The position numbers were made by a program, and so were the translations under genes. Positions 1 through 64,000 of a stretch of DNA of 64,000 nt are shown here, one piece after another. Numbering within the stretch: the first letter of the stretch is position 1; each line of letters starts with the position of its first letter. The DNA comes from Pseudomonadota bacterium (GTDB taxonomy: Bacteria > Pseudomonadota > Gammaproteobacteria > CALCKW01): the NCBI GenBank assembly GCA_039196715.1, contig JBCCUP010000011.1:1-64000 (forward strand), given 5' to 3'. The notes under the pieces are model-generated. The model made no database searches. It had not been told where the DNA came from and worked only from the letters and a program-made list of their open reading frames with translations.

Positions 1-327
1 CTGGTGTCGCAGACCCTGCCGCGGTCACCGCGACCGGATCCGGCGCCCGCGCTCAGGCCGATCTGTTCGATCCCCCGCAGCGGTCACGATGCCTTGTTGC
101 ACGCCGTGCACCGGGCGAGCTGGCGCGTCGCTCGGCGGTGTGCCGTGGCGGTCGAGCGGTGAGTGTGATGCGTCCGTCTGCGAACGACGCGCTGCGTGCT
201 GCGTCAGGCCCGATCGCAGGGCGCGCAAACCGCCCCAATGCGCCCGTGCGGGTCAGCGCGGGCGGAGACTGCCGTCTGACCGGCATGGCCGGGTCTGGCG
301 CAACAACCACTCCTGGAGGACGCCGCC
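1..327. other. Leader region without a supported gene
   Basis: I see no convincing coding sequence here. The short open frames on both strands are arginine/alanine-rich and look like by-products of high GC. The last bases hold a clear ribosome binding site (GGAGGA, 315-320) seven bases before the TTG start of the dioxygenase gene, so this stretch probably carries that gene's promoter and leader. It could also hold the end of a gene that starts outside the window. Confidence 0.4.
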
Positions 328-1176
328 TTGGTTGCCCTAACGCAACACCACTATGAGCACATCACCGCGACGCCGTTCGCGCCCAACCTCGGCGCGGAGA
401 TCCGCGGCGTGGATCTGAGCCAGCCGATCACGGACGCGCAGTTCGCTGACATCCGGCAGGCGTTCCTCGACTACCAGGTGCTGCTGTTCAAGGACCAGGT
501 TGAAATCCCGCCCGAGCAGCACATTGCCTTCGGCAAACGCTTCGGCGAGCTGCATGCGCACCCGGCGGCGCCCACCATGGACGGCTACCCCGAGATTTTC
601 GAGATTCACGCGACCAAGGATTCGAAGATCGCCAACGGGGAATTCTGGCACTCGGACGTGTCCTGCGATGAAGAGCCGCCGCTTGGCACCATGTTGCAAT
701 TGCACATCCTGCCCCCCTGCGGTGGTGACACCCTGTTCAGCAACATGTACTCGGCCTACGACGCGCTGTCAGCACCGCTGAGGACGCTCGTCGATGGCCT
801 GACTGCCACGCACGCGTCCGAGCACATCTACAAGGGGCGTTATTCGGACCGGGGCCAGAGTGACGCCGAGATCGACTGCCCCACGGCGGTCCACCCGGTG
901 GTGCGCACCCACCCGGACACCGGGCGCAAGGCGCTCTTTGTCAACCGCACCTTCACCACACGGTTGAACGAGCTTTCGGCGGCCGAGAGCGATGCGGTGC
1001 TGGAGATGCTATTCACCCACTGCGAACACATCAACCACCAGATCCGCTTCCGCTGGAGTCTGCACGACATGGCCTTCTGGGATAACCGCTGCTGTATGCA
1101 CCGTGCGATCTGGGACTACTGGCCCGAGGAGCGCAAGGGCCGCCGGGTGACCATCAAGGGCGACCGGCCGCGGTAG
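328..1176 (+). CDS. TauD/TfdA-family Fe(II)/2-oxoglutarate dioxygenase
   Basis: The 282-residue product is a normal-length member of the TauD/TfdA family, which uses Fe(II) and 2-oxoglutarate to hydroxylate a small substrate, often a sulfonate, ether or amine. The iron-binding facial triad is visible: His and Asp in FWHSDVS near residue 108 and the distal His in MHRAIWDYW near residue 255. The downstream Arg that binds 2-oxoglutarate lies in the ERKGRR stretch. I chose the TTG start because GGAGGA lies seven bases upstream and the N-terminus begins like the family. It is convergent with the ABC importer genes. The substrate cannot be read from sequence; taurine is only one option. Confidence 0.88.
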   Translation: MVALTQHHYEHITATPFAPNLGAEIRGVDLSQPITDAQFADIRQAFLDYQVLLFKDQVEIPPEQHIAFGKRFGELHAHPAAPTMDGYPEIFEIHATKDSKIANGEFWHSDVSCDEEPPLGTMLQLHILPPCGGDTLFSNMYSAYDALSAPLRTLVDGLTATHASEHIYKGRYSDRGQSDAEIDCPTAVHPVVRTHPDTGRKALFVNRTFTTRLNELSAAESDAVLEMLFTHCEHINHQIRFRWSLHDMAFWDNRCCMHRAIWDYWPEERKGRRVTIKGDRPR

Positions 1177-1179
1177 ACG

Positions 1180-1199
1180 GCCGCGGTTCGTGCCGCGGC
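1180..1199. terminator. GC-rich hairpin between convergent genes
   Basis: GCCGCGG and CCGCGGC form a perfect 7-bp stem around a six-base loop, three bases after the dioxygenase stop codon and a few bases before the convergent ATPase stop codon. There is no T-run, so it may act as a bidirectional transcript-end hairpin, not as a textbook intrinsic terminator. Confidence 0.4.
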
Positions 1200-1206
1200 T
1201 CTGGCT

Positions 1207-2289
1207 TCATGGCTGGCTCGGCAACAACACCGGGCCGGAGCCGGCAAAGCTCAGTGCGAGGTCCTGGCCCACAGTAAAAGGCTGATCGACGTCGGGCGAG
1301 GTGGCGAAGAGGGTGCCGACGGGCGTGTCGACGGTGTACTCCATGTGGCTGCCGACGTAGGTGGCCTTGGCGATGCGGGCGCTGACCAGGTCCGGCGTGC
1401 TCGCTTCCACAAGTTGCACGCGTTCCGGCCGCACCGCGACCGTGGCTGGCCCGGGGCCGAGGCCGCGGGCGGGCAGGCGGTGGCTGTGGTCGCCGATGCG
1501 GATGTGCGCAGTGTCGCCGTCGACGGTGTCGATCTCGCAAGGGATGAGGTTGGCTTCGCCGATGAAGTCGGCGACGAAGGCGTCGGCCGGCGCTTCGAAC
1601 AGCTCGCGCGGTGTGCCCTCTTGGGCGATGGCGGCGTTGCGCATGACGATGATGCGGTCGGACACGGCCAGAGCCTCTTCCTGGTCGTGCGTCACGTAGA
1701 CGACGGTGAGGCCGAGGTTCTGCTGGATGTCACGGATGTCTTCGCGCACCTGCCGGCGCAGCTTGGCATCGAGGTTGGAGAGCGGCTCGTCGAACAGCAG
1801 CACCTGCGGCTCGAGCACCAGCGCACGGGCGACTGCCACACGTTGTTGCTGGCCGCCTGACAGTTCGCTCGGCAGACGCTTCTCGAAGGCGCCGAGGCCG
1901 ACGAGCTCGAGCCCGGCCATCGCGCGTTCGCGCGTCTCGACCTTGTTGTAGCCGCTGTAGTTCAGCCCGTAGGAGACGTTCTCCATCACGCTCATGTGCG
2001 GGAAGAGCGCGTAGCTCTGAAACACCATCGACACGTCGCGGTCGGTGGCGGGCAGGGTGGTGACGTCGGTGTCGCCGATCAGGATGCGGCCTGCGGTCGC
2101 GATTTCGAGCCCGGCGATCATGCGCAGCGTCGTTGTCTTGCCGCAGCCCGAGGGCCCGAGCAGGGTCACGAGCGTGCTCGGCTCGATGGTCAGCGAGATG
2201 TTGTCCACGGCCAGCACGTCGGTGCCGTAGCGCTTGGACACCTGCTCGAAGCGAACCGAGGCGGCTTTGCTGTTGATCGTGTCTGCCAT
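1207..2289 (-). CDS. ABC importer ATPase (PotA/FbpC type)
   Basis: This 360-residue ATPase would power uptake through the adjacent permease. The Walker A motif GPSGCGKTT, Q-loop FQSYALFPH, signature LSGGQQQR, Walker B LLFDEPLSNLD and switch His in VTHDQEEA are all intact. The C-terminal 120 residues form a TOBE-like regulatory domain (VRPERVQL). The length and TOBE domain place it in the iron/polyamine/phosphonate (FbpC/PotA) ATPase group. It is the last gene of a binding protein-permease-ATPase operon, 12 bases after the permease gene. Specificity depends on the binding protein. Confidence 0.93.
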   Translation of the reverse strand: MADTINSKAASVRFEQVSKRYGTDVLAVDNISLTIEPSTLVTLLGPSGCGKTTTLRMIAGLEIATAGRILIGDTDVTTLPATDRDVSMVFQSYALFPHMSVMENVSYGLNYSGYNKVETRERAMAGLELVGLGAFEKRLPSELSGGQQQRVAVARALVLEPQVLLFDEPLSNLDAKLRRQVREDIRDIQQNLGLTVVYVTHDQEEALAVSDRIIVMRNAAIAQEGTPRELFEAPADAFVADFIGEANLIPCEIDTVDGDTAHIRIGDHSHRLPARGLGPGPATVAVRPERVQLVEASTPDLVSARIAKATYVGSHMEYTVDTPVGTLFATSPDVDQPFTVGQDLALSFAGSGPVLLPSQP

Positions 2290-2301
2290 GGTGAATGCGT
2301 C

Positions 2302-4518
2302 CTAGTGTCCGTGACCGGCGGCCTGGCGCCGGCCGATCGCGGTGCGGCCGACGGCCAGTTGCATCGCGCCGACGACCGCCAGCATGACGACGATCAGTGT
2401 GGTCGAGTAGGCGATCGCGAGCCCGTAGTCGTTGTTCTCCACCCGGCCGATGATGTACGCGGTGGCCATGTCGTACTCGGCGCTGACGAGGAAGATCACA
2501 GCCGAGACCGCGGTCATCGCGGTGACAAAGCTGTACACCAGCGCCGCGAGGATGGCGGGCTTGAGCAGCGGCAGGATGATCCGTCTGAAGGTGTGCCAGC
2601 TGTTGGCGCCGAGCGTCAGCGAGCTCTCGTCAAGGCTCTTGTCGAGCTGCGACATCGAGGCAATCCCCGCGCGCACGCCAACGGACATGTTGCGGAAGAT
2701 GAAGCTGATCACGAGGATGACACCCGTGCCGGTCAGTTCGAGCGGCGGCACGTTGAACGCGAGGATGTAGCTCACGCCGATCACGGTGCCGGGGATGGCA
2801 AAGCTCAACATGGTGCCAAACTCGAAGCTCGACTTGCCGGTGAAGGTCTGGCGCGTCAGGAGGTAGGCGGTCAGCAGGCCGAGCGCTGCGGTCAGTGGCG
2901 CGGCGATCGCGGCGATCTGGATGGTGGTCCAGAAGCTGTTCCAGGCCGCGCCGGTCCAGCGCACGCCGTTGTCGTCGAGCGCCACCGAGAAGGCCGTGAC
3001 GTAGTGCTTGAAGGTCAGCGAGTTGTTGACGCCCCACAGCTCGACAAAGCTGCCAACGACAATCATGCCGTAGATGATCGCGGTGAAGCTCGCCCAGACC
3101 ACGGCGATGACGATCACGGGCAGCGACAGGGCCTTCGGCATGGTCGGGTGCACGCCCGCGTCGCCCTTGCCCGAGACGGTGGTGTAGGACTTCTTGCCGA
3201 GCCAGAAGCGCTGCGCGTAGAACGCGCCGAGCGTGAAGGCCAGCAGCACGATGGCGAGCACGGCGGCCTGGCCCTGGTCGTATTGCGCGCCGACGATGGC
3301 GAAGAAGATCTCGGTGGCGAGCACGTCGTAGTTGCCGCCGAGCACGAGCGGGTTGCCGAAGTCCGCCATGCTCTCGATGAAGCCCAGCAGGAAGGCGTTG
3401 GCAAGGCCGGGGCGCATCAGCGGGAAGGACACCGTCCGAAACACCTGCCACTTGCTCGCGCGCAAGGTCTGGGCGGCTTCCTCCATTGACGGGCTCACGC
3501 CCTCGACCACGCCGATCAGCACCAGAAAGGCGATCGGGGTGAAGGCGAGCACCTGCGCAATCAGGATGCCGGGCAGGCCGTAGACCCAGCGCGTGGGCTG
3601 CACGCCGAGCAGGTCGGCGACGAAAGTGGTCACGGTGCCCGAGAGGCCGAACAGCAGGATGATCGCAAGCCCAATCACAAACGGCGGTGTGATGATCGGC
3701 AACACGGTCAGCGCGCGCATTGCACGCTTGTATTTGAAGCCCGACCGCGTCACCACCAGCGCGAACACGAGGCCGAGAAGTGTCGTGATCACGCCCACGG
3801 CAACCGCGAGGAAGAGGGAGTTCCAGGCGACGCCGCAGCGGTTGCCGCCGGTCACGCAGCCGAGCCCCCAGAGACGGTCGTCGAAGAACTTCGCCGCGAA
3901 CACGCTGACCGAGTAGGTGCTTTCCTCGGTGATGAAGGCGGCGGTCAGCATTTTCGCGATCGGGAAGAAGACGAAGATCGCAATCACGGCGATGACGCCG
4001 CCGATCGCGCTGACGACGAACACGTCGCCGTTGATCGCGCCGCGCGCCGCGATGCCCTGGGTAAAGAGGAAGAGCAGCGCAGTGGCGAGGAAGAGTGCAC
4101 CGTAGCCCATGCCGAACTGGCGGTCGCCGAGCGGCCCGAACAGCGATTCGAACACGCCGAACTGCCAGCCGCGCAGGCCGATGCCGAAGCCCTGGAACAG
4201 CAGCCAGGTGCAGCCGAAGGCGCTCGCGGCGATCAGCACGGTGGCGTAGCGCGGGTCGGATTTGGGGCGGCCGAGCGCGGCCAGCACCGCGAAGAGCGGC
4301 AGTGCCAGCGGCGCCAGCCAGAGTTTTTCGCCCTGGGCGATCAGGAAGGCCGCCGGGGCGTAGTCGGTGTCGAACGGGTAGCCGTCGAACAGCCACTCGA
4401 AGGTGAAGAAGCCGTCTTCGATCGCGTACCACGGCAGCACGAAGAAACCGACCCAACCGATGACGATCCAGAAGATCAGTACCGGTTGGGCCGGGTCCCT
4501 CGCGTTCGCAGTGCGCAC
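2302..4518 (-). CDS. ABC importer permease, two fused permease domains
   Basis: The 738-residue inner-membrane protein contains two complete BPD-type permease halves. Each half has an EAA-type ATPase-docking loop: MEEAAQTLRASKWQVFRT in the first half and LDESSLTLGANSWHTFRR in the second. The N-terminal ~220 residues add further hydrophobic segments, which makes it longer than a typical FbpB. It starts with GTG, 13 bases after the binding-protein stop codon. Fused permeases of this kind occur in iron (FbpB/AfuB-like) and 2-aminoethylphosphonate (AepW-like) importers; the sequence alone does not tell which. Confidence 0.9.
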   Translation of the reverse strand: MRTANARDPAQPVLIFWIVIGWVGFFVLPWYAIEDGFFTFEWLFDGYPFDTDYAPAAFLIAQGEKLWLAPLALPLFAVLAALGRPKSDPRYATVLIAASAFGCTWLLFQGFGIGLRGWQFGVFESLFGPLGDRQFGMGYGALFLATALLFLFTQGIAARGAINGDVFVVSAIGGVIAVIAIFVFFPIAKMLTAAFITEESTYSVSVFAAKFFDDRLWGLGCVTGGNRCGVAWNSLFLAVAVGVITTLLGLVFALVVTRSGFKYKRAMRALTVLPIITPPFVIGLAIILLFGLSGTVTTFVADLLGVQPTRWVYGLPGILIAQVLAFTPIAFLVLIGVVEGVSPSMEEAAQTLRASKWQVFRTVSFPLMRPGLANAFLLGFIESMADFGNPLVLGGNYDVLATEIFFAIVGAQYDQGQAAVLAIVLLAFTLGAFYAQRFWLGKKSYTTVSGKGDAGVHPTMPKALSLPVIVIAVVWASFTAIIYGMIVVGSFVELWGVNNSLTFKHYVTAFSVALDDNGVRWTGAAWNSFWTTIQIAAIAAPLTAALGLLTAYLLTRQTFTGKSSFEFGTMLSFAIPGTVIGVSYILAFNVPPLELTGTGVILVISFIFRNMSVGVRAGIASMSQLDKSLDESSLTLGANSWHTFRRIILPLLKPAILAALVYSFVTAMTAVSAVIFLVSAEYDMATAYIIGRVENNDYGLAIAYSTTLIVVMLAVVGAMQLAVGRTAIGRRQAAGHGH

Positions 4519-4531
4519 GGCGGTGAGTGGC

Positions 4532-5563
4532 TTACTGCGGCAGGACAGAGACCTCGTCGTCCCACTTCTTCAGCAGGCGTTTGCGCTCGGCACTGGAGCC
4601 GTACTTGGCAAAGTCGTAGTCGATCAGGGTGATCGACGCGAGGTCCGGTGCACTCGGGGAGGTTTCAGCGCCCATGTTGGAGGGCACCTGGAACGCATTC
4701 ACCTGCAACGCGAGCGTCTGCGCCTCGGCGGTCAGTGCCCAGTCGTAGAACGCTTGCGCGCTCTCGGGGTTGCGGCCGTCCTTGATGATCGACATGGAGC
4801 CGATCTCGTAGCCGGTGCCTTCGCACGGGGCCACCACGGTGATCGGGAAGCCCGCGACCGCCTGCTTGACCGCGTCGTGCATGAAGACGATGCCGATGGT
4901 GGTCTCGCCGCGTGCCGCCGCCTTGATTGGCGCCGAGCCGGACTTGGTGTACTGGTTGATGTTGGCGTGCAGGCCCTTCATGAACTCGAAGCCCTCGTCC
5001 TCGCCAAAGAGCTGCACGATGGTCGCGAGCGTGGTGTAGGCGGTGCCGGAGGAGTTCGGGTTGGCCATCTGCACGTGGCCCTTGTACTCGGGCTTCAGGA
5101 GGTCCTTCCAGCAGCCGGGCTCGGGCAGGCCGTTGGCGGCCAGGAGCTCGGTGTTGTAGCCGTAGCCGAGCGCGCCGGAGTAGATGCCGATGGTCTTGTC
5201 GCCAGCGGAGGTCGCCTGTGAGATCGACCAGTCGTTCAGCTCGGAGCGCATGTCGCTCACGTAGGCTGCGGTCAGACCCTCTTCGGCGGCCTGCAGGTGC
5301 GGGTCACCGGTGCCGCCCCACCAGACGTCGCCCTTGGGGTTGGTGGCCTCGGCCTTGATCTGGGCGAAGGTCTCGCCGGAGCTCTTGCGGGTCATCGACA
5401 CGTCGATGCCGGTGGCATCTTCGAAGCTGTTGACCATCAGCTGGCACCAGTCTTCCTGCGCGCTGCAGTAGAGCGTCATCTTGTCCTTGGCCACGGCGAC
5501 CGGTGCAGTGCCGGTGACCATGACAGCCAGGATGCTGGATGCCAAGAGTGTGCGTTTCGTCAT
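4532..5563 (-). CDS. Periplasmic solute-binding protein, family 1 (FbpA/phosphonate-type)
   Basis: The product of 343 residues begins with a Sec signal peptide (basic MTKR, hydrophobic core, cleavage near AVAKDK) and continues as a family-1 binding protein. The segment DVWWGGTGDPHLQAA near residue 80 is characteristic of the FbpA-related subgroup that lacks the double-tyrosine iron site. I therefore suspect an organic anion or aminophosphonate ligand and not free Fe3+, but this is inference. The ATG at 5563 is preferred over upstream in-frame codons because AGGGAG precedes it and the signal peptide starts there. It is the first gene of the importer operon. Confidence 0.85.
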   Translation of the reverse strand: MTKRTLLASSILAVMVTGTAPVAVAKDKMTLYCSAQEDWCQLMVNSFEDATGIDVSMTRKSSGETFAQIKAEATNPKGDVWWGGTGDPHLQAAEEGLTAAYVSDMRSELNDWSISQATSAGDKTIGIYSGALGYGYNTELLAANGLPEPGCWKDLLKPEYKGHVQMANPNSSGTAYTTLATIVQLFGEDEGFEFMKGLHANINQYTKSGSAPIKAAARGETTIGIVFMHDAVKQAVAGFPITVVAPCEGTGYEIGSMSIIKDGRNPESAQAFYDWALTAEAQTLALQVNAFQVPSNMGAETSPSAPDLASITLIDYDFAKYGSSAERKRLLKKWDDEVSVLPQ

Positions 5564-5689
5564 TGTGCGAGTCTCCCTGAATGCGCGTCTTTCGACGTGG
5601 GTTGCCGGGTGTGACGTGGCCGTCGTTGTTGCGGTGACGCCCGGTGTTCGGGTGGGGCAACGGCGCGTGCCGGGCGATGTCACACCCGA

Positions 5690-5706
5690 GTGGGCAGTGT
5701 GCCCAC
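5690..5706. promoter_or_regulatory. Perfect 17-bp palindrome upstream of the importer operon
   Basis: GTGGGCA and TGCCCAC are exact inverted repeats separated by GTG, about 127 bases before the binding-protein start codon. It could be an operator for the importer operon or an RNA hairpin. No regulator gene sits beside it. Confidence 0.35.
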
Positions 5707-5813
5707 GTGTTGTCTGTCCTCACACGGCAGCATGCACAGGAATGCAGTATCCGGCAAGTTTTTGCTTGGGGGTGGTGGAGGGCGGTCGCGGGCTCGAACA
5801 GGACTGATGACCT

Positions 5814-6619
5814 TGGGAGCGTCGTCCTCGTCCGGCCGTGCGGGCCGGATGAGACGGCGCGAAGTGCTGCGGTGGAGGATTAGGCTGCAGCGGTGACGGC
5901 GAGATCGCATTCGCGCGGGTCGCCGTTGGCGAGCCCGTGCTCCCACCAGGTGTTGCGGCGGGTTCAAAACTGCCGTGGGAGCGCCGTCCTCATCCGGCCG
6001 GTTAGGCCGGGTGAGACGGGGCGAAGTGCTGAGGTAGAGGATTCGGCTGCAGCGGTGACGGTGAGATTGCATTCGCGCGGGTCGCCTTCGGCGAGCCCGT
6101 GCTCCCACAGGGTGCGGTGTCTCGCTTGACGCTGTTGGTGGCGTGAGTGCCAGTGGTAATGAATGGGTTTGGTGCGTCGTCGTTAGGGCCGCACGTGTTT
6201 GGGTTCCGATGGTTGTGATCAGCTCTGCCGTGGGAGCGTCGTCCTCGTCCGGCCGTGCGGGCCGGATGAGACGGCGCGAAGTGGTGTGGTGTTGAAGTTG
6301 GCCGCAGCGGTGACGGTGAGATCGCATTCGCGCGGGTCGCCTTCGGCGAGCCCACGCTCCCACGGGGGTGCGGTGGCTGGCTTGATACTGGTGATGGCGC
6401 GAGTGTCAGTGGTAGCGGGTTGACTCTATACGCCGTCGTTCGGGCCGTTCGTGCTCTGGTTCCAATGGGCGTGGTCAGCTCCGCTGTGGGAGCATCGTCC
6501 TCGTCCGGCCGCGTAGGCCGGATGAGACGGCGCGAAGTGGTGTGGTGTGGAATTCGGCCGCAGCGGTGACGGTGAGATTGCATTCGCGCGGATCGCCGTT
6601 GGCGAGCCCACGCTCCCAC
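5814..6619. repeat. Cluster of four REP-pair (BIME-like) elements
   Basis: Four copies of a ~134-bp unit lie at 5814-5946, 5975-6108, 6230-6363 and 6486-6619. Each begins with GTGGGAGC and ends with GCTCCCAC, so the unit is bounded by inverted termini. Inside, each half folds on its own: the left half through GTCCTC...GAGAC with a GGCC core, the right half through a GGGTCGCC/GGCGAGCCC hairpin. This is the architecture of paired inverted REP sequences, normally mobilised by a RAYT transposase acting in trans. The spacers (28 to about 120 bp) are partly similar to each other, so the whole block has been duplicated. No gene is supported between 5564 and 6656. Confidence 0.8.
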
Positions 6620-6656
6620 AGGGTTCGTTGGTGGGCTTTGTGTTGCCGTGGTGCGC

Positions 6657-7421
6657 TCAGTTCGGCGCGTTGCCGAGCAGCACGCTGGGGTTGTCCGCAA
6701 TGCGGTTGAGGATGTCGAGGGTGCCGGCGAGGACGGGGTCGGGCGAGACGTAGACGGCTTGCGCTTGCAGTTCCGGGCTGGCGTTTGACGGGCAGTACCC
6801 ATGCGCTGCTGCGGCGAACAATCCGAGGTCGCCGTTGCTGTCGCCGATGCCCGCGGTGTTGTCGAGCGGGACACCGAGGCGGGCGCACACGGCCTCGACC
6901 CCGCTGCCCTTGCTGATGCCCTGCGGCGTGATGTCGACCGAGGTGGTCGAGTGCGACCAGGCGACGGGGTGCGCGCCGAAACGGGCTTTGAGGTCATCCA
7001 TTCGCGCGTGGATGGCGCGCTGGCTCTGATCGCTGATGGCCGGGCCGGTCAGGCACAGGCTGTAGGCGTTGCCGACTTCGAAGTAGAGGTCCTCGGTGAG
7101 GATGTCACCCGCACGGATGGCGCGTTCGACCTCGGCGATGGCGCGCAGACTCTCAGAGTCGGCTACCGGCAGGTAGGTGTCGGTGGCTGGGGCATAGACC
7201 AGCGCGCCGCCTTCACAGACCAGCGGCAGCACCGAATCGAGCGTTTGTGCCACGGCTTCGGCAAAGGGCTGCGGGCGGCCCGTGCACAGCGTGAAACCGA
7301 TGCCGTGCTTGGCAAGTCGCGCGATGACCGCGCGCGCCTCGAGCAGGCGTGGCAGGTCGAACGCGCGGTTCTTGCCGTCGCTGAGGCAGCCGTCGATGTC
7401 GCAGAAAATCAGGGCGTTCAC
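6657..7421 (-). CDS. HAD-superfamily phosphatase (Cof/type IIB)
   Basis: The 254-residue protein carries the HAD motif I CDIDGCLSDG, a TGRPQP segment as in Cof-type sugar phosphatases, and motif IV GIGDSNGDLGLF. The large cap between residues ~85 and 190 fits the type IIB class that dephosphorylates sugar phosphates or mannosyl-3-phosphoglycerate. The GTG at 7421 is chosen because the catalytic motif begins only a few residues later and the codon lies nine bases after the stop of the upstream phosphatase gene, which suggests coupled translation. The ribosome binding site is weak, so the start is less certain than the function class. Confidence 0.8.
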   Translation of the reverse strand: MNALIFCDIDGCLSDGKNRAFDLPRLLEARAVIARLAKHGIGFTLCTGRPQPFAEAVAQTLDSVLPLVCEGGALVYAPATDTYLPVADSESLRAIAEVERAIRAGDILTEDLYFEVGNAYSLCLTGPAISDQSQRAIHARMDDLKARFGAHPVAWSHSTTSVDITPQGISKGSGVEAVCARLGVPLDNTAGIGDSNGDLGLFAAAAHGYCPSNASPELQAQAVYVSPDPVLAGTLDILNRIADNPSVLLGNAPN

Positions 7422-7429
7422 AGGCGCGC

Positions 7430-8230
7430 TCAATCCGACTGGCCGAAAGTCTGGTTGCAGAGCGTGACCAGTGTGTCGAACACCGCTGGCGTCCCGACCA
7501 CCACGCGGCCACCCTCGGCGATCACGGTGTCGGCGTCCTGCATTTCGATCAGGCCGCCGGCTTCCTTCACCAGCAATTGGCCGGCGAGGTAGTCCCACGC
7601 GTTCATGTGTTCCTCGACGTAGCCGAGCAAGCGCCCGTCCGCGACGTACGCGAGCGAAAGCGCGCCGGATGCGTTTCGGTAGAACACACTGCCCTGTTCA
7701 ATCAGACCGGTGATGGTGCCGCAGATGTTGAGCTCGCGCACCCGCCCGGAATACCCGACGCCCACCGAGCCGTGGCCGAGGCCCGGTGCACTCGAGACCG
7801 CCATCGGCTGGCCGTTGCGGTACGCGCCCTCGTTGGCGACAGCCGAATAGAGTTCGTCGTGTACCGGGTCGCAGATGACGCCGATCTGCGTTTGGCCGCC
7901 GTGCACGCAGGCGAGCACCACAACCCAGGTCGGGATGCCGGCGAGGAAGTTGGCGGTGCCGTCGATCGGGTCGATCACCCAGGTGTAGCCGGACGTGCCG
8001 GCCACCGGCGCGTGCTCTTCGCCGACAATGCCGTCGTCCGGAAACGCCTCGCGCAGCCGCTGGCGGATCAGCAGCTCGACGTTCTTGTCGGCCTCGGACA
8101 CGAGGTCCTGGTGGCCCTTCTGCTCCACCGTCAGACTGTCGAGGCGGCGAAAGTAGGCGAGTGCCTCGACGCCCGCGTCCTGGCTGATCGACTTGGCGGC
8201 CACGAGGCGGGTGTGCCGGTCTGCGTCCAT
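7430..8230 (-). CDS. Inositol-monophosphatase-family phosphatase
   Basis: The 266-residue cytoplasmic enzyme shows the Mg2+-binding signatures of the family: GEEHA near residue 70, WVIDPIDGTANF near residue 85 and WDYLAGQLLVKEAGG near residue 215. Members hydrolyse myo-inositol 1-phosphate, histidinol phosphate or 3'-phosphoadenosine 5'-phosphate; sequence alone does not separate these. It is upstream of and nearly touching the HAD phosphatase gene, so the two probably act in one small sugar- or polyol-phosphate pathway. Confidence 0.88.
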   Translation of the reverse strand: MDADRHTRLVAAKSISQDAGVEALAYFRRLDSLTVEQKGHQDLVSEADKNVELLIRQRLREAFPDDGIVGEEHAPVAGTSGYTWVIDPIDGTANFLAGIPTWVVVLACVHGGQTQIGVICDPVHDELYSAVANEGAYRNGQPMAVSSAPGLGHGSVGVGYSGRVRELNICGTITGLIEQGSVFYRNASGALSLAYVADGRLLGYVEEHMNAWDYLAGQLLVKEAGGLIEMQDADTVIAEGGRVVVGTPAVFDTLVTLCNQTFGQSD

Positions 8231-8301
8231 GGTGCCGTCTCGAGGTTACGTTGAATGCCGCCACTATAGTGGGTTTGTGCGGTGGCGGTGCGGTCCCGCC
8301 C

Positions 8302-10005
8302 TCACTCGTCGGCGCGTGTGTACACCACCGCGCCGCCCACGATGGTCTGTTCCACCTGCAGCGCGTGCAGGTCGCTCGGGTTGTCGAGTGGGTTGCCGGA
8401 GAGCACCACCAGGTCTGCGAGCTGACCCACAGCGATCTGGCCCACGGTGCCGGACTGGAACGTTTGCCACGCGGCGTCGCGTGTGACCGCGGCGAGCGCG
8501 TCGGCCGCGTTGATGCGTTCGTGGTCGCCCAGCGTCTGGCCGCTCAAGGTGGTGCGGGTGACCGCACTTGCGATAAGCCGCAGCTGATCGATCGGCGTGA
8601 CCGGCGTGTCGGTGTGCAGGGTGAACGGCAAGCCGGCTTTCGCAGCGCTCGCGGCCGGGCTGATAGTCTCGGCGCGCACCGGCCCGAGGTGCAGCTGACT
8701 GTGCACGTCACCCCAGTAGTAGACGTGGTTTGAGAAGAAACTCGGTGTGATGCCGCAGTTGCGCATCGCCGGGAGCTGGTCGCTGCGCGCCAGCTGCGCG
8801 TGCACGAGGATCATGCGGTGGTCTTCTCGCGGGTCGGTGGCTTGCAGGCGTTTGCAGGCGGCAATGATGTCGTCGATGGCGGCGTCGCCGTTGCCGTGGA
8901 TGGCGAGCTGCCAGCCCGCCTTGTGGTAGGGCAAGCCGATGCGGTAGAGCTGTTCCTGGGTCAGCAGCGCAAAGCCGCGGTAGGTCGTGGGTCGGCCGTT
9001 GCGTTGGCGATGGTAGGGCTGGGTCAGCCAGGCGGTGTGGCCTTGCGGGCTGCCGTCGGCGAAGAGTTTGATGGCCGAGATGCGGAAGCGGTCGCTGCGG
9101 TAGTCGGCCGGGTTGATGCGGCCGTCGAGGATGGCGCGGCCGAGGGTTTTCTCCTTGGCCCAGATGTTCAGCCGAAACGGGATCAGCCCCAGCCGCTGCC
9201 CCCAGTACAGGGCTTGCATCAGCCGGGTGTTGGCGCCGCCGTTCTGCGCGGTGGTGATGCCGGCGGCGCGGTAGTCGTCCACAGCGCGTTGCAGCATTGC
9301 GTACACATCCCACCCGCTGAACGTGCCGAGCAGACGGCTCATCGGCGGCGCCGCGGCTTCGAGCAGCAGGCCATTGGGCCGGCCGGTTGCCGGGTCGCGC
9401 GCGATGATGCCACCGAGCGGGTTCGGCGTCCTGTCGTCGATGCCAAGTTCCGCCAGCGCTGTCGAGTTGGCCACGCCCATGTGCCCCGAGCTGTGCCAGA
9501 GGTAGACGGGCTTGTCCGGCACCGCCGCGTCGAGTTCGGCGCGGGTGGGGTGGCGTTGCTCGGCGAGGAAGGAATCGTCGTAGCCGAAGCCGATCACCCA
9601 GTCGCGGTCACTCGCGGTGTCGTAGCGCTGAATTGCGTCGAGCAGTTTCGGGATGCTGTCGACGTTACCGATCGGCGGTGGGCGAAGGTCGGCGGTGACG
9701 GCAAAGAGTCCGCTCACCGGGAAGTGGCTGTGGGCGTCGATGAAGCCCGGCATCAGCGTCTTGCCACCGAGGTCGACGAGCTCGGTGTCGGGCGAGCGCC
9801 AGCGGGTGACATCGGCGTTTTTGCCGACGGCTTCGACGCGGCCGTCGCGGATGGCGATCGCTTCGGCCACGGTGTTGTCCGCGTCCAGCGTCAGCACGGT
9901 GCCGTTGTGGTAGATGCGGTGTGGGTGCGTCGCCGGTGCGAGAAGGAGGTAGGCCGCAACCGCGATCGCCGCCAGCGCCAGCAGGCCCCATCGGCGCGCA
10001 TTCAT
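8302..10005 (-). CDS. Membrane-anchored amidohydrolase family 3 (YtcJ-like)
   Basis: The 567-residue protein starts with an N-terminal hydrophobic segment (residues ~5-22) that should anchor it or export it. An amidohydrolase fold follows, with metal ligands in FIDAHSHF near residue 85 and a second site around HTDTPVTP near residue 465. The family hydrolyses amides or formamide-type bonds of largely unknown substrates. The start ATG at 10005 overlaps the stop codon of the upstream TVP38-type gene (ATGA), which indicates coupled translation. Confidence 0.87.
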   Translation of the reverse strand: MNARRWGLLALAAIAVAAYLLLAPATHPHRIYHNGTVLTLDADNTVAEAIAIRDGRVEAVGKNADVTRWRSPDTELVDLGGKTLMPGFIDAHSHFPVSGLFAVTADLRPPPIGNVDSIPKLLDAIQRYDTASDRDWVIGFGYDDSFLAEQRHPTRAELDAAVPDKPVYLWHSSGHMGVANSTALAELGIDDRTPNPLGGIIARDPATGRPNGLLLEAAAPPMSRLLGTFSGWDVYAMLQRAVDDYRAAGITTAQNGGANTRLMQALYWGQRLGLIPFRLNIWAKEKTLGRAILDGRINPADYRSDRFRISAIKLFADGSPQGHTAWLTQPYHRQRNGRPTTYRGFALLTQEQLYRIGLPYHKAGWQLAIHGNGDAAIDDIIAACKRLQATDPREDHRMILVHAQLARSDQLPAMRNCGITPSFFSNHVYYWGDVHSQLHLGPVRAETISPAASAAKAGLPFTLHTDTPVTPIDQLRLIASAVTRTTLSGQTLGDHERINAADALAAVTRDAAWQTFQSGTVGQIAVGQLADLVVLSGNPLDNPSDLHALQVEQTIVGGAVVYTRADE

Positions 10006-10520
10006 GTCGCGTCGGGCGTCAGGCTGGCGCGGTGTTTTCGGTAGAGCCAGGCGCTCAGGATCAGCGCGATCACGGTGAGCACGCCAGCCAGGATCAGCTG
10101 GTCGGTCGAGCGCACCTTGAGGCCGTTGCCGATCAGCACGAAGATGCTGGTCTGCGGCAGAAAGCCGAGCAGGGACGCGAGAAAAAACGTGCGCGCGCGG
10201 ATGTGCGTGGTGCCGGCCGCGAGGTTGGTCAGCATGTTCGTGCCGACCGGCAGGAAGCGGATGATCAGGATCTTGAGGAACGTGTCCTCGGCGGCAAAGC
10301 GCGTGAGTGCGTCGGCGATCTTCGGGAAGCGCCGTTGCACCCAGGCACGTGCGAGGTGGCGCGACACGAGGAAGGTCGTGATCGCGCCGAGGCTGCACGC
10401 GGCGATGGCGAGCGGCAGGCCCACCGCCAGCCCGAATCCGAAACCCGAGATCAGTGCAATCAACTGCCGCGGCACACCGACGGCGGTCGCGAGCGTGCCG
10501 CCGAGCAGCATCAGCCCCAC
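10002..10520 (-). CDS. TVP38/TMEM64 (DedA-like, VTT domain) membrane protein, start unclear
   Basis: From the GTG at 10520 the product is 172 residues with the VTT-domain segment (GFGFGLAVG, then RFLPVGTNMLTNLAAG) and four or so membrane spans. These proteins take part in lipid scrambling or membrane homeostasis. Family members are usually 200-240 residues. The same frame stays open upstream to 10707 and encodes a plausible first membrane helix (ALILIILVSSVALGGLILWF), but that stretch has no ATG, GTG or TTG before an in-frame TAG at 10708-10710. Either the GTG is used and the first helix is lost, a rare start codon is used, or a frameshift separates the helix from an ATG at 10720. Confidence 0.7.
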   Translation of the reverse strand: MGLMLLGGTLATAVGVPRQLIALISGFGFGLAVGLPLAIAACSLGAITTFLVSRHLARAWVQRRFPKIADALTRFAAEDTFLKILIIRFLPVGTNMLTNLAAGTTHIRARTFFLASLLGFLPQTSIFVLIGNGLKVRSTDQLILAGVLTVIALILSAWLYRKHRASLTPDAT

Positions 10521-10768
10521 GCCTGCGGGCCCGAACGCCGCCAGGCGGTTGCCGAGGTCGTCGGCAAGCCGGTTGCTGTCGATCCCGTTCAGCGGCGAGA
10601 ACCACAGGATCAGCCCGCCGAGCGCGACGCTCGAGACGAGGATGATCAGGATGAGGGCGGTGCGCTGGGCGATGACGGGCGGCCGGTGTGGAGAAGGTTT
10701 GGAGCGCTAGCGTGCCGCATTGTTCACCCGACTGGCCAGACGGGAAACCACGGTGTGGTCAGTGCGTG

Positions 10769-11170
10769 TCAGTCTGTTCCGATGTGCGCTGTCGCCTCGA
10801 TCTCGACCAGGGCGGCGTCTTCGATGAGGCCGGCGACGACGACCATCGACATGGCGGGGTAGTGCTTGCCGAAGACGGTGCGGTAAGCGGCGCCGACTTC
10901 GGCCTGGCGGGCGAGGTACTCGGCCTTGTCGGTAACGAACCAGGTCAGGCGGGTGATGTCGCGGACTTCGCCGCCGGCGGTGGTGACGATGTCGGCGATG
11001 TTCTGCAGGGCTTGTTGCATCTGCTCGACAAAGCCGCCGTCGACGAAGCGCTTGTTGGCGTCCCAGCCAATCTGCCCGCCGATGTGGAGCGTGCCGTCGC
11101 GCGTCAGCATGCCGTTCGCGTAGCCCTTGGCCGGCAGCCAGCCTTCGGGGTGGACGGTCTCGTGCCTCAT
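10769..11170 (-). CDS. RidA/YjgF-family protein without the usual catalytic Arg
   Basis: The 133-residue protein has the RidA-family trimer fold signatures (GGQIGWDANK, QALQNIADIV, LVEIEATA). RidA enzymes hydrolyse reactive enamine/imine intermediates of amino acid metabolism. The arginine that binds the substrate carboxylate in archetypal RidA sits in a PAR motif; here the matching stretch reads YPAMSMV, so that Arg is Met. It therefore probably belongs to a divergent subfamily with another substrate. It lies 46 bases downstream of the livF-type gene on the same strand and may be the last gene of the importer operon. Confidence 0.85.
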   Translation of the reverse strand: MRHETVHPEGWLPAKGYANGMLTRDGTLHIGGQIGWDANKRFVDGGFVEQMQQALQNIADIVTTAGGEVRDITRLTWFVTDKAEYLARQAEVGAAYRTVFGKHYPAMSMVVVAGLIEDAALVEIEATAHIGTD

Positions 11171-11216
11171 GCGGGGCTCCTCGGTGGCGGCGGTGTGGGG
11201 TGGGTCATGGCGGTGC

Positions 11217-11903
11217 TCATACCCCCACGTAGCGTTCGGTGATGTCGGCGGTCAGCGCGTCGGTGGCGCCGGTCCAGACGGTGCGGCCGCGCTCGAGGAT
11301 CACGGCGCGGTCGGCGACGCGGGTCAGTTCTTTGAGCGACTTGTCGATCAGGAGCAGCGCCACGCCGGTCTCGGCCTTGAGTGTCAGCATGGCGGCCCAG
11401 ATTTCCTGGCGGATGATCGGCGCGAGGCCCTCGGTGGCTTCGTCGAGGATCAGCAGGCGCGGGTTGGTCATCAGCGCACGGCCGATGGCGAGCATCTGCT
11501 GCTCGCCGCCGGAGAGCGACGCCGCGCGTTGCCCGGTGCGTTCGCCGAGGCGCGGGAAGAGGGTGGCGACCTTGGTGACGTCCCACTCGCCCGGCCGTGC
11601 CGCGGCAATCAGGTTTTCGTGCACGGTCAGGTCGGCGAAACAGCGGCGGCCCTCGGGCACAAGACCAATGCCGAGGCGAGCGGCGGCGTGGCTCGGCAGG
11701 CTGTGCAGGTCGGTGCCACGAAAACGCAGGCCGCCGGCGGAGCCAATCATCCGGCAGATGGCCTTGACCGTCGTCGACTTGCCCATGCCGTTCCGGCCCA
11801 TCAATGCGATGACCTCGCCTTCATCCAGCGCGAAGTCAACGCCGAAGAGCGCCTGGCTGCTGCCGTAGTGCGCGCTGAGCTGATCGACTTCGAGCAGGCT
11901 CAT
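11217..11903 (-). CDS. livF: Branched-chain amino acid-type ABC importer ATPase LivF
   Basis: The 228-residue ATPase has Walker A GRNGMGKST, signature LSGGEQQM and Walker B LLILDEATEGLAP, the last typical of LivF/UrtE. It pairs with the LivG-type ATPase to drive the LivHM permease. The ATG at 11903 overlaps the livG stop codon by four bases (ATGA). The cargo could be branched-chain amino acids, urea or short amides, because these importers share one architecture. Confidence 0.93.
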   Translation of the reverse strand: MSLLEVDQLSAHYGSSQALFGVDFALDEGEVIALMGRNGMGKSTTVKAICRMIGSAGGLRFRGTDLHSLPSHAAARLGIGLVPEGRRCFADLTVHENLIAAARPGEWDVTKVATLFPRLGERTGQRAASLSGGEQQMLAIGRALMTNPRLLILDEATEGLAPIIRQEIWAAMLTLKAETGVALLLIDKSLKELTRVADRAVILERGRTVWTGATDALTADITERYVGV

Positions 11904-12649
11904 GCGTCGTCCCCGAGGTAGGCTTCGCGCACGGCCGGGTGGCTGCGGATGGCGTCGCTGCTGCCGGTGGCGATCACGCTGCCGTAGACCAGCACCGAGA
12001 TGCGGTCGGCGAGCGCGAAGACCGCGTCCATATCGTGCTCCACCAACAGGATCGGCGCCTCCTGGCGCAGCCCGTCGAGGAAGGCGGTCATGGTCTTGGA
12101 ACCCTCGGCGCCGAGGCCGGCCATCGGCTCGTCCATGATGAACACACTCGGGTCGAGGGTCAGCGCCACGGCCACTTCGAGCTGGCGTCGTTGGCCGTGG
12201 CTGAGGTTGGCGCACGGGGTGTCGCGGTGGGCGTCGAGGTCGACGCGCGCGAGCGCGTGGCGGGCGCGGTCGACGAGGTCGCGGCGGTTGAGCGCACCGC
12301 GCCAGAAGCGGCTCGCTTGGCGCGCCGCGCCGATGGCACCGAGCACGGCGTTCTCGAGCACGGTGTCCTCCATCGCGAGCGCGGACACCTGAAAGGTGCG
12401 GCCGAGGCCGGCGCGCGCACGGGCGGCGGTGCCAAGCGGCGAGAGGTCGGCGCCGTTCAGCCACACCTCGCCGCTGTCCGGTGTGAGTTCGCCGCAGATC
12501 TGCTTGATCAGGGTCGACTTGCCCGCGCCGTTCGGGCCGATCACCGCGTGGATCTCGCCGGGGTGCAGGGTGATCGAGACGTCGTCGGTCGCGACCAGCG
12601 CGCCGAAGCGTTTCGACAGGCCGCGGGTTTCGAGCCGGGGGTCAGACAT
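11900..12649 (-). CDS. livG: Branched-chain amino acid-type ABC importer ATPase LivG
   Basis: The 249-residue protein has Walker A GPNGAGKST, the LivG-type signature NLSHGQRRQLEVAVAL, Walker B VFIMDEPMAGLG and switch His in LLVEHDMD. The start codon lies within the end of the livM-type gene (8-bp overlap) and its end overlaps livF, so translation is probably coupled. It is one of two ATPases of the same importer. Confidence 0.94.
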   Translation of the reverse strand: MSDPRLETRGLSKRFGALVATDDVSITLHPGEIHAVIGPNGAGKSTLIKQICGELTPDSGEVWLNGADLSPLGTAARARAGLGRTFQVSALAMEDTVLENAVLGAIGAARQASRFWRGALNRRDLVDRARHALARVDLDAHRDTPCANLSHGQRRQLEVAVALTLDPSVFIMDEPMAGLGAEGSKTMTAFLDGLRQEAPILLVEHDMDAVFALADRISVLVYGSVIATGSSDAIRSHPAVREAYLGDDA

Positions 12650-13628
12650 GCGCGCCCTCCCGCCCGGTCAGCAGGCCCATGACGCCGCCGCGGCCGAACA
12701 CCACGATCACCAGCAGCACGATGCCGAGGTAGATGTGCCAGAACTCGGTCAGCCCGCCGAGCACGTGCTCGAGCGTGACGAACACGCACGCACCGATCAC
12801 CGGGCCCATGAGCCGGCCGACGCCGCCGATGATGATCAGCACAATCAGCTCGCCCGAGAGCTGCCAGCTGAACATCGACGGTGAGACGAAGCGGTTGAGG
12901 TCGGCGAACAGCGCACCGGCGAGGCCGGTCACGCAGCCCGAAATGACGAAGGCCGCGAGGCGCAGGCGCATCGGATTGAGCCCGACCGCCTCGGCGCGCG
13001 CCTGCGATTGGCGGGTCGCGTTCAGCGCGAGGCCAAAGGGCGAGGCTTGCAGTTTGGCGGTGAACAGCAACACCACGCAGAGCAGCGCGAAGCACAAGCC
13101 GAAGAACTCGATCGGCACCAGCGTGTTGATGCCGGGGAAGCTGTTGCGCACGTAGATCGAGAGGCCGTCCTCGCCGCCGTACTCGGCCCAGGAAATCGCG
13201 AAATAGAAGAACATCTGGCCGAAGGCGAGCGTGATCATGATGAAGTACACGCCGCTGGTACGAAGCGACAACAGCCCGATCAGACACGCCGCGACGCCCG
13301 AGACCACCACCGCAACCAGCCAGATCACCGGCATCAGTTGGGTGCCGTCGGTTTCGAAGACGCCGAGGCTCAGCGGCGTGTAGTTCTGCGCGTGGTAGGC
13401 GAGGATGCCCATGGCGTAGCCGCCGAGGCCGAAGAAAACCGCGTGGCCGAAGCTCACGAGCCCGCCGATGCCGAGCAGGATGTTGAGCCCGACGGCGGCG
13501 AGCGCGAGGATCACCGCGCGGGTCACGAGGGTGATGGTGAAGGGCTCGTCCGCGAACAGCGCCCAAAGCGGCAGCGCCAGGATGCCAAGCAGCACCACGG
13601 CGTTGACGAGGCGCTCGTCGAGTCTCAC
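12642..13628 (-). CDS. livM: Branched-chain amino acid-type ABC importer permease LivM
   Basis: The 328-residue inner-membrane protein has about eight hydrophobic segments and the LivM hallmark GLNILLGIGGLVSFGHAVFF near residue 45. The EAA-like loop sits around NATRQSQARAEAVGLN. The GTG at 13628 overlaps the livH stop codon (GTGA). A longer upstream frame exists but is only a shadow of livH. Confidence 0.93.
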   Translation of the reverse strand: MRLDERLVNAVVLLGILALPLWALFADEPFTITLVTRAVILALAAVGLNILLGIGGLVSFGHAVFFGLGGYAMGILAYHAQNYTPLSLGVFETDGTQLMPVIWLVAVVVSGVAACLIGLLSLRTSGVYFIMITLAFGQMFFYFAISWAEYGGEDGLSIYVRNSFPGINTLVPIEFFGLCFALLCVVLLFTAKLQASPFGLALNATRQSQARAEAVGLNPMRLRLAAFVISGCVTGLAGALFADLNRFVSPSMFSWQLSGELIVLIIIGGVGRLMGPVIGACVFVTLEHVLGGLTEFWHIYLGIVLLVIVVFGRGGVMGLLTGREGAHV

Positions 13629-14545
13629 GCGCGCGCCCCGAAGAGGCCGGACGGCCGCCACACCAGCACCGCGCCCATCAGCACGTAGATGCCCATCGAC
13701 GCGAGCGCCGAGCCGGTCCTCTGCGCAGCGCCGGGTTCCATGAACCACTTGAGGAGTTCCGGCAGAAAGACGCCGCCCAGCGTGTCGGTGAGGCCGACCA
13801 GCAGCGCGCCGACCAGCGCGCCGCGAATCGAACCGATGCCGCCGATGACGATGACGACGAAGGCGAGGATCAGCACCGGCTCGCCCATGCCGACCTGCAC
13901 CGATTGGATGGCCCCGACCAGTGCACCGGCGAGCCCGGCGAGCGCGGCGCCGAGCGCGAAGACGAGGGTGTAGAGTTTCGAGATGTCGACGCCGAGTGCC
14001 GCGATCATCTCGCGGTCGTTCTGCCCGGCGCGGATCTGGATGCCGAGCCGCGTGCGCTCGATCAGAAACCACAAGCCCGCCCCGACCGCGAGGCCGATCG
14101 CGATCAGCGACAGGCGGTAGCGCGAGTACTCGATGCCGCCCGGCAGCGTGATCGGGCCGGTCAGGGCGTCAGGGATGTCGAGAAAGAGCGGAAAGGAGCC
14201 GAACACCCAGCGCGTGCCCTCGGAGAAGATCAGGATCAGCGCAAAGGTCGCGAGCACCTGGTCGAGGTGGGCGGCGCGGTAGAGCCGGCGGATCACCACC
14301 ACTTCAATGAGTGCCCCCGCGCAGGCCGCAGCCGCCAATGCCGCGACCAGGCCGAGCCCGAAGGAACCCGTCGCGCCCGCGACCGCGGCGGCGGCAAAGG
14401 CGCCGACCATGTAGAGCGAGCCGTGCGCGAGGTTGATCAGGCCCATCACGCCGAAGATCAGCGTGAGCCCGGCGGCCATCAGAAACAACATGATGCCGAA
14501 CTGCAGGCCGTTCAGGATCTGCTCGATGACGAGGATGGTGGACAT
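13625..14545 (-). CDS. livH: Branched-chain amino acid-type ABC importer permease LivH
   Basis: The product of 306 residues is a hydrophobic LivH-type permease with GLTLIFGVMGLINLAHGS near the N-terminus and RTRLGIQIRAGQNDREMI in the ATPase-docking loop. I chose the ATG at 14545; an in-frame GTG at 14569 would add eight residues, but it falls inside the stem-loop that follows the binding-protein gene. It ends in a 4-bp overlap with livM. Confidence 0.92.
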   Translation of the reverse strand: MSTILVIEQILNGLQFGIMLFLMAAGLTLIFGVMGLINLAHGSLYMVGAFAAAAVAGATGSFGLGLVAALAAAACAGALIEVVVIRRLYRAAHLDQVLATFALILIFSEGTRWVFGSFPLFLDIPDALTGPITLPGGIEYSRYRLSLIAIGLAVGAGLWFLIERTRLGIQIRAGQNDREMIAALGVDISKLYTLVFALGAALAGLAGALVGAIQSVQVGMGEPVLILAFVVIVIGGIGSIRGALVGALLVGLTDTLGGVFLPELLKWFMEPGAAQRTGSALASMGIYVLMGAVLVWRPSGLFGARA

Positions 14546-14564
14546 GGATACCGGCGGGACAGAG

Positions 14565-14590
14565 CACACCCGGGCGGCTGCCCGGGTGTG
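14565..14590 (-). terminator. Perfect 11-bp stem-loop between livJ and livH genes
   Basis: CACACCCGGGC and GCCCGGGTGTG form an uninterrupted 11-bp stem around GGCT, nine bases after the binding-protein stop codon. No T-run follows, so it probably protects the 3' end of the binding-protein message or attenuates read-through, giving more binding protein than permease. Confidence 0.65.
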
Positions 14591-14599
14591 CGTGGGGCC

Positions 14600-15730
14600 T
14601 TACATCGCGCAGTCGGCGGCGTAGGCGTCGGAGTGGTTCTCGAGGGCGGTGCTGATGATCTTGTTGGTGAAGACGTCGCCTTCCTTGATCACTTCGCGCG
14701 CGTAGATCGACTGCACCGGGTGGTGGTTCGGGCCGAAGGCGAAGTCGCCGCGGGTGCTCTCGAAGTTGGCAGCACGCAGCGCCTCACGGAACGCGTCGCT
14801 GTCGCCCGGTGCCGCCGCGTCGAGTGCCGAGAGCAGCAGGTTGGCGGTGTCGAAACCCTGGCTCGCGTAGAGCGACGGCAGGCGGCCGTACTCGGCCTGG
14901 AAGGTCTCGACGAAGGCTGCGTTGGTCGGGTTGTCGATGTCCTTGTTCCACTGCGAGGTGTTCACCACGCCCATGGCCGCATCGCCTACGGCTTGCAAAA
15001 TGCCCTGGTCGAAGCTGAACGCGGGGCCGACCACCGGGATCTCGATGCCGCTGTCGGCGTACTGCTTGAGGAAGGAGATGCCCATGCCGCCCGGCAGGAA
15101 GAAGAACACGCTGTCGGCGCCGCTTGCACGGATCTGCGCGATCTCGGCCGCGTAGTCGGTCTGGCCGAGCTTGGTGAACACTTCGCCGGCGAGATCACCC
15201 TCGAAGAAGCGCTTGTAGCCGGTCAGCGCGTCTGCGCCCGCCGGGTAGTTCGGCGCCATGATGAAGCTGTTTTTGTAACCTGCGGTGTTGGCGTAGGCGC
15301 CGGCCGCTTCGTGCAGGTTGTCGTTCTGCCAGGCGACGTTGAAGTAGTTGGCGTGGCATCCCTTGCCGGCGAGTGCCGACGGGCCGGCGTTCGGTGAGAG
15401 GTAGAACACGCCCTGGCGCACCGCCGAAGGCACCACAGCCATCGCGAGGTTTGACCAGATGATGCCAGTCATCACGTCGACACGCTCGGACTGGATCATC
15501 TTGTCGGAGAGCTGGACGGCGATGTCGGGCTTGCGTTGATCGTCCTCGATGACGACCTCGACGTCGTCACGGCCGGATTGCGCGATCGCGAGCATGAAGC
15601 CGTCGCGCACGTCGATGCCAAGGCCGGCGCCGCCGCCCGAGAGCGTGGTGATCATACCCACCTTGACCTGCGCCACCGCGCCGGTCGCGATGAGGGCCGC
15701 CGCCGCGGCGGTGAGAAGTTGTTTTTTCAT
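14600..15730 (-). CDS. livJ: Periplasmic binding protein of the Liv-type importer
   Basis: The 376-residue protein has a clear Sec signal peptide (MKKQ, alanine-rich core, cleavage after AVAQ) and then a type-1 periplasmic binding fold (VKVGMITTLSGGGAGLG). It belongs to the LivJ/amide-urea binding group; the ligand is unknown. A strong AAGGAG site lies six to eight bases before the ATG. It is first in the operon livJHMGF with the RidA-like gene possibly at the end. A hairpin after it separates it from the permease genes. Confidence 0.9.
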   Translation of the reverse strand: MKKQLLTAAAAALIATGAVAQVKVGMITTLSGGGAGLGIDVRDGFMLAIAQSGRDDVEVVIEDDQRKPDIAVQLSDKMIQSERVDVMTGIIWSNLAMAVVPSAVRQGVFYLSPNAGPSALAGKGCHANYFNVAWQNDNLHEAAGAYANTAGYKNSFIMAPNYPAGADALTGYKRFFEGDLAGEVFTKLGQTDYAAEIAQIRASGADSVFFFLPGGMGISFLKQYADSGIEIPVVGPAFSFDQGILQAVGDAAMGVVNTSQWNKDIDNPTNAAFVETFQAEYGRLPSLYASQGFDTANLLLSALDAAAPGDSDAFREALRAANFESTRGDFAFGPNHHPVQSIYAREVIKEGDVFTNKIISTALENHSDAYAADCAM

Positions 15731-15998
15731 GGGTATCTCCTTTTTGGTTTTCGAAAAGCGTTGCCGATGGCCGAGGCCCGGTCAGACCGCCGTGGCGTCG
15801 GCGGCCCGCTCGGCCGCCCGTTGGGCCTTCAGTTTAAACCGCTGGACTTTGCCTGTGGTTGTCTTGGTCCGACCGGCGCCGAACTCGGCGCACCGCAGAC
15901 ACGCGTGCGGTGCGGTCGCCGAGGCCAGGTGTGTCTGAAGTGAATCATCCGGCGCCGCGACAGGGTCACGGGGCGCGTCGCCGGGCGAGCGGCTGGCG

Positions 15999-17378
15999 TC
16001 AGTCGGCGTCAGGCAGGCGGATGCTCTGTGGAAAACGGAACACGTTGTCCGGGTCCCAGCGGGCCTTGACGCGCTGCAGGCGCGGGTAGTTGTCGCCGTA
16101 GTAGGCGGCGGGCCAGTCGGTGAGCAGCGGGTCCTGCTGGTTGACGTCGCCGCCGGAGAGCGCGTCGCCGAGCGCGGCCTTGAGCCGCTCGGCCCAGGCG
16201 ATGTTCGTCGCGTCGTCTTTTTGACTGTCCCAGGTCGCCTTGATTTCACAGCGCGCGCAGACGTGTCGCCAGGGGAAGGCGGTGGCGGTGGGTGGCACGC
16301 GGGCGATGGCACCGCCCGCGTACTCGAGCGCGATTTGCGTGGCAGTGCTGGGGGCGGTGGCGATGTGCTCTACCAGGGTGTCGAAAAAGGCGTCGTCCGG
16401 CGGTTCGGCCACGTTGCCGAAGGCGATGTAGGTCGATTTGCCGGCGCTGGTGGTGGACGACCCGTAGGTGTCGATGAAGTCGTAGAAGCCCGTCGGCGCC
16501 AGACGGTTGATCTTGGGTGCGAGCGCGATCATGGGCTGCATCACGGCGAGGCCTTCGGTGTGCGGGCTGTGGCAGTAGGCGAGCAGGATCAGCTGGGTCG
16601 GCGACAACACGATCGCGGCGTCGAGCGTGTCAGGCATGTCGAGCACCCAGCTACGGTAGGCGTGCAGCACGCGCGCTGCGTCGGCGATGTCCCAGACGAG
16701 CACGCCGCCCAGCGCGTCGGGCACCGCGGGAAAGACGTTTGACGTGAAGGCGGTGGCGACGCCGAGGTTGCCACCGCCGCCACCACGCAGCGCCCAGAAA
16801 AGCGCGGCGCGGTCCGGGTCGGTCTCGTCCGGGCCGAGGGTCAGCAGCTCGCCGTCGGCGGTCACGAACTCGACGGCGAGCAGGTTGTCGACGGCGAGGC
16901 CGTGGCTGCGCGAGAGGAAGGAGAAGCCGCCGCCCAGCGTGAAGCCGGACACGCCGACTGCGGTCGATCCGCCGCCGATCGGCACCAGCCCCGAGTCGCG
17001 CAGGGCGCCGTACACGTCGCCCCAGAGCAGCCCGCTCCCGACCATCAGCGTGCGGGCCTCGGCGTCGAGCGCCAACTGGCGGAGGCGTTTCAAGTGCACC
17101 ACGATACCGCCGTCGTTCAGGCACCACCCCACCGCGTTGTGGCCGCCGTTTCGCAAGGTGAAATGTACGCCGTACTGCCGGCACACAGCCAGCACCCGCT
17201 GCACGTCCGCCGCCGTTTCGGGGTAGATCACCGCGGCCGGGTGGTAGGCGATGCGGCCGTTGTCGATCGCGACCGTCTCGGCGTAGTCGGCCGAGCCGGG
17301 CAGCGCGATCTGGTTGGGGTGGAGGTCTTGTGCCAGCGCGTCCAGCGCGGCGTCAACGGGGGTTTGGCCGTCGGCCAT
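15999..17378 (-). CDS. FAD-binding oxidase of the berberine-bridge (BBE/PCMH) type
   Basis: The 459-residue protein has the PCMH FAD-binding domain (residues ~50-220) with RNGGHNAVG, where the His is the usual covalent FAD attachment site, and LGGGFSFLSRSHGLAVDN. The C-terminus YYGDNYPRLQRVKARWDP is the BBE domain. In the region where two-point-attached flavoproteins have a Cys, this protein reads GGGSTAVG, so attachment through His alone is likely. No signal peptide is visible. Such enzymes oxidise sugars, alcohols or alkaloid-like amines with O2. It is followed 24 bases upstream on the same strand by a GMC oxidoreductase gene, so the pair may be co-expressed. Confidence 0.88.
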   Translation of the reverse strand: MADGQTPVDAALDALAQDLHPNQIALPGSADYAETVAIDNGRIAYHPAAVIYPETAADVQRVLAVCRQYGVHFTLRNGGHNAVGWCLNDGGIVVHLKRLRQLALDAEARTLMVGSGLLWGDVYGALRDSGLVPIGGGSTAVGVSGFTLGGGFSFLSRSHGLAVDNLLAVEFVTADGELLTLGPDETDPDRAALFWALRGGGGGNLGVATAFTSNVFPAVPDALGGVLVWDIADAARVLHAYRSWVLDMPDTLDAAIVLSPTQLILLAYCHSPHTEGLAVMQPMIALAPKINRLAPTGFYDFIDTYGSSTTSAGKSTYIAFGNVAEPPDDAFFDTLVEHIATAPSTATQIALEYAGGAIARVPPTATAFPWRHVCARCEIKATWDSQKDDATNIAWAERLKAALGDALSGGDVNQQDPLLTDWPAAYYGDNYPRLQRVKARWDPDNVFRFPQSIRLPDAD

Positions 17379-17402
17379 CGGGTCGTCCTTGTGGTGAGCT
17401 GC

Positions 17403-19037
17403 TCAGTGCGGGTTGATCAGACTGTCCGCGCCCTTCTCGCCGATCATGGTGGTGGCGGCGCAGGTGTTGGAGGAAGTCACGGTCGGCATCACCGAGGCGT
17501 CGATCACCCGCAGGCCGTCGAGTCCGTGCACGCGGAGGTCGGTGTCGACCACGGCGAGCGGGTCGCTGGCCGGGCCGAGCTTGCAGGTGCCGACCAGGTG
17601 GTAGCCGGTGTTGCCGGTCTCGCGCGCGAACTGCAGCAGGGCCTCGCGCGACTGCACGTCGGCACCCGGGACGTCCTCCTGCTCGACGAGCGGGGCAAAA
17701 CCGGGTGAGGCGATGATGCGCCGCACGATCTGCATGCCGTCCACCGCCGCCTGTTGGTCGCGCTCGTCGACGAGGTAGTTCGGTTGCACCGTCGGGGTGT
17801 CGTGCGGGTCGGCCGACCGGATGCGCACGTGGCCGCGGCTGTGCGGCCGTTGCTGGGTGAAGCCGCAGGTCACGGCGGGGACCGTGTCGAGCTCGTAGAC
17901 GCGCCCCGGGCGGTAACTGCCGTGGCTGAACACGAATTGCAGGTCCGGCTGGTCGGTGGCGCTGCCCTGGCCCGAGAGCACGGCCTGCGCGTTCAGAAAG
18001 GCGTAGGCGATCGACGGGCTCCAGGCCAGAATGCTGGGCCGGCCGGCGAGCCATTTCAGGATCTCCGCGCCAAGCCGCCAGCCGGTGCTCTGCTGGTTGA
18101 GCGTCACGTGGTGGGCCTTGAGGCGAATCGCGGCGCGCAGGAAGTAGTGGTCTGAGAAGTTCTCGCCGACGCCCGGCAGGTGGTGCACCACGTCGATGCC
18201 GATTCTCTGCAGGTGGGCGCCGTCGCCCACCCCGGAGCGCTGCAGCAGCGCGGCGCTGTTGACCGTGCCGGCGCACACCAGCACGGCCTGCCGCGCGTGC
18301 AACTGGCGGCGCTCGCCGCCTTGGCTCACCTGAACCCCGGTGGCGCGCTTGCCGTCGAACAGCAGGCGCTCGGCCAGCGTCTCGCGTTCGATCTGCACCC
18401 GGTCTGTCGCGAGCGCGGGCTTCAGAAAACGCGCCGCGACGTTCTCGCGCCGGCCGCGGTGGATGTAGCGCTGGTAGTAGCCGGTGCTGCACTGCACCGC
18501 GCCGTTGTAGTCGGTGTGCGCGGGCGCGTTGGCGAGCGCGGCGACCGCGTCGATGAAGGTGTCGCAAAGCGGGTGGCTCTGCTCGGGCCCGCCGGTGCGC
18601 AGCGGGCCGCTCGCGCCGCGGTACTGCGAGGCCGGGCCGTCGAAGGTCTCGGACTTCCGGAAATAGGGCAAGACATCCTGATAGGACCAGCCCGGGTTGC
18701 CGAGCGACGCCCAGTGGTCGAAATCCGCCGCCTGACCGCGGTTGTAAATCAGGCCGTTGATCGAGGTCGAACCGCCGAGCAGTTTGCCCTGTGGGATGTA
18801 GACGCTGCGGCCGGCGGTGTTCGGCCCGGGCTCCGAGCCGAACTGCCACATCAGTTCGGGCTTCTTGAGGTTGTGGACGAAACCCGCCGGCACGTTGACC
18901 ATCAGGCGGTCGTTGTCGCCGCCCGCCTCGATCACGCAGACGCTGCCGACGTTGGCGTCCGCAAGCCGCGCGGCCACCACCGAGCCGGCGGCGCCGCTGC
19001 CGATCACGAGGTAGTCGAACGTGCTTTCCGGGGGCAT
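17403..19037 (-). CDS. GMC-family FAD oxidoreductase (choline/alcohol dehydrogenase type)
   Basis: The 544-residue flavoprotein starts with the Rossmann motif YLVIGSGAAGSVVAARL, carries the GMC signature KLLGGSTSINGLIYNRG near residue 85, and ends with the catalytic His region GYHLVGTCKLG and the Asn region SSNTCAATTMIGEKGAD. These enzymes oxidise choline, alcohols or sugars at the FAD. The ATG at 19037 is chosen because the FAD motif begins six residues later; a longer in-frame start at 19103 would lie inside the MITE-like repeat. The substrate is not determinable. Confidence 0.9.
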   Translation of the reverse strand: MPPESTFDYLVIGSGAAGSVVAARLADANVGSVCVIEAGGDNDRLMVNVPAGFVHNLKKPELMWQFGSEPGPNTAGRSVYIPQGKLLGGSTSINGLIYNRGQAADFDHWASLGNPGWSYQDVLPYFRKSETFDGPASQYRGASGPLRTGGPEQSHPLCDTFIDAVAALANAPAHTDYNGAVQCSTGYYQRYIHRGRRENVAARFLKPALATDRVQIERETLAERLLFDGKRATGVQVSQGGERRQLHARQAVLVCAGTVNSAALLQRSGVGDGAHLQRIGIDVVHHLPGVGENFSDHYFLRAAIRLKAHHVTLNQQSTGWRLGAEILKWLAGRPSILAWSPSIAYAFLNAQAVLSGQGSATDQPDLQFVFSHGSYRPGRVYELDTVPAVTCGFTQQRPHSRGHVRIRSADPHDTPTVQPNYLVDERDQQAAVDGMQIVRRIIASPGFAPLVEQEDVPGADVQSREALLQFARETGNTGYHLVGTCKLGPASDPLAVVDTDLRVHGLDGLRVIDASVMPTVTSSNTCAATTMIGEKGADSLINPH

Positions 19038-19072
19038 CGGTGTGGACGGGTGCTGGCCTCGCGCGACTATAG

Positions 19073-19258
19073 CAGCCCGTTTAAAATCTACTGCGGGTGT
19101 CAATTACTGCGTTGCTGTCGCTCCGGCGCACCGGCTGCTCGGACCGAGCCTATCTGCCGGTATGCCGTACCATTGATATGTCTCGGCCTCTGCCGGGGCG
19201 CCGGACCGGCTGCTCGCGCCTTGTACTTGACTCCCTCGTTACGATTTTAAACGGGCTG
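19073..19258. mobile_element. MITE-like element with 16-bp terminal inverted repeats
   Basis: CAGCCCGTTTAAAATC at 19073-19088 is matched exactly by its reverse complement at 19243-19258. The tetranucleotide ATAG sits directly outside both ends (19069-19072 and 19259-19262) as a probable target-site duplication. The 186-bp interior has no convincing gene and contains a partly repeated ACCGGCTGCTCG motif. Perfect terminal inverted repeats, direct flanking repeats and no transposase are the hallmarks of a miniature inverted-repeat element moved in trans. It sits between two divergent genes. Confidence 0.7.
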
Positions 19259-19335
19259 ATAGCACCGGGTGCGTGGTGGCCCGGTGTGCGCGGGGCTATT
19301 CTTGGATGGTTCCTTGCTCAACCGGGTTGCCCGCC

Positions 19336-20433
19336 ATGCGCATCACGCAGGCCAGTGTGTTCAGGCAGTTCCAGCCCTTCGCTGCCGGGCCCTACGTGTG
19401 CCGCGGCCACACCGAGGACGGCTTTGATTCCACGCTTGTCAAAATCGAGACCGACACTGGTTTGGTCGGCTGGGGCGAAGTGGCGCCGCTTGGGCTGTTC
19501 TATTCGGACGCGTTCGCCGGCGGGGCGCGGTCCGGGCTCGCCGAACTGTTGCCGCGGTTGATCGGCGAGGACCCGCGCCAGCTCGCCCGGCTCAACGCGC
19601 GTATGGACGACCTGCTGGCCGGCCACCCCTACGTCAAGACGCCGGTCGACATGGCCTGCTGGGACCTCCTCGGCAAGGTCAGCGGGCTGCCGGTCGCAGA
19701 GCTCACCGGCGGGCGCTTTGGCGACACGGTGCCGCTCTACCGCTCGGTCTCGCAGGCCGAGCCCGACGCCATGGCCGCGCAGGCGCGGGCCTTTGTGCAG
19801 GCCGGGTACCGGCGCATCCAGGTGAAGGTGGGCGACGACCCGCTCGATGACGCGGAGCGGGTACACGCGGTGCGCGCCGCCGTCGGCGCCGACGTGTTGC
19901 TGCTCGCCGACGCCAACGCCGCCTGGACGGCCGACGATGCGCTGCGCTTCGTGCAGAAGCTCGGCGGCCTCGACTACTACCTCGAACAGCCTTGCCGCAG
20001 CCTGGCCGACAACGCCGCGGTGCGCCGGCACACACGCCAGCCGATGATCCTCGACGAGTCGATCACGTCGCTCGACGACCTGCTCGCAGCCCACCAGCTC
20101 GGCGTGCCGAACGGCATCACGCTGAAACTGGCGCGTGTCGGCGGGCTGTCGGCGGCGCGGCTCATCCGCGACGTCGCGGTGCGCCTCGGGCTGCGGGTGT
20201 GCATCGAGGACACCGGTGGCAGCGACGTTGACACCGCCGCGACTGCCCACCTGATGCTCTCGACGCCGGGGGCCAACCGCTTCCACACGGTGGACTTCAT
20301 GAACTGGGTGACGGTGTCGAACGCGACCGGCATGCCGCCGGCGCACGACGGCCACCTTGCCGCGCCACGTGGGCCGGGGCTCGGCTTGCACGTGCTCGAA
20401 GACGTTCTCGAACCGCTTGCGGTTTACGCGTAG
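19336..20433 (+). CDS. Enolase-superfamily enzyme (mandelate racemase/muconate lactonizing type)
   Basis: The 365-residue enzyme has the capping domain followed by a TIM barrel with the metal ligands in ADANAAW, the EQPC Glu and LDESI. The lysine pair of the MLE subgroup is suggested by IQVKVGDD near residue 162 and TLKLARVGG near residue 262. Related enzymes include cis-3-hydroxyproline dehydratase and hydroxyproline-betaine epimerase; I cannot decide between them. The ATG at 19336 gives the normal family N-terminus MRITQASVF. Its 3' end overlaps the convergent fusion gene by 10 bases. Confidence 0.85.
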   Translation: MRITQASVFRQFQPFAAGPYVCRGHTEDGFDSTLVKIETDTGLVGWGEVAPLGLFYSDAFAGGARSGLAELLPRLIGEDPRQLARLNARMDDLLAGHPYVKTPVDMACWDLLGKVSGLPVAELTGGRFGDTVPLYRSVSQAEPDAMAAQARAFVQAGYRRIQVKVGDDPLDDAERVHAVRAAVGADVLLLADANAAWTADDALRFVQKLGGLDYYLEQPCRSLADNAAVRRHTRQPMILDESITSLDDLLAAHQLGVPNGITLKLARVGGLSAARLIRDVAVRLGLRVCIEDTGGSDVDTAATAHLMLSTPGANRFHTVDFMNWVTVSNATGMPPAHDGHLAAPRGPGLGLHVLEDVLEPLAVYA

Positions 20434-23400
20434 CGCGCCGCCTCACCCAGCACGCTGTCCAGCACCGTCAGCAGCATGTCGGCGTCGTCGGCCTCGAAGG
20501 TGAGCGGCGGGCGGATCTTCAGGATGTTGCCGTGCGGCCCCTCGCTGCCGATCAGGATGCGGTGGTCGCGCAGGCGGTTCTTCACGTAGGTGCAGAGCGC
20601 GGTGGCTTCGCTGCCGTCGGCGTTGGCGAGGTCGACGCCGATGAAGAGGCCGAGGCCCCGCACATCGCTGATGGCGACGTGTTGCCCTTGCAGTTCCTCA
20701 AGGCCTGCCAGCAGGTGCGCCCCCACCCGCTCGGCGTTGGCCTGCAGGCCTTCCTCGTCGACGATGTCGAGCACGGCTTTGCCGAGGCGGCAGGACAGCG
20801 TCGAGCCGCCGAAGGTCGAGAAGAATTCGATGCCGTTGTCGAAGGCCTCGGCGATGGCGCGGGTGGTCACGACCGCACCGATCGGGTGGCCGTTGCCGAG
20901 CGGTTTGCCGAGCACCACGATGTCGGGGGTGGCGCCCTGCTGCTCGAACCCGAAGTAGTCCGCGCCGAGCCGGCCGAGCCCGGTCTGCACTTCGTCGGCG
21001 ATGCACACCCCGCCCGCCGCACGGACCCTTTCGTACACCGCTGCGAGGTAACCCGGCGGCGGGATGATCTGGCCACCGACCGAAGGGAAGGTCTCGGCGA
21101 TGAAACCCGCCAGGCCGTGCGCGCTGTCGCGCAGCCGCGCGATGGCGGGGTCGACGAGCTCGGCGAAGCGCTGCGCCCGGTTGGGGTCGTCGCGCGTGAA
21201 GCGGCCGCGGTGGTCGTCGGCAACGTCAACCAGCTCGACCCAGTCGGCCTGGCCGACGCCGTTCGGCTTGTTGAACTTGTAGGCGGAGATGTCGATCGCG
21301 CCGGTGGTGTTGCCGTGGTAGCCGTGATCGGGTGTGACCATGCCGCGGGCGCCGGTCGCGGCACGCGCGAGGCGCAGCGCGAGTTCGTTGGCCTCGCTCC
21401 CCGAGTTGACGAAGAAGCAGACCTCGAAGCGCTCCGGCAGTTTGGCGAGCAGCGTGTCGGCAAAGGCGTTTTGCGCCGGGTGCAGATAGCGCGTGTTGGT
21501 GTTGACGCGCTTCAGCTGGTCGGCGGCGATCGCCTGCAGGCGGGGGTGTGCGTGGCCGACGTGCGGCACGTTGTTGTAGGCGTCGAGGTACGGGCGGCCC
21601 CACGCGTCGAAGAGGTGGTGGCGCCAGCCGCGCACCAGCATGAGCGGGTCGCGGTAGCTCAGGCGCAGGTTGCCGGCATAGTGGGCCCGGCGTGTGGCCA
21701 GCACGTCTGCGGTGTCGGTCGGTTGGAAACGGACACGGTCGTCCGGCAGGTTCAGCAGCGCCGCCGGGTTCGGGCAGACGGCGCGCCAGAAGGCCATGTC
21801 GTCCGGGTCGCCGACACCGGGCCAGTCGGCCTCGATGCCCTCGGTGGTCATCGCGAGTTGGAAGTGCACGTGTGGCGCCCAGCCGCCGTTCTGGCTCGGG
21901 CCGCCGAGGCGGCAGAAGGCCTCGCCTTCTGCAACCGTGTCACCTGGCGTGATTCGCTCGAGAAATTCGGGGTCGAGGTGGCCGTAGAGCGTGTAGAAGG
22001 GGTCGCCGCCCGGCGTGCGGTGCGCGAGGATGATCGTGCCACCGTAGTCGAGGTGGCCGCCGCGGTACTCGGCGACGAACACCGTGCCGGCGAGCGGGGC
22101 GTGCAATGGCCGGCCTGCCGGGGCGAAAGCGTCCACCGCGAGGTGCACAGTGCGGCGGTTGCTCGCCTTCCAGGGGCCGTTCCGGAACGCGGTGTCGGTG
22201 TAGATCAGGCGCGGCTCGTGGTAGTAGCCGAGCCAGGTGCGACCGGCGTTGTCGAACTCGGCGCCGATGCGGGCGGCTTCGGCGATCGGCAGGTCAAACG
22301 GGTTCTGTGGGCAGGTAGCGTCTTCGACCGAGAGCGGGCCGAGCGGTGCATTCGAGAGGTCTTCGCCCATCAGCGGCGCGAACTGCCCGCGCCGGCTGTC
22401 TAGCCACGCGCACACGCGGTCGGCGCCGTCGACCACGGGCAGGCCACACGCGGCGCGCAGGCGGGCCGCGAGCAGGCCGGCGTGCACCCGGGGGCCTTCG
22501 AGGAAACGCCAGGCCGGCGCCTGCGACACCGTGATGTACGGGTCGTCGGGGTCGGCCGCGGCCATCAGCGTGGAGTTGACCACACTGACCGCGAGCCGCA
22601 TGCGCAGCAGCGGCCAGAGCAGGTCGAGCTCGGCGGCGTGCAGCGGGTAGGCGCGGTGGTAGCCCGCGACCAGCGCTTCGAGGGCCCGCTCGGGCGCCGG
22701 GTGGTCGAGCACGGTGTAGGCCGCAGCGATCGCGAGGTCGCAGATGCGGGGCGTGCGGCAGAGGTCGCCGAGGTCGATCAGGCCCGAGACGGTGAGCGGC
22801 GTGTTCAGGCCGCCGTCGACCAGCAGGTTGTGGTCGTTGGCGTCGTTGTGCGCCGCTTGCCTCGGCAGCGCGGCCAGCGCGGGCTGCACGGCGGCGAACG
22901 CGGCGCAGACGCCGTCGATCAGCGTGCGCCGCGCGGGGTCGGTGATGCAAGCGAGCTCGGCCTCGATCCAACGGCCCTGCACCAGGTCCCATTTGAACAC
23001 GCGGTCGAGGCCGGCGTGCTCGAAGCCCGCGAGTGCGCGCGCCGCGCCACCGAGCACCTCGCCAACCGCGTCGATCACGGCCGGGGTTTTCGGGGCTGCG
23101 TCGGCGTAGACGTGGCCGGGCAGACGACTCAATAGCCACACCAGCCGGTCAGTGCCGTCCGCGTCCGGCACCGTTTCCAGCGTCTCGCCTACCCGCGACG
23201 GGATGACCCGGGGGCAGGGCACGGTCGGCGCCCGCTCGGCGATGTGGGTGAGCGCCCGCACTTGCATATCAACCAGCGTCGCGTCGCAGCCGGCGCGCAT
23301 CACCTTCATCACGTAGCCCGAGCCGTCAGCAGTCTCCGCGAGCAGGTTCAGGTCGTACTCGCCGTCGAGTGGGGTCAGCGTGGCGTCGAGGCCCCAGTGG

Positions 23401-23447
23401 GTCTGGAGCGCGTTGCGCCAGTGGGCGTCAAGGGCGGTCGAAGGCAT
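20424..23447 (-). CDS. Fusion: APH-type kinase, M23 peptidase-like domain, class III PLP aminotransferase/phospho-lyase
   Basis: The 1007-residue protein has three domains. Residues ~20-330 are an aminoglycoside/hydroxylysine-kinase-like fold with the catalytic HNDANDHN loop near 200. Residues ~400-570 resemble an M23/LytM beta-fold, with LYGHLDPEF and HVHFQL. Residues ~600-1007 are a class III PLP enzyme with EANELALRLARAATGARG, DEVQTGLGR and the PLP lysine in VVLGKPLGNG near 850. In animals a hydroxylysine/ethanolamine kinase and a class III phospho-lyase act in sequence, so this protein may phosphorylate an amino alcohol and then eliminate phosphate and ammonia. That function is inference; the role of the middle domain is unknown. 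The ATG at 23447 fits the start of the kinase fold. Confidence 0.88.
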   Translation of the reverse strand: MPSTALDAHWRNALQTHWGLDATLTPLDGEYDLNLLAETADGSGYVMKVMRAGCDATLVDMQVRALTHIAERAPTVPCPRVIPSRVGETLETVPDADGTDRLVWLLSRLPGHVYADAAPKTPAVIDAVGEVLGGAARALAGFEHAGLDRVFKWDLVQGRWIEAELACITDPARRTLIDGVCAAFAAVQPALAALPRQAAHNDANDHNLLVDGGLNTPLTVSGLIDLGDLCRTPRICDLAIAAAYTVLDHPAPERALEALVAGYHRAYPLHAAELDLLWPLLRMRLAVSVVNSTLMAAADPDDPYITVSQAPAWRFLEGPRVHAGLLAARLRAACGLPVVDGADRVCAWLDSRRGQFAPLMGEDLSNAPLGPLSVEDATCPQNPFDLPIAEAARIGAEFDNAGRTWLGYYHEPRLIYTDTAFRNGPWKASNRRTVHLAVDAFAPAGRPLHAPLAGTVFVAEYRGGHLDYGGTIILAHRTPGGDPFYTLYGHLDPEFLERITPGDTVAEGEAFCRLGGPSQNGGWAPHVHFQLAMTTEGIEADWPGVGDPDDMAFWRAVCPNPAALLNLPDDRVRFQPTDTADVLATRRAHYAGNLRLSYRDPLMLVRGWRHHLFDAWGRPYLDAYNNVPHVGHAHPRLQAIAADQLKRVNTNTRYLHPAQNAFADTLLAKLPERFEVCFFVNSGSEANELALRLARAATGARGMVTPDHGYHGNTTGAIDISAYKFNKPNGVGQADWVELVDVADDHRGRFTRDDPNRAQRFAELVDPAIARLRDSAHGLAGFIAETFPSVGGQIIPPPGYLAAVYERVRAAGGVCIADEVQTGLGRLGADYFGFEQQGATPDIVVLGKPLGNGHPIGAVVTTRAIAEAFDNGIEFFSTFGGSTLSCRLGKAVLDIVDEEGLQANAERVGAHLLAGLEELQGQHVAISDVRGLGLFIGVDLANADGSEATALCTYVKNRLRDHRILIGSEGPHGNILKIRPPLTFEADDADMLLTVLDSVLGEAARYA

Positions 23448-23552
23448 GGGCAGGCAGTGGGTGAGCGGTGGCAGAAGACTATGGTCGGGCACACGGGCGC
23501 GCGGCACAAGGTGTATGCCCGCTTCGCGTGGGTGTGCCGTGCAGGCAGCAGC

Positions 23553-25589
23553 TCAGGCGCAGCGCTGGCTCGGCAGGCGACTCAGCAGGGCGCAGAAGCT
23601 CTCGAAGGGCACAGGCTTCGAGAAAAGAAAACCCTGGTACTCGTGGCAGGCGTAGCCGCGCAGTGCGGCGAGTTGCTCTTCGGTCTCCACGCCCTCGGCG
23701 ACGACGTCGAGCTTGAAGAGCGTCGCCATCGAGACGATCAGCTCGATGATCGGTTGCGCGGTCTCGAGTGACTGGATGAACGAGCGGTCGATCTTCAGAC
23801 AGCGCAGCGGGTAGCGGTGGAGGTAGGCGAGGTTGGAGTAGCCGGTGCCGAAATCGTCGATGGCGATGCGAAAGCCGTGGTCGACCAGCGCGTTCAGCTT
23901 GGCGATGGTGTCCGTGTCGTGGCCGAGCAGCACCGACTCGGTGATCTCGAGTTCGATGCGGTCGATGTCACCGCCCTCGGCCGCGACGATCGCGAGCAGG
24001 TCGGCGACCAACGTGTCCTCGCCGAACTGCAACGGTGAGAGGTTGACCGACACGCGCAGGTCGTGGCCCTGCGCGGCCCACGCACGTTGGGCGCGCACGG
24101 AATGCCGGAACACGACCTTGCCCAGTTGGCCGATCAGCCCCGAGGCTTCGCAGACCGGAATGAACACGTCCGGGGGCACCAGCCCACGGGCCGGATGTTG
24201 CCAGCGCACCAGGGCTTCGGCGCCGCTTATCGTGTTGCTCTGCACATTCACACGCGGTTGGAAGTGCGTGACGAGCTGGTCGTCGGCGAGCGCGGTCTTG
24301 AGTTCGCTCTCGAGCGTCAGGCGCGATTCGATCGCGACGCTCAGTTCCTGGGTGAAAAAGGAGTAGTCGTTTCGGCCGTTTTCCTTCGCGTGGTACATCG
24401 CGAGGTCGGCGTGGCGAAGCAGCGCGTTGATGTTGCGGCCGTGCTGCGGAAAGAGGCTGACGCCGATAGACGGTGTGACGCTGACCTTGCGCTGGTGTAG
24501 CGCGATCGGTTGCGCGGTGATGGCGCGAACACGCTCGATGATCTCGAGCACCGCGCCGGCGCTCTCGATCGGGCCGAGCAGCAGCAGAAACTCGTCGCCG
24601 CCGAGCCGTGCAACGGCGTCCGACTTGCGGACGGTCGCTTGCAGGCGCTTCGCCACGACAACCAGCAACTCGTCGCCGGCGTTGTGGCCGAGTGAATCGT
24701 TGATGTCCTTGAAGTGGTCCAGATCGATGAAGATGATCGCGCCTTCCTGACCGGTCGCGAGCAGCTGATCGATGCGGTTCTGGAAGGCGACCGAGACGTG
24801 GTTGCGGTTGGGCAGTTTGGTCAGCGTGTCGTGCTCGGCGAGGAACTGCGCCCGCTCTTCGGTGGCCTTGAGGCGCGAGACGTCGACTTCGCTGATCAAC
24901 CAGGCGCGTTCGCCGGATACCGCGTCGAGGCAGCGCCGTGCGTTGATGTCGTGCCAGCTTTGACCTTCATTGGTGTGGACCGGCGCAACGGTGGTGATCT
25001 CGTCTTCGTGCGCCTGAGTCAATAACTGCAAGGTCGATCGATCGGCGAAGTGCTCGCCAAGCGTCTCGTTCGCGTGGCTGACTTTGCTGCGTGCGGCGGG
25101 GTTGCGGTAGAGCGGCAGTCCCTGGGCCGAGAACAGGGTGATCATCACCGAGGTGTGCAACAGCGCCTCGGCGCTGCGCAAGGCTTCGGCGTCGAGCGCT
25201 TCACGCATGTCGACCTCGCAAAACATTGCCATGCGCCCGTCGTCCAGCTCGATGCCGCTGAACACCACATCGACCGTGCGCGGTTCGCCGCCGGGGTAGA
25301 GCGTCCACACCTCCTGAAACTGGCTGGTGGTGTCGGCCTCGAAATCCGCCTGGTACTGGCGCAGGCGCGTGGCCACGGTCTCGGTCATGTCCACGCCCAT
25401 GTCGCGCGACATCAGCTCGCTGAGCGAATCGGCCTGCCAGAGCGGCAGGCAGCTCGTGTTGCCCCAGCAGACGTGCGCCCGGTCGATGTCGAACACCCAG
25501 ACCGGCCGGCGCAAGCGCTCCATGTCCTTGAGGCGCTTGGCCAGCGTGGGGTAGGGGTCGGTCATCTCGGGCTCGGTGCGCGTGGGCAT
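23553..25589 (-). CDS. c-di-GMP signalling protein: PAS-like sensor, GGDEF and EAL
   Basis: The protein of about 678 residues has one or two PAS-like sensor segments (residues ~20-225), a GGDEF domain and an EAL domain. The cyclase motif ARLGGDEF is intact and preceded by RKSD, the product-inhibition I-site. The phosphodiesterase motifs GAEALVRW, ELEITES, DDFGTGYS and EGVET are intact, so both activities are possible. No membrane segment or signal peptide is seen, so it is probably cytoplasmic. An alternative ATG lies at 25565, eight codons in; neither has a strong ribosome binding site. Confidence 0.92.
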   Translation of the reverse strand: MPTRTEPEMTDPYPTLAKRLKDMERLRRPVWVFDIDRAHVCWGNTSCLPLWQADSLSELMSRDMGVDMTETVATRLRQYQADFEADTTSQFQEVWTLYPGGEPRTVDVVFSGIELDDGRMAMFCEVDMREALDAEALRSAEALLHTSVMITLFSAQGLPLYRNPAARSKVSHANETLGEHFADRSTLQLLTQAHEDEITTVAPVHTNEGQSWHDINARRCLDAVSGERAWLISEVDVSRLKATEERAQFLAEHDTLTKLPNRNHVSVAFQNRIDQLLATGQEGAIIFIDLDHFKDINDSLGHNAGDELLVVVAKRLQATVRKSDAVARLGGDEFLLLLGPIESAGAVLEIIERVRAITAQPIALHQRKVSVTPSIGVSLFPQHGRNINALLRHADLAMYHAKENGRNDYSFFTQELSVAIESRLTLESELKTALADDQLVTHFQPRVNVQSNTISGAEALVRWQHPARGLVPPDVFIPVCEASGLIGQLGKVVFRHSVRAQRAWAAQGHDLRVSVNLSPLQFGEDTLVADLLAIVAAEGGDIDRIELEITESVLLGHDTDTIAKLNALVDHGFRIAIDDFGTGYSNLAYLHRYPLRCLKIDRSFIQSLETAQPIIELIVSMATLFKLDVVAEGVETEEQLAALRGYACHEYQGFLFSKPVPFESFCALLSRLPSQRCA

Positions 25590-25617
25590 GGCCGGGTGCG
25601 TCGTGTGGCGGTGGCCG

Positions 25618-26265
25618 TCAGGCTGCGAGGTCGATGTCGTTGCCGTTCAGCAGCACGCCGATGTCGAGGTAGCCCGGCTGCACCGTGACGCGCTCGATCC
25701 ACGCACTCACGTGCGGGTAGTCCGCGAGCCTGAACCCGCCCTCGTCAGCGAGGTGGGTGTAGCCAAACACGGCGATGTCGGCAACGCTGTAGCCGTAGTC
25801 GGTGACGAAGTCGCGGCCGTTGAGGTAGTGGTCGAGCACCGTGAGGGCGGCGTCGCCGCGTTCTTGCCACACCGGCAGCATGTGCTTTTGGTCCTTGCCG
25901 AGCTCAGGTGCTATTGCGGTGAAGAAGCGCCGCGGCGAGATGTTCGCTTCGAGCGCGGTCTGCTCGAAGTTCATCCAGCGCACCGCTTGCGCGCGGGTGA
26001 GTGCGGTGTCCGGCATGAGCGTGGTGCCTTCGGCGAGATACCAGGCGATGGCGTTGGACTCGCCGAGGCCGGTGCCGTCAGGCAACACCATGAACGGCAC
26101 CGCGCCGAGCGGGTTGATTGCGAGAAAGGCGGGTTGCTGGGTCTCGCCTGCGAGCACGTCGAGGTACTCGATGTGGCAGTCGATCCCGAGCTGACTCGCG
26201 ACCAACATGGGTTTGATGCTGTTGCCCGAGCCCTGAGTCAAATACAAGCGTGGTGCAGATGTCAT
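25618..26265 (-). CDS. Glutathione S-transferase family protein
   Basis: The 215-residue protein has the thioredoxin-like N-terminal domain with the cis-proline loop GAVPFMVLPDG and the GLGESNAIAWYL segment that binds the gamma-glutamyl part of glutathione, then an all-helical C-terminal domain (FVTDYGYSVADIAVFGYTH). The start is supported by AAGGAGGA nine bases upstream. Bacterial members of this type conjugate or isomerise small electrophiles; the substrate is not known. It stands alone downstream of a 475-bp gap. Confidence 0.9.
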   Translation of the reverse strand: MTSAPRLYLTQGSGNSIKPMLVASQLGIDCHIEYLDVLAGETQQPAFLAINPLGAVPFMVLPDGTGLGESNAIAWYLAEGTTLMPDTALTRAQAVRWMNFEQTALEANISPRRFFTAIAPELGKDQKHMLPVWQERGDAALTVLDHYLNGRDFVTDYGYSVADIAVFGYTHLADEGGFRLADYPHVSAWIERVTVQPGYLDIGVLLNGNDIDLAA

Positions 26266-26740
26266 GCGCGGTGTCCTCCTTCCCTGGACGGTGGCGTGTG
26301 GGGCGCTCCGTGCCCCACCGTTCTGACGTACACTTTCTGTGCCGTTCGAACACTAATCAAATCAGGCAGATGAACGCGGCACGCACGCACAGACGACTGT
26401 GGATGAACACGGCCTCTCAGTCATCGGCACGTAATACAGCCCTGGCTAAACGCCGTGCGAGCGTCCGGTTTTTCTGTGCAATCGTGCGGAGGCCGGCGGT
26501 TGTCACGAAAGTGTTGGTTGGCTAGGCTACCGGACGATTGCCCGGCCACACCCGCAGGGCACAGGCTGCCCGCAATCAACAGATCAACAGGAGGCACCAA
26601 CCCCCTCACACCCTGACCCACTCTGCCGCGCGGGCAGGCGTTCGGTTCACCGACAACGCACCACGGACTGGGCGTCGTCGGGAAGCACACCGACAGAGGC
26701 GCTGTCCTTCGCGCACAACAGCTCTATCAAGGATGAGATC
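26266..26740. other. Intergenic region with possible promoter for the methyltransferase gene
   Basis: No coding sequence is supported in these 475 bases; the short open frames lack family resemblance and ribosome sites. TTGTCA at 26500-26505 and TAGGCT at 26523-26528, spaced by 17 bases, could be a sigma-70 promoter reading right. That would give the methyltransferase transcript a leader of about 200 bases. The other half probably holds the promoter of the divergent glutathione transferase gene. Confidence 0.35.
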
Positions 26741-27664
26741 ATGAGCGACGTAACGGATGACGACACCCGGCCACGGGCCCGTGGGCTGCGCGCGCACGGA
26801 AGAACCACTCCCGGCAACCCGATCGCCACACCCACCCTTGCCGAGGTGCCCCCCTCTGCCGGTGCACACGCGACCCCACAGGGTGATCGCTCCCCCTACC
26901 TTGTCGACCGCCTCTTGCACGGCACCGACGAAAACCTCTTCAACCACGTGAAGTTTCACCTCGTGAAGCAGCGCATCGCGGCCCTCGGCCTGGCACGGCC
27001 GCGCGTGCTCGACATCGGTTGCGGGTTGAAGGTGGCGCAGATGTACCTGACCAAGCTCGGGTTGCGGTTCGACTACCACGGCGTCGACTACGAGACGCGA
27101 TTCCGGCCGGACGCGGTCGTGGACCTGCTGCAACCGGAGACCATCACGCCGTCCCTGCCGTGGGAGCCGAACGTGGTGCTGATGCTGGACGTGCTCGAGC
27201 ACATCCACGCCGACAAGGACGTGCTGTTGGATGTGGTGCGCCGGGTGGCGGAGACGGTGCCGGATCACTGCACCTTCGTGTTCACCTTGCCGCAGATGTA
27301 CCGGCTGGACCGCTTCAAGCTGAGTCACCTCGACTACCCCGAGCACAAGGTGCGCTTCGAGCAGCGCGAGTGGCGTGAGATCCTCTCGCACAGCCTCGCG
27401 ATCGAGCACACGCAAGGTCTGGGCTACCTGTCCGTGCTCCCCTACCTGCCGATGGCGAGCCGGCACTACACCCCCGACAACCGGCTCGGTCGGCTGTTCC
27501 ACTACCTGCGGGGCACCGTGTTCGAATGGGGACCGCTGAAGCCTGCGGACCTCTTCCTGTCGAACACCCTTGGGGCGGTGCGTGCGTTGCAGACCTGCTC
27601 GAACGACGTGCTGTTCGTGGCGCGCAAGCGCACCGGTGTGGCCAGGCTGGCCGGGCTGCGTTGA
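26741..27664 (+). CDS. Class I SAM-dependent methyltransferase
   Basis: The 307-residue protein carries the SAM-binding motif VLDIGCGLKVAQ near residue 90, an acidic loop VDYETRFRPD and the post-II/motif III run VLMLDVLEHIHADK near residue 148, as in Methyltransf_11/23-type small-molecule methyltransferases. The N-terminal ~45 residues are proline/arginine-rich and probably disordered. An AAGGATGAG site precedes the ATG. The stop codon overlaps or almost touches the start of a degenerate S-adenosylhomocysteine hydrolase, so donor use and by-product handling appear linked. The substrate is unknown. Confidence 0.85.
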   Translation: MSDVTDDDTRPRARGLRAHGRTTPGNPIATPTLAEVPPSAGAHATPQGDRSPYLVDRLLHGTDENLFNHVKFHLVKQRIAALGLARPRVLDIGCGLKVAQMYLTKLGLRFDYHGVDYETRFRPDAVVDLLQPETITPSLPWEPNVVLMLDVLEHIHADKDVLLDVVRRVAETVPDHCTFVFTLPQMYRLDRFKLSHLDYPEHKVRFEQREWREILSHSLAIEHTQGLGYLSVLPYLPMASRHYTPDNRLGRLFHYLRGTVFEWGPLKPADLFLSNTLGAVRALQTCSNDVLFVARKRTGVARLAGLR

Positions 27665-27666
27665 CC

Positions 27667-28833
27667 GTGAGCCCGCGACCTCTGCTGCCCGACACACTCG
27701 GCGCCACCGCGCGGCGCATCGGCCTCGGGCACTACCCCGGCGTGCGGCAGTTCGTGGTGCAGCACTTGTATCCCGACACCCTGCGGCTGTTGTTGCTGTT
27801 GCATGCGCACGTGCCGATCGACTGCGTGATCGGCATCGGCTATTCCGGCAACGCGGGCGTGGTGGACGCACTGCGGCACGCCGGCATCCGCGTGCTGACA
27901 CCGCGCTACGACGAACTCGAACACACCGTGCAGACGGAGCTGGTTGCCTCACTCGCACGGTGTCGTGCAGCCGGGCACGAGTTGATGCTGCACGAAGTCG
28001 GGGGTTACAGCATCCAGGCCTTGCACACGCACGCAACCGAACACCTCGACCGGGTGGTCGGCGCGATCGAGGTGACCAAGCAGGGTGTCTGGGTGGCAGA
28101 GGCCTTGCCCAGGCTCCGCATCCCGCAGCTCAACTGCGCCCAGACGCGGCTGAAACAGGTGGAAGGCAAGCTCGTGGGCGAGGCAGTGGTGGCGGCCTTC
28201 GACGTCATCGCACGCGACCTCGGACTCGCGCTCACCGGTCGCCAGGCCCGGCTCTCGGGCTACGGCTGGGTGGGCAAAGGCGCGGCCGAGGCGCTCAGGG
28301 TGCGTGGTGTGGCGGTCACGGTGCACGACACCGACCCGGTCAAGGCCGTCAACGCCGCAGTCGACGGCTTCCAGGTGCGTTACGCCGAAGCGAGGGTGGC
28401 GACGTCGCTCGGCGCGCCCGCGATCGCGCTTGGCACGAGCGGCCAGTGCTCGATCGACCGGGCCGTGCTCGCGACGCTGCCAGACGGCTGCTTTCTCGTC
28501 AGCGGGGCGTCGAAGGACCACGAGATCGACCTCGCGGCCCTCGCCGACGCCACCGGTGACACCGCATCCATCCACCCGCACGTGGTCGCGCACACCTTGC
28601 ACGACGGGCGCACGCTCTACCTCGTCAACGGCGGCTTCCCGGTGAACTTCACCGGCAGCAGTGTGCCGGACGAGATTGTCGAGTTCCTGTTTGCCGAGCT
28701 GATCATGTTGGTGCCCGAGCTGCTCGACACACGCCCGCCACCTGGTGTGTACCCCTTGCCGGATGCACTCGAGGCGGTGGTCGCGGATATCTGGCTGACG
28801 CAACGCCAGGCCGGTGTGCCGGGCATGGCATAA
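27667..28833 (+). CDS. Divergent S-adenosylhomocysteine hydrolase-like NAD-binding protein
   Basis: The 388-residue protein (a TTG at 27661 would add two residues) has the adenosylhomocysteinase NAD-binding core GYGWVGKGAAEALRVRG near residue 198 and the matching C-terminal segment VNGGFPVNF. True enzymes are about 430-470 residues and end in a Lys-x-x-x-Tyr tail that is not evident here. The region that normally carries DDGGD reads LHEVGGYS, and the catalytic Lys-Asp region (TKSKFDN in true enzymes) reads QTRLKQVEGKL. The substrate site is therefore changed; it may act on another thioether or be a non-catalytic paralog. It is directly coupled to the methyltransferase gene. Confidence 0.8.
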   Translation: MSPRPLLPDTLGATARRIGLGHYPGVRQFVVQHLYPDTLRLLLLLHAHVPIDCVIGIGYSGNAGVVDALRHAGIRVLTPRYDELEHTVQTELVASLARCRAAGHELMLHEVGGYSIQALHTHATEHLDRVVGAIEVTKQGVWVAEALPRLRIPQLNCAQTRLKQVEGKLVGEAVVAAFDVIARDLGLALTGRQARLSGYGWVGKGAAEALRVRGVAVTVHDTDPVKAVNAAVDGFQVRYAEARVATSLGAPAIALGTSGQCSIDRAVLATLPDGCFLVSGASKDHEIDLAALADATGDTASIHPHVVAHTLHDGRTLYLVNGGFPVNFTGSSVPDEIVEFLFAELIMLVPELLDTRPPPGVYPLPDALEAVVADIWLTQRQAGVPGMA

Positions 28834-28834
28834 A

Positions 28835-28856
28835 CGCCGGGGCAATGCCCCCGGCG
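28835..28856. terminator. GC-rich hairpin between convergent genes
   Basis: CGCCGGGG and CCCCGGCG form an 8-bp stem around CAATGC directly after the hydrolase-like stop codon and 16 bases before the convergent metallo-beta-lactamase-fold gene ends. No T-run follows on either strand, so it may be a bidirectional transcript-end structure. Confidence 0.55.
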
Positions 28857-28871
28857 CTGCACCCGTGTCCG

Positions 28872-29777
28872 CTACTGGAAGCGGTAGTTGATGAAGTTCA
28901 AGAGACCCGTGCCACCGTAGCTCGGGTAAGCCTCGGTCATCGCGGCAATCGCGGTCGCTGCGTCGGCGCTGTCGGCGATGGTCTGCTGCTGCAGCGTGAG
29001 GTAGGCGATGGCGTCGTCGACCACGCCCGGTGCCGCGGGCAGGCCGTGGCCGGCGCCGATCACCTTCAGGCCCTCGGTGCCACCGAGCTCGCGCAAGGCC
29101 GCCACCCAGTTGTCGGCGTTGGCCGGCAGCGGGAAGGCGTGCACGTTGGCGTAGAGGAGGTCCTGTGCGATCACGAGGCCGGCTTCCGGCACATGGAAGG
29201 TCAACGTGTGCGCGGCCTCGGCGTCTGCGATCTCGTTGATCGTCACCGCGACACCGTCCCAGTCGGTGTCGCCCAGTGCAAGGCCGCCGTCGGGCAGCAC
29301 GAGCTCGGTGGTGTCACCCATCTGCTCCTTGCGGCCCGCGTACATGCCCGTGCTTTCCTCGACGTCGGCGCGGACGTTGTCCGAGGTCAGGAAGGGCACG
29401 TCGGCGAACTGCGAGGCGCCGAGCACGTGGTCCGGGTGGGCGTGCGACAGATAGACGCCCGCGATCGGCTTGCCGAGGCTGTCGGCGTAGGCACGTGCTT
29501 CGGCGGCAAAGGCCGGCATGAACTGGGCGTCAACCAGGTGCAACGCGCTGTCGGTCTCGACGATGTGGGTATTGACGTGAGCCGAAGCGGCCGGGGCAGT
29601 GTAGCTGTGCAGCGTCACCGGGCCGAGCTTGTGGATCGTAAGCATGCCCTGCATCGGTGTTGTCGCGTGGCTTGCGGCGCGCGCGACGTGACCGGTGGTG
29701 GCGAACGTGGCGCTGATCACGCCGGCGCCGGCGGCCAGTTTGATCAGCTCGCGGCGGTTGAGTGTCGGGTGTGCCAT
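28872..29777 (-). CDS. Tat-exported metallo-beta-lactamase-fold hydrolase
   Basis: The 301-residue precursor starts with a twin-arginine signal (NRRELIKLAAGAG followed by a hydrophobic stretch and AARAAS-like cleavage region), so it should be exported folded with its metals. The mature part carries the zinc motif SHAHPDH near residue 118 and a later GAGHGLP His. The ATG at 29777 is supported by GAGG eight bases upstream. It is divergent from the adjacent LysR-type gene, which may control it. The substrate could be a lactone, thioester or sulfate ester; the sequence does not say. Confidence 0.87.
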   Translation of the reverse strand: MAHPTLNRRELIKLAAGAGVISATFATTGHVARAASHATTPMQGMLTIHKLGPVTLHSYTAPAASAHVNTHIVETDSALHLVDAQFMPAFAAEARAYADSLGKPIAGVYLSHAHPDHVLGASQFADVPFLTSDNVRADVEESTGMYAGRKEQMGDTTELVLPDGGLALGDTDWDGVAVTINEIADAEAAHTLTFHVPEAGLVIAQDLLYANVHAFPLPANADNWVAALRELGGTEGLKVIGAGHGLPAAPGVVDDAIAYLTLQQQTIADSADAATAIAAMTEAYPSYGGTGLLNFINYRFQ

Positions 29778-29844
29778 GCGGCGGTCCTCAGGAGTGTGGG
29801 AGGTCAACCCACGCTACACGAGGGTTTGCGCGGGTTTAACCGGC

Positions 29845-29860
29845 TTACTCGAATGGGTAA
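29845..29860. promoter_or_regulatory. Possible LysR-type operator
   Basis: TTAC and GTAA form an 8-bp-spaced dyad containing T-N11-A-like spacing in the 93-bp gap between the divergent hydrolase and LysR genes, ten bases before the LysR start codon. The position fits autoregulation and control of the divergent gene. Confidence 0.4.
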
Positions 29861-29870
29861 TATTCACGCC

Positions 29871-30809
29871 ATGAATATCAACAGCATCGACCTGAACCTC
29901 TTGCGCGTCTTCCACACCCTCGCGCAGGAGCGCAGCGTGACCCGCACAGCGGCGCGGCTGGACCTCAGCCAGCCTGCTGTCAGCAACGCGCTCAAGCGGT
30001 TGCGACGCGAGCTTGGCGACGAGCTTTTCGTGCGCGGGCAGGGCGGCATGGTGCCGACGCCGCGCGGGGACGCCTTGGCGGGCTCGGTCGCCGACGTGCT
30101 TGAGCGGCTCGACGCCGCGCTCGCCGGAGGCCCGGACGTCGACCCGGCGCGCGTCACCGAGCCAATCACCCTCTCCTGTTCAGATGCGGAGATCCAGCTT
30201 CACGGTGGGCCGATCCTGCGCGCACTCGATCGCGCCGGATGCCGGGCCCCGGTGCAGTTTCTGCCGTTGAACACCGGCTACCGCGCTGACGTGCTCTGGC
30301 GTAACCGCTTGTCGCTGACCTTGAGCACGATGTTGTATGCGCCAGACGGCCTGAAGCAACGCAAGGCCTACGATGAACACCTGGTCTGCCTGCTCAGGGC
30401 GGACCACCCCGCAGCGGCGTCAATGGATTTCGAGGCCTACCTCGCGGCCGAACACCTGTTGATCGCGCCGCTCGGTGGCGCGCCCGTTGGCTACCTCGAC
30501 ACCTGGTTGGGCAAGCAGGGCCTCGTGCGCACGATCCGGCTGGTCAGCCACAGTTTCGGCGCGGCGCACACGCTGGTGCGCGACACCGGCCTGGTGGCGA
30601 CGCTGCCGAGTCGCCAGGCAGCCTTCAAGCCCTTCGGTGATGCGCTCTGTGCGGTGCCGTTGCCGCTCGACGCACCGCCGTTCAGCGTGCACCTGTTCTG
30701 GTCGGAACGCTTCGACAAGGACCCGCTCAACAAGTGGCTGCGCGACATCGTGCACACCAGCCTGTGTGAGAGTGCAGGGGTGCCGATTCAGACGGCTGAA
30801 TCGGTGTAA
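29871..30809 (+). CDS. LysR-family transcriptional regulator
   Basis: The 312-residue protein has the LysR winged helix-turn-helix at residues ~5-62 (VTRTAARLDLSQPAVSNALKRL) and an effector-binding domain in the remainder. The ATG at 29871 starts with MNINSIDLNLLRVFHTLAQE, the normal family beginning; an in-frame ATG six codons upstream is possible. The divergent neighbour is the Tat-exported hydrolase gene and the 3' end overlaps the convergent enolase-superfamily gene by 22 bases. It most likely regulates the divergent gene. Confidence 0.92.
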   Translation: MNINSIDLNLLRVFHTLAQERSVTRTAARLDLSQPAVSNALKRLRRELGDELFVRGQGGMVPTPRGDALAGSVADVLERLDAALAGGPDVDPARVTEPITLSCSDAEIQLHGGPILRALDRAGCRAPVQFLPLNTGYRADVLWRNRLSLTLSTMLYAPDGLKQRKAYDEHLVCLLRADHPAAASMDFEAYLAAEHLLIAPLGGAPVGYLDTWLGKQGLVRTIRLVSHSFGAAHTLVRDTGLVATLPSRQAAFKPFGDALCAVPLPLDAPPFSVHLFWSERFDKDPLNKWLRDIVHTSLCESAGVPIQTAESV

Positions 30810-31906
30810 ATGGCGACCGGATCGCCGAAGCAACCGGACTCGAGCCGGAGGCCGAGTCCCGGTCCGCCACGCGGGACCGTGACGCAGCCACCGTCGAGTC
30901 GTGGTCCGTGCTCGGGGTCGTAGTGGGTCTGGTGGTAGGGATATGCAAGCCAGGCCCCGCGGCTGAATTGCGGCGTGAGCGTGGCACCGAGCGCAACGCC
31001 TGCGGCCGCGATGATGTCGCCGCCCCAGGCGTCGTCCGAACTCATCGGCACGCGCGCGGCGCGGCAGAGGTCGCGCACGGCGAGCATCGGCGTGAGACCG
31101 CCGAGCCGCGAGAGTTTCAGGCCGAACCCGTCGGCCGTGCCGCTGGCGATCAGCCGGGCGATGGTCGCGAGGTCGGTTGCGTTCTCGTCGACGATCAGCG
31201 GGTGCCGGAGCTGTGTTTTGATATGACGCAGCTCGGCCTCGGTCGCGCAGGGCTGCTCGAACGCGAGTCGGAGGTCGGCGCAGGCCTGTGACACTTGCAG
31301 GGCTTCCCCGGTGCTCCAGCCGCGGTTGGTGTCGACGGCGAGGTCGGTGTCGGGCCGAAGCGTCGCCGCGACCGCGCGAATCGAGGCGATGTCCTGGTCG
31401 ATCGACCGCCCGCCGGCCTTGAGCTGCAGGCGCCGCAGCCCGGCGTCCTGCAAGGCGGCCGCCTCGGCTGCGGCCACGTCGGCGTCGGCGATGGCCACCA
31501 CGTGGTAGGTGCTGACCCGGTCGCTGAGCGCGCCGCCGAGCAGGTCGATCACGTGGCGGTCGAACAGCTTGCCGGCGAGGTCCCAGCAGGCGATGTCGAT
31601 CGCGGCCTTGCCCTCGGTGTGGCCGTCCAGCGCGGCGTTGAGGGCGGCGTTGACGCGGGTGTGTTGCACCGGGTCGAGGCCGAGCACGGCGGGTGCGAGC
31701 AGTTCGAGCGAGGCGAGCACACCGGCGCTGTGTGCCGGTTGGTAGTGGGGGCTCGCGAGGCACACCTCGCCGTGGCCGTGGTGGCCGCTCGAATCGATCA
31801 GCTCGACAACCGTCGACTGCGGCACGGTGACAGCCGAACTCGACATCGTGTACAGCCGCTTGGCGGGCAGCTCGGCGGTGTAGACGCGGATCTCGGTGAT
31901 GGCCAC
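30788..31906 (-). CDS. Enolase-superfamily enzyme (mandelate racemase type), second copy
   Basis: The 372-residue protein carries the superfamily capping domain and barrel with LQLKAGG near residue 165 and metal ligands in VDTNRGW, FEQPC and VDENATD, then GFGLKLSRLGG. It differs clearly from the other enolase-superfamily gene at 19.3 kb, so the two probably act on different acid-sugar or hydroxyproline-type substrates. The C-terminal end overlaps the LysR gene by 22 bases, tail to tail. It is divergent from nothing obvious and may be its own transcript. Confidence 0.87.
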   Translation of the reverse strand: MAITEIRVYTAELPAKRLYTMSSSAVTVPQSTVVELIDSSGHHGHGEVCLASPHYQPAHSAGVLASLELLAPAVLGLDPVQHTRVNAALNAALDGHTEGKAAIDIACWDLAGKLFDRHVIDLLGGALSDRVSTYHVVAIADADVAAAEAAALQDAGLRRLQLKAGGRSIDQDIASIRAVAATLRPDTDLAVDTNRGWSTGEALQVSQACADLRLAFEQPCATEAELRHIKTQLRHPLIVDENATDLATIARLIASGTADGFGLKLSRLGGLTPMLAVRDLCRAARVPMSSDDAWGGDIIAAAGVALGATLTPQFSRGAWLAYPYHQTHYDPEHGPRLDGGCVTVPRGGPGLGLRLESGCFGDPVAIYTDSAV

Positions 31907-31998
31907 GTTGCAGGCACGTGTTGGAGCGTGGCGGGATTATCGCCGAATTCGTCCGGTACCGTGTTGTGTCTCACAGTGACGCGGTTGCGTTTTCAGGA

Positions 31999-32925
31999 TC
32001 ACAGCAAGGCTGTGCCGCCGGCCTTGCGGTCGATGACCACGGCGTTGTGGGCGTGCAGGCTCTCCTGGTGCTCCACCTTGAACGCGTAGTCGATCAACTC
32101 CGGCATCCGTTCGAAGCGCGCTTTCAGTCGCCGTGCCGCGTCTTCACAGAACATCAGGTTTTCGCCGTTCAGCCGGGCAAATTCCTGCTCGTCCTGGCGC
32201 TTCACTGCGGTTTGCACCGCGGTGACGAGCGTCTGCTCGACGTGCCTCACCAAAGCGCTGAGGTCGGGCCAATGTGAATCGGTGAACGCGAGTCGGAGGT
32301 AGGCGTAGGAACGCTGGCTGTGCGGTGTCGCGACCGACCCGGCGGCCGACTGCGCCCAGGCCAGCAGGTCGGCCTTGTCGACCGAGTCGCCTGGGAACCG
32401 CTCGTCGATCGCGGTGGCGTAGAGTTGCCGGGTCAGGGCGGCGGAGCACGGGCAGGTGCTCGAGTAGGGCACGGTGAGCTCGAAGGTGTAGCGCGTGTGC
32501 TCGGGGTTTTTTTCTGCGCGGATCACGACGGGGTAGGCTTGAAAGCCGTGCTCGTCGCTCAACAGGGCCGGCTTTCGCAGGCACAGTTCGAAAGACAAGC
32601 TGAGTTTGGCGGTGTGGCCACTGCCGCTTTGCGAGGTGATGGCCGCATCCAACAGGCCGTCCAGGGTCGTTTTTGTACACGCTGTGTCGGCCAGGCCCGT
32701 GACCAGTCGGTACAGCCGGGACATGTGAATGCCTTTGGCGTTCGGGTCGTCCAAACCGACGTACACGTCGGCTTTCGCGGGGGTGGCGGCGTCCGCGCTG
32801 GCGGCATCCGCGCTCGATGGCAAGTGCAACGGCACCGCAATGCCCTCCATGCCGACCCACTGCAGGGCCAGTGGCGTTTCGGCGTCGGTGTCAGCAACCA
32901 CGTCGGGAAGCGTGGGTGAAACCAT
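31999..32925 (-). CDS. folE2: GTP cyclohydrolase FolE2 (type IB)
   Basis: The product of 308 residues is a zinc-independent GTP cyclohydrolase that makes dihydroneopterin triphosphate for folate synthesis when the zinc enzyme FolE fails. The family metal/substrate Cys is in YSSTCPCSAALTRQL near residue 150, followed by PHSQRSYAYLRL. I chose the ATG at 32925 because GGAG lies nine bases upstream and the family N-terminus starts there. It is divergent from zur, with a Zur box in the gap, which agrees with induction under zinc limitation. Confidence 0.93.
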   Translation of the reverse strand: MVSPTLPDVVADTDAETPLALQWVGMEGIAVPLHLPSSADAASADAATPAKADVYVGLDDPNAKGIHMSRLYRLVTGLADTACTKTTLDGLLDAAITSQSGSGHTAKLSLSFELCLRKPALLSDEHGFQAYPVVIRAEKNPEHTRYTFELTVPYSSTCPCSAALTRQLYATAIDERFPGDSVDKADLLAWAQSAAGSVATPHSQRSYAYLRLAFTDSHWPDLSALVRHVEQTLVTAVQTAVKRQDEQEFARLNGENLMFCEDAARRLKARFERMPELIDYAFKVEHQESLHAHNAVVIDRKAGGTALL

Positions 32926-33212
32926 CAGACGTCTCCAAACAGGTGAATCTGGCGCATGTGCGGTGTCGCGGGGGTGCGTGTTATCGCGCCGGCTCGTGCG
33001 CGTCAAGGGTGGTCAAGGGGGCACAGCACACTGTGCCGCGTGCGTCACCTGTGCGCCGAAGTGTCAGCAGGTGTACCAGCATCGCGACACGGGTGTGTCG
33101 TGGAGCTGTCCGCCAGCACACCACCGGATGCAACGTACGTGTCGGCCCGCCGGCTCCTGGCGGGGTGCACGCAAAAACCGGTACCAAGGCAGGCGCCACG
33201 GGGTGTTATACT

Positions 33213-33229
33213 ATAACACTTGATGGCGG
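33213..33229. promoter_or_regulatory. Zur box, perfect palindrome
   Basis: GTGTTATA and TATAACAC flank a central C as an exact 17-bp palindrome, matching the known proteobacterial Zur operator core TGTTATANTATAACA. It lies 12 bases before the zur start codon and about 290 bases from the folE2 start. TATACT and its complement TATAGT within it could serve as -10 elements for either direction, so a bound Zur would block both. Confidence 0.9.
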
Positions 33230-33241
33230 CGCGAGAGTGTC

Positions 33242-33652
33242 ATGAGCACCCCCTCGACCCTGAAAAACAAAATGCACCTGCGCGTGCTGACGTTACTGCG
33301 TCGGAGTCGCGTTCCGATGTCGGCGTACGACATCCTGGCGAAGCTGCAAATCGACAACCCCAAGGTTGCGCCGCCGACCGTGTACCGGGCACTCAAAGCG
33401 TTGATCGAGGGCGGCCAGGCGCACAAGGTGGAATCCAAGAAGGCCTACATCGCCTGCCGCTGTGATGCGCACGACCAGCCCGCAATCATGGCCATTTGCA
33501 ACGACTGCGGTGTTGTGGAGGAACGTGTGGCCCCGGAGCTGATGGATACCTTGAGTACGCTTTCAGAGCAGTCCGGGTTCGAGCCGAGCCGAACCGTGAT
33601 CGAGATCGAAGGCTTGTGCGGTTCCTGCAGCGAGGCGAACGACGCCCCGTGA
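33242..33652 (+). CDS. zur: Fur-family zinc uptake regulator Zur
   Basis: The 136-residue protein has the Fur winged helix (MSAYDILAKLQ, PPTVYRALKALIEGG) and two zinc-binding Cys pairs, ICNDCG near residue 86 and LCGSC near residue 127. The Zur assignment rests on the Zur box just upstream and the znuCBA genes downstream. A GCGAGAG site precedes the ATG. It represses its own operon when zinc is sufficient. The stop codon overlaps the start of a small membrane ORF (GTGA). Confidence 0.93.
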   Translation: MSTPSTLKNKMHLRVLTLLRRSRVPMSAYDILAKLQIDNPKVAPPTVYRALKALIEGGQAHKVESKKAYIACRCDAHDQPAIMAICNDCGVVEERVAPELMDTLSTLSEQSGFEPSRTVIEIEGLCGSCSEANDAP

Positions 33653-33783
33653 CACCCTCCTGGCACACTGATGTGAAACTCATCACCCTGGGCGCAGTGC
33701 CGCGCCTGTTGGCAGCGGGTTGCGTGATTGCACTGCTCTGGGCCGGTTTTTTCTGGGCGACGTCCGCTCCGGGGGGACTGTGA
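33649..33783 (+). CDS. Small 44-residue single-span membrane protein, unknown
   Basis: This short frame begins with GTG overlapping the zur stop codon (GTGA) and ends in TGA overlapping the GTG start of znuC (GTGA again). It encodes a short polar N-terminus and one hydrophobic helix (residues ~17-36, with LLAAGCVIALLWAGFFWA). I do not recognise the family. Its exact fit between two coupled genes and its membrane-protein character argue that it is translated. It might be a small accessory of the Znu importer or only a translational relay to znuC. Confidence 0.6.
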   Translation: MTPSWHTDVKLITLGAVPRLLAAGCVIALLWAGFFWATSAPGGL

Positions 33784-34523
33784 GCCACGCTATCGCCTTC
33801 GACAACCTGACGCTGGGCTACGGCCAGCAGCCCGCCGTGATGAACCTCGACGCGCGCATCGCCGAGGGCAGCCTGACCGCCGTGGTCGGCCCCAACGGCG
33901 CCGGCAAATCCACACTTCTCAAAGGCATTATCGGCGCGCTGGCGCCGTTGACAGGCAAGGTGCGGCTCCCGTCGGTGGCGCGCCAGGAGGTGGCCTACCT
34001 GCCGCAACAGTCCGAGCTCGATCGCAGCTTTCCGATGTCGGTGGTTGACCTGGTCGCCATGGGACTGTGGCACGACATCGGTGCTTTCGGCGGCCTGCGG
34101 CGGGCCCACCGCGCGCGGGTTGACGAAGCGATCGCGACAGTTGGCCTGACGGGGCTGGAAAGCCGCGCGATCGGGTCGCTGTCCGGTGGGCAGCTTCAGC
34201 GTGCCCTGTTTGCCCGGTTGCTCTTGCAGGACGCGCGGCTGGTGTTGCTCGACGAACCGTTTACAGCGGTGGACTCGCGCACCGCCGCCGACCTGATCGA
34301 CGTGGTGCGCACCTGGCACGGCGAGGGGCGCACCGTGCTCGCGGTGCTGCACGATGACACCACGGTGCGTGACCACTTTCCCGACACCTTCATGCTCGCG
34401 CGTGAACTGGTTGCCCACGGGCCGACCGCACAGGTGCTCAACGCCGGCAACCTGTTCAAGGCGCGGCAGATGTGCGAGGCCTGTGAAGGGCCGCCACACA
34501 CCTGCGGACGGGAGCTCAGCTGA
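33780..34523 (+). CDS. znuC: Zinc ABC importer ATPase ZnuC
   Basis: The 247-residue ATPase has Walker A GPNGAGKST, signature LSGGQLQR and Walker B LVLLDEPFTAVD. The switch His is in VLHDDTT. The C-terminal tail MCEACEGPPHTC adds Cys and His residues that could sense or bind zinc; I see no such tail as a general rule in the family. The GTG at 33780 is preceded by a GGGGGGA site and overlaps the small upstream ORF. znuB begins on its last base. Confidence 0.93.
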   Translation: MSHAIAFDNLTLGYGQQPAVMNLDARIAEGSLTAVVGPNGAGKSTLLKGIIGALAPLTGKVRLPSVARQEVAYLPQQSELDRSFPMSVVDLVAMGLWHDIGAFGGLRRAHRARVDEAIATVGLTGLESRAIGSLSGGQLQRALFARLLLQDARLVLLDEPFTAVDSRTAADLIDVVRTWHGEGRTVLAVLHDDTTVRDHFPDTFMLARELVAHGPTAQVLNAGNLFKARQMCEACEGPPHTCGRELS

Positions 34524-35389
34524 TGTGGGAGCTGCTGATCGCGCCGTTTGTCGATTTCGGGTTCATGCGCCGGGCGCTGTTCGGCTGCCTTGCGATTTCA
34601 CTCGGGGCGACGCCCGTCGGTGTGTTCCTGCTGTTGCGTCGCATGAGCCTCACAGGCGATGCCATGGCGCACGCGATCTTGCCGGGTGCCGCGCTGGGCT
34701 ACCTGGTGTCGGGTTTGTCGTTGGGTGCGATGACCGTCGGCGGATTGATTGCGGGGTTGACCGTCGCGCTGTTGTCGGGCGTGGTCTCTCGGCTGACCAT
34801 CCTGCGTGAGGACGCGAGCCTCGCGGCCTTCTATCTGATTTCGCTCGCGCTCGGCGTGTTGATCGTGTCAACCCAAGGCAGCAACGTCGACCTGATGCAC
34901 GTGCTGTTCGGCACGGTGCTCGCGCTCGACGATGCGGCGCTGACCTTGCTCTGCACCATCACCAGCTTGTCGTTGCTTGTCTTGGCTGTGCTCTATCGCG
35001 TACTGGTGCTCGAATGTGCCGACCCCCAGTTTCTGCGCTCCGTGAGCGGGCTGAGTGCGCTCACGCACATCGGCTTCCTCATGCTTGTCGTGATGAATCT
35101 GGTGTCGGGCTTCCATGCGCTCGGCACCTTGATGGCCGTTGGCATCATGATCCTGCCGGCGGCCGCGGCCAGCCTCTGGGTTGCCAACATCGGCAGTTTG
35201 ATTGCCGTGGCGGTTTCGACTGCCGCGGTGTCGAGTGCCGCCGGCTTGTTGCTGTCCTTCCACTACAGCCTGCCGTCCGGGCCCGCGATCATCCTCGTGG
35301 CGGGCGGCGCGTATGTGGTGTCCCTGATTTTTGGGTCCGTGGGCGGATTGGTCCCGCGTGCCCGTGTCTCCCACCTTGCCGAAAATTGA
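34523..35389 (+). CDS. znuB: Zinc ABC importer permease ZnuB
   Basis: The product of 288 residues is an ABC-3-family permease with about eight hydrophobic segments and the family hallmark RRMSLTGDAMAHAILPGAA near residue 36, plus GTLMAVGIMILPAAAASLW near residue 205. The ATG overlaps the znuC stop codon by one base. It forms the zinc channel with ZnuC and receives zinc from ZnuA. Confidence 0.95.
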   Translation: MWELLIAPFVDFGFMRRALFGCLAISLGATPVGVFLLLRRMSLTGDAMAHAILPGAALGYLVSGLSLGAMTVGGLIAGLTVALLSGVVSRLTILREDASLAAFYLISLALGVLIVSTQGSNVDLMHVLFGTVLALDDAALTLLCTITSLSLLVLAVLYRVLVLECADPQFLRSVSGLSALTHIGFLMLVVMNLVSGFHALGTLMAVGIMILPAAAASLWVANIGSLIAVAVSTAAVSSAAGLLLSFHYSLPSGPAIILVAGGAYVVSLIFGSVGGLVPRARVSHLAEN

Positions 35390-35400
35390 AGAGAATTGAG

Positions 35401-36546
35401 ATGTAGACTTTTCGCAAAACAGCCAGCGCGCTGGCCGTCGCTACGCTGGCAGCCGCATTGCCGCTCGCTGCCGTCGCCCAAGACAAGATCCCCGTGGTGA
35501 CGTCGTTCACGATCCTCGAAGACATGGTGGCCAACATCGGTGGCGAGCACGTTGATGTGACCACGCTCGTCGGTCGCAACGGCGATGCGCACGTGTACCA
35601 GCCGACACCGGCCGCGGCACGTGCGGTCAAGGAAGCCGAGGTCATGGTGGTCAACGGCCTGGCCTTCGAGGGCTGGTTGGATCGTCTCTCCGAAGCGGCG
35701 GGGTTTGAAGGCACGCTCGTGGTCGCGACCGACGGCATCGAACCGATCGGCTTCGAAGACGCGCACGGTGATCACCATGATGATCATCACGGCGAGGATG
35801 AGCATCACGACGAGCACGATGAGCATCACGGCGAGGACAAGCACCACGACGAGCACGATGAGCATCACGGCGAGGACAAGCACCACGACGAGCACGATGA
35901 GCATCACGACGAGGACAAGCACCACGACGAGCACGATGAGCATCACGGCGAGGACAAGCACCACGACGAACACGATGAACACCATGATGGGCACGACGAC
36001 CACCACGGGCATGACCACGGCGAATTCGACCCGCACGCCTGGTTGAGCCCGACGCTCGCGGTCACGTACGTCGACAACATCACCGCGGCACTGGCCAAGG
36101 CGGCACCGGAGCACGCCGGCGACTTCTACCAGAACCGCGCGAACTACGTGGCCGAGCTCGACGCGGTCAAGGCAGAGATGACGGCGCTGTTGGCCGATCT
36201 GCCTGAAGACCGACGCACTGTCGTTACCTCACACGACGCGTTTGGTTACTTCGGTCGGGATTTCGACTTGAACTTCCTTGCGCCGCAGGGGTATAGCACG
36301 GAGAGCGAAGCGTCGGCGAAAGACGTGGCCGAGCTCATTGAACACATGCGTGAAGACGGCGTCAAAGCGGTGTTCATGGAGAACATCACCGACAGCCGTT
36401 TGCTCGAGCAAATAGCCAACGAAACCGGCGCGACCATTGGTGGTACCTTGTACCCGGGTGCGCTGTCCGAGGAGGGCGGTCCGGCGGCGACGTACCTCGA
36501 GCTGCTGCGGCACAACGCGGCCACGGTGGCATCCGCGTTGAAATGA
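35401..36546 (+). CDS. znuA: Zinc-binding protein ZnuA with an in-frame amber codon at position 2
   Basis: ZnuA delivers periplasmic zinc to ZnuB. The ATG at 35401 follows znuB by 11 bases and begins a normal frame, but codon 2 (35404-35406) is TAG. Directly after it comes a complete signal peptide (TFRKTASALAVATLAAALP, cleavage near AVAQDK) and an intact mature protein. A Lys codon AAG at position 2 would restore the usual MKTFRK start. The only in-frame ATG/GTG/TTG downstream in the signal region is TTG at 35458, which would remove most of the signal. Zinc ligands are present: GDAHVYQP, DPHAWLSP and VTSHDAFGYFG. A His/Asp/Glu-rich loop (residues ~120-210) typical of ZnuA is expanded. The gene is either suppressed, mis-sequenced or a recent null. 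Confidence 0.85.
35791..35985 (+). repeat. Five tandem 39-bp repeats in znuA
   Basis: Units at 35791, 35830, 35869, 35908 and 35947 encode a 13-residue repeat of the form GEDKHHDEHDEHH, with GEDE in the first and DEDK in the fourth. This lengthens the metal-buffering His loop of ZnuA. Near-identical DNA units suggest recent expansion and likely strain-to-strain length variation. Confidence 0.95.
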
Positions 36547-36641
36547 CGGGAAGCCTGGCATAGCACGTGCACATACGGTCTGTCGTCAACTATAAACACA
36601 GCGTGCCGCTACTGCGGGTATGACATGACTGGTGGACTTCT

Positions 36642-37349
36642 GTGAGTTCGATGACAGCCGTATTTGAGCGATGCCGCGGCCCCCGACGGGCCGTGCGGGC
36701 TGCGGTGTTCGCGGTCCTGGCACTGGGTTTCGGTGCCTCCACCGCGCACGCGCACCCGCACGCCTTCGTCGACGGTGGGGTCGACTTCGTGATCGGCTCC
36801 AACGGTGACCGCGCCACACTCGACGCCTTGCATGTGACGTGGTTGCTCGACGAGTTCGAAACGCTGTACATGTTGTCAGCCGCGAAAGTGGGCTTGAACA
36901 ACCAGGGCACCCTCGACCCTGAAGACAACGCGACCTTCGAAGCGCAGATGCGCACGTGGCTCGGCAACTTTGCCGGTTCGGCACACGCGACCACCGGGGG
37001 CCGGAAACTGGCCCTTGAGGCACCGACCGCAGTCGACGTCGCGATTGTCGAAGGCCGGTTGAAAATCACCTTTGACCGCCCCCTCGTCGAGCCGGTTGCC
37101 GTGGATGGCCAACGGATCGATGTGGCGTTCTACGAGGCCTCGTATTTCTACGCCCATTCGGTGACCCAACCCTCCGTGGTGCGCGGCGAGTCGACGCCGT
37201 GCTCAACGCGGATGATTCCCTTCAACCCCGACGCCCATGCCTCGGCCATCCAGGCCCGGTTGCAGCGTCTCGCGCGTGAAGAAGAGCCCGAGAACACCAA
37301 CGTGGGTGCCTTGTTTGCCGACAGGATCGTGCTGCAATGCGCGGTCTGA
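36642..37349 (+). CDS. DUF1007 periplasmic protein of a metal transport system
   Basis: The 235-residue precursor has a Sec signal peptide ending in STAHAHPHAFVDGG, where the mature N-terminus with its His-x-His may bind metal. DUF1007 proteins commonly accompany NicO-type permeases in Zur- or nickel-controlled operons as a periplasmic component. Its end overlaps the NicO-type gene by 13 bases. The GTG at 36642 (GGTGGA upstream) and the ATG at 36651 are both possible starts. Zinc handling is the most likely role from context. Confidence 0.85.
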   Translation: MSSMTAVFERCRGPRRAVRAAVFAVLALGFGASTAHAHPHAFVDGGVDFVIGSNGDRATLDALHVTWLLDEFETLYMLSAAKVGLNNQGTLDPEDNATFEAQMRTWLGNFAGSAHATTGGRKLALEAPTAVDVAIVEGRLKITFDRPLVEPVAVDGQRIDVAFYEASYFYAHSVTQPSVVRGESTPCSTRMIPFNPDAHASAIQARLQRLAREEEPENTNVGALFADRIVLQCAV

Positions 37350-38326
37350 TCTCCGTTGGATTGATTGTCGTCGCGGCAATTGCGTTTTTCTGGGCGCTCG
37401 ACATGAACGCCTTCGCGGTCTGGGCTGCGGAGCAGCAGCGCACGTTCCAGAACGCCATGGCCGCTGGGGTGCGTGGCTTGCGCACCGGGCAGCCCGGTGC
37501 GTGGTTTGCCTTGCTGTCAGCCGCGGGGGCCTACGGCTTCGTGCACGCGGTGGGACCTGGCCACGGCAAGTACGTGATCGGTGGCGTCGGGCTCGGCTCG
37601 TCGGTGTCGGCGTCGCGGCTCGCCGGCATTGCGCTCGCGTCGAGCCTCGGCCAATCGATCTGGGCCATCATTATCGTCTACGGCAGCTTTTCCGTGCTGA
37701 CCTTCTCGGCACACCAGCTGACCGCATTCGCTGAAGACATCCTCGCGCCGGTGAGTTACCTGGCCGTGGGCCTGGTGGGGTTGCTGTTGGCCTGGCGCGG
37801 TGTGCGCAAGGTGTGGCCGGCGTTGAAGCCAAAGCCGGCGGCCGGTGGGTGCGCTTCCAGCCACTCGCACCACTCGGATCACGCTCATCACTCAGATCAC
37901 GCACATCATTCGGATCACGCACACCACTCGGATCACGTACACCCGTCGGATCAGTCGTGTGGTTGCGGCCACAAACATGCCCCCACACCGGACGAGGTTG
38001 CGCAGCTCACCTCCTGGCGGGATACGCTCATGCTCGTCGGCAGCGTTGCCATTCGGCCTTGCACCGGGGCCATTTTCCTGTTGATCATCACCTGGCAGAT
38101 GGACATCAAATTCGCAGGCGTCGTGGCGGCCATTGTCATGGGCCTCGGTACTGCTGGGCTGACTACGATGGTGGCCGTGTCCAGCGTCGCAGCGCGGGGC
38201 CTCGCTGTGGCCTCGGCAAACGGTCTCGGTGCGGTGGTAACGGCAGTTTCTGCGTTACAAGCGGTGTCCGGTGTGATGATCATGTGGATCAGCTTTCTGC
38301 TGTTCGGTGCGGCCGTTCGCGCTTGA
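37337..38326 (+). CDS. NicO/RcnA-family metal transporter
   Basis: The 329-residue inner-membrane protein has about six to seven helices and the NicO motif FVHAVGPGHGKYV near residue 70, plus a second motif region SVAIRPCTGAIF near residue 237. The cytoplasmic or periplasmic loop between carries a His/Asp/Ser repeat (see the 18-bp repeats) and a Cys-Gly-Cys-Gly-His segment. The family moves Ni2+ or Co2+; the Zur-regulon context suggests zinc here. It is the last gene of the run that starts at zur. Confidence 0.87.
   Translation: MRGLISVGLIVVAAIAFFWALDMNAFAVWAAEQQRTFQNAMAAGVRGLRTGQPGAWFALLSAAGAYGFVHAVGPGHGKYVIGGVGLGSSVSASRLAGIALASSLGQSIWAIIIVYGSFSVLTFSAHQLTAFAEDILAPVSYLAVGLVGLLLAWRGVRKVWPALKPKPAAGGCASSHSHHSDHAHHSDHAHHSDHAHHSDHVHPSDQSCGCGHKHAPTPDEVAQLTSWRDTLMLVGSVAIRPCTGAIFLLIITWQMDIKFAGVVAAIVMGLGTAGLTTMVAVSSVAARGLAVASANGLGAVVTAVSALQAVSGVMIMWISFLLFGAAVRA
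37871..37942 (+). repeat. Four tandem 18-bp repeats in the NicO-type gene
   Basis: Units starting at 37871, 37889, 37907 and 37925 each encode a hexapeptide of the type HSDHAH, giving a metal-binding loop. The last unit changes to HSDHVH. As in znuA, short near-identical DNA units point to slippage-driven expansion. Confidence 0.9.
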
Positions 38327-38369
38327 CACCCCGGCGGCTGCCCCATTGCGGCACGCTCCCGCGCGCGCC

Positions 38370-39989
38370 TTAGCCCGCATCTTCCAGAATCAGGTCCGCG
38401 CCCCGGTGCGCAAGCATCATCGTCGGGGCGTTGGTGTTGGCCGACGTGATGTTTGGGAACACCGAGGCGTCGACTACCCGCAATCCGCTGACACCGTGCA
38501 CTGCCAGCTGTGGGCTGACCACCGAGGTAGCTGCACTCGCGCCCATGCGACAGGTGCCGACGGGGTGAAACACCGTGGTTGCGCGGGCGCGGAAGTCGTC
38601 GAGGATGGCGGCGTCGTCCATCGCGCGTAGGTCCACGCCGAGCGGCTGCTCGATGAGCTGCGACAGCGCGGCTGTCGACATCAACTGCTGACACAGCCGG
38701 CCGCCGGCGACCACGGTCTCGAGGTCGGCGTTGGTGTCGAGCGAGTTCGGGCTGATGTGGGGTGGGGCGTCCGGGTCGGCGGCGCTGATGTCGATGCGCC
38801 CGCGGCTGGTCGGACGCGACGGGTTGAAGCCGATGATGAAGCCCGGGAAGGGGTCGGGCTCGATCACCGTGCGCGTGCCCTTGGGTGTGGTGGTGTAGGT
38901 GACCGGGTTGAAATACAACTGCAGGTCCGGCACTAGCAGCTTGGGTGAGGAGCGGAAGTAGCCACCGCACTGGTTGACCGACAGCGACAATGGCCCGCGG
39001 CGCGTCAACGCGTACTCGAGGCCCGCGCGCAGCTTGCCGGTCAGCGGCCTCAACACGTTGTTTAAGGTGGGCTCGGTGGCGCGGAAGAAATAGTCGATGC
39101 CGATGTGATCCTGCAGGTGACCGCCGACGTGCGGATTGTCGAGCACCGGTGTGATGCCATGCGCGTGCAGCAGGTCCCGCGGCCCGAGCCCGGAGCGTTG
39201 CAGGATGCGCGGTGACGTGACCGACCCGGTTGCGAGGATGATCTCGCGGCGCGCGTGGAAGCTGCGCTCCTGGCCGCCCATGCGGGCTGTCAGTGCGGTG
39301 GCCCGTTCGTCTTCGATGTGCACCCGGTCGACTGTCACGCCGGTCATCAGTGTGAGGTTCGGTCGCGTCAGCGCGGGTGCGAGGTGCGCCCGGGCGGAGT
39401 GCATGCGGCGTCCGTCTGCGGTGTTGATCCGGTAGGCGGTGGCGCCCTCGTTGTTCTCGCCGTTGAGGTCGTCGGTGGTTGGCAGCCCGAGTTCGCGCGC
39501 GGCGGCGAAATAGTGGCGGTTGGCCGGGTGGATGCGGTTGGAGACATCCTGCACGTGGATGGGGCCCGAGCCGTGCCGCGTGCCGTCGGCGTCGACGCGG
39601 GTTTCGAGGGCGTCGAAGGTGGCTGCGACGGTCGCCCAGTCCCAGCCGGCGGCGCCGGCCGTGACCCAGTCGGCGTAGTCGTTCGGCAGGCCGCGCGCGT
39701 AGACCATGGCGTTGATCGCACCGGAGCCGCCCACGCACTTGCCGCGCGGCCAGTACATGCGGCGGTCACCGAGGCCGGGGTCAGGCTCGGCGCGGTACTG
39801 CCAATTGACCTTGGGGTCGTAGTAAGTCTTGCCGTAGCCGACTGGCAGCGCAATCCACGGCGAGCGGCCGCGGCCACCGGCCTCGAGCAGCAGCACGCGG
39901 TGGCGACCCGAGGCACTCAGGCGGTCGGCCAGCACGCAGCCGGCCGAGCCGGCGCCGGCGATGATGTAGTCGTAGTCCGTCACAGTCAC
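38370..39989 (-). CDS. GMC-family FAD oxidoreductase, second copy
   Basis: The 539-residue flavoprotein starts with YDYIIAGAGSAGCVLADRL, has the GMC signature KCVGGSGAINAMVYARG near residue 85, and ends with the active-site His in TVFHPVGTCRMG and NITSANTNAPTMM. It is closer to choline/alcohol dehydrogenase than the copy at 17-19 kb. GTG starts at 39989 and 39983 are both possible. It follows the 2-hydroxyacid dehydrogenase gene by 28 bases on the same strand, so alcohol-to-aldehyde/acid oxidation and keto-acid reduction may be connected. Confidence 0.92.
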   Translation of the reverse strand: MTVTDYDYIIAGAGSAGCVLADRLSASGRHRVLLLEAGGRGRSPWIALPVGYGKTYYDPKVNWQYRAEPDPGLGDRRMYWPRGKCVGGSGAINAMVYARGLPNDYADWVTAGAAGWDWATVAATFDALETRVDADGTRHGSGPIHVQDVSNRIHPANRHYFAAARELGLPTTDDLNGENNEGATAYRINTADGRRMHSARAHLAPALTRPNLTLMTGVTVDRVHIEDERATALTARMGGQERSFHARREIILATGSVTSPRILQRSGLGPRDLLHAHGITPVLDNPHVGGHLQDHIGIDYFFRATEPTLNNVLRPLTGKLRAGLEYALTRRGPLSLSVNQCGGYFRSSPKLLVPDLQLYFNPVTYTTTPKGTRTVIEPDPFPGFIIGFNPSRPTSRGRIDISAADPDAPPHISPNSLDTNADLETVVAGGRLCQQLMSTAALSQLIEQPLGVDLRAMDDAAILDDFRARATTVFHPVGTCRMGASAATSVVSPQLAVHGVSGLRVVDASVFPNITSANTNAPTMMLAHRGADLILEDAG

Positions 39990-40017
39990 AGCTCGCGTGG
40001 GTGTTTCAGTGCGCGGG

Positions 40018-41016
40018 TCAGGCGGGGTAGACGGCGTTGGCCTGCCCCTGCAGGCGCGGGTCCCGGGAGTGTACGCGCACCGGGGCACCCGTGATCATCT
40101 CCTGCAAGCGGGCGTGGGCGTCGTCTTCGAGTCGGCGCATCGCGTCTGCAGTCCAGAAGGTCAGGTGGGGCAGGGCGATCACGTTCGGGCGGCCGAGCAA
40201 GGGGTGGTTCGCGTTCAGGGGTTCGGTGGCGTAGACGTCGAGCCCCGCGCCGCCGAGTCGGCCGCTGTCGAGGGCGTCGATTAGGGCTGCCTCGTCGACG
40301 AGCTCGCCGCGCGAGACGTTGATCAGGAGCGCGTCGGGTGGCATCCGGGCGAACTCGGCGGCGCCGATCAGGTGGCGGGTCTCGGGCTGCAGCACTGCGT
40401 GCAGTGAGACGGCGTCGGCGGTGGCCAACAGTGTGTCGAGTGAGTTGGTGCGCTCGACCGTTGCGTCGGTGAAGATGCGGTCGGGCTGGTGCGGGTCGTA
40501 GGCCAACACGCGGGTGCCGAAACCCGCGCGCGCCATGTGCGCGAGCGCCTGGCCGATGCGGCCGAAGCCGACAATACCGAGGGTCAGGCCTGACATGTCG
40601 CGGCCGAGCCAGCGCGGCTCTGGCCAGGACCAGCCGGTGCGCTGCACCGTCTCGTGCAGCGCTGGCAGTTTGCGCAGCAGGGCGAGCAGCAACAGGAAAG
40701 CGCCTTCGGCCACGGTGCGCTCGCCGTAGGTCGGGATGTTCACGACCGGGATGCCGTGCGCCTTGGCCGCCGGGATGTCGATTGCGTCGATGCCGACGCC
40801 GTACTTCAGGATGCCGCGCAACTGCGGTGCGGCGTTGATCACGCGGCGGGTGATTGGCGTGTAACACATCATCAGGATGTCTGCATCGGCCAAGGCCGCG
40901 ATCAGGGTGTCCTCGCTGACGCCGTCGGGCAGCAGCACGATCTCGTGACCGGCGTCGGTCAGCCGGGCGTCGAGCGTGGGCAGCGCCAACTCGGCGTCGG
41001 TGCGGACAATTTTCAT
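40018..41016 (-). CDS. D-isomer-specific 2-hydroxyacid dehydrogenase
   Basis: The product of 332 residues interconverts a 2-keto acid and a D-2-hydroxyacid with NAD(P)H. The nucleotide-binding motif LGIVGFGRIGQALAHMARAG is near residue 145, the substrate Arg in INVSRGELVDE near residue 230, and the catalytic His in ALPHLTFW near residue 285. The ATG at 41016 gives the family N-terminus; the ribosome binding site is weak. It leads a two-gene unit with the GMC oxidoreductase and is separated from the phosphonate operon by the repeat array. Confidence 0.9.
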   Translation of the reverse strand: MKIVRTDAELALPTLDARLTDAGHEIVLLPDGVSEDTLIAALADADILMMCYTPITRRVINAAPQLRGILKYGVGIDAIDIPAAKAHGIPVVNIPTYGERTVAEGAFLLLLALLRKLPALHETVQRTGWSWPEPRWLGRDMSGLTLGIVGFGRIGQALAHMARAGFGTRVLAYDPHQPDRIFTDATVERTNSLDTLLATADAVSLHAVLQPETRHLIGAAEFARMPPDALLINVSRGELVDEAALIDALDSGRLGGAGLDVYATEPLNANHPLLGRPNVIALPHLTFWTADAMRRLEDDAHARLQEMITGAPVRVHSRDPRLQGQANAVYPA

Positions 41017-41087
41017 CGGGCGAGCGTCACGGTGCGGCGAACGTGCATCGTCGCACAGGCGGTGTGGCATCACAGCTGAGCCGCCGC

Positions 41088-41656
41088 ATTCGCGCCTGCT
41101 TGCTTCGCAAGGCAGACGCTCCCACAGGGGGCGGTGACGCTGGTTGGGAATGGCCACGGTCTTGTGGGAGCTGCGTCCTCGTGTAACGAGACGCAGCGAA
41201 TGGACAGGCACGGAGTTAGTCTTCAACGGCACACAGCATTCGCGCCTGCTTGCTTCGCAAGGCAGACGCTCCCACGGGGTGCGGTGACGCTGGTTGGGAA
41301 TGGGCACGGTCTTGTGGGAGCTGCGTCCTCGTGTAACGAGACGCGGCGAACAGGGCGAGCACGGAGTTGGTCTTCACGGTACCTACCATTCGCGCCTGCT
41401 TGCTTTGCAAGGCAGACGCTCCCACGGGGGGGTGGTGACGCTGGTTGGGAATGGGCCACGGTCTTGTGGGAGCTGCGTCCTCGTGTAACGAGACGCAGCG
41501 AATGGACAGGCGCAGATTTGGTTATCAACGGCACACACCATTCGCGCCTGCTTGCTTCGCAAGGCAGACGCTCCCACAGGGGTGCGGTGACGCTGGATGG
41601 TTTTGTGGGAGCTGCGTCCTCGCCGAGCCGCGCAGGCTGGGCGAGACGCGGCGAAT
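41088..41656. repeat. Tandem array of four ~150-bp REP-pair units
   Basis: Units start at 41088, 41238, 41388 and 41540 (periods 150, 150, 152). Each has a right-pointing hairpin ending GACGCTCCCAC, a GGTGACGCTGGTTGGGAATG-like spacer, and then an opposite REP beginning GTGGGAGCTGCGTCCTCG and ending GCGAATG. The last unit has a shortened spacer and a different loop (CGCCGAGCC...GGGCGAGACG) that resembles the first REP cluster at 5.8-6.6 kb. The GTGGGAGC head is shared by both clusters, so they belong to one family. No gene is supported between 41017 and 41681. Confidence 0.85.
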
Positions 41657-41681
41657 GGGGCCTGCTCGCGGACGAACGGCG

Positions 41682-43022
41682 CTACACGGCGTCTTTGACG
41701 GCTGTTTCGACGATGGTGAGGGCGCGGTCGAGGTCGGCCTGGGGAATGGTCATTGGTGGTGACAGGGTCAGGACGTTGCCGGCGCTCAGTTTGAAGGAGA
41801 GGCCGGCTTCGAGACAGGCGTAGAGGATGCGTTCGGCCCGCTCGGGGTCCGGCGTGCGCGCGTCTCGGTCAGAGACAATCTCGACCCCGAACAGGCAGCC
41901 GCGCCCGCGGATGTCGCCGACAATGGGGTTCTGGCCCAGTGTGCTGTCCAATCGCGCGATCGCACCCTCGCCGAGCTCGGCGGCGCGCTCGGTCAGGCCC
42001 TCGTCTTCGATGATGTCGAGCGTGGTCAGGGCAGCGCGTGCCGTGACCGGGTTCTTTTCGTGGGTGTAGTGGCCGATGGCAAAGTCACCAACCACGTCGA
42101 GTTCGGCACGCACGAGCACGGCAGCGATTGGCAGTGTGCCGCCGCCCAGAGCCTTGCCGAGCACGATGATGTCCGGTGTCACGCCGTCGTGGGCGTGCGC
42201 GAAGAAGCGCCCGGTTTTGCCAAGCCCGGTTGGGATCTCATCGAGGATCAGGAGCGCGCCGGTTGCCTTGGCACTGGCTTCGACGGCCTGCCAGAAGCCG
42301 GGCGGCGGCACCACCGGCACGGCGCGCATCGGTTCACCGATCACGGCCGACATGTCGCCCTCGCACTTCAGGACGTAGTCGACCATGTGCGCGCAACTGA
42401 GGTTGCAGCCCGTTGAAGCGCTGTGCCCGTAGGCGCAGCGGTAGCAGTTGAATGGGGCAACGTGTTCGGAGCCGGGCAGGAGCGGCCCGGCGATGTGACT
42501 GCGGAAGGTCGCTTCGCCGCCAACCGAGGACGCGCCGAAGCCCGCGCCGTGGAAGGCGTCCCAGAACGACAGCGTCTTGAACCGCCCGGTCGCCGCGCGC
42601 GCGATCTTCATCGCCACTTCGACGGCGTCCGAGCCGCCGGTGGTAAACAGCACCTTGGCGGGCCAGGGCGCCAAGGCGCACAGCCGCTCGGCCAGCTCGA
42701 CCGAGACGGCGTTGGTAAAGCGTCTGGGCGAGAACGGCAAGCTGTCGAGTTGGTCCTTGATTGCCGCGATCAGCCGCGGGTGACCGTAGCCGATGTGGTG
42801 CACCGAGTTGCCGTGAAAGTCCATGAACCGGCGGCCCGCGGTGTCCTCGATCCAGATCCCTTCGGCGTGCCGGATCGTCGACGCGCACGGGGACGACAGC
42901 GACTGGTGCACGAAGGCGTCCGCATCGCGTGCGAGCAATGCGTCGGTTGCGTCATCGTTGCTGCCGGCGAGCCAGTCGGCCCGGGCGGCGCTGGTGTTGC
43001 TCTCGCCCTCGGTGTGCTTCAT
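41682..43022 (-). CDS. pbfA: (R)-1-hydroxy-2-aminoethylphosphonate ammonia-lyase, class III PLP family
   Basis: The 446-residue PLP protein has the class III pattern: GNSVHHIGYGHPRL near residue 70, TGGSDAVEVAMKIARAATG near residue 128, LILDEIPTGLGKTG near residue 240 and the PLP lysine in IIVLGKALGGG near residue 272. I name it PbfA because it sits 22 bases after a phosphonoacetaldehyde dehydrogenase gene in a phnW-phnA-phnY operon, where PbfA converts hydroxylated aminoethylphosphonate to phosphonoacetaldehyde and ammonia. If context is ignored it would be called an aspartate aminotransferase-family protein. Confidence 0.82.
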   Translation of the reverse strand: MKHTEGESNTSAARADWLAGSNDDATDALLARDADAFVHQSLSSPCASTIRHAEGIWIEDTAGRRFMDFHGNSVHHIGYGHPRLIAAIKDQLDSLPFSPRRFTNAVSVELAERLCALAPWPAKVLFTTGGSDAVEVAMKIARAATGRFKTLSFWDAFHGAGFGASSVGGEATFRSHIAGPLLPGSEHVAPFNCYRCAYGHSASTGCNLSCAHMVDYVLKCEGDMSAVIGEPMRAVPVVPPPGFWQAVEASAKATGALLILDEIPTGLGKTGRFFAHAHDGVTPDIIVLGKALGGGTLPIAAVLVRAELDVVGDFAIGHYTHEKNPVTARAALTTLDIIEDEGLTERAAELGEGAIARLDSTLGQNPIVGDIRGRGCLFGVEIVSDRDARTPDPERAERILYACLEAGLSFKLSAGNVLTLSPPMTIPQADLDRALTIVETAVKDAV

Positions 43023-43044
43023 CAGCCGATCAGTGTGTGTTGCC

Positions 43045-44490
43045 TCAAGGCCAGGGCAGGGTGTAAGTCTTGACGTTGGTGAAGAACTTCATCGCCTCGA
43101 GCACGCCCTCCTTCACGCCGTTGCCGCTGTCCTTGATGCCACCGAAAGGCGACATCTCGATGCGGTAGCCCGGCTGCTCCCAGATGTTCACCGTGCCGAC
43201 GTTGAGGCCGGTGATGAAGGCCTGGGCGCGCGGCAACGAGTTGGTGCACACGCCGGACGAGAGCCCGAAGGCGGTGCCGTTCGAGATCGCCATGACCGCC
43301 GCGTCGTCGTCCGGCACACGCACGATCGGCACGATCGGGCCGAAGGTCTCCTCCATCACGAGCTCCGAATCGTGTGGCACGTGATCGACCACGATCGGCG
43401 GCAGCAGCGCGCCCTGGCGGCCCGGGTCGTAGAGCACCTTGGCGCCGCGCTTCTCGGCGTCGTAGACGCGGCGCTCGAAGGTTTCGGCGGCCTGGGCGTG
43501 GATCACGCAGCCGAGTTGGGTGTCGGGGTCCATCGGGTCGCCGAAGCGGATCGCCTTAGCCTTTTCGAGGATCATCGGCACGATGCGGTCGGCGACGCTC
43601 TCCTGCACCAGGATGCGCTTGACCGCGGTGCAGCGTTGGCCCGAGTTGCCGGTCGCGCCTGCAACCGCGATGGTCGCGGCCTTCTCCAGGTCGGCGTCGT
43701 CGAGGTCGTTGAGGATGATCAGCGGGTCGTTGCCGCCGAGTTCGAGCGCGCTGCGCTTGTAGCCGGCTTTGTCGGCGATCATCTTGCCGACCGGCACGCC
43801 GCCGGTGAAGGTGATGATGTCGATGTTCGGGTCGGTGACCATCGCGTCACCGATGTCCTTCGGCCACCCGGTGACGATCTGGAACATCTCGGGCGGCAGG
43901 CCGGCCTCGTAGAGGATGTCGGCCAGCGTGATGGCGGTGAGCGGCGTGAGTTCGGTTGGTTTGCAGACCACGCAGTTGTTGGTGGCGATGGCCGGGGCGA
44001 TCTTGTGCGCGACCATATTCAGCGGGTGGTTGAACGGCGTGATCGCGCTGATTGCGCCGACCGGCTCGCGCATCGTGTAGATCTTGCGCGCCTTGCCGTG
44101 CGGGGTCAGGTCGCAGGAGAAGATCTGACCGTCGTCGAGGATCGCGAGCTGCCCGGCCAACGTGAAGACGTCGTAGGACCGGCCGGTTTCGTAGAGCGCG
44201 TGCTGCTTGCAGATGCCGAGCTCGAGGGTGAGCCAGTGGGCGATGTCCTCGCGCTTCTCGCGAATCAGCTCCGCCGCGCGAAACAGGATCTGCTGACGCT
44301 CGTAGCGGGTCAGGGTTGGCGTGTAGTTCTTGGCGATCTCGAAGGCGCGCGCAGCGTGGCTCGCGTCGCCGGCGGGCACGGTCGCGACCACCTCGTCGGT
44401 GTAGGGGTAGCGGACCTCGATAACCGCGTCGGTGGTGACCTTCTCGCCACCGATGCGCATGGCTTCAACGCGAATGTCCTGGGTAGTCAT
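43045..44490 (-). CDS. phnY: Phosphonoacetaldehyde dehydrogenase
   Basis: The 481-residue aldehyde dehydrogenase has the catalytic Cys in [11 protein letters not shown] near residue 290 and the general-base Glu in [11 protein letters not shown] near residue 256; the cofactor loop is [16 protein letters not shown]. It would oxidise phosphonoacetaldehyde to phosphonoacetate with NAD+. The function rests on position: it overlaps phnA by four bases (ATGA) and is followed by pbfA. Alone it would read as a generic aldehyde dehydrogenase. Confidence 0.88.
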
Positions 44491-45734
44491 GCAGTCGGCT
44501 CCAATGCGGCGGCGGTACAGGCGTAGAAAAAGGCGTCGAAGTTGCGGAGCGTCGGTGCATCCGGCACATCGATCACACGGTTGACGATGAACGGCACTTC
44601 CTGTTCGGTCAGGCCGCCGTGGCTGCGCAGCGGCTCTTTCAGTGCGGCGAGGTCGTGGCGGTCTGCGCTGGTGCCGATGGTCATGTTCTCGGTGGAGATC
44701 ATCACCACATCACCGATGCGGTCGGCCGGCAGGTCGTAGCGCGCGACAGCCTCCTCGCGGGTGGTCACCTCGAGCAGCTCGGGCAGGGTCTTGAGCCTGG
44801 CCATGACATCGTCGCGGTCCGCGCCGTCCGGCAGGTAGGCGGTGGCGAAGGAACCGAGGGCACCGTGGTGCACGACGTAAGGGTCGGTGATCGGCAGGAT
44901 CACGCGGGCGGCGGCGGTGCCGAGCCAGTCGTCGAGCCGGTCCTGGATGTAGATCACGGCCGGGTCGCCGTTGGCGTCGTGCTTGGGTTTCATGCCGTGG
45001 TCGGCGGTGACGACGATGGCCGCACCGAGCGCGTCGAGCTCACCGAGGTAGCGGTCGAACATCGCATAGAAGTCTTTCGCGCCTTGCTCGTCCGGGGCGA
45101 ACTTGTGCTGGATGTAGTCGGTGGTCGAGAGGTACATGATGTCGGGTGACCACTCGCGCAGCAGTTTCATGCCGGCGGCAAACACGAACTCGGAGAGGTC
45201 TGCGGAGTACACCTCCGGCACCGGCATGCCGAGCCAGTCGCTGGCGTTGTCGATGCCGTGCTCGGCGACCGTGGTGTTGCCCGAGCGCTCCGAGGAAAAG
45301 GCGATGGCGCGGTCCTCGTCGAAACGTAAGCCCGAACCCAGTAGTGCACGCAGCTTGTCCTTGGCCGTGACCATCGCGACGCGCGCACCGGCCTCGTAGA
45401 ACTTCGAGAACACCGTCGGTGCGCGCAGGAAGCGCACGTCGTTCATCATCACCTCTTCGCCGGTGTCCGGGTCGAACAGGAAATTGCCGCAGATGCCGTG
45501 TACGGCGGGCGGCTGCCCAGTCGCGATCGAGAGGTTGTTCGGGTTGGTGAACGAGGGGATCACCGAGTGCGCCAGGCGGTCGGTGCCGTCGGCGCGGATG
45601 CGCGCGAGGTGCGGCATCAGCCCCTCGGCGATGGCAACTTCGAGGTAGGCGGGTTCGCAGCCGTCGAGGCAGATGGCCACGGCGCAGGTGGTGGGCGCGG
45701 CGTAGGTGCGGTCGTTGGCGGTGACGTCTTGCAT
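44487..45734 (-). CDS. phnA: Phosphonoacetate hydrolase
   Basis: The 415-residue enzyme belongs to the alkaline phosphatase superfamily and cleaves the C-P bond of phosphonoacetate to acetate and phosphate. Metal ligands and nucleophile fit the zinc enzyme: [10 protein letters not shown] near residue 23, SFTNPNNLS with the Thr nucleophile near residue 63, [10 protein letters not shown] near residue 205, VTADHGM near residue 245 and RSHGGLTEQ near residue 370. No signal peptide, so cytoplasmic. It starts 22 bases after phnW and overlaps phnY by four bases. Confidence 0.92.
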
Positions 45735-45756
45735 GGCGGTTCCAGAGAAAACGGGT

Positions 45757-46935
45757 TCAGGCGACGAGTTTCTTGCGCTCTTCGAGCGCGTCGGCGGGCG
45801 GTGCGGCAGAGCGAACGCCCATCTCGGCGAGGGCGTCTTCGGCGGCGGTGACCACGCGCGTCATGATGTGGTGGTCCATCTGTCCGATGCACCCCACGCG
45901 GAAACTGTCGACCACGGTGAGCTTGCCCGGGTAGATGATAAAGCCTCGCGCCTTCATTGCGGCGTAGAAGGCCTGAAAGTCGAAGGCCGGGTCGCCCGGG
46001 CAGAAGAAGGTGACGATGATCGGCGACAGCCAGTGCTCGGACAGCAGGGTCTCGAAGCCGAGCCTGCGGAAGCCCGCGACGAGTGTGTCCCGGTTGCGCG
46101 TGTAGCGCGCGAGCCGGGCGGGCGCACCGCCCTCGGCCCGGTGCAGCGCGAGGGCCTGCATGAACGCCGCCACCGTGTGCGTCGGCGGGGTGAAGCGCCA
46201 CTGGCCGCTCGTCTCCATGATGGCCCACTGGGCGTGCACGTCGAGCGACAGCGAGTGGCTGTTGCCCTTGGCGGCGGTAATCGCCTCGCTGCGGGCGATA
46301 ACGAAGCCGAAGCCCGGCACGCCCTCGATGCATTTGTTGGCCGAGGAGGTGAAGGCCGTGCAGTGGAGCGCGGCCGGGTCGAGTGGCAGGGCCCCAAAGG
46401 CCGACATCGAGTCGATCAGCAGCGCGCGGCCCGCCGCGTGGGTGGCCTCGGCGATCTCCTCGATCGGGTTCAGGATGCCGGAGGATGTCTCGCAGTGGAT
46501 CGCGAGCACGTGGGTGATCGCCGGGTCGGCCGCAAGGATCGCTGCCACCTCATCGCCGCGCGGGGGCAGGTAGTCGCCCTTGTCGAGCAGGTGCAGGCCG
46601 CGTCCGAGGACTTCGAGCGTCTGTGCTGCGCGCAACCCGTACGCACCGTTGGCGAGCACCAGCACCTTGCCGTCGCGCGGCACGAAGCTGCCGAGCATGG
46701 CCTCGACGCAGTAGGAACCCGAGCCCTGAATCGGCACGCAGTCGTAGTCGCCGTTCGTGTGGCCGGCGATCTCCAGCAGCGCGGTGCGCATCGCGCGGGT
46801 CATCGCGCGAAAATCGTCGTCCCAGCTGCCCCAGTCGGTCAACATCGCGGCCTTGACCTCGGCGGCTGTGGTCAGCGGGCCCGGGGTGAGCAAGAAGGGT
46901 TCGCCCCGGGCGGGGTCTGGCAGTGGCGTGGTCAT
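45757..46935 (-). CDS. phnW: 2-Aminoethylphosphonate-pyruvate transaminase
   Basis: The 392-residue PLP enzyme moves the amino group of 2-aminoethylphosphonate to pyruvate, giving phosphonoacetaldehyde and alanine. It has the class V N-terminal motif LLTPGPLTT, the substrate/cofactor segment PIQGSGSYCVEAML and the PLP Lys in FTSSANKCIEGVPGFGF near residue 195. The ATG at 46935 gives the family length; a longer frame to 47160 lacks family resemblance and would enter the divergent gene's promoter region. It is first in the operon phnW-phnA-phnY-pbfA. Confidence 0.92.
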   Translation of the reverse strand: MTTPLPDPARGEPFLLTPGPLTTAAEVKAAMLTDWGSWDDDFRAMTRAMRTALLEIAGHTNGDYDCVPIQGSGSYCVEAMLGSFVPRDGKVLVLANGAYGLRAAQTLEVLGRGLHLLDKGDYLPPRGDEVAAILAADPAITHVLAIHCETSSGILNPIEEIAEATHAAGRALLIDSMSAFGALPLDPAALHCTAFTSSANKCIEGVPGFGFVIARSEAITAAKGNSHSLSLDVHAQWAIMETSGQWRFTPPTHTVAAFMQALALHRAEGGAPARLARYTRNRDTLVAGFRRLGFETLLSEHWLSPIIVTFFCPGDPAFDFQAFYAAMKARGFIIYPGKLTVVDSFRVGCIGQMDHHIMTRVVTAAEDALAEMGVRSAAPPADALEERKKLVA

Positions 46936-47158
46936 ACACGGGTGCTCAGCTAGGCGGGCCGGGAGGCCGCGTGCATCGGCATTGTAGTGTCTGGGCAACC
47001 CGTCAGTGAACCGATCCGCTGTGACCGGGTGATGACGCGCCGTCTCGGCGTGCGTTGGCGTTGCAACACGCAGGTGTGAGCTGCAGCCCTGTCCCTTGAA
47101 ACACACTCGCGATTCGAACACCATCGGGACGAACGACGCTGAAACCCGCGCTGAGCTC

Positions 47159-48649
47159 ATGGCCTACCGACCCAATGTGCTGCTGATCGTCATTGACCAA
47201 TTCCGTGCGGATCTCCTCGACGGTGCGCTGGCAAAGGTCGCGGGTCTCAAACACTTGGCGGCACTTGCTGAGGTCAGTTGTCAGTTTCGGCAGCACTACA
47301 CCGTGGTCACGCCCTGCGGCCCGTCTCGGGTGTCGTTGTTCACCAGCCAGTACGCGCGCAACCACCGGGCCGTGCGCAACGGCACGCCGCTTCGCAACGA
47401 CACGCCGAACCTCGCGCGTGCGATGCGCGCGGCCGGCTACGACCCGCTGCTGTTCGGCTACACCGACGTCGCCCAGGACCCACGCGTGCTGCCCGCCGAC
47501 GACCCGCGGTTGCAGAGCTACGAGGAGTTGCTGCCGGGTTTCACCGAAGTGGTGCGCCAGCGACTCGAGTCGGACGACACCGCCTGGCGGGACCACTTGC
47601 GCGCCCGGGGCTACGCCGTGCCCGAAGGCATGGCGCTCTATGTGCCGGACGGCGATGCGCTCAACGCGCCGGCGCGCTACTGCGCCGAGGACAGCGACAC
47701 CGCGTTTCTCACCGACCGCTTTCTCGCGTACATGGACGGGGCGCGTGCGCCGTGGTTTGCAACCCTGACCTACATCCGGCCGCACCCGCCGCTGGTGGCG
47801 CCTGCACCCTACAACCGCCTGGTGGATCCGGCCTCGGTGCCGCCGACACAGCAGTCGGACGACAACCGCGTCCACCCCTTTGTCGCCGCCTTGAGAGAAG
47901 CAAGCCCGGCACACCGAGCGGTGGAGGGCTTCGGTGCGTTTGACGCGACACCCGAGCAGATCAACACCTTGCGCGCGGTCTACCTCGGGCTCGCCGCCGA
48001 GGTGGACCACCACATCGGACGCGTTGTCGACTGGCTCAAGTCGAGCGGCCACTGGGATGACACGGTGCTCGTGGTCACCGCCGACCACGGTGAATTGCTC
48101 GGCGACCACGGGCTCTGGGGCAAGGGCAGCTTCCACGACGCGGCGTTTCACGTGCCCCTGCTGATGCGGGTGCCGTGGTTGTCACCGCGCCGCGTCGAGG
48201 CGATGACCGAATCGATCGACGTTGCACCGACTCTGCTGGACCTCGTTGGCCGCGCCGCTCCCGATGCGTTCAATGGCCAGAGCCTGAGCACCTTGCTCGA
48301 AGGTGGCGAGGGCGGCAGGGCGGTGACCGTGTCGGAGCACGACTTCGGCAACCCGATTGCGCCGTCGCGCGTGCAGCAGGCGCTGGGTCTCACGGCCGAG
48401 CAGGCGAACTTTGCGGTGTTGCGCACCCCGACGCATCGCCTGGTGCATTTTGCCGGGCCGTTAGCGCAAGTCGTGTACGACATGAACGACGGCGGCGAGC
48501 GTCGGGACATCGCGCAGCGACCCGACAGCGCGGCGCTGCGACTCGACCTGACGTCGCAGTTGCTCAGTCACGGCATGACGCACCCGGAGAGCACCTTTGC
48601 CTCGACCTTGGTCACCAACGCGGGTGTTCAGCGCGCCGGCGGAGGCTAA
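47159..48649 (+). CDS. Phosphonate monoester hydrolase/phosphodiesterase (sulfatase superfamily)
   Basis: The 496-residue protein is an arylsulfatase-superfamily enzyme. The Cys to be converted to formylglycine is in VTPCGPSRVSLF near residue 58, and the segments YARNHRAVRNGTPL and RPHPPLVAPAPY strongly recall rhizobial phosphonate monoester hydrolase, which cleaves phosphonate and phosphate diesters. Metal residues lie in VIDQFRAD near residue 12 and VTADHGELLGDHG near residue 305. No signal peptide is visible. It is divergent from phnW with a 223-bp gap, so it may free aminoethylphosphonate from esters. Maturation needs a formylglycine-generating enzyme elsewhere. Confidence 0.86.
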   Translation: MAYRPNVLLIVIDQFRADLLDGALAKVAGLKHLAALAEVSCQFRQHYTVVTPCGPSRVSLFTSQYARNHRAVRNGTPLRNDTPNLARAMRAAGYDPLLFGYTDVAQDPRVLPADDPRLQSYEELLPGFTEVVRQRLESDDTAWRDHLRARGYAVPEGMALYVPDGDALNAPARYCAEDSDTAFLTDRFLAYMDGARAPWFATLTYIRPHPPLVAPAPYNRLVDPASVPPTQQSDDNRVHPFVAALREASPAHRAVEGFGAFDATPEQINTLRAVYLGLAAEVDHHIGRVVDWLKSSGHWDDTVLVVTADHGELLGDHGLWGKGSFHDAAFHVPLLMRVPWLSPRRVEAMTESIDVAPTLLDLVGRAAPDAFNGQSLSTLLEGGEGGRAVTVSEHDFGNPIAPSRVQQALGLTAEQANFAVLRTPTHRLVHFAGPLAQVVYDMNDGGERRDIAQRPDSAALRLDLTSQLLSHGMTHPESTFASTLVTNAGVQRAGGG

Positions 48650-48773
48650 AAAACTTGGCAGTGGGCTGACTGCTTGTCATGCTGAGGTCACATTGGAAAT
48701 TCAAAACGGAGGTTTTCAACGCACCGCCCAAGGGGTTGACTGAGTGGAGGAGGGAGACACATCAACCGTGGGC

Positions 48774-48791
48774 GCGGCCTGCACAGGCCGC
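48774..48791 (+). promoter_or_regulatory. Hairpin in the leader of the family-5 binding-protein gene
   Basis: GCGGCCT and AGGCCGC form a 7-bp stem around GCAC, about 115 bases before the start codon. It could be a leader RNA structure or a terminator for the upstream gene; no T-run follows. Confidence 0.35.
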
Positions 48792-48906
48792 CGAGCCGGG
48801 TCGGTGACGGCCAGGTTCACGACGAAGCTGTTCGTGTGCAGTCAATGACGCGCTCGGCTTCATCGCGACGGTTTCCGCGCGAACAACAAACGCAACAGGA
48901 GTTGAG

Positions 48907-50946
48907 ATGAAACGCAAATTTGTACTCGGCGTTGCCGCCGTTGCGCTGCCAGGCGCAGCGATGGCGAACTGCCCACCGATCACCCTCGAAGCCATGGGCG
49001 GCGTTGCCGCAGGCGCCTACCCGCAGCAGTACGAACTCGCTGAATTCCAGGCCGCCGCGAGCTGCACCATGGAATTCTCCGCCAACCCCGCCAGCGCCGA
49101 GCTGAACGGCCGCATCCAGGGCAACGGTGAACTGCCGTCGCTCGCCGACCGCCTGCCGTCTGAGCCGCTGGTGATGGTCCCCTACGACAGCATCGGTCAG
49201 TACGGCGGTGAGCTCGACGTGCTCTCTAACGCCACCGAAGCCGGCACCTCCGACTTCCTCTCGGTGCGTCACGTCAACCTCGTGCGCTACTCCGACGACC
49301 TGCAGACGATCGTGCCGAACGTCGCCAAATCCTGGGAGTGGAACGCCGATTTCACCCAGCTCACCTTCAAGCTGCGTGCGGGCCACAAGTGGTCTGACGG
49401 CACGCCGTTCACCAGTGCGGACGTCAAGTTCTGGCACGACAACCTGCACATGGACACCAACATCTTCGAGTCGCCGAAGGACTACGTGACGGTGGCCGGT
49501 GAGCACATGTCGGTTGACACGCCGGACGACACCACCGTGGTGTTCAACCTGCCGGCGCCAAAGCCGGGCCTGCTCGCGCACTTCGCGACGCACTTTGGTC
49601 AGGGCTTCCAGCCCAAGCACTTCCTCGGTCAGTTCCACCCCGCGATCAACGCCGACGCCGACAGCTTCGCGCAGAGCCTCGGCTTCGAGAACGGCTACGA
49701 CGCGATCAAGGCCTACTGGGGCAACTCGGACTGGACCGATACGCCGACACCGATGCTGGCCAAGCCGGACCTCGTCGATGGCTTGCCGAAAGCGACCTTG
49801 CCGACGCTCGAGTCGCACATCGTGATCCGCGACACCACCGAGGGCCGCTACTTTGTTGCCAACCCCTACTTCTTCCAGGTCGACACCTCAGGTCAGCAGC
49901 TGCCCTACATCTCGACCCAGGACGAGGTCTACATCAACGACAACGAAGTGCGCATCCTCAAGCTCGTGAACGGCGAGGTGGATTACAAGTCGCAGTCGCT
50001 GCAGCTCGCCTCGGCGCCGCTGTTGCTCGAGAACCAGGAAAAATCGAACTACACGATCTACCTGCGGCCCGAGATCACCATTGGTGCCTTCGGTTTCAAC
50101 GTGACGCACGAGGACCCGGCCAAGCGTGAAGTCTTCGGCAACCTGAAGTTCCGCGAGGCCATGTCGATCGCGATCAACCGCGACGAGCTCAATGACGTGG
50201 CCTTCTTCGGCCAGGGCACGCCGCAGCAGTACGTCGGCTTCTCGCCGCTGCCGGAATTCGTCGACCCCGCGCTGCTCACGCACAAGACCGAGTTCGACGC
50301 TGCGGGCGCGAACGCACTGCTCGACGAGCTCGGCATGGCCGACACCGACGGCGACGGCTTCCGCGAGTTGCCGAACGGCGACAAGCTGGTGCTGAACCTG
50401 AACTTCTCCACCCAGGGCATCGCCGGCCAGACCGTCGAGCTCGTCGCGCAGAACTGGGCCGATGTCGGCATCCAGTCGGTGGTCAAGGAAGTGACGCCGG
50501 ACGAGTACCGCTCGGCGCAGTCGGCCAACCAGCTCGACGTGTCCATGTGGCGGAAGTCGCAGCCGCTCGCGATCGTGCTCGGCAACAACGAGCTCTGGGT
50601 GCCGCCCTACGAGAACTACTTCGGCAACCGCAACGCGATGCTGTGGGCCGAGTGGATCGACTCCAAGGGCAGCTCGGGTGTCGAGCCGCCGCAGTGGGCC
50701 AAGGACATGGTCGACAACATCAACGCGGTGCAGTCAGCGGATCAATCGAGCCAGGAATTCCAGGATCTCGTGACCGCGATGGCCACGGCCATGGCGGAGA
50801 ACCTGATGTTCATCGGCACCGTCAACGCGCCGGCGCCGATCTACCGCAACAACGACCTGAAGAACTTCGCGGACTTCAAGACCCACTCCTACGAGTACTA
50901 CCGGACCTACCCGTACCGCGCCACCGGTTGGTGGTTGGACGAGTAA
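48907..50946 (+). CDS. ABC importer binding protein, family 5 (peptide/opine type)
   Basis: The 679-residue precursor has a Sec signal peptide (MKRKF, hydrophobic core, cleavage near AMANCPP) and a family-5 binding fold (AKSWEWNADFTQLTFKLR, HKWSDGTPFTSADVKFW). The mature N-terminus has a ~50-residue extra segment with two Cys residues that could form a disulfide. The family binds peptides, glutathione, opines or nickel complexes; this long subgroup is often found beside sugar- or sulfur-related genes, but the ligand is unknown here. The gene is followed by a strong hairpin, then two permease genes. Confidence 0.9.
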   Translation: MKRKFVLGVAAVALPGAAMANCPPITLEAMGGVAAGAYPQQYELAEFQAAASCTMEFSANPASAELNGRIQGNGELPSLADRLPSEPLVMVPYDSIGQYGGELDVLSNATEAGTSDFLSVRHVNLVRYSDDLQTIVPNVAKSWEWNADFTQLTFKLRAGHKWSDGTPFTSADVKFWHDNLHMDTNIFESPKDYVTVAGEHMSVDTPDDTTVVFNLPAPKPGLLAHFATHFGQGFQPKHFLGQFHPAINADADSFAQSLGFENGYDAIKAYWGNSDWTDTPTPMLAKPDLVDGLPKATLPTLESHIVIRDTTEGRYFVANPYFFQVDTSGQQLPYISTQDEVYINDNEVRILKLVNGEVDYKSQSLQLASAPLLLENQEKSNYTIYLRPEITIGAFGFNVTHEDPAKREVFGNLKFREAMSIAINRDELNDVAFFGQGTPQQYVGFSPLPEFVDPALLTHKTEFDAAGANALLDELGMADTDGDGFRELPNGDKLVLNLNFSTQGIAGQTVELVAQNWADVGIQSVVKEVTPDEYRSAQSANQLDVSMWRKSQPLAIVLGNNELWVPPYENYFGNRNAMLWAEWIDSKGSSGVEPPQWAKDMVDNINAVQSADQSSQEFQDLVTAMATAMAENLMFIGTVNAPAPIYRNNDLKNFADFKTHSYEYYRTYPYRATGWWLDE

Positions 50947-51011
50947 TCCGGGTTGTCTGAGCGACGGGTCCCCGTGGGCACATCCGCCCGCGGGGCACCT
51001 GCGACGGTGCG

Positions 51012-51035
51012 CGGGGCGCGCAACAGCGCGCCCCG
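51012..51035 (+). terminator. Perfect 10-bp stem-loop between binding-protein and permease genes
   Basis: CGGGGCGCGC and GCGCGCCCCG pair fully around AACA, 66 bases after the binding-protein stop codon and 149 before the permease start. Without a T-run it more likely stabilises the upstream message or partly attenuates read-through than fully ends transcription. Confidence 0.6.
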
Positions 51036-51183
51036 TGTTGGTTGCCCCTCGCCGGGCACCCCTGGCCGGGCGCCACTTTCGTTCGTGTCCCCATCTCCCA
51101 TACACTCCAGAGCGGTTCTCGAAGCCCGCTGGCAGGGCAGGGCGTGTGATGGCACGGTCTGATCGCGGCGGCAGGGGAAAACG

Positions 51184-52191
51184 ATGCTGAATTTTGCGCG
51201 CTTCGTCGGCACCCGTGCCGTGATGGCGCTGATCACCCTGGTGCTGGTGTCGCTGGCGGTGTTCTCCTTGATGGAGTTGGTGCCGGGCGACTGCGCCGAG
51301 CGTTACCTCGCCTTCAAGAACACCCAGGGCTCTTCGATCCAGATCGCCAACGAGCTCGAGGCTGAACGCCAACGGCTTGGCCTGGACCGCCCCTACCTTG
51401 AGCGCTGGGCCGGTTGGATCGTCGGTGCCTTCCAGGGCGAATTCGGTGACTCGTGCATCCTGCGGGTCAACATCGCCAACCTGCTCGGCGACAAGTTCTG
51501 GCTTTCGCTGGCCATCTGCCTTGCGTCGCTGGTGCTCGCCTACGCGATTGCGATCCCGGTCGGTATCATCGCTGCCGCCTCCGACAACGCCTTTCTGAAC
51601 AACTCGCTGCGCGTCGTCAGCTACCTCGGCCTCGCGATGCCGAACTTCCTGCTGGCGCTGGTCATCATGTTGTTTGCGACGGTCTGGTTCGGCGAGACGC
51701 TGACCGGCCTCTTCAGCGATGAATACCGCGACGCGCCGTGGTCCTGGGGCAAGTTCGTCGACCTGCTCCAACACGCCTGGCTGCCGATCTTCATCCTCGG
51801 CTGGTCGGCGACGGCCTTTGCGCTGCAGACCGTGCGGGCGCTCATGTCCGATGAAATCGGCAAGCTCTACGTGACCGCCGCGAGTGCGCGCGGGGTGCAC
51901 GGGCGCAAGCTGCTCTGGGGCTACCCGGCGCGCCACGCGCTCGGGCCGATCATCAACTCGCTCGGCTTCGACCTCAACCGCATCTTCAACGAGCTGCCGA
52001 TCGTTGCGCTGATCCTCGTCATGACCGACGCGGGCGCCTTGCTGATCGAGGCACTCGCGCGTTCGAACGACCAGCAGCTCGCCGGCGCCATCATCTTCCT
52101 GCTGACTGCGTCGATCGTCGCGTTGAATTTCCTCACCGACGTGCTGTTGGCCGCACTCGACCCGCGCGTGCGCAAGAGCATCGTGAACTGA
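51184..52191 (+). CDS. ABC importer permease, DppB type
   Basis: The 335-residue inner-membrane protein has the DppB/OppB N-terminus (RFVGTRAVMALITLVLVSLAVF in two parts), about six helices and the ATPase-docking loop SDEIGKLYVTAASARGVHGR near residue 225. It ends on the first base of the next permease gene. There is a 237-bp gap with a hairpin before it, so its expression may be lower than that of the binding protein. Confidence 0.92.
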   Translation: MLNFARFVGTRAVMALITLVLVSLAVFSLMELVPGDCAERYLAFKNTQGSSIQIANELEAERQRLGLDRPYLERWAGWIVGAFQGEFGDSCILRVNIANLLGDKFWLSLAICLASLVLAYAIAIPVGIIAAASDNAFLNNSLRVVSYLGLAMPNFLLALVIMLFATVWFGETLTGLFSDEYRDAPWSWGKFVDLLQHAWLPIFILGWSATAFALQTVRALMSDEIGKLYVTAASARGVHGRKLLWGYPARHALGPIINSLGFDLNRIFNELPIVALILVMTDAGALLIEALARSNDQQLAGAIIFLLTASIVALNFLTDVLLAALDPRVRKSIVN

Positions 52192-53345
52192 TGGACACCC
52201 GGCAGACGACCCCGCTCGGCGACGACGCCGCTTCGCAACGCGCCAAGGAGGCCTATTTCACGGCCTCGCAGAGCCAGTTGATCTGGGCGCGCTTCAAGAA
52301 ACAACGCTCGGCGCTCGTGGCGGCCTGGGTGCTGATCATCCTCGTGGTCTCGGGTGTGTTCGCGCCGTTCCTCTCGCCCTACGACCCGACCGTGGCCGGC
52401 CGCGACAAGGACTACACCAACGGCGCGCCGCAACTGCCGCTCTTCTGCGACAAAAACGGCTGCTCGCTGCGGCCTTTCATCCACGCGGTGGAGCGCGAGC
52501 GCTCGCTTGCGACCAACTTCCGCTGGGTTACGACGATCAACGAGGACGAGCGAAACTACCTGACCTTCCTGCCCAAAGGCGACGACTACACGCTCTTGGG
52601 ATTCATCCCGGGCGACCGGCACCTGTTCGGTGTCGAGGCGGGCAAGATCCACCTGTTCGGCACCGACGAGGACGGCCAGGACATCTTCAGCCGCACCCTG
52701 CGCGCGGTCTGGACCTCGTTGCAGGTTGGCACCATCGGTGTGCTGATTGCCTTCGTGTTGGCGCTGATCATCGGCGGGGTGTCGGGCTACTACGGCGGTT
52801 GGATCGACAGCGTGATCCAGATGGTCACCGACGCGGTGCGTACCGTGCCTGCGATACCGCTGTTCATGGCGGTCGCCGCGTTCCTGCCGGCCGAGACCTC
52901 GGCCGAGGCACGGTTCTTCTACATCTCGCTGATCCTCGGGTTCATCGGTTGGCCGACGCTCGCGCGGCGCATTCGCACCCACCTCCTGACCGAGCGCAAC
53001 CAGGAGTATGTGCTGGCAGCACAACTTTCCGGTGCGTCGTCCGCGCACGTCATTCGCCGGCACCTGCTGCCGTCGTTCACAAGCTACATCATCGTCGACC
53101 TCGTGATCTCTTTCCCCTACATGGTGCTGAGCGAGACCGCACTCTCGTTCATCGGACTCGGCCTCAAGGACCCGGTTTCCTCGCTCGGCGTCATGCTGCA
53201 GAAGGCGACGTCCGCGGATGTGATGCTGAACTACCAGTGGTACTTCATTCCGGTGTTCTTCTTCATTGCGCTCGTGATGGCTTTCGTGTTTGTCGGCGAT
53301 GGCCTGCGCGATGCGGCCGACCCGTACGCGGACGCCAACAAGTAA
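52191..53345 (+). CDS. ABC importer permease, DppC type
   Basis: The 384-residue inner-membrane protein has the DppC features: an N-terminal cytoplasmic segment, the first helix LVAAWVLIILVVSGVFAPFL, HLFGTDEDGQDIFSR near residue 155 and the EAA loop TERNQEYVLAAQLSGASSAH near residue 265. An insert of about 75 residues between the first helix and the HLFGTDEDG motif lengthens it compared with ordinary DppC. Its ATG overlaps the previous stop codon. No ATPase gene follows within the window. Confidence 0.92.
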   Translation: MDTRQTTPLGDDAASQRAKEAYFTASQSQLIWARFKKQRSALVAAWVLIILVVSGVFAPFLSPYDPTVAGRDKDYTNGAPQLPLFCDKNGCSLRPFIHAVERERSLATNFRWVTTINEDERNYLTFLPKGDDYTLLGFIPGDRHLFGVEAGKIHLFGTDEDGQDIFSRTLRAVWTSLQVGTIGVLIAFVLALIIGGVSGYYGGWIDSVIQMVTDAVRTVPAIPLFMAVAAFLPAETSAEARFFYISLILGFIGWPTLARRIRTHLLTERNQEYVLAAQLSGASSAHVIRRHLLPSFTSYIIVDLVISFPYMVLSETALSFIGLGLKDPVSSLGVMLQKATSADVMLNYQWYFIPVFFFIALVMAFVFVGDGLRDAADPYADANK

Positions 53346-53405
53346 CCGATCCGATCACATCTCCACCGGTGCGCGGCGTCCGTAGTGGCCCGGGCAACCC
53401 CGTGG

Positions 53406-53789
53406 TCAGCGCGAGTCGCAGGGCAGCAGATCGCTGTTTGACAAGAACGGCCCCCAGCGCAGTGTCAGGGCATCGTCCTCGAGGTTGAAGCGCAGGAAGT
53501 ACGCGCGCACCGCGTCTTCGCCGCATCGCGCGTGCGCGGCCGAGAACAGGCCATTGTCTCGCGGCTGCACCGGGCCCCAGGTCAGCGCGCACCAGAGCGT
53601 GCCGTGTCGCAACCAGTCCGGGCCGACCTCGAAGGGCTCGGCGAGGACGGTACCACCGGGCTGGATTGGCAGCCGCGCGCAGTGCGAGGCCGTGCCCCAG
53701 GTGCCGAAGAGGGGCGCGTGCGGGTCCGGGTTGGCCACCACAGCGGTGGTGCTGGCGACCCACACGAGAAGGCAGAACGAGGCGCGCAT
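53406..53789 (-). CDS. Small exported protein of unknown function
   Basis: The 127-residue product begins with a likely signal peptide (MRASFCLLVWVASTTAVVA, cleavage before NPDPH). The mature part has Cys residues at HCARLP, LWCALTWG, ARCGED and PCDSR, which could form two disulfides. I recognise no family. It lies between a convergent permease gene and a sulfatase gene. The longer frame to 53858 lacks a signal-like N-terminus. Confidence 0.6.
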   Translation of the reverse strand: MRASFCLLVWVASTTAVVANPDPHAPLFGTWGTASHCARLPIQPGGTVLAEPFEVGPDWLRHGTLWCALTWGPVQPRDNGLFSAAHARCGEDAVRAYFLRFNLEDDALTLRWGPFLSNSDLLPCDSR

Positions 53790-53956
53790 GCGTCGGTGCT
53801 CGGTGTGTGCAGATGCAGACACAGACCTGCGGAGGACAGGCGCGTTCCCGCGGCCCATCAGGCCACCGACCCCGCCGTCGGGCGACTCTCCATCCGAGAT
53901 GGGTTGACGGCTGCTGCGGGCAGCAGGATCACCGTGCAGCGGGCGGTGATGTCGGT

Positions 53957-55528
53957 TCAGGCCCGCCGCGTTGCCCGAGGTGATGTTTCCATGTTGTTCA
54001 TCATCTCGAGGGCGAGTTGCTGCATGAGTTCGGCTCTCAGTGTTGCACAGCTTGGATCATCAAAGCGGTTGTGCTGTTCGATCGGATCGCTCGAAAGATC
54101 GTAGAGCTCGCCGAACGGCTGCTCCTTGTAGAGGGTCAGACGGTGCTCTGGCGTGATCAGCGCCCGCACCAGTGCCGGTGTGTCGAATCCGAACCGAGCC
54201 ATGCCGTCCTCGTACTCCACCAACAGACGGTCTCGAACGGATGCCGTGGGTTCGTGGACGAGGGCAGTGATGTCTTTACCCTGTATGCCCCAGTAGGGTT
54301 TGAGGCCGGCGCGTTCGATCAGGGTCGGGGCGATGTCCACGGTCGAGCACAACGCATTGGACACCTTGGCAGCACGGTCTGCGGGATCTGACCAGATGAA
54401 CGGCACACGCGTGATCCCACGATAGGGCACCGCACCCTTGAGCAGCATGCTGAAGTCGCCGAGGAAATCGCCGTGATCGGAGGTGAACACGATGACCGTA
54501 TTGTCGTACAGGCCGTTGGCCTTGAGGCGTTCGAGGATCTCGCCGACGGCGTCGTCGATCATGCTGATCAGCCCCGCCGTCAACGCCATCGCCTGTTGGA
54601 TTTCCGATGCCGGCGCCATGAACACCGTTTCCATGGTCTTGGGCGCCACGCCTTCGAGGTACTGGGCGCGCACCCGCTGCAACGGCGGGATCGGATTGCG
54701 CAACTCGTCGTAGTCCGGTGGGACTGTGAAATCTTCCGGGTTGTAGAGATCCCAGTAGTGCCCCGGTGGGTTGAACGGGTGGTGAGGGTCGTTGAAAGAC
54801 ACGAAGGAAAAGAACGGTTGGTCGGTGTCGCGTCGCGTGTCGAGGTAGTCCAGCGCTCTCTCTTTCACGTAACTCGTTGTGTACAAACCCTCGGGTATCG
54901 GCAGGCGGACAGCCTGCGGGCAGCTGTAGTTGTGTCGCAATTGGTTGGCGGGGTCGAGCAGCGCCAGTCCGTTCGGGTCCTGCGCGAGCAACCACTGCGT
55001 GTAGTGGCCGCCGGACTTGAAACCGTGCGCGGTCAGCAGATCGACCTGGTTGAAGCCGTAGTAGGGCACGGGAAAATCCGGTTGTGTCACGCCCCGTGCC
55101 AGGTGAGCGGATTCCTCTGCAAGAAACGGCGTGCGGTCGGTGAGGGTCGCTTCTTGGTAGAAGCCCAGCGTGTCGCGGTCCACGCGTTGCTCTGCGTCTA
55201 TGCCGGTAAACGGTTGCAGATGGGATTTGCCGATGCTGGCGGTGTGGTATCCGGCCTGCGCGAGGACATCGGCGAAGGTCGTGGAACCGGCAGGCAAACA
55301 GCAGCCGTTGTAACGCAAGCCGTGTACCGACGGATAGCGGCCCGTCATGAGACTCGCACGGTTTGGCATACAAACGGGGCTGGCTGCGTGAAAGTTCTCG
55401 AAGCGCGTACCCTCCGCAGCGATCGAGTCGATGTGGGGTGTCCGCAAAACCGGGTGCCCGGCACACCCCAACCAATCGGCGCGCTGTTGGTCCGTGATGA
55501 TGAAGAGGAAATTGGGTCGGTCGGTCAT
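53957..55528 (-). CDS. Cytoplasmic sulfatase (formylglycine type)
   Basis: The 523-residue sulfatase has the active-site Cys in SPVCMPNRASLMTG near residue 55 (Cys-x-Pro-x-Arg, converted to formylglycine), metal residues in IITDQQRADWL near residue 10 and TSDHGDFLGDF near residue 310. The third position has Asn in place of the more common Ser. No signal peptide is seen, so hydrolysis should occur inside the cell. It starts 15 bases after a TAXI-type TRAP permease gene, which suggests that the importer brings in its substrate. The natural ester is unknown. Confidence 0.9.
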   Translation of the reverse strand: MTDRPNFLFIITDQQRADWLGCAGHPVLRTPHIDSIAAEGTRFENFHAASPVCMPNRASLMTGRYPSVHGLRYNGCCLPAGSTTFADVLAQAGYHTASIGKSHLQPFTGIDAEQRVDRDTLGFYQEATLTDRTPFLAEESAHLARGVTQPDFPVPYYGFNQVDLLTAHGFKSGGHYTQWLLAQDPNGLALLDPANQLRHNYSCPQAVRLPIPEGLYTTSYVKERALDYLDTRRDTDQPFFSFVSFNDPHHPFNPPGHYWDLYNPEDFTVPPDYDELRNPIPPLQRVRAQYLEGVAPKTMETVFMAPASEIQQAMALTAGLISMIDDAVGEILERLKANGLYDNTVIVFTSDHGDFLGDFSMLLKGAVPYRGITRVPFIWSDPADRAAKVSNALCSTVDIAPTLIERAGLKPYWGIQGKDITALVHEPTASVRDRLLVEYEDGMARFGFDTPALVRALITPEHRLTLYKEQPFGELYDLSSDPIEQHNRFDDPSCATLRAELMQQLALEMMNNMETSPRATRRA

Positions 55529-55542
55529 CTGAGGCGAGCGTG

Positions 55543-57648
55543 TCAAGCTTGGGCGGTATTGCTCGCGGGTCCGCGCCACGCGTTTCGCACCAACAGCAGC
55601 AAGGCGACAGCGCAGGCGGGTACGAATACGGTGGGTGACGGCAGCAGGCACGGTATGACCAGCGCGATCCGCAGCAGAGATTCTGCGCCACCCACGCGGC
55701 GTACATCAAAGCGCGAGAAAGCGGTCGCCAACAGCACGATGCACAGGCAGAGTCGCGGCAGGATGCTGATGAACTGGCCTATTTCGAAGCCGTCCGGCCG
55801 TGACGCCAGCAGCCGACCCGACGTGGTGTCCGCAACGAACGCCTCCTCAATCAACAGCAGTTCGGGGTAGAAGGCGAAGACGAACGGGATGACAAACATG
55901 CTGATACCGAGCCGCAACGAGTTGAAACCGGTTTGCAAGGGGTCCGCCCGCGTGATGGAAGCGGCGGCAAAGGCCGCAATGGCCACCGGCGGGGTGATTG
56001 CCGACGCCACCGCAAAGTAGAAGACGAACATGTTGGCCGTGAACAAGCCGATCCCGAGGTTGCCCAGCACGGCGGCCATGACGATGGTGACGTTCACGTA
56101 GGCCGGCAGGGTTGGCATACCCATGCCGAGCAACAGCGCGAGCAACATGGTGACGAACAACACCAGGAATTGAGACACGTAACCCGGCAGCAACACTTCG
56201 GCGCCAAACACGGTGAACGACAGCGAGTTCTCGACAATCTGCGCGATCAGCGTGCCAAAGGAATTGGTAAAGCCCGTCGCGGAGAGCGACGCGGCGACGA
56301 TGGCGACGGCCATGAAAAGCAACATGATGCGTGCCGCCTGGATGCCAGCGTTGCCGAGCGCGTCGAGCAGCAGCCGGGGCTTTTGACGGACATCGGGGTC
56401 GATGAACGAGACGATCACCAGCGCTGTGACCGCGAAGAGTCCTGCCGCCGTGACGGAGAAGGCTTGGCTTGCGAGCACTGCCACGATGATGCCGATGGGT
56501 ATGCCGACAATCCACAGGTTCAGGTAGTCCTGGCGCTGCATTTGAAATTCGGCAGGCAGGTCGTCCCCGATGGCCTGAAGGTCCATTTTCCGCGCCTCGA
56601 TCGACACCGAGATGAACAGCGTGAAGTAGTAGAGGCACGCCGGAATCAGCGCGGCCAACACGACTTTGCTGTAGGGCACGCCGGTGAAATCGGCTAGAAA
56701 GAACGCCGCCACACCCATCACCGGTGGCACGATCTGCCCGCCCGAGGACGCAGCGGATTCCACGCCGCCGGCGAAGGTCGGCGAGAACTTGCGCTTGAGC
56801 ATCATCGGGATGGTCAGCGTACCGGTCGCGAGCACGTTGACCACCGGGCCACCCGACATGGTGCCGAAAATACTCGATGACATGATCGCCGCGTGCCCGG
56901 GCCCGCCGCGCAAGTTGCGGCTGAGGTTGAAGGCGAGCTTGATCAGCGATTTACCGCCGCCGGTTTGCGAGAACAGGCTGCCGAGCACGACAAAGGGAAT
57001 GACGATGTTCAGCAGGATGCCCGGAAAGCGGCCGAGCAGGGAGTGTTCGTCTCCGACGATCAGCCACTTGTGCAGTTCACCCTTGGGGTCGGTTGCGGCG
57101 GGCACGTAGGACAGGAATTTGTTGCCGGAAAACCAGTCGAGGTGGGTGCCGATCGCGGCGATCACGACGTAGCACACGCAGGCGATGGCAATGCCGGCGA
57201 TGCCGGCGCCCCAGATGGTCCAATTCATCCAGAGCAGGGCCACAGCCGCACTGACGGCTGCAAAGGCGACCCAGTCGGGTACCCCTTCGAGCAAGCGCGA
57301 CATGGGGTCGGCGTAACTTTGCCAGGACACCGGAAAGAGATCCGGTTTCTCCATCAGCGTCTCGTGCAGGTAGGTGAACGTGAACAGGCTGATGGCGGCA
57401 AAGCACCCCCATTCGAGCGCGCGTTGTGCGCGGACACTCGAGACCCACTGTTGAAACGGAGCGCGCAACAGCAGCGCGCTCATCAGCAGGAAAAAGGCAC
57501 CGGCTTTCAGAAACTCCTCGCTGATGTCCAGCGTGGGAACCCCGACGCCCTCCGGCACCGCGGTGGCGAGGACCACCAGAATGACGACGGACGCCAGGCC
57601 ATTGGACAGCCTGGCGCCCACCGTTGGGCGTGTCACGTCCGCGCTCAA
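55543..57648 (-). CDS. TRAP importer fused permease (DctQM type, TAXI-associated)
   Basis: The 701-residue inner-membrane protein fuses the small and large TRAP permease parts. The large part has VLGSLFSQTGGGKSLIKLAF near residue 220 and the family-typical ASSGGQIVPPVMGVAAFFLAD. The start is a TTG at 57648 eight bases after the TAXI stop codon; a GTG at 57636 is an alternative. It is driven by a sodium or proton gradient with the TAXI binding protein. The sulfatase gene follows in the same operon. Confidence 0.9.
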   Translation of the reverse strand: MSADVTRPTVGARLSNGLASVVILVVLATAVPEGVGVPTLDISEEFLKAGAFFLLMSALLLRAPFQQWVSSVRAQRALEWGCFAAISLFTFTYLHETLMEKPDLFPVSWQSYADPMSRLLEGVPDWVAFAAVSAAVALLWMNWTIWGAGIAGIAIACVCYVVIAAIGTHLDWFSGNKFLSYVPAATDPKGELHKWLIVGDEHSLLGRFPGILLNIVIPFVVLGSLFSQTGGGKSLIKLAFNLSRNLRGGPGHAAIMSSSIFGTMSGGPVVNVLATGTLTIPMMLKRKFSPTFAGGVESAASSGGQIVPPVMGVAAFFLADFTGVPYSKVVLAALIPACLYYFTLFISVSIEARKMDLQAIGDDLPAEFQMQRQDYLNLWIVGIPIGIIVAVLASQAFSVTAAGLFAVTALVIVSFIDPDVRQKPRLLLDALGNAGIQAARIMLLFMAVAIVAASLSATGFTNSFGTLIAQIVENSLSFTVFGAEVLLPGYVSQFLVLFVTMLLALLLGMGMPTLPAYVNVTIVMAAVLGNLGIGLFTANMFVFYFAVASAITPPVAIAAFAAASITRADPLQTGFNSLRLGISMFVIPFVFAFYPELLLIEEAFVADTTSGRLLASRPDGFEIGQFISILPRLCLCIVLLATAFSRFDVRRVGGAESLLRIALVIPCLLPSPTVFVPACAVALLLLVRNAWRGPASNTAQA

Positions 57649-57655
57649 ACCGGAC

Positions 57656-58687
57656 TCACATCACACTGTCGGGCAGGCTGAAACCGGCTTCTTGGTAGTA
57701 GCGGATCGCGCCGGGGTGAAGTTTCATCTCCACTTCCTCAAGCCCGGTGATCACGCGTTTGATGTTCAGGCCAGGCATCCACGCAGCGCTCTTCATCGCG
57801 TCGTCATAGCGATCAAAAAACGCTTTGGTCATGCCGTACACGAGCTCTTCGTCCATGCTCTCGTTGACGGTGAGCATCATCTTGTAGGCGATCAGGTTGA
57901 CGTTGCCGTCACCTGTGCCCTCACCGCTGAAGACGAAATTGCCTTCGCCCATGTCGCTGACCGCCACCTCGTAGCCACCGAAGCCGGTGCGCTTGGATAC
58001 CGGTCCACTGATGACCGATGCGGGCAAGCCCAGGACACGCACTTCGCCGGCAGCCTGCAGTTGCATCAACGGCGCACTCGGCCAGGGACCGGGCCGCATC
58101 AGCACGTCGACCTTGCGGTCGGTGAACGCCTGGTTGACCGCACCCCAGCCCATCTTCACCGCTTCGTAGTCGTCGCCGGCCTTGAGGCCCGCGGCCGCTT
58201 CGATCATCGCGATCGAGTTGTTGCTCGCCGCGCCGCTCGGTGGGCCGACCAGGACTTTCTTGCCTTTGAAATCGTCGAAGTTTTCGATGCCCGAATCGGA
58301 AAAGGTGACGAAGGTGTAGTACCCGGCATCGAAACCGAATACCGCACGCAGTTTGGATTTGAGCGCGCCTCGGGTGCCCTCGTCGAGCTTCTTGTACGGG
58401 CCCTTGCCGCCACGCAGCAAACCGGTGGCGGCCACGGGAATGATGCCCATATCGACCTTGCCCGTCGCAATCCCGAGCAGGGTCTTGGTCAAGGTGTTGC
58501 CGTCGGTCACTTGAATCTCGGCGACCTCGGCGTCGGAAGCGGCCTTGCCAAAGGCGACCAGCGGCACGTGGGTCGATCCGCCAGCGCTGCCGCCCTGGGC
58601 GGACAAGACGGTGCTCGCGTTGACGGTGGCCGTGGACACCAGTGCCAGCGCGCCGAGCACGCTCCCCAGAACCGTGCGTGTGTTCAT
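57656..58687 (-). CDS. TAXI-family TRAP solute-binding protein
   Basis: The 343-residue precursor has a Sec signal peptide (MNTRTVLGSVLGALALVSTA, cleavage near NASTV) and a TAXI-type binding fold (LVGPPSGAASNNSIAMIEAA near residue 158). TAXI proteins bind small organic acids such as glutamate or other anions. A strong GGGGGAG site precedes the ATG at 58687. It opens the TRAP-sulfatase operon and is divergent from a LysR regulator gene. Confidence 0.9.
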   Translation of the reverse strand: MNTRTVLGSVLGALALVSTATVNASTVLSAQGGSAGGSTHVPLVAFGKAASDAEVAEIQVTDGNTLTKTLLGIATGKVDMGIIPVAATGLLRGGKGPYKKLDEGTRGALKSKLRAVFGFDAGYYTFVTFSDSGIENFDDFKGKKVLVGPPSGAASNNSIAMIEAAAGLKAGDDYEAVKMGWGAVNQAFTDRKVDVLMRPGPWPSAPLMQLQAAGEVRVLGLPASVISGPVSKRTGFGGYEVAVSDMGEGNFVFSGEGTGDGNVNLIAYKMMLTVNESMDEELVYGMTKAFFDRYDDAMKSAAWMPGLNIKRVITGLEEVEMKLHPGAIRYYQEAGFSLPDSVM

Positions 58688-58776
58688 GTTCTCCCCCTGT
58701 TTTCGCACGCGTGTGCGTGCGTTGAACGAATTTGTCCACGACACCTTGGCACAATGCCCGATAGCAATAAAGGCAC

Positions 58777-58807
58777 TATAATTTATCCTATGATAGAAAA
58801 ATTCTAT
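58777..58807. promoter_or_regulatory. AT-rich promoter with LysR-type dyad
   Basis: ATAGAAAAATTCTAT at 58793-58807 is a perfect 15-bp dyad with T-N11-A-type spacing, 13 bases before the LysR start codon. A consensus TATAAT lies at 58777-58782 on the + strand. This AT-rich island in the 133-bp gap between the divergent TAXI and LysR genes fits an autoregulated control site for the importer operon. Confidence 0.65.
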
Positions 58808-58820
58808 TGTTTGGTGCCTC

Positions 58821-59795
58821 GTGAGTGACGGTGTCGGCGGCGGCTCGGCCACACCGGAGGCTGACGTCAGCCTGCGAGCGCTTGAACGCATCCGCTTTGT
58901 TCAGCTGCAGCTGGTGCTCGATATCGTGCAACACGGCACGGTGCACAAAGCGGCCGAGGCGCGGGGTATGTCGCAGCCCGCGCTGACCCACGCGCTGCGG
59001 GAACTCGAGAACACCCTCGGCGTGTTGCTGTTCGAACGCTCGCGTCGGGGGATGTCGTTGACCGCCTACGGTGAGCAGTTTGCGCAACACGCGCAGATCA
59101 TGGTCAACCAGATGACGTCCGCTGCACAGCACCTCGGGGCGCGCAAAGCCGGGCGTGCGGGGCATGTCACGGTGGCGATGTTGCCGGCCGTCGGGCCGGA
59201 GATCATGCCGCGCGTCGTGGCGCGTCTCGACGCGCTCGACACGAACATCAGCGTGACGATGTCGAGCGGAGCCTCGCAGCTGAACACCTCGCTGTTGCTC
59301 GAGGGCAAACTCGACATGCTTGTCGGTCGCTTGCCCGATGCCACGATAGACGGGCTGCGTCAGATCCCCTTGCTGTACGACGGCATCAGCGTGGTCTGTG
59401 GGCCGGAGCACGCTATCCTGGACCACGCGGACCTCGAGCTGAGCGATCTGGTCTCCGAGCGTTGGGTCATGCCCGAGCGACAAGCGTTGATCATGCGGGA
59501 TGTGCGCACGTCCTTCAGGCGCTACGGTCTCGAGTTGCCGACTGATGTGCTGGAGGTTTCCTCGGTTCAGGCGGTTCGGTCAATTTTGCGCACGACAGAC
59601 CGCATCGGGTTGCTGTCGTCCGCTGTGGCGCGCGATGAAGCCCAGTTCGGCCTGCTGCGAGTATTGGATGTGCACCTCGACACCGCGCTCACGCCGATCG
59701 GCATCACCACACGCTCGCACGACGAACTCAGTCCGGCGGCGGCCCTGGTGGTCGACCTGATTCGCGATGTGTGTCGTGACGCAGACGACCTCTAG
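58821..59795 (+). CDS. LysR-family transcriptional regulator
   Basis: The 324-residue protein has a LysR helix-turn-helix (HKAAEARGMSQPALTHALREL, residues ~38-58 in two parts) and a substrate-binding domain. A short N-terminal extension of about 20 residues precedes it. The GTG at 58821 is the best start. It is divergent from the TAXI-TRAP-sulfatase operon, which it most likely activates in the presence of the imported compound. Confidence 0.92.
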   Translation: MSDGVGGGSATPEADVSLRALERIRFVQLQLVLDIVQHGTVHKAAEARGMSQPALTHALRELENTLGVLLFERSRRGMSLTAYGEQFAQHAQIMVNQMTSAAQHLGARKAGRAGHVTVAMLPAVGPEIMPRVVARLDALDTNISVTMSSGASQLNTSLLLEGKLDMLVGRLPDATIDGLRQIPLLYDGISVVCGPEHAILDHADLELSDLVSERWVMPERQALIMRDVRTSFRRYGLELPTDVLEVSSVQAVRSILRTTDRIGLLSSAVARDEAQFGLLRVLDVHLDTALTPIGITTRSHDELSPAAALVVDLIRDVCRDADDL

Positions 59796-59835
59796 ACCGC
59801 GTTCGCACCTGTGCTGCCGGCTGAGAAAACCGGAT

Positions 59836-61005
59836 TCAGAAAAACACCCGCTCCACAGTCCAGTAGACGCCGAGTGCGGCGATCGCGAGTGAACAGGGGA
59901 TGGCGATGCCGCGGCGGTACCACGCGCGTTTGCCGAACGGCAGGCCGAGTGCGAGCCAGGCGACCGCGATCACCGCGAGTTGGCCGATCTCCACGCCGAC
60001 GTTGAACGCGAAGAGGCTGGCGAAGAACTGCGAGGGCGGCAGCCCGACGTCGCCGAGCACGAAGGCGAAGCCGAGCCCGTGCAACAGCCCGAAGCCGAAC
60101 ACCACCGCGGTGCGCACCCAGGTGATCTCGCCGCCGCGCAGGTTCTCGACCGCGACGTAGGCAATCGACAGCGCGATCAGCGGCTCCACCACGCTGGCCG
60201 GCACGCTGATGTGGCCGAGGCTGGCGAGCGCCAGTGTCACCGAGTGGGCAAGGGTGAAGGCCGTGACCTGCCAAATCAACGGCTTCAGCGCGAGCGAGAA
60301 GAAGAACAGGCCGAGCACGAACACGATGTGGTCGAGGCCCTTCGGAATGATGTGCTCGAAACCCACCACGGTGTAGTGCAGCAGCGTCTGAGCCAGGCTC
60401 AGCTCGGCCGGTTGGGTGCGCGGCATCGGTGCGGAGTCAGCCCCGCTCGAGAGCATCGCGGCATAGCCAACCACCCCGTCTGCATCGAGTTGCCGGACAA
60501 TCAAGCTGCCGAGGTCGGCAGTCCAACCGAAGCGCACCGGGGCGCCGTCGGCGGGCAGATCCGCCGTCAGCAACAGCACGCTTTCGCGGGCGAGGATGGC
60601 GTTGCCGATGTCGGGTATGACGAGAGATGCGATGACCGGGTCGAGCCGCGCCTCGCCTGCGTGCAATCGAATCTTGGGTTTGATCGTCGGCCACACGGCA
60701 TCAAACTGCGGTTTGAGTTCCTCCGGGGACGCGAGCCGAAGCACGTCGTAAGCCTCGGAATCGACGGCATCATCGGTGTCCTCGAGGCCATCGAGGTCGA
60801 TACCGAGAATGATGGGTTCAAGCGAAAGCGTGATCTCAACGCTGACCGATTCGGCTGCCACGGTGACGTTGACAATGGCGGGCTCGACCTCGTGTGCGTG
60901 CGCCGTCGCGGCGCAGCCAAGGGCGATCAGCGTTGCCGCGCCGGTTGACTTTGCGGCTTTGCGCGCTTTAATGGCGAACCCGTACGCCGCTTCGGTGAGT
61001 GTCAT
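59836..61005 (-). CDS. HupE/UreJ-family membrane protein
   Basis: The 389-residue precursor has a signal peptide ending near TAHAHEVEP, a ~160-residue extracytoplasmic domain and a C-terminal HupE/UreJ membrane domain with six or seven helices. The family motif FEHIIPKGLDHIVFVLGLF is at about residue 215. HupE-type proteins are linked to nickel or cobalt uptake for hydrogenase/urease. The ATG shares a CATG with the divergent DUF4198 gene; no other start exists before the signal peptide. Confidence 0.85.
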   Translation of the reverse strand: MTLTEAAYGFAIKARKAAKSTGAATLIALGCAATAHAHEVEPAIVNVTVAAESVSVEITLSLEPIILGIDLDGLEDTDDAVDSEAYDVLRLASPEELKPQFDAVWPTIKPKIRLHAGEARLDPVIASLVIPDIGNAILARESVLLLTADLPADGAPVRFGWTADLGSLIVRQLDADGVVGYAAMLSSGADSAPMPRTQPAELSLAQTLLHYTVVGFEHIIPKGLDHIVFVLGLFFFSLALKPLIWQVTAFTLAHSVTLALASLGHISVPASVVEPLIALSIAYVAVENLRGGEITWVRTAVVFGFGLLHGLGFAFVLGDVGLPPSQFFASLFAFNVGVEIGQLAVIAVAWLALGLPFGKRAWYRRGIAIPCSLAIAALGVYWTVERVFF

Positions 61006-61804
61006 GTGCTGTCGTCTTTTTGCGTGGGTGTTGCTGTGTGGGCTGGTGGCCCCGGGGCACGCGCACGAGTTCTGGATCGAGCCCGAGGCCTACACCGTGG
61101 CGGCGTCTGAGAAGGTCGTCGCGCACTTTCGCAACGGCGAGCACTTCGAAGGCAACCGGCTCTCGTTTATCCCGAGCCGGTACGCGAAGCATGACTTTAT
61201 CGTTGGTGCATCACAACAGGCGATCACCGGTGATCTCGGGCGGCGGCCCGCGGTGTCGGTTGAGCCGGCCGAGAGCGGGCTCGGCATCCTCGTGGTGCAG
61301 TCCGAAACCCAGCGGCTGCGCTACCCGAACTGGGAGAAGTTTCAGAACTTCATTGACCACAAGGATTTCGACCTCACCCAGGCCGAGCACGTCGCGCTCG
61401 GCCACCCGGCGGCCGATTTCCGCGAGCGCTACCGGCGTTTTGCGAAGTCCCTTGTCGGTGTGGGCGACGCGCGTGGTTCGGACCGCCGCGTTGGCCTCGA
61501 AATCGAACTCGTGGCGCTCGTCAACCCCTACCTCGATGACCTCAGCGAGGGCATGCCGGTGCAGGCCTTCCTTGCCGATGCCCCGCGCGCGGACGTCCAG
61601 ATCGAGCTGTTCGAGAAGGGCGCTGACGGCGAGGTGGTGACCACGCTGCACCGCACCGACGAGGCCGGTGTGGCGATGCTGCCGGTACAGGCCGGCCACA
61701 GCTACCTCGTGGACACCGTCCACTTGCGGCCGGCGCCGGCCGGCAGCAAGGATGGGGTGGTCTGGCAGACCCTCTGGGCCTCGCTGACCTTCGCGGTGCC
61801 CTGA
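61004..61804 (+). CDS. DUF4198-type periplasmic protein
   Basis: The 266-residue precursor has a short signal peptide ending in GHAHEFWIEP, a sequence that resembles the DUF4198/NikM-like group of nickel/cobalt-transport-associated periplasmic proteins. The mature N-terminus has His residues that could bind metal. A GGTGA site precedes the ATG at 61004; an in-frame GTG at 60995 would add three residues. It is divergent from the HupE-type gene, which supports a joint metal-transport role. Confidence 0.8.
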   Translation: MCCRLFAWVLLCGLVAPGHAHEFWIEPEAYTVAASEKVVAHFRNGEHFEGNRLSFIPSRYAKHDFIVGASQQAITGDLGRRPAVSVEPAESGLGILVVQSETQRLRYPNWEKFQNFIDHKDFDLTQAEHVALGHPAADFRERYRRFAKSLVGVGDARGSDRRVGLEIELVALVNPYLDDLSEGMPVQAFLADAPRADVQIELFEKGADGEVVTTLHRTDEAGVAMLPVQAGHSYLVDTVHLRPAPAGSKDGVVWQTLWASLTFAVP

Positions 61805-62014
61805 ACGGGGCGGCTGCCCCCCTGTGTCCCCTGTGCCCCCACGGGTGGCCCGGCGTGTGGGCGGGTGCCACTCGGCTGCGCGGCGGTTCAGGCTGCCCGT
61901 CTGGCGGTGTGACCGGCGTGAAGGTCGAACCCGGCCTGCCGATACCCTGACGACACGCGTTGATCGCAGGCGGGCACGCCTGTCGCGGCGCTCAGGGACA
62001 ATCGGGAGGGCGGG

Positions 62015-63496
62015 GTGTCTGCTGACAGACTCCAGAAACTGGAAGCGCGCGTCGCGCTGCTGCAAAAGGAGGCCGAGGCCTTTCGGCAGCAAGCGTACCA
62101 GCAGGCGGACGTGCTCGGTGATGTGATTCCGGCGTTGTCACGGCTCGGTTACGCGGCCAACGACGCCACCGTGGACGCGGCGCGGCGCCTGGCGCGCGGC
62201 GTCAGCACCAACCGTGAGGACATCGACGCCATCAGCGAGCTGGCGGGCGAGTTTCTGTCGATTTACCAGCGCGCACTCGACGCCGATGCGCTGCGCCCGC
62301 ACGAGCTCGCCGCGCGCGACGCGGTCGGCGCCGCCCTCGACAGGGTGTTGCCCGCTGGCCGTGCGAAGTCGGCCGCCGCGGCGCGCCTGCAGGCCGGTGA
62401 CCCGCTCGCCGACGCACTCGCACCGATTGGCGACGCGCTCGGCGAGACCACGTTGAACGCCGCGGTGCGCGAGCGACTGAGCGCGATGGTCACCACCTTG
62501 CCGCTCGACCGCGTCGCCTACGAGCAGGCGCAGGGTTTGATCGACTGTCTGCGCGACGACACCCTCGAGCTCGGCGAGCTCGAGCGCATCCTCGACGAAT
62601 TCACCGTGTTGCTCGAGAAGGTGCTGCAGAAACTCGTGACGCGCGACAAGCAGATGCGCCACCTGGTCTGGCACCTCGGCAGCGAACTGGGCGTGGTCGA
62701 GAACTTCCTCGGTGCGCTCGGTGAACGCGACGCGGCGGCGCTGTCCGACGCGCTCGCGGTGCACCGGGCGGTGTCCGATCAGTCGGTGGACATCGTGTCG
62801 ATCTTCGACCACAGCGATTCGCTCAGCGAGGTGCGCGAGCACGTCGTCACGCGGGCGCGGGCGATCCGGACGCGCATGGACCAGTACGCCGAAGCCGCAC
62901 GCTCGGCCCGCGAGCAGGCCGCACGCGAGACGCGCGAGCTCTCACGCCGGCTCTCAAAACTCGAAACGGAGCTCTCGAGCACGCGGCAAGCGCTGGTCGA
63001 GGCGCACAACACGGCGTCCCACGACTTCCTGACGGGCCTCTACAACCGGCGGGCCTTCGAGGACAGCATGAAGGGCTGGCTCGAGAAGGCGACGCGCGCG
63101 GGCGAGCTGCACTGCATCATCTGGGACATCGATCACTTCAAGCGCGTCAACGACACCCACGGCCACCACGTCGGCGATGCGGTGCTCAAGGCGACGGCCG
63201 CGGTGTTGCGCGAACACACGGGCGAAGGGGACCTCGCAGCCCGGCTCGGCGGTGAGGAGTTCGTCTCGGTGATCCGCGACGCCGACCACCCGGCGGTGCT
63301 GCAGTGGGCCGAGGCGGTGCGTGCGCACATCGCTGCGCTGGTGCACACCTCGGACACCGAGACGCTCTCGGTCACCGTGTCCTGCGGCATCGCCCAGTAC
63401 CTGCGCGGCGACAGCCTGCCCTCGATCCTCGTGCGCGCCGACCGCGCGCTCTACACCGCCAAAGCGCAGGGCCGGAACCGCTGCCTGGTGGCCTAG
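62015..63496 (+). CDS. Diguanylate cyclase with long helical N-terminal domain
   Basis: The 493-residue cytoplasmic protein has a GGDEF-family domain at residues ~335-490 with ARLGGEEFVSVI, an active-type motif. The upstream Arg-x-x-Asp product-inhibition site is missing (GEGD). Residues 1-330 are helical with a coiled coil around 295-335 (AREQAARETRELSRRLSK) and no recognisable known sensor. The GTG start has a GGGAGGG site six bases upstream. Confidence 0.9.
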   Translation: MSADRLQKLEARVALLQKEAEAFRQQAYQQADVLGDVIPALSRLGYAANDATVDAARRLARGVSTNREDIDAISELAGEFLSIYQRALDADALRPHELAARDAVGAALDRVLPAGRAKSAAAARLQAGDPLADALAPIGDALGETTLNAAVRERLSAMVTTLPLDRVAYEQAQGLIDCLRDDTLELGELERILDEFTVLLEKVLQKLVTRDKQMRHLVWHLGSELGVVENFLGALGERDAAALSDALAVHRAVSDQSVDIVSIFDHSDSLSEVREHVVTRARAIRTRMDQYAEAARSAREQAARETRELSRRLSKLETELSSTRQALVEAHNTASHDFLTGLYNRRAFEDSMKGWLEKATRAGELHCIIWDIDHFKRVNDTHGHHVGDAVLKATAAVLREHTGEGDLAARLGGEEFVSVIRDADHPAVLQWAEAVRAHIAALVHTSDTETLSVTVSCGIAQYLRGDSLPSILVRADRALYTAKAQGRNRCLVA

Positions 63497-64000
63497 CCAG
63501 GCGCCGGCTCGGGACCGTCGTCGGTGTTGGTGGCGGTTGTGCCCCACTGGGCGTCCATCACGCGGCTGAGCCAGGTCAGACCAATCAGAGCGAGGCCGAG
63601 ACCCAGGAACGACAACACGCGAATCAGGCCGGTCAGGTCGGCCATGTCGATCAGGAACACCTTGCCGATGGTCACGCCGACCGCTGCCATCGCAACGGTG
63701 CGCAACCGCGCGTTCCGTCGCAGGAAGGCCACTGTCAGCAGGCCCACAGCGATCACCATCATGGCAAGGGTGTAGCTGTAGAGCTCGCCGTCCAGCACGC
63801 CCGGCTGTGACAGGTTCGGCCCCTGCCACACGTGGCGAATGGCGAGAGCGAGGTACCACAGGGCAAAGCCGGAGGCCAAACTGAGCAGCAGTGTCGACGT
63901 GTGGCGCCAGGGGGTCTCAAGACGCAAACCGGCGAGTCCGAGCACCGCGGCAACAGGCAGGTAGGCCAGCGCGAGGGAGTTCAGGACAGGCGGACCAACG
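63493..64000 (-). CDS. DUF2339-like membrane protein, 3' part only
   Basis: The frame is open to the window edge, so the 5' part lies outside. The visible C-terminal ~168 residues have several hydrophobic segments (GFALWYLALAIRHVW, YTLAMMVIAVGLLTVAF, VLSFLGLGLALIGLTWL) and resemble the C-terminus of DUF2339 predicted membrane proteins. The stop codon overlaps the end of the convergent diguanylate cyclase gene by four bases. Function unknown. Confidence 0.75.
   Translation of the reverse strand, partial: VGPPVLNSLALAYLPVAAVLGLAGLRLETPWRHTSTLLLSLASGFALWYLALAIRHVWQGPNLSQPGVLDGELYSYTLAMMVIAVGLLTVAFLRRNARLRTVAMAAVGVTIGKVFLIDMADLTGLIRVLSFLGLGLALIGLTWLSRVMDAQWGTTATNTDDGPEPAPG

Follow-up and report, generated by a model that had tools for sequence, protein, structure and literature searches.

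A gene for a zinc-binding protein that carries a stop codon directly behind its start codon raises the question of whether the stop controls the gene, silences it or is an error of the draft genome, and what it would mean for zinc uptake in this organism.

The start-adjacent stop in the zinc-binding protein gene

Within the window, the 64,000-nucleotide stretch that was analysed, direct reading placed an ATG (35401-35403) immediately ahead of an in-frame TAG (35404-35406) on the plus strand. The codons right after the TAG are ACT TTT CGC AAA, and the frame stays open up to the TGA at 36544-36546. This gene, hereafter copy 1, comprises the following features:

35401..35406, plus strand: ATG-TAG (amber) pair, read directly; one TAG within the match
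35407..35478, plus strand: signal-peptide coding region, in frame, without ATG, GTG or TTG ahead of TTG 35458
35479..36546, plus strand: mature zinc-binding protein, copy 1 (aztC/znuA), intact, with a His/Asp/Glu-rich loop; matches PF01297 and the AztC model

Across all 169 contigs of the genome (4.95 Mb), the locus was found once, with TAG 35404-35406 as the sole stop within the match. Copy 1 is a full-length member of its family (PF01297, E 8.7e-73, profile positions 1-263 of 263), and residues H64, H212, H278 and D331 are identical in copy 1, in a related gene of the metagenome-assembled genome (MAG) L035 and in a second copy described below. These four correspond to the metal-ligand positions of AztC and PsaA. 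The sequence-only reading, which had described an ATG and a TAG followed by a signal peptide and by a zinc-binding protein without further damage, and had attributed the stop to one small lesion, is thus borne out on both points.

By itself, the hexamer ATGTAG is no rarity: it occurs 16 times in the window, both strands counted, compared to 5.2 expected from dinucleotide shuffles (largest value 11), an excess that perhaps reflects codon usage. The noteworthy point is the placement of ATG-TAG ahead of an intact gene. We also considered a frame entering from the upstream gene and rejected it, because the upstream TGA (35387-35389) lies in a different frame and the TAG blocks the frame anyway. 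The segment of copy 1 that encodes the His/Asp/Glu-rich loop (35779-35978) consists of a 39-base tandem repeat (5.1 copies, 95% matches), probably a recent expansion, whose copies may collapse in short-read assemblies.

The surrounding operon encodes an AztABC-like importer

Copy 1 is the last gene in an operon with the order Zur-box-like palindrome, zur, ATPase, permease and binding protein. A folE2-like gene is divergent from the operon, and genes for a DUF1007 protein and a NicO protein lie downstream:

31999-33006, minus strand: folE2-like gene
33205..33217, no strand: Zur-box-like palindrome GTTATACTATAAC between the folE2-like gene and zur, found by pattern search
33242..33652, plus strand: zur regulator gene (Fur family), PF01475; 105.4 bits with the Zur model, cut-off 167
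33720..34523, plus strand: ATPase gene (aztA/znuC), intact; AztA 224.5 bits, cut-off 220
34523..35389, plus strand: permease gene (aztB/znuB), intact, PF00950; AztB 255.1 bits, cut-off 280

The start of the ATPase gene at 33720 is a mechanically assigned TTG, and the actual start may sit downstream. In the nicO gene, an 18-base tandem repeat (37871-37953) codes for a His-rich loop. With the early stop in copy 1, about 1.1 kb of message would go untranslated, which could lower the expression of the two downstream genes if the transcript is common.

Like ZnuABC of Escherichia coli, the system is a zinc ABC importer associated with Zur and built from PF01297, PF00950 and PF00005 components; however, the window proteins score far under the cut-offs of the ZnuA (92.6 bits, cut-off 268) and ZnuB (66 bits, cut-off 284) models. 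The similarity to the AztABC importer of the Paracoccus denitrificans AztABCD type is closer: the ATPase passes the AztA cut-off, the permease and the binding protein match the AztB and AztC models best, and the top PDB matches include the structures 5kzj and 5w56/5w57. The latter two are P. denitrificans AztC. Unlike in AztABCD, the permease and copy 1 (273.7 bits with the NCBIfam AztC model, cut-off 350) fall below their cut-offs, the AztD chaperone had no match at E 0.001 in this 96% complete draft, and copy 1 bears a stop. Judged by these profile scores the system resembles AztABC, appears nearer to it than to E. coli ZnuABC, and is not classed as AztABCD.

A second, uninterrupted copy behind a Zur-box-like palindrome

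A second binding protein gene of the same family (copy 2) is located on contig C28 (C28:6159-7703), starts with GTG at C28:6159, is uninterrupted, and encodes a protein 59% identical to that of copy 1. Upstream of it, at C28:5983, lies the perfect palindrome GTTATGTTATAAC, similar to the palindrome that precedes zur in the window. The pattern search detected seven such Zur-box-like sites genome-wide and none in the reversed control. Another one adjoins a gene for a cobW-type GTPase on C81 (L168:734-2736), next to which a WD40-like protein is encoded, and on C12 (L166:3823-5785) divergent hisI and cysS genes flank a single palindrome. Genes of the cobW type, hisI and cysS are typical Zur targets; the C12 pair are possibly zinc-sparing paralogues. 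Copy 2 differs from copy 1 by about 130 additional residues (HAFEWAGLFELSPGTYTWSF...) inside the His-rich loop (L115:6708-7100, part of C28), and the piece of this insertion that was tested had no NCBIfam match.

The sequence-only reading had further concluded that ZnuA alone would be lost from the regulon, a view that does not hold in the presence of this intact paralogue with its own Zur-box-like palindrome. The 16 kb around copy 2 contain no permease or ATPase of the Azt/Znu type. Four AztB-like permeases are encoded in the genome, of which that of the window is the best match (254.9 bits in the genome-wide comparison), the others reaching at most 194.6 bits; for those on C52 and C89, binding proteins of their own are encoded nearby. 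Since no permease or ATPase gene was detected near copy 2 and the window permease is the best AztB match, copy 2 plausibly uses the latter, and its product probably supplies the Azt-like permease of the window. Such a supply would also account for the intact state of the other operon genes.

The use of one zinc transporter by two binding proteins is known for AdcA/AdcAII with AdcCB of Streptococcus pneumoniae (PMC8416893), where sharing has been demonstrated, whereas here it is proposed from gene content. A point against sharing comes from Paracoccus, in which pairing between binding protein and permease was found to be highly specific for ZnuA and AztC and the permeases were not swappable (PMC7731109); these two proteins, however, are only 25% identical. 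Loss of a zinc uptake gene through a premature stop while another route is left has a precedent in the zupT pseudogene of Francisella tularensis Schu S4 (PMC5786701); zupT belongs to another transporter family, and the remaining route is a different system there and a paralogue in our case.

On balance we favour, at somewhat better than even chances, that the stop is a recent and ordinary loss-of-function allele tolerated through intact copy 2. Ribosomes starting at ATG 35401 would stop at once, so that little or no binding protein would be produced from copy 1. The loss would be tolerated by virtue of copy 2 on C28, which lies behind a Zur-box-like site of its own and whose protein probably delivers zinc to the aztAB transporter of the window. 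Three elements of this account are inferred: the presence of the allele in the organism, its silence, and the supply of the transporter by copy 2.

Relatives, original codon and age of the lesion

Comparison of znuA starts in relatives, which had been suggested as a check, revealed a stop in place of the start just before the signal peptide in none of those with a readable N-terminal part, L035 included. We therefore rejected ATG-TAG as a conserved feature. The operon of L035 is syntenic with that of the window, and its proteins are 50-78% identical; the three genomes of the same genus have distant homologues only, about 35% identical. L035 is a MAG labelled Geminicoccaceae and holds the nearest syntenic operon, while a similar one was not found in the three genus-mates of the window; horizontal transfer, loss and misbinning are possible alternatives for this distribution.

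The residues following the stop in copy 1 resemble those following the L035 start. Moreover, in a DNA alignment the stop adjoins the copy 2 start codon (score 77, compared to a 99th percentile of 71 in shuffles, with much of the score contributed by the signal peptide). As suggested by these alignments, the lesion may be a change in codon 2 or small damage to the start codon itself. The change of AAG to TAG at codon 2 put forward previously is one possible option, but AAG as the original codon is not established, given how near the stop lies to the L035 and copy 2 starts.

A column was counted as conserved when at least 94% of the other 17 sequences agreed in it. Copy 1 has 1 departure in 43 such columns, compared to 0 to 8 departures in 42 to 48 columns for its peers. 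Copy 1 is thus undecayed, a state compatible with a recent mutation, with a reading error or with some remaining function. The lesion, if real, would be recent, since conserved columns show no erosion. Stop codons would arise from 91 of the 3411 possible single changes in copy 1; at the 95% level this puts the neutral divergence at no more than about 10%, a weak bound.

The absence of decay counts against our preferred explanation insofar as it suits a sequencing error equally well as a recent mutation. That the stop arose by a base-calling, consensus or strain-mixture error, with the gene intact and working in the organism, is a serious alternative to which we assign roughly half the weight of a genuine loss. 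The draft comprises 169 contigs, is 96.21% complete and 2.42% contaminated, and has an incomplete tRNA set; one small difference would suffice, and copy 1 is as free of relaxation as other family members. Among the relatives, the draft isolate genome of Pseudomonas fragi F1801 shows similar damage in znuA: a frameshift directly behind the signal peptide (L036, near 4980-5000), which represents either a pseudogene or a sequencing error. Weighing on the other side, a direct sign of error is lacking at the stop, and roughly 150 kb of the genome contained no other clear start-proximal lesion, although this test is insensitive. A codon-use search for genes lacking a start returned two weak flags and scored copy 1 itself below threshold (1.29), so that its sensitivity is low. 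Furthermore, the redundancy provided by copy 2 makes genuine loss equally easy. We retain the loss-of-function allele as the preferred explanation.

Downstream starts and the reading of TAG

The CTG at 35431 and the TTG at 35458 had been proposed as alternative starts. Both are in frame with copy 1, the TTG lying within the signal peptide and being the sole ATG, GTG or TTG between the stop and the mature protein. Shine-Dalgarno-like pairing did not rise above background at 35431, 35446 or 35458; as ATG 35401 also pairs weakly (-2.9, background mean -3.3), the test says little. The proposal thus stands as to frame and gains nothing from anti-Shine-Dalgarno pairing, and we did not adopt a downstream start.

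The genome uses TAG as an ordinary terminator, at the end of 16 of the 77 trained genes, and release factor 1 (RF1) is present above cut-off; on these grounds we rejected an altered genetic code. The amber suppressor tRNA that had been suggested as worth a search did not turn up: no tRNA with anticodon CTA was detected among the 34 tRNAs found, an incomplete set that also lacks tRNAs for Trp, Cys and Ile. Pyrrolysine was likewise rejected, as the best pylS match scored 26.1 bits against a cut-off of 178 and similar sub-cut-off matches occurred in 13 of 14 control genomes.

These data bear on two further explanations. It is rather unlikely, well behind a reading error, that a genuine allele still yields some protein in an unregulated manner, through leaky TAG read-through by a natural tRNA or through weak downstream initiation. 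In its favour, E. coli without a suppressor incorporates Gln at UAG at a low level (cited in PMC8954436), a start at CTG 35431 would retain the hydrophobic part of the signal peptide, and the conserved residues of copy 1 are retained. However, CTG starts yield about 0.86% of AUG output (PMC11497404), pairing at the candidate sites is at background level, a protein started at 35431 would have no positive n-region, and one started at 35458 would have no signal peptide and would not be exported.

We give hardly any credence to ATG-TAG as a programmed element controlling zinc uptake by read-through or a start-stop pause: its position is striking, and start-stop elements are described in eukaryotic leaders, but the pair is absent from relatives with a readable N-terminal end, TAG is used normally with RF1 present, no TAG-reading tRNA was found in the incomplete set, no pylS exceeded the cut-off, and the Zur-box-like site already provides an option for zinc control. 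Equally improbable is the variant in which ATG-TAG is maintained, a small zinc-dependent share of ribosomes passes, and the copy 1 protein appears only when zinc is severely limiting. The idea of the sequence-only reading that a read-through stop would represent a new type of control finds no support. Position is the only point in favour of read-through control, and regulated read-through is very unlikely.

Implications

What interrupts this redundant gene is an ordinary lesion, whether genuine or an artefact, and its reach beyond this genome is small. Finding one copy of a transporter gene cut short by a stop tells little before a genome-wide search for paralogues, and start-proximal stops in draft genomes call for inspection of the reads. 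If the loss is real, the locus would be a neat case in which the role of a transporter's binding protein has perhaps passed to a distant paralogue.
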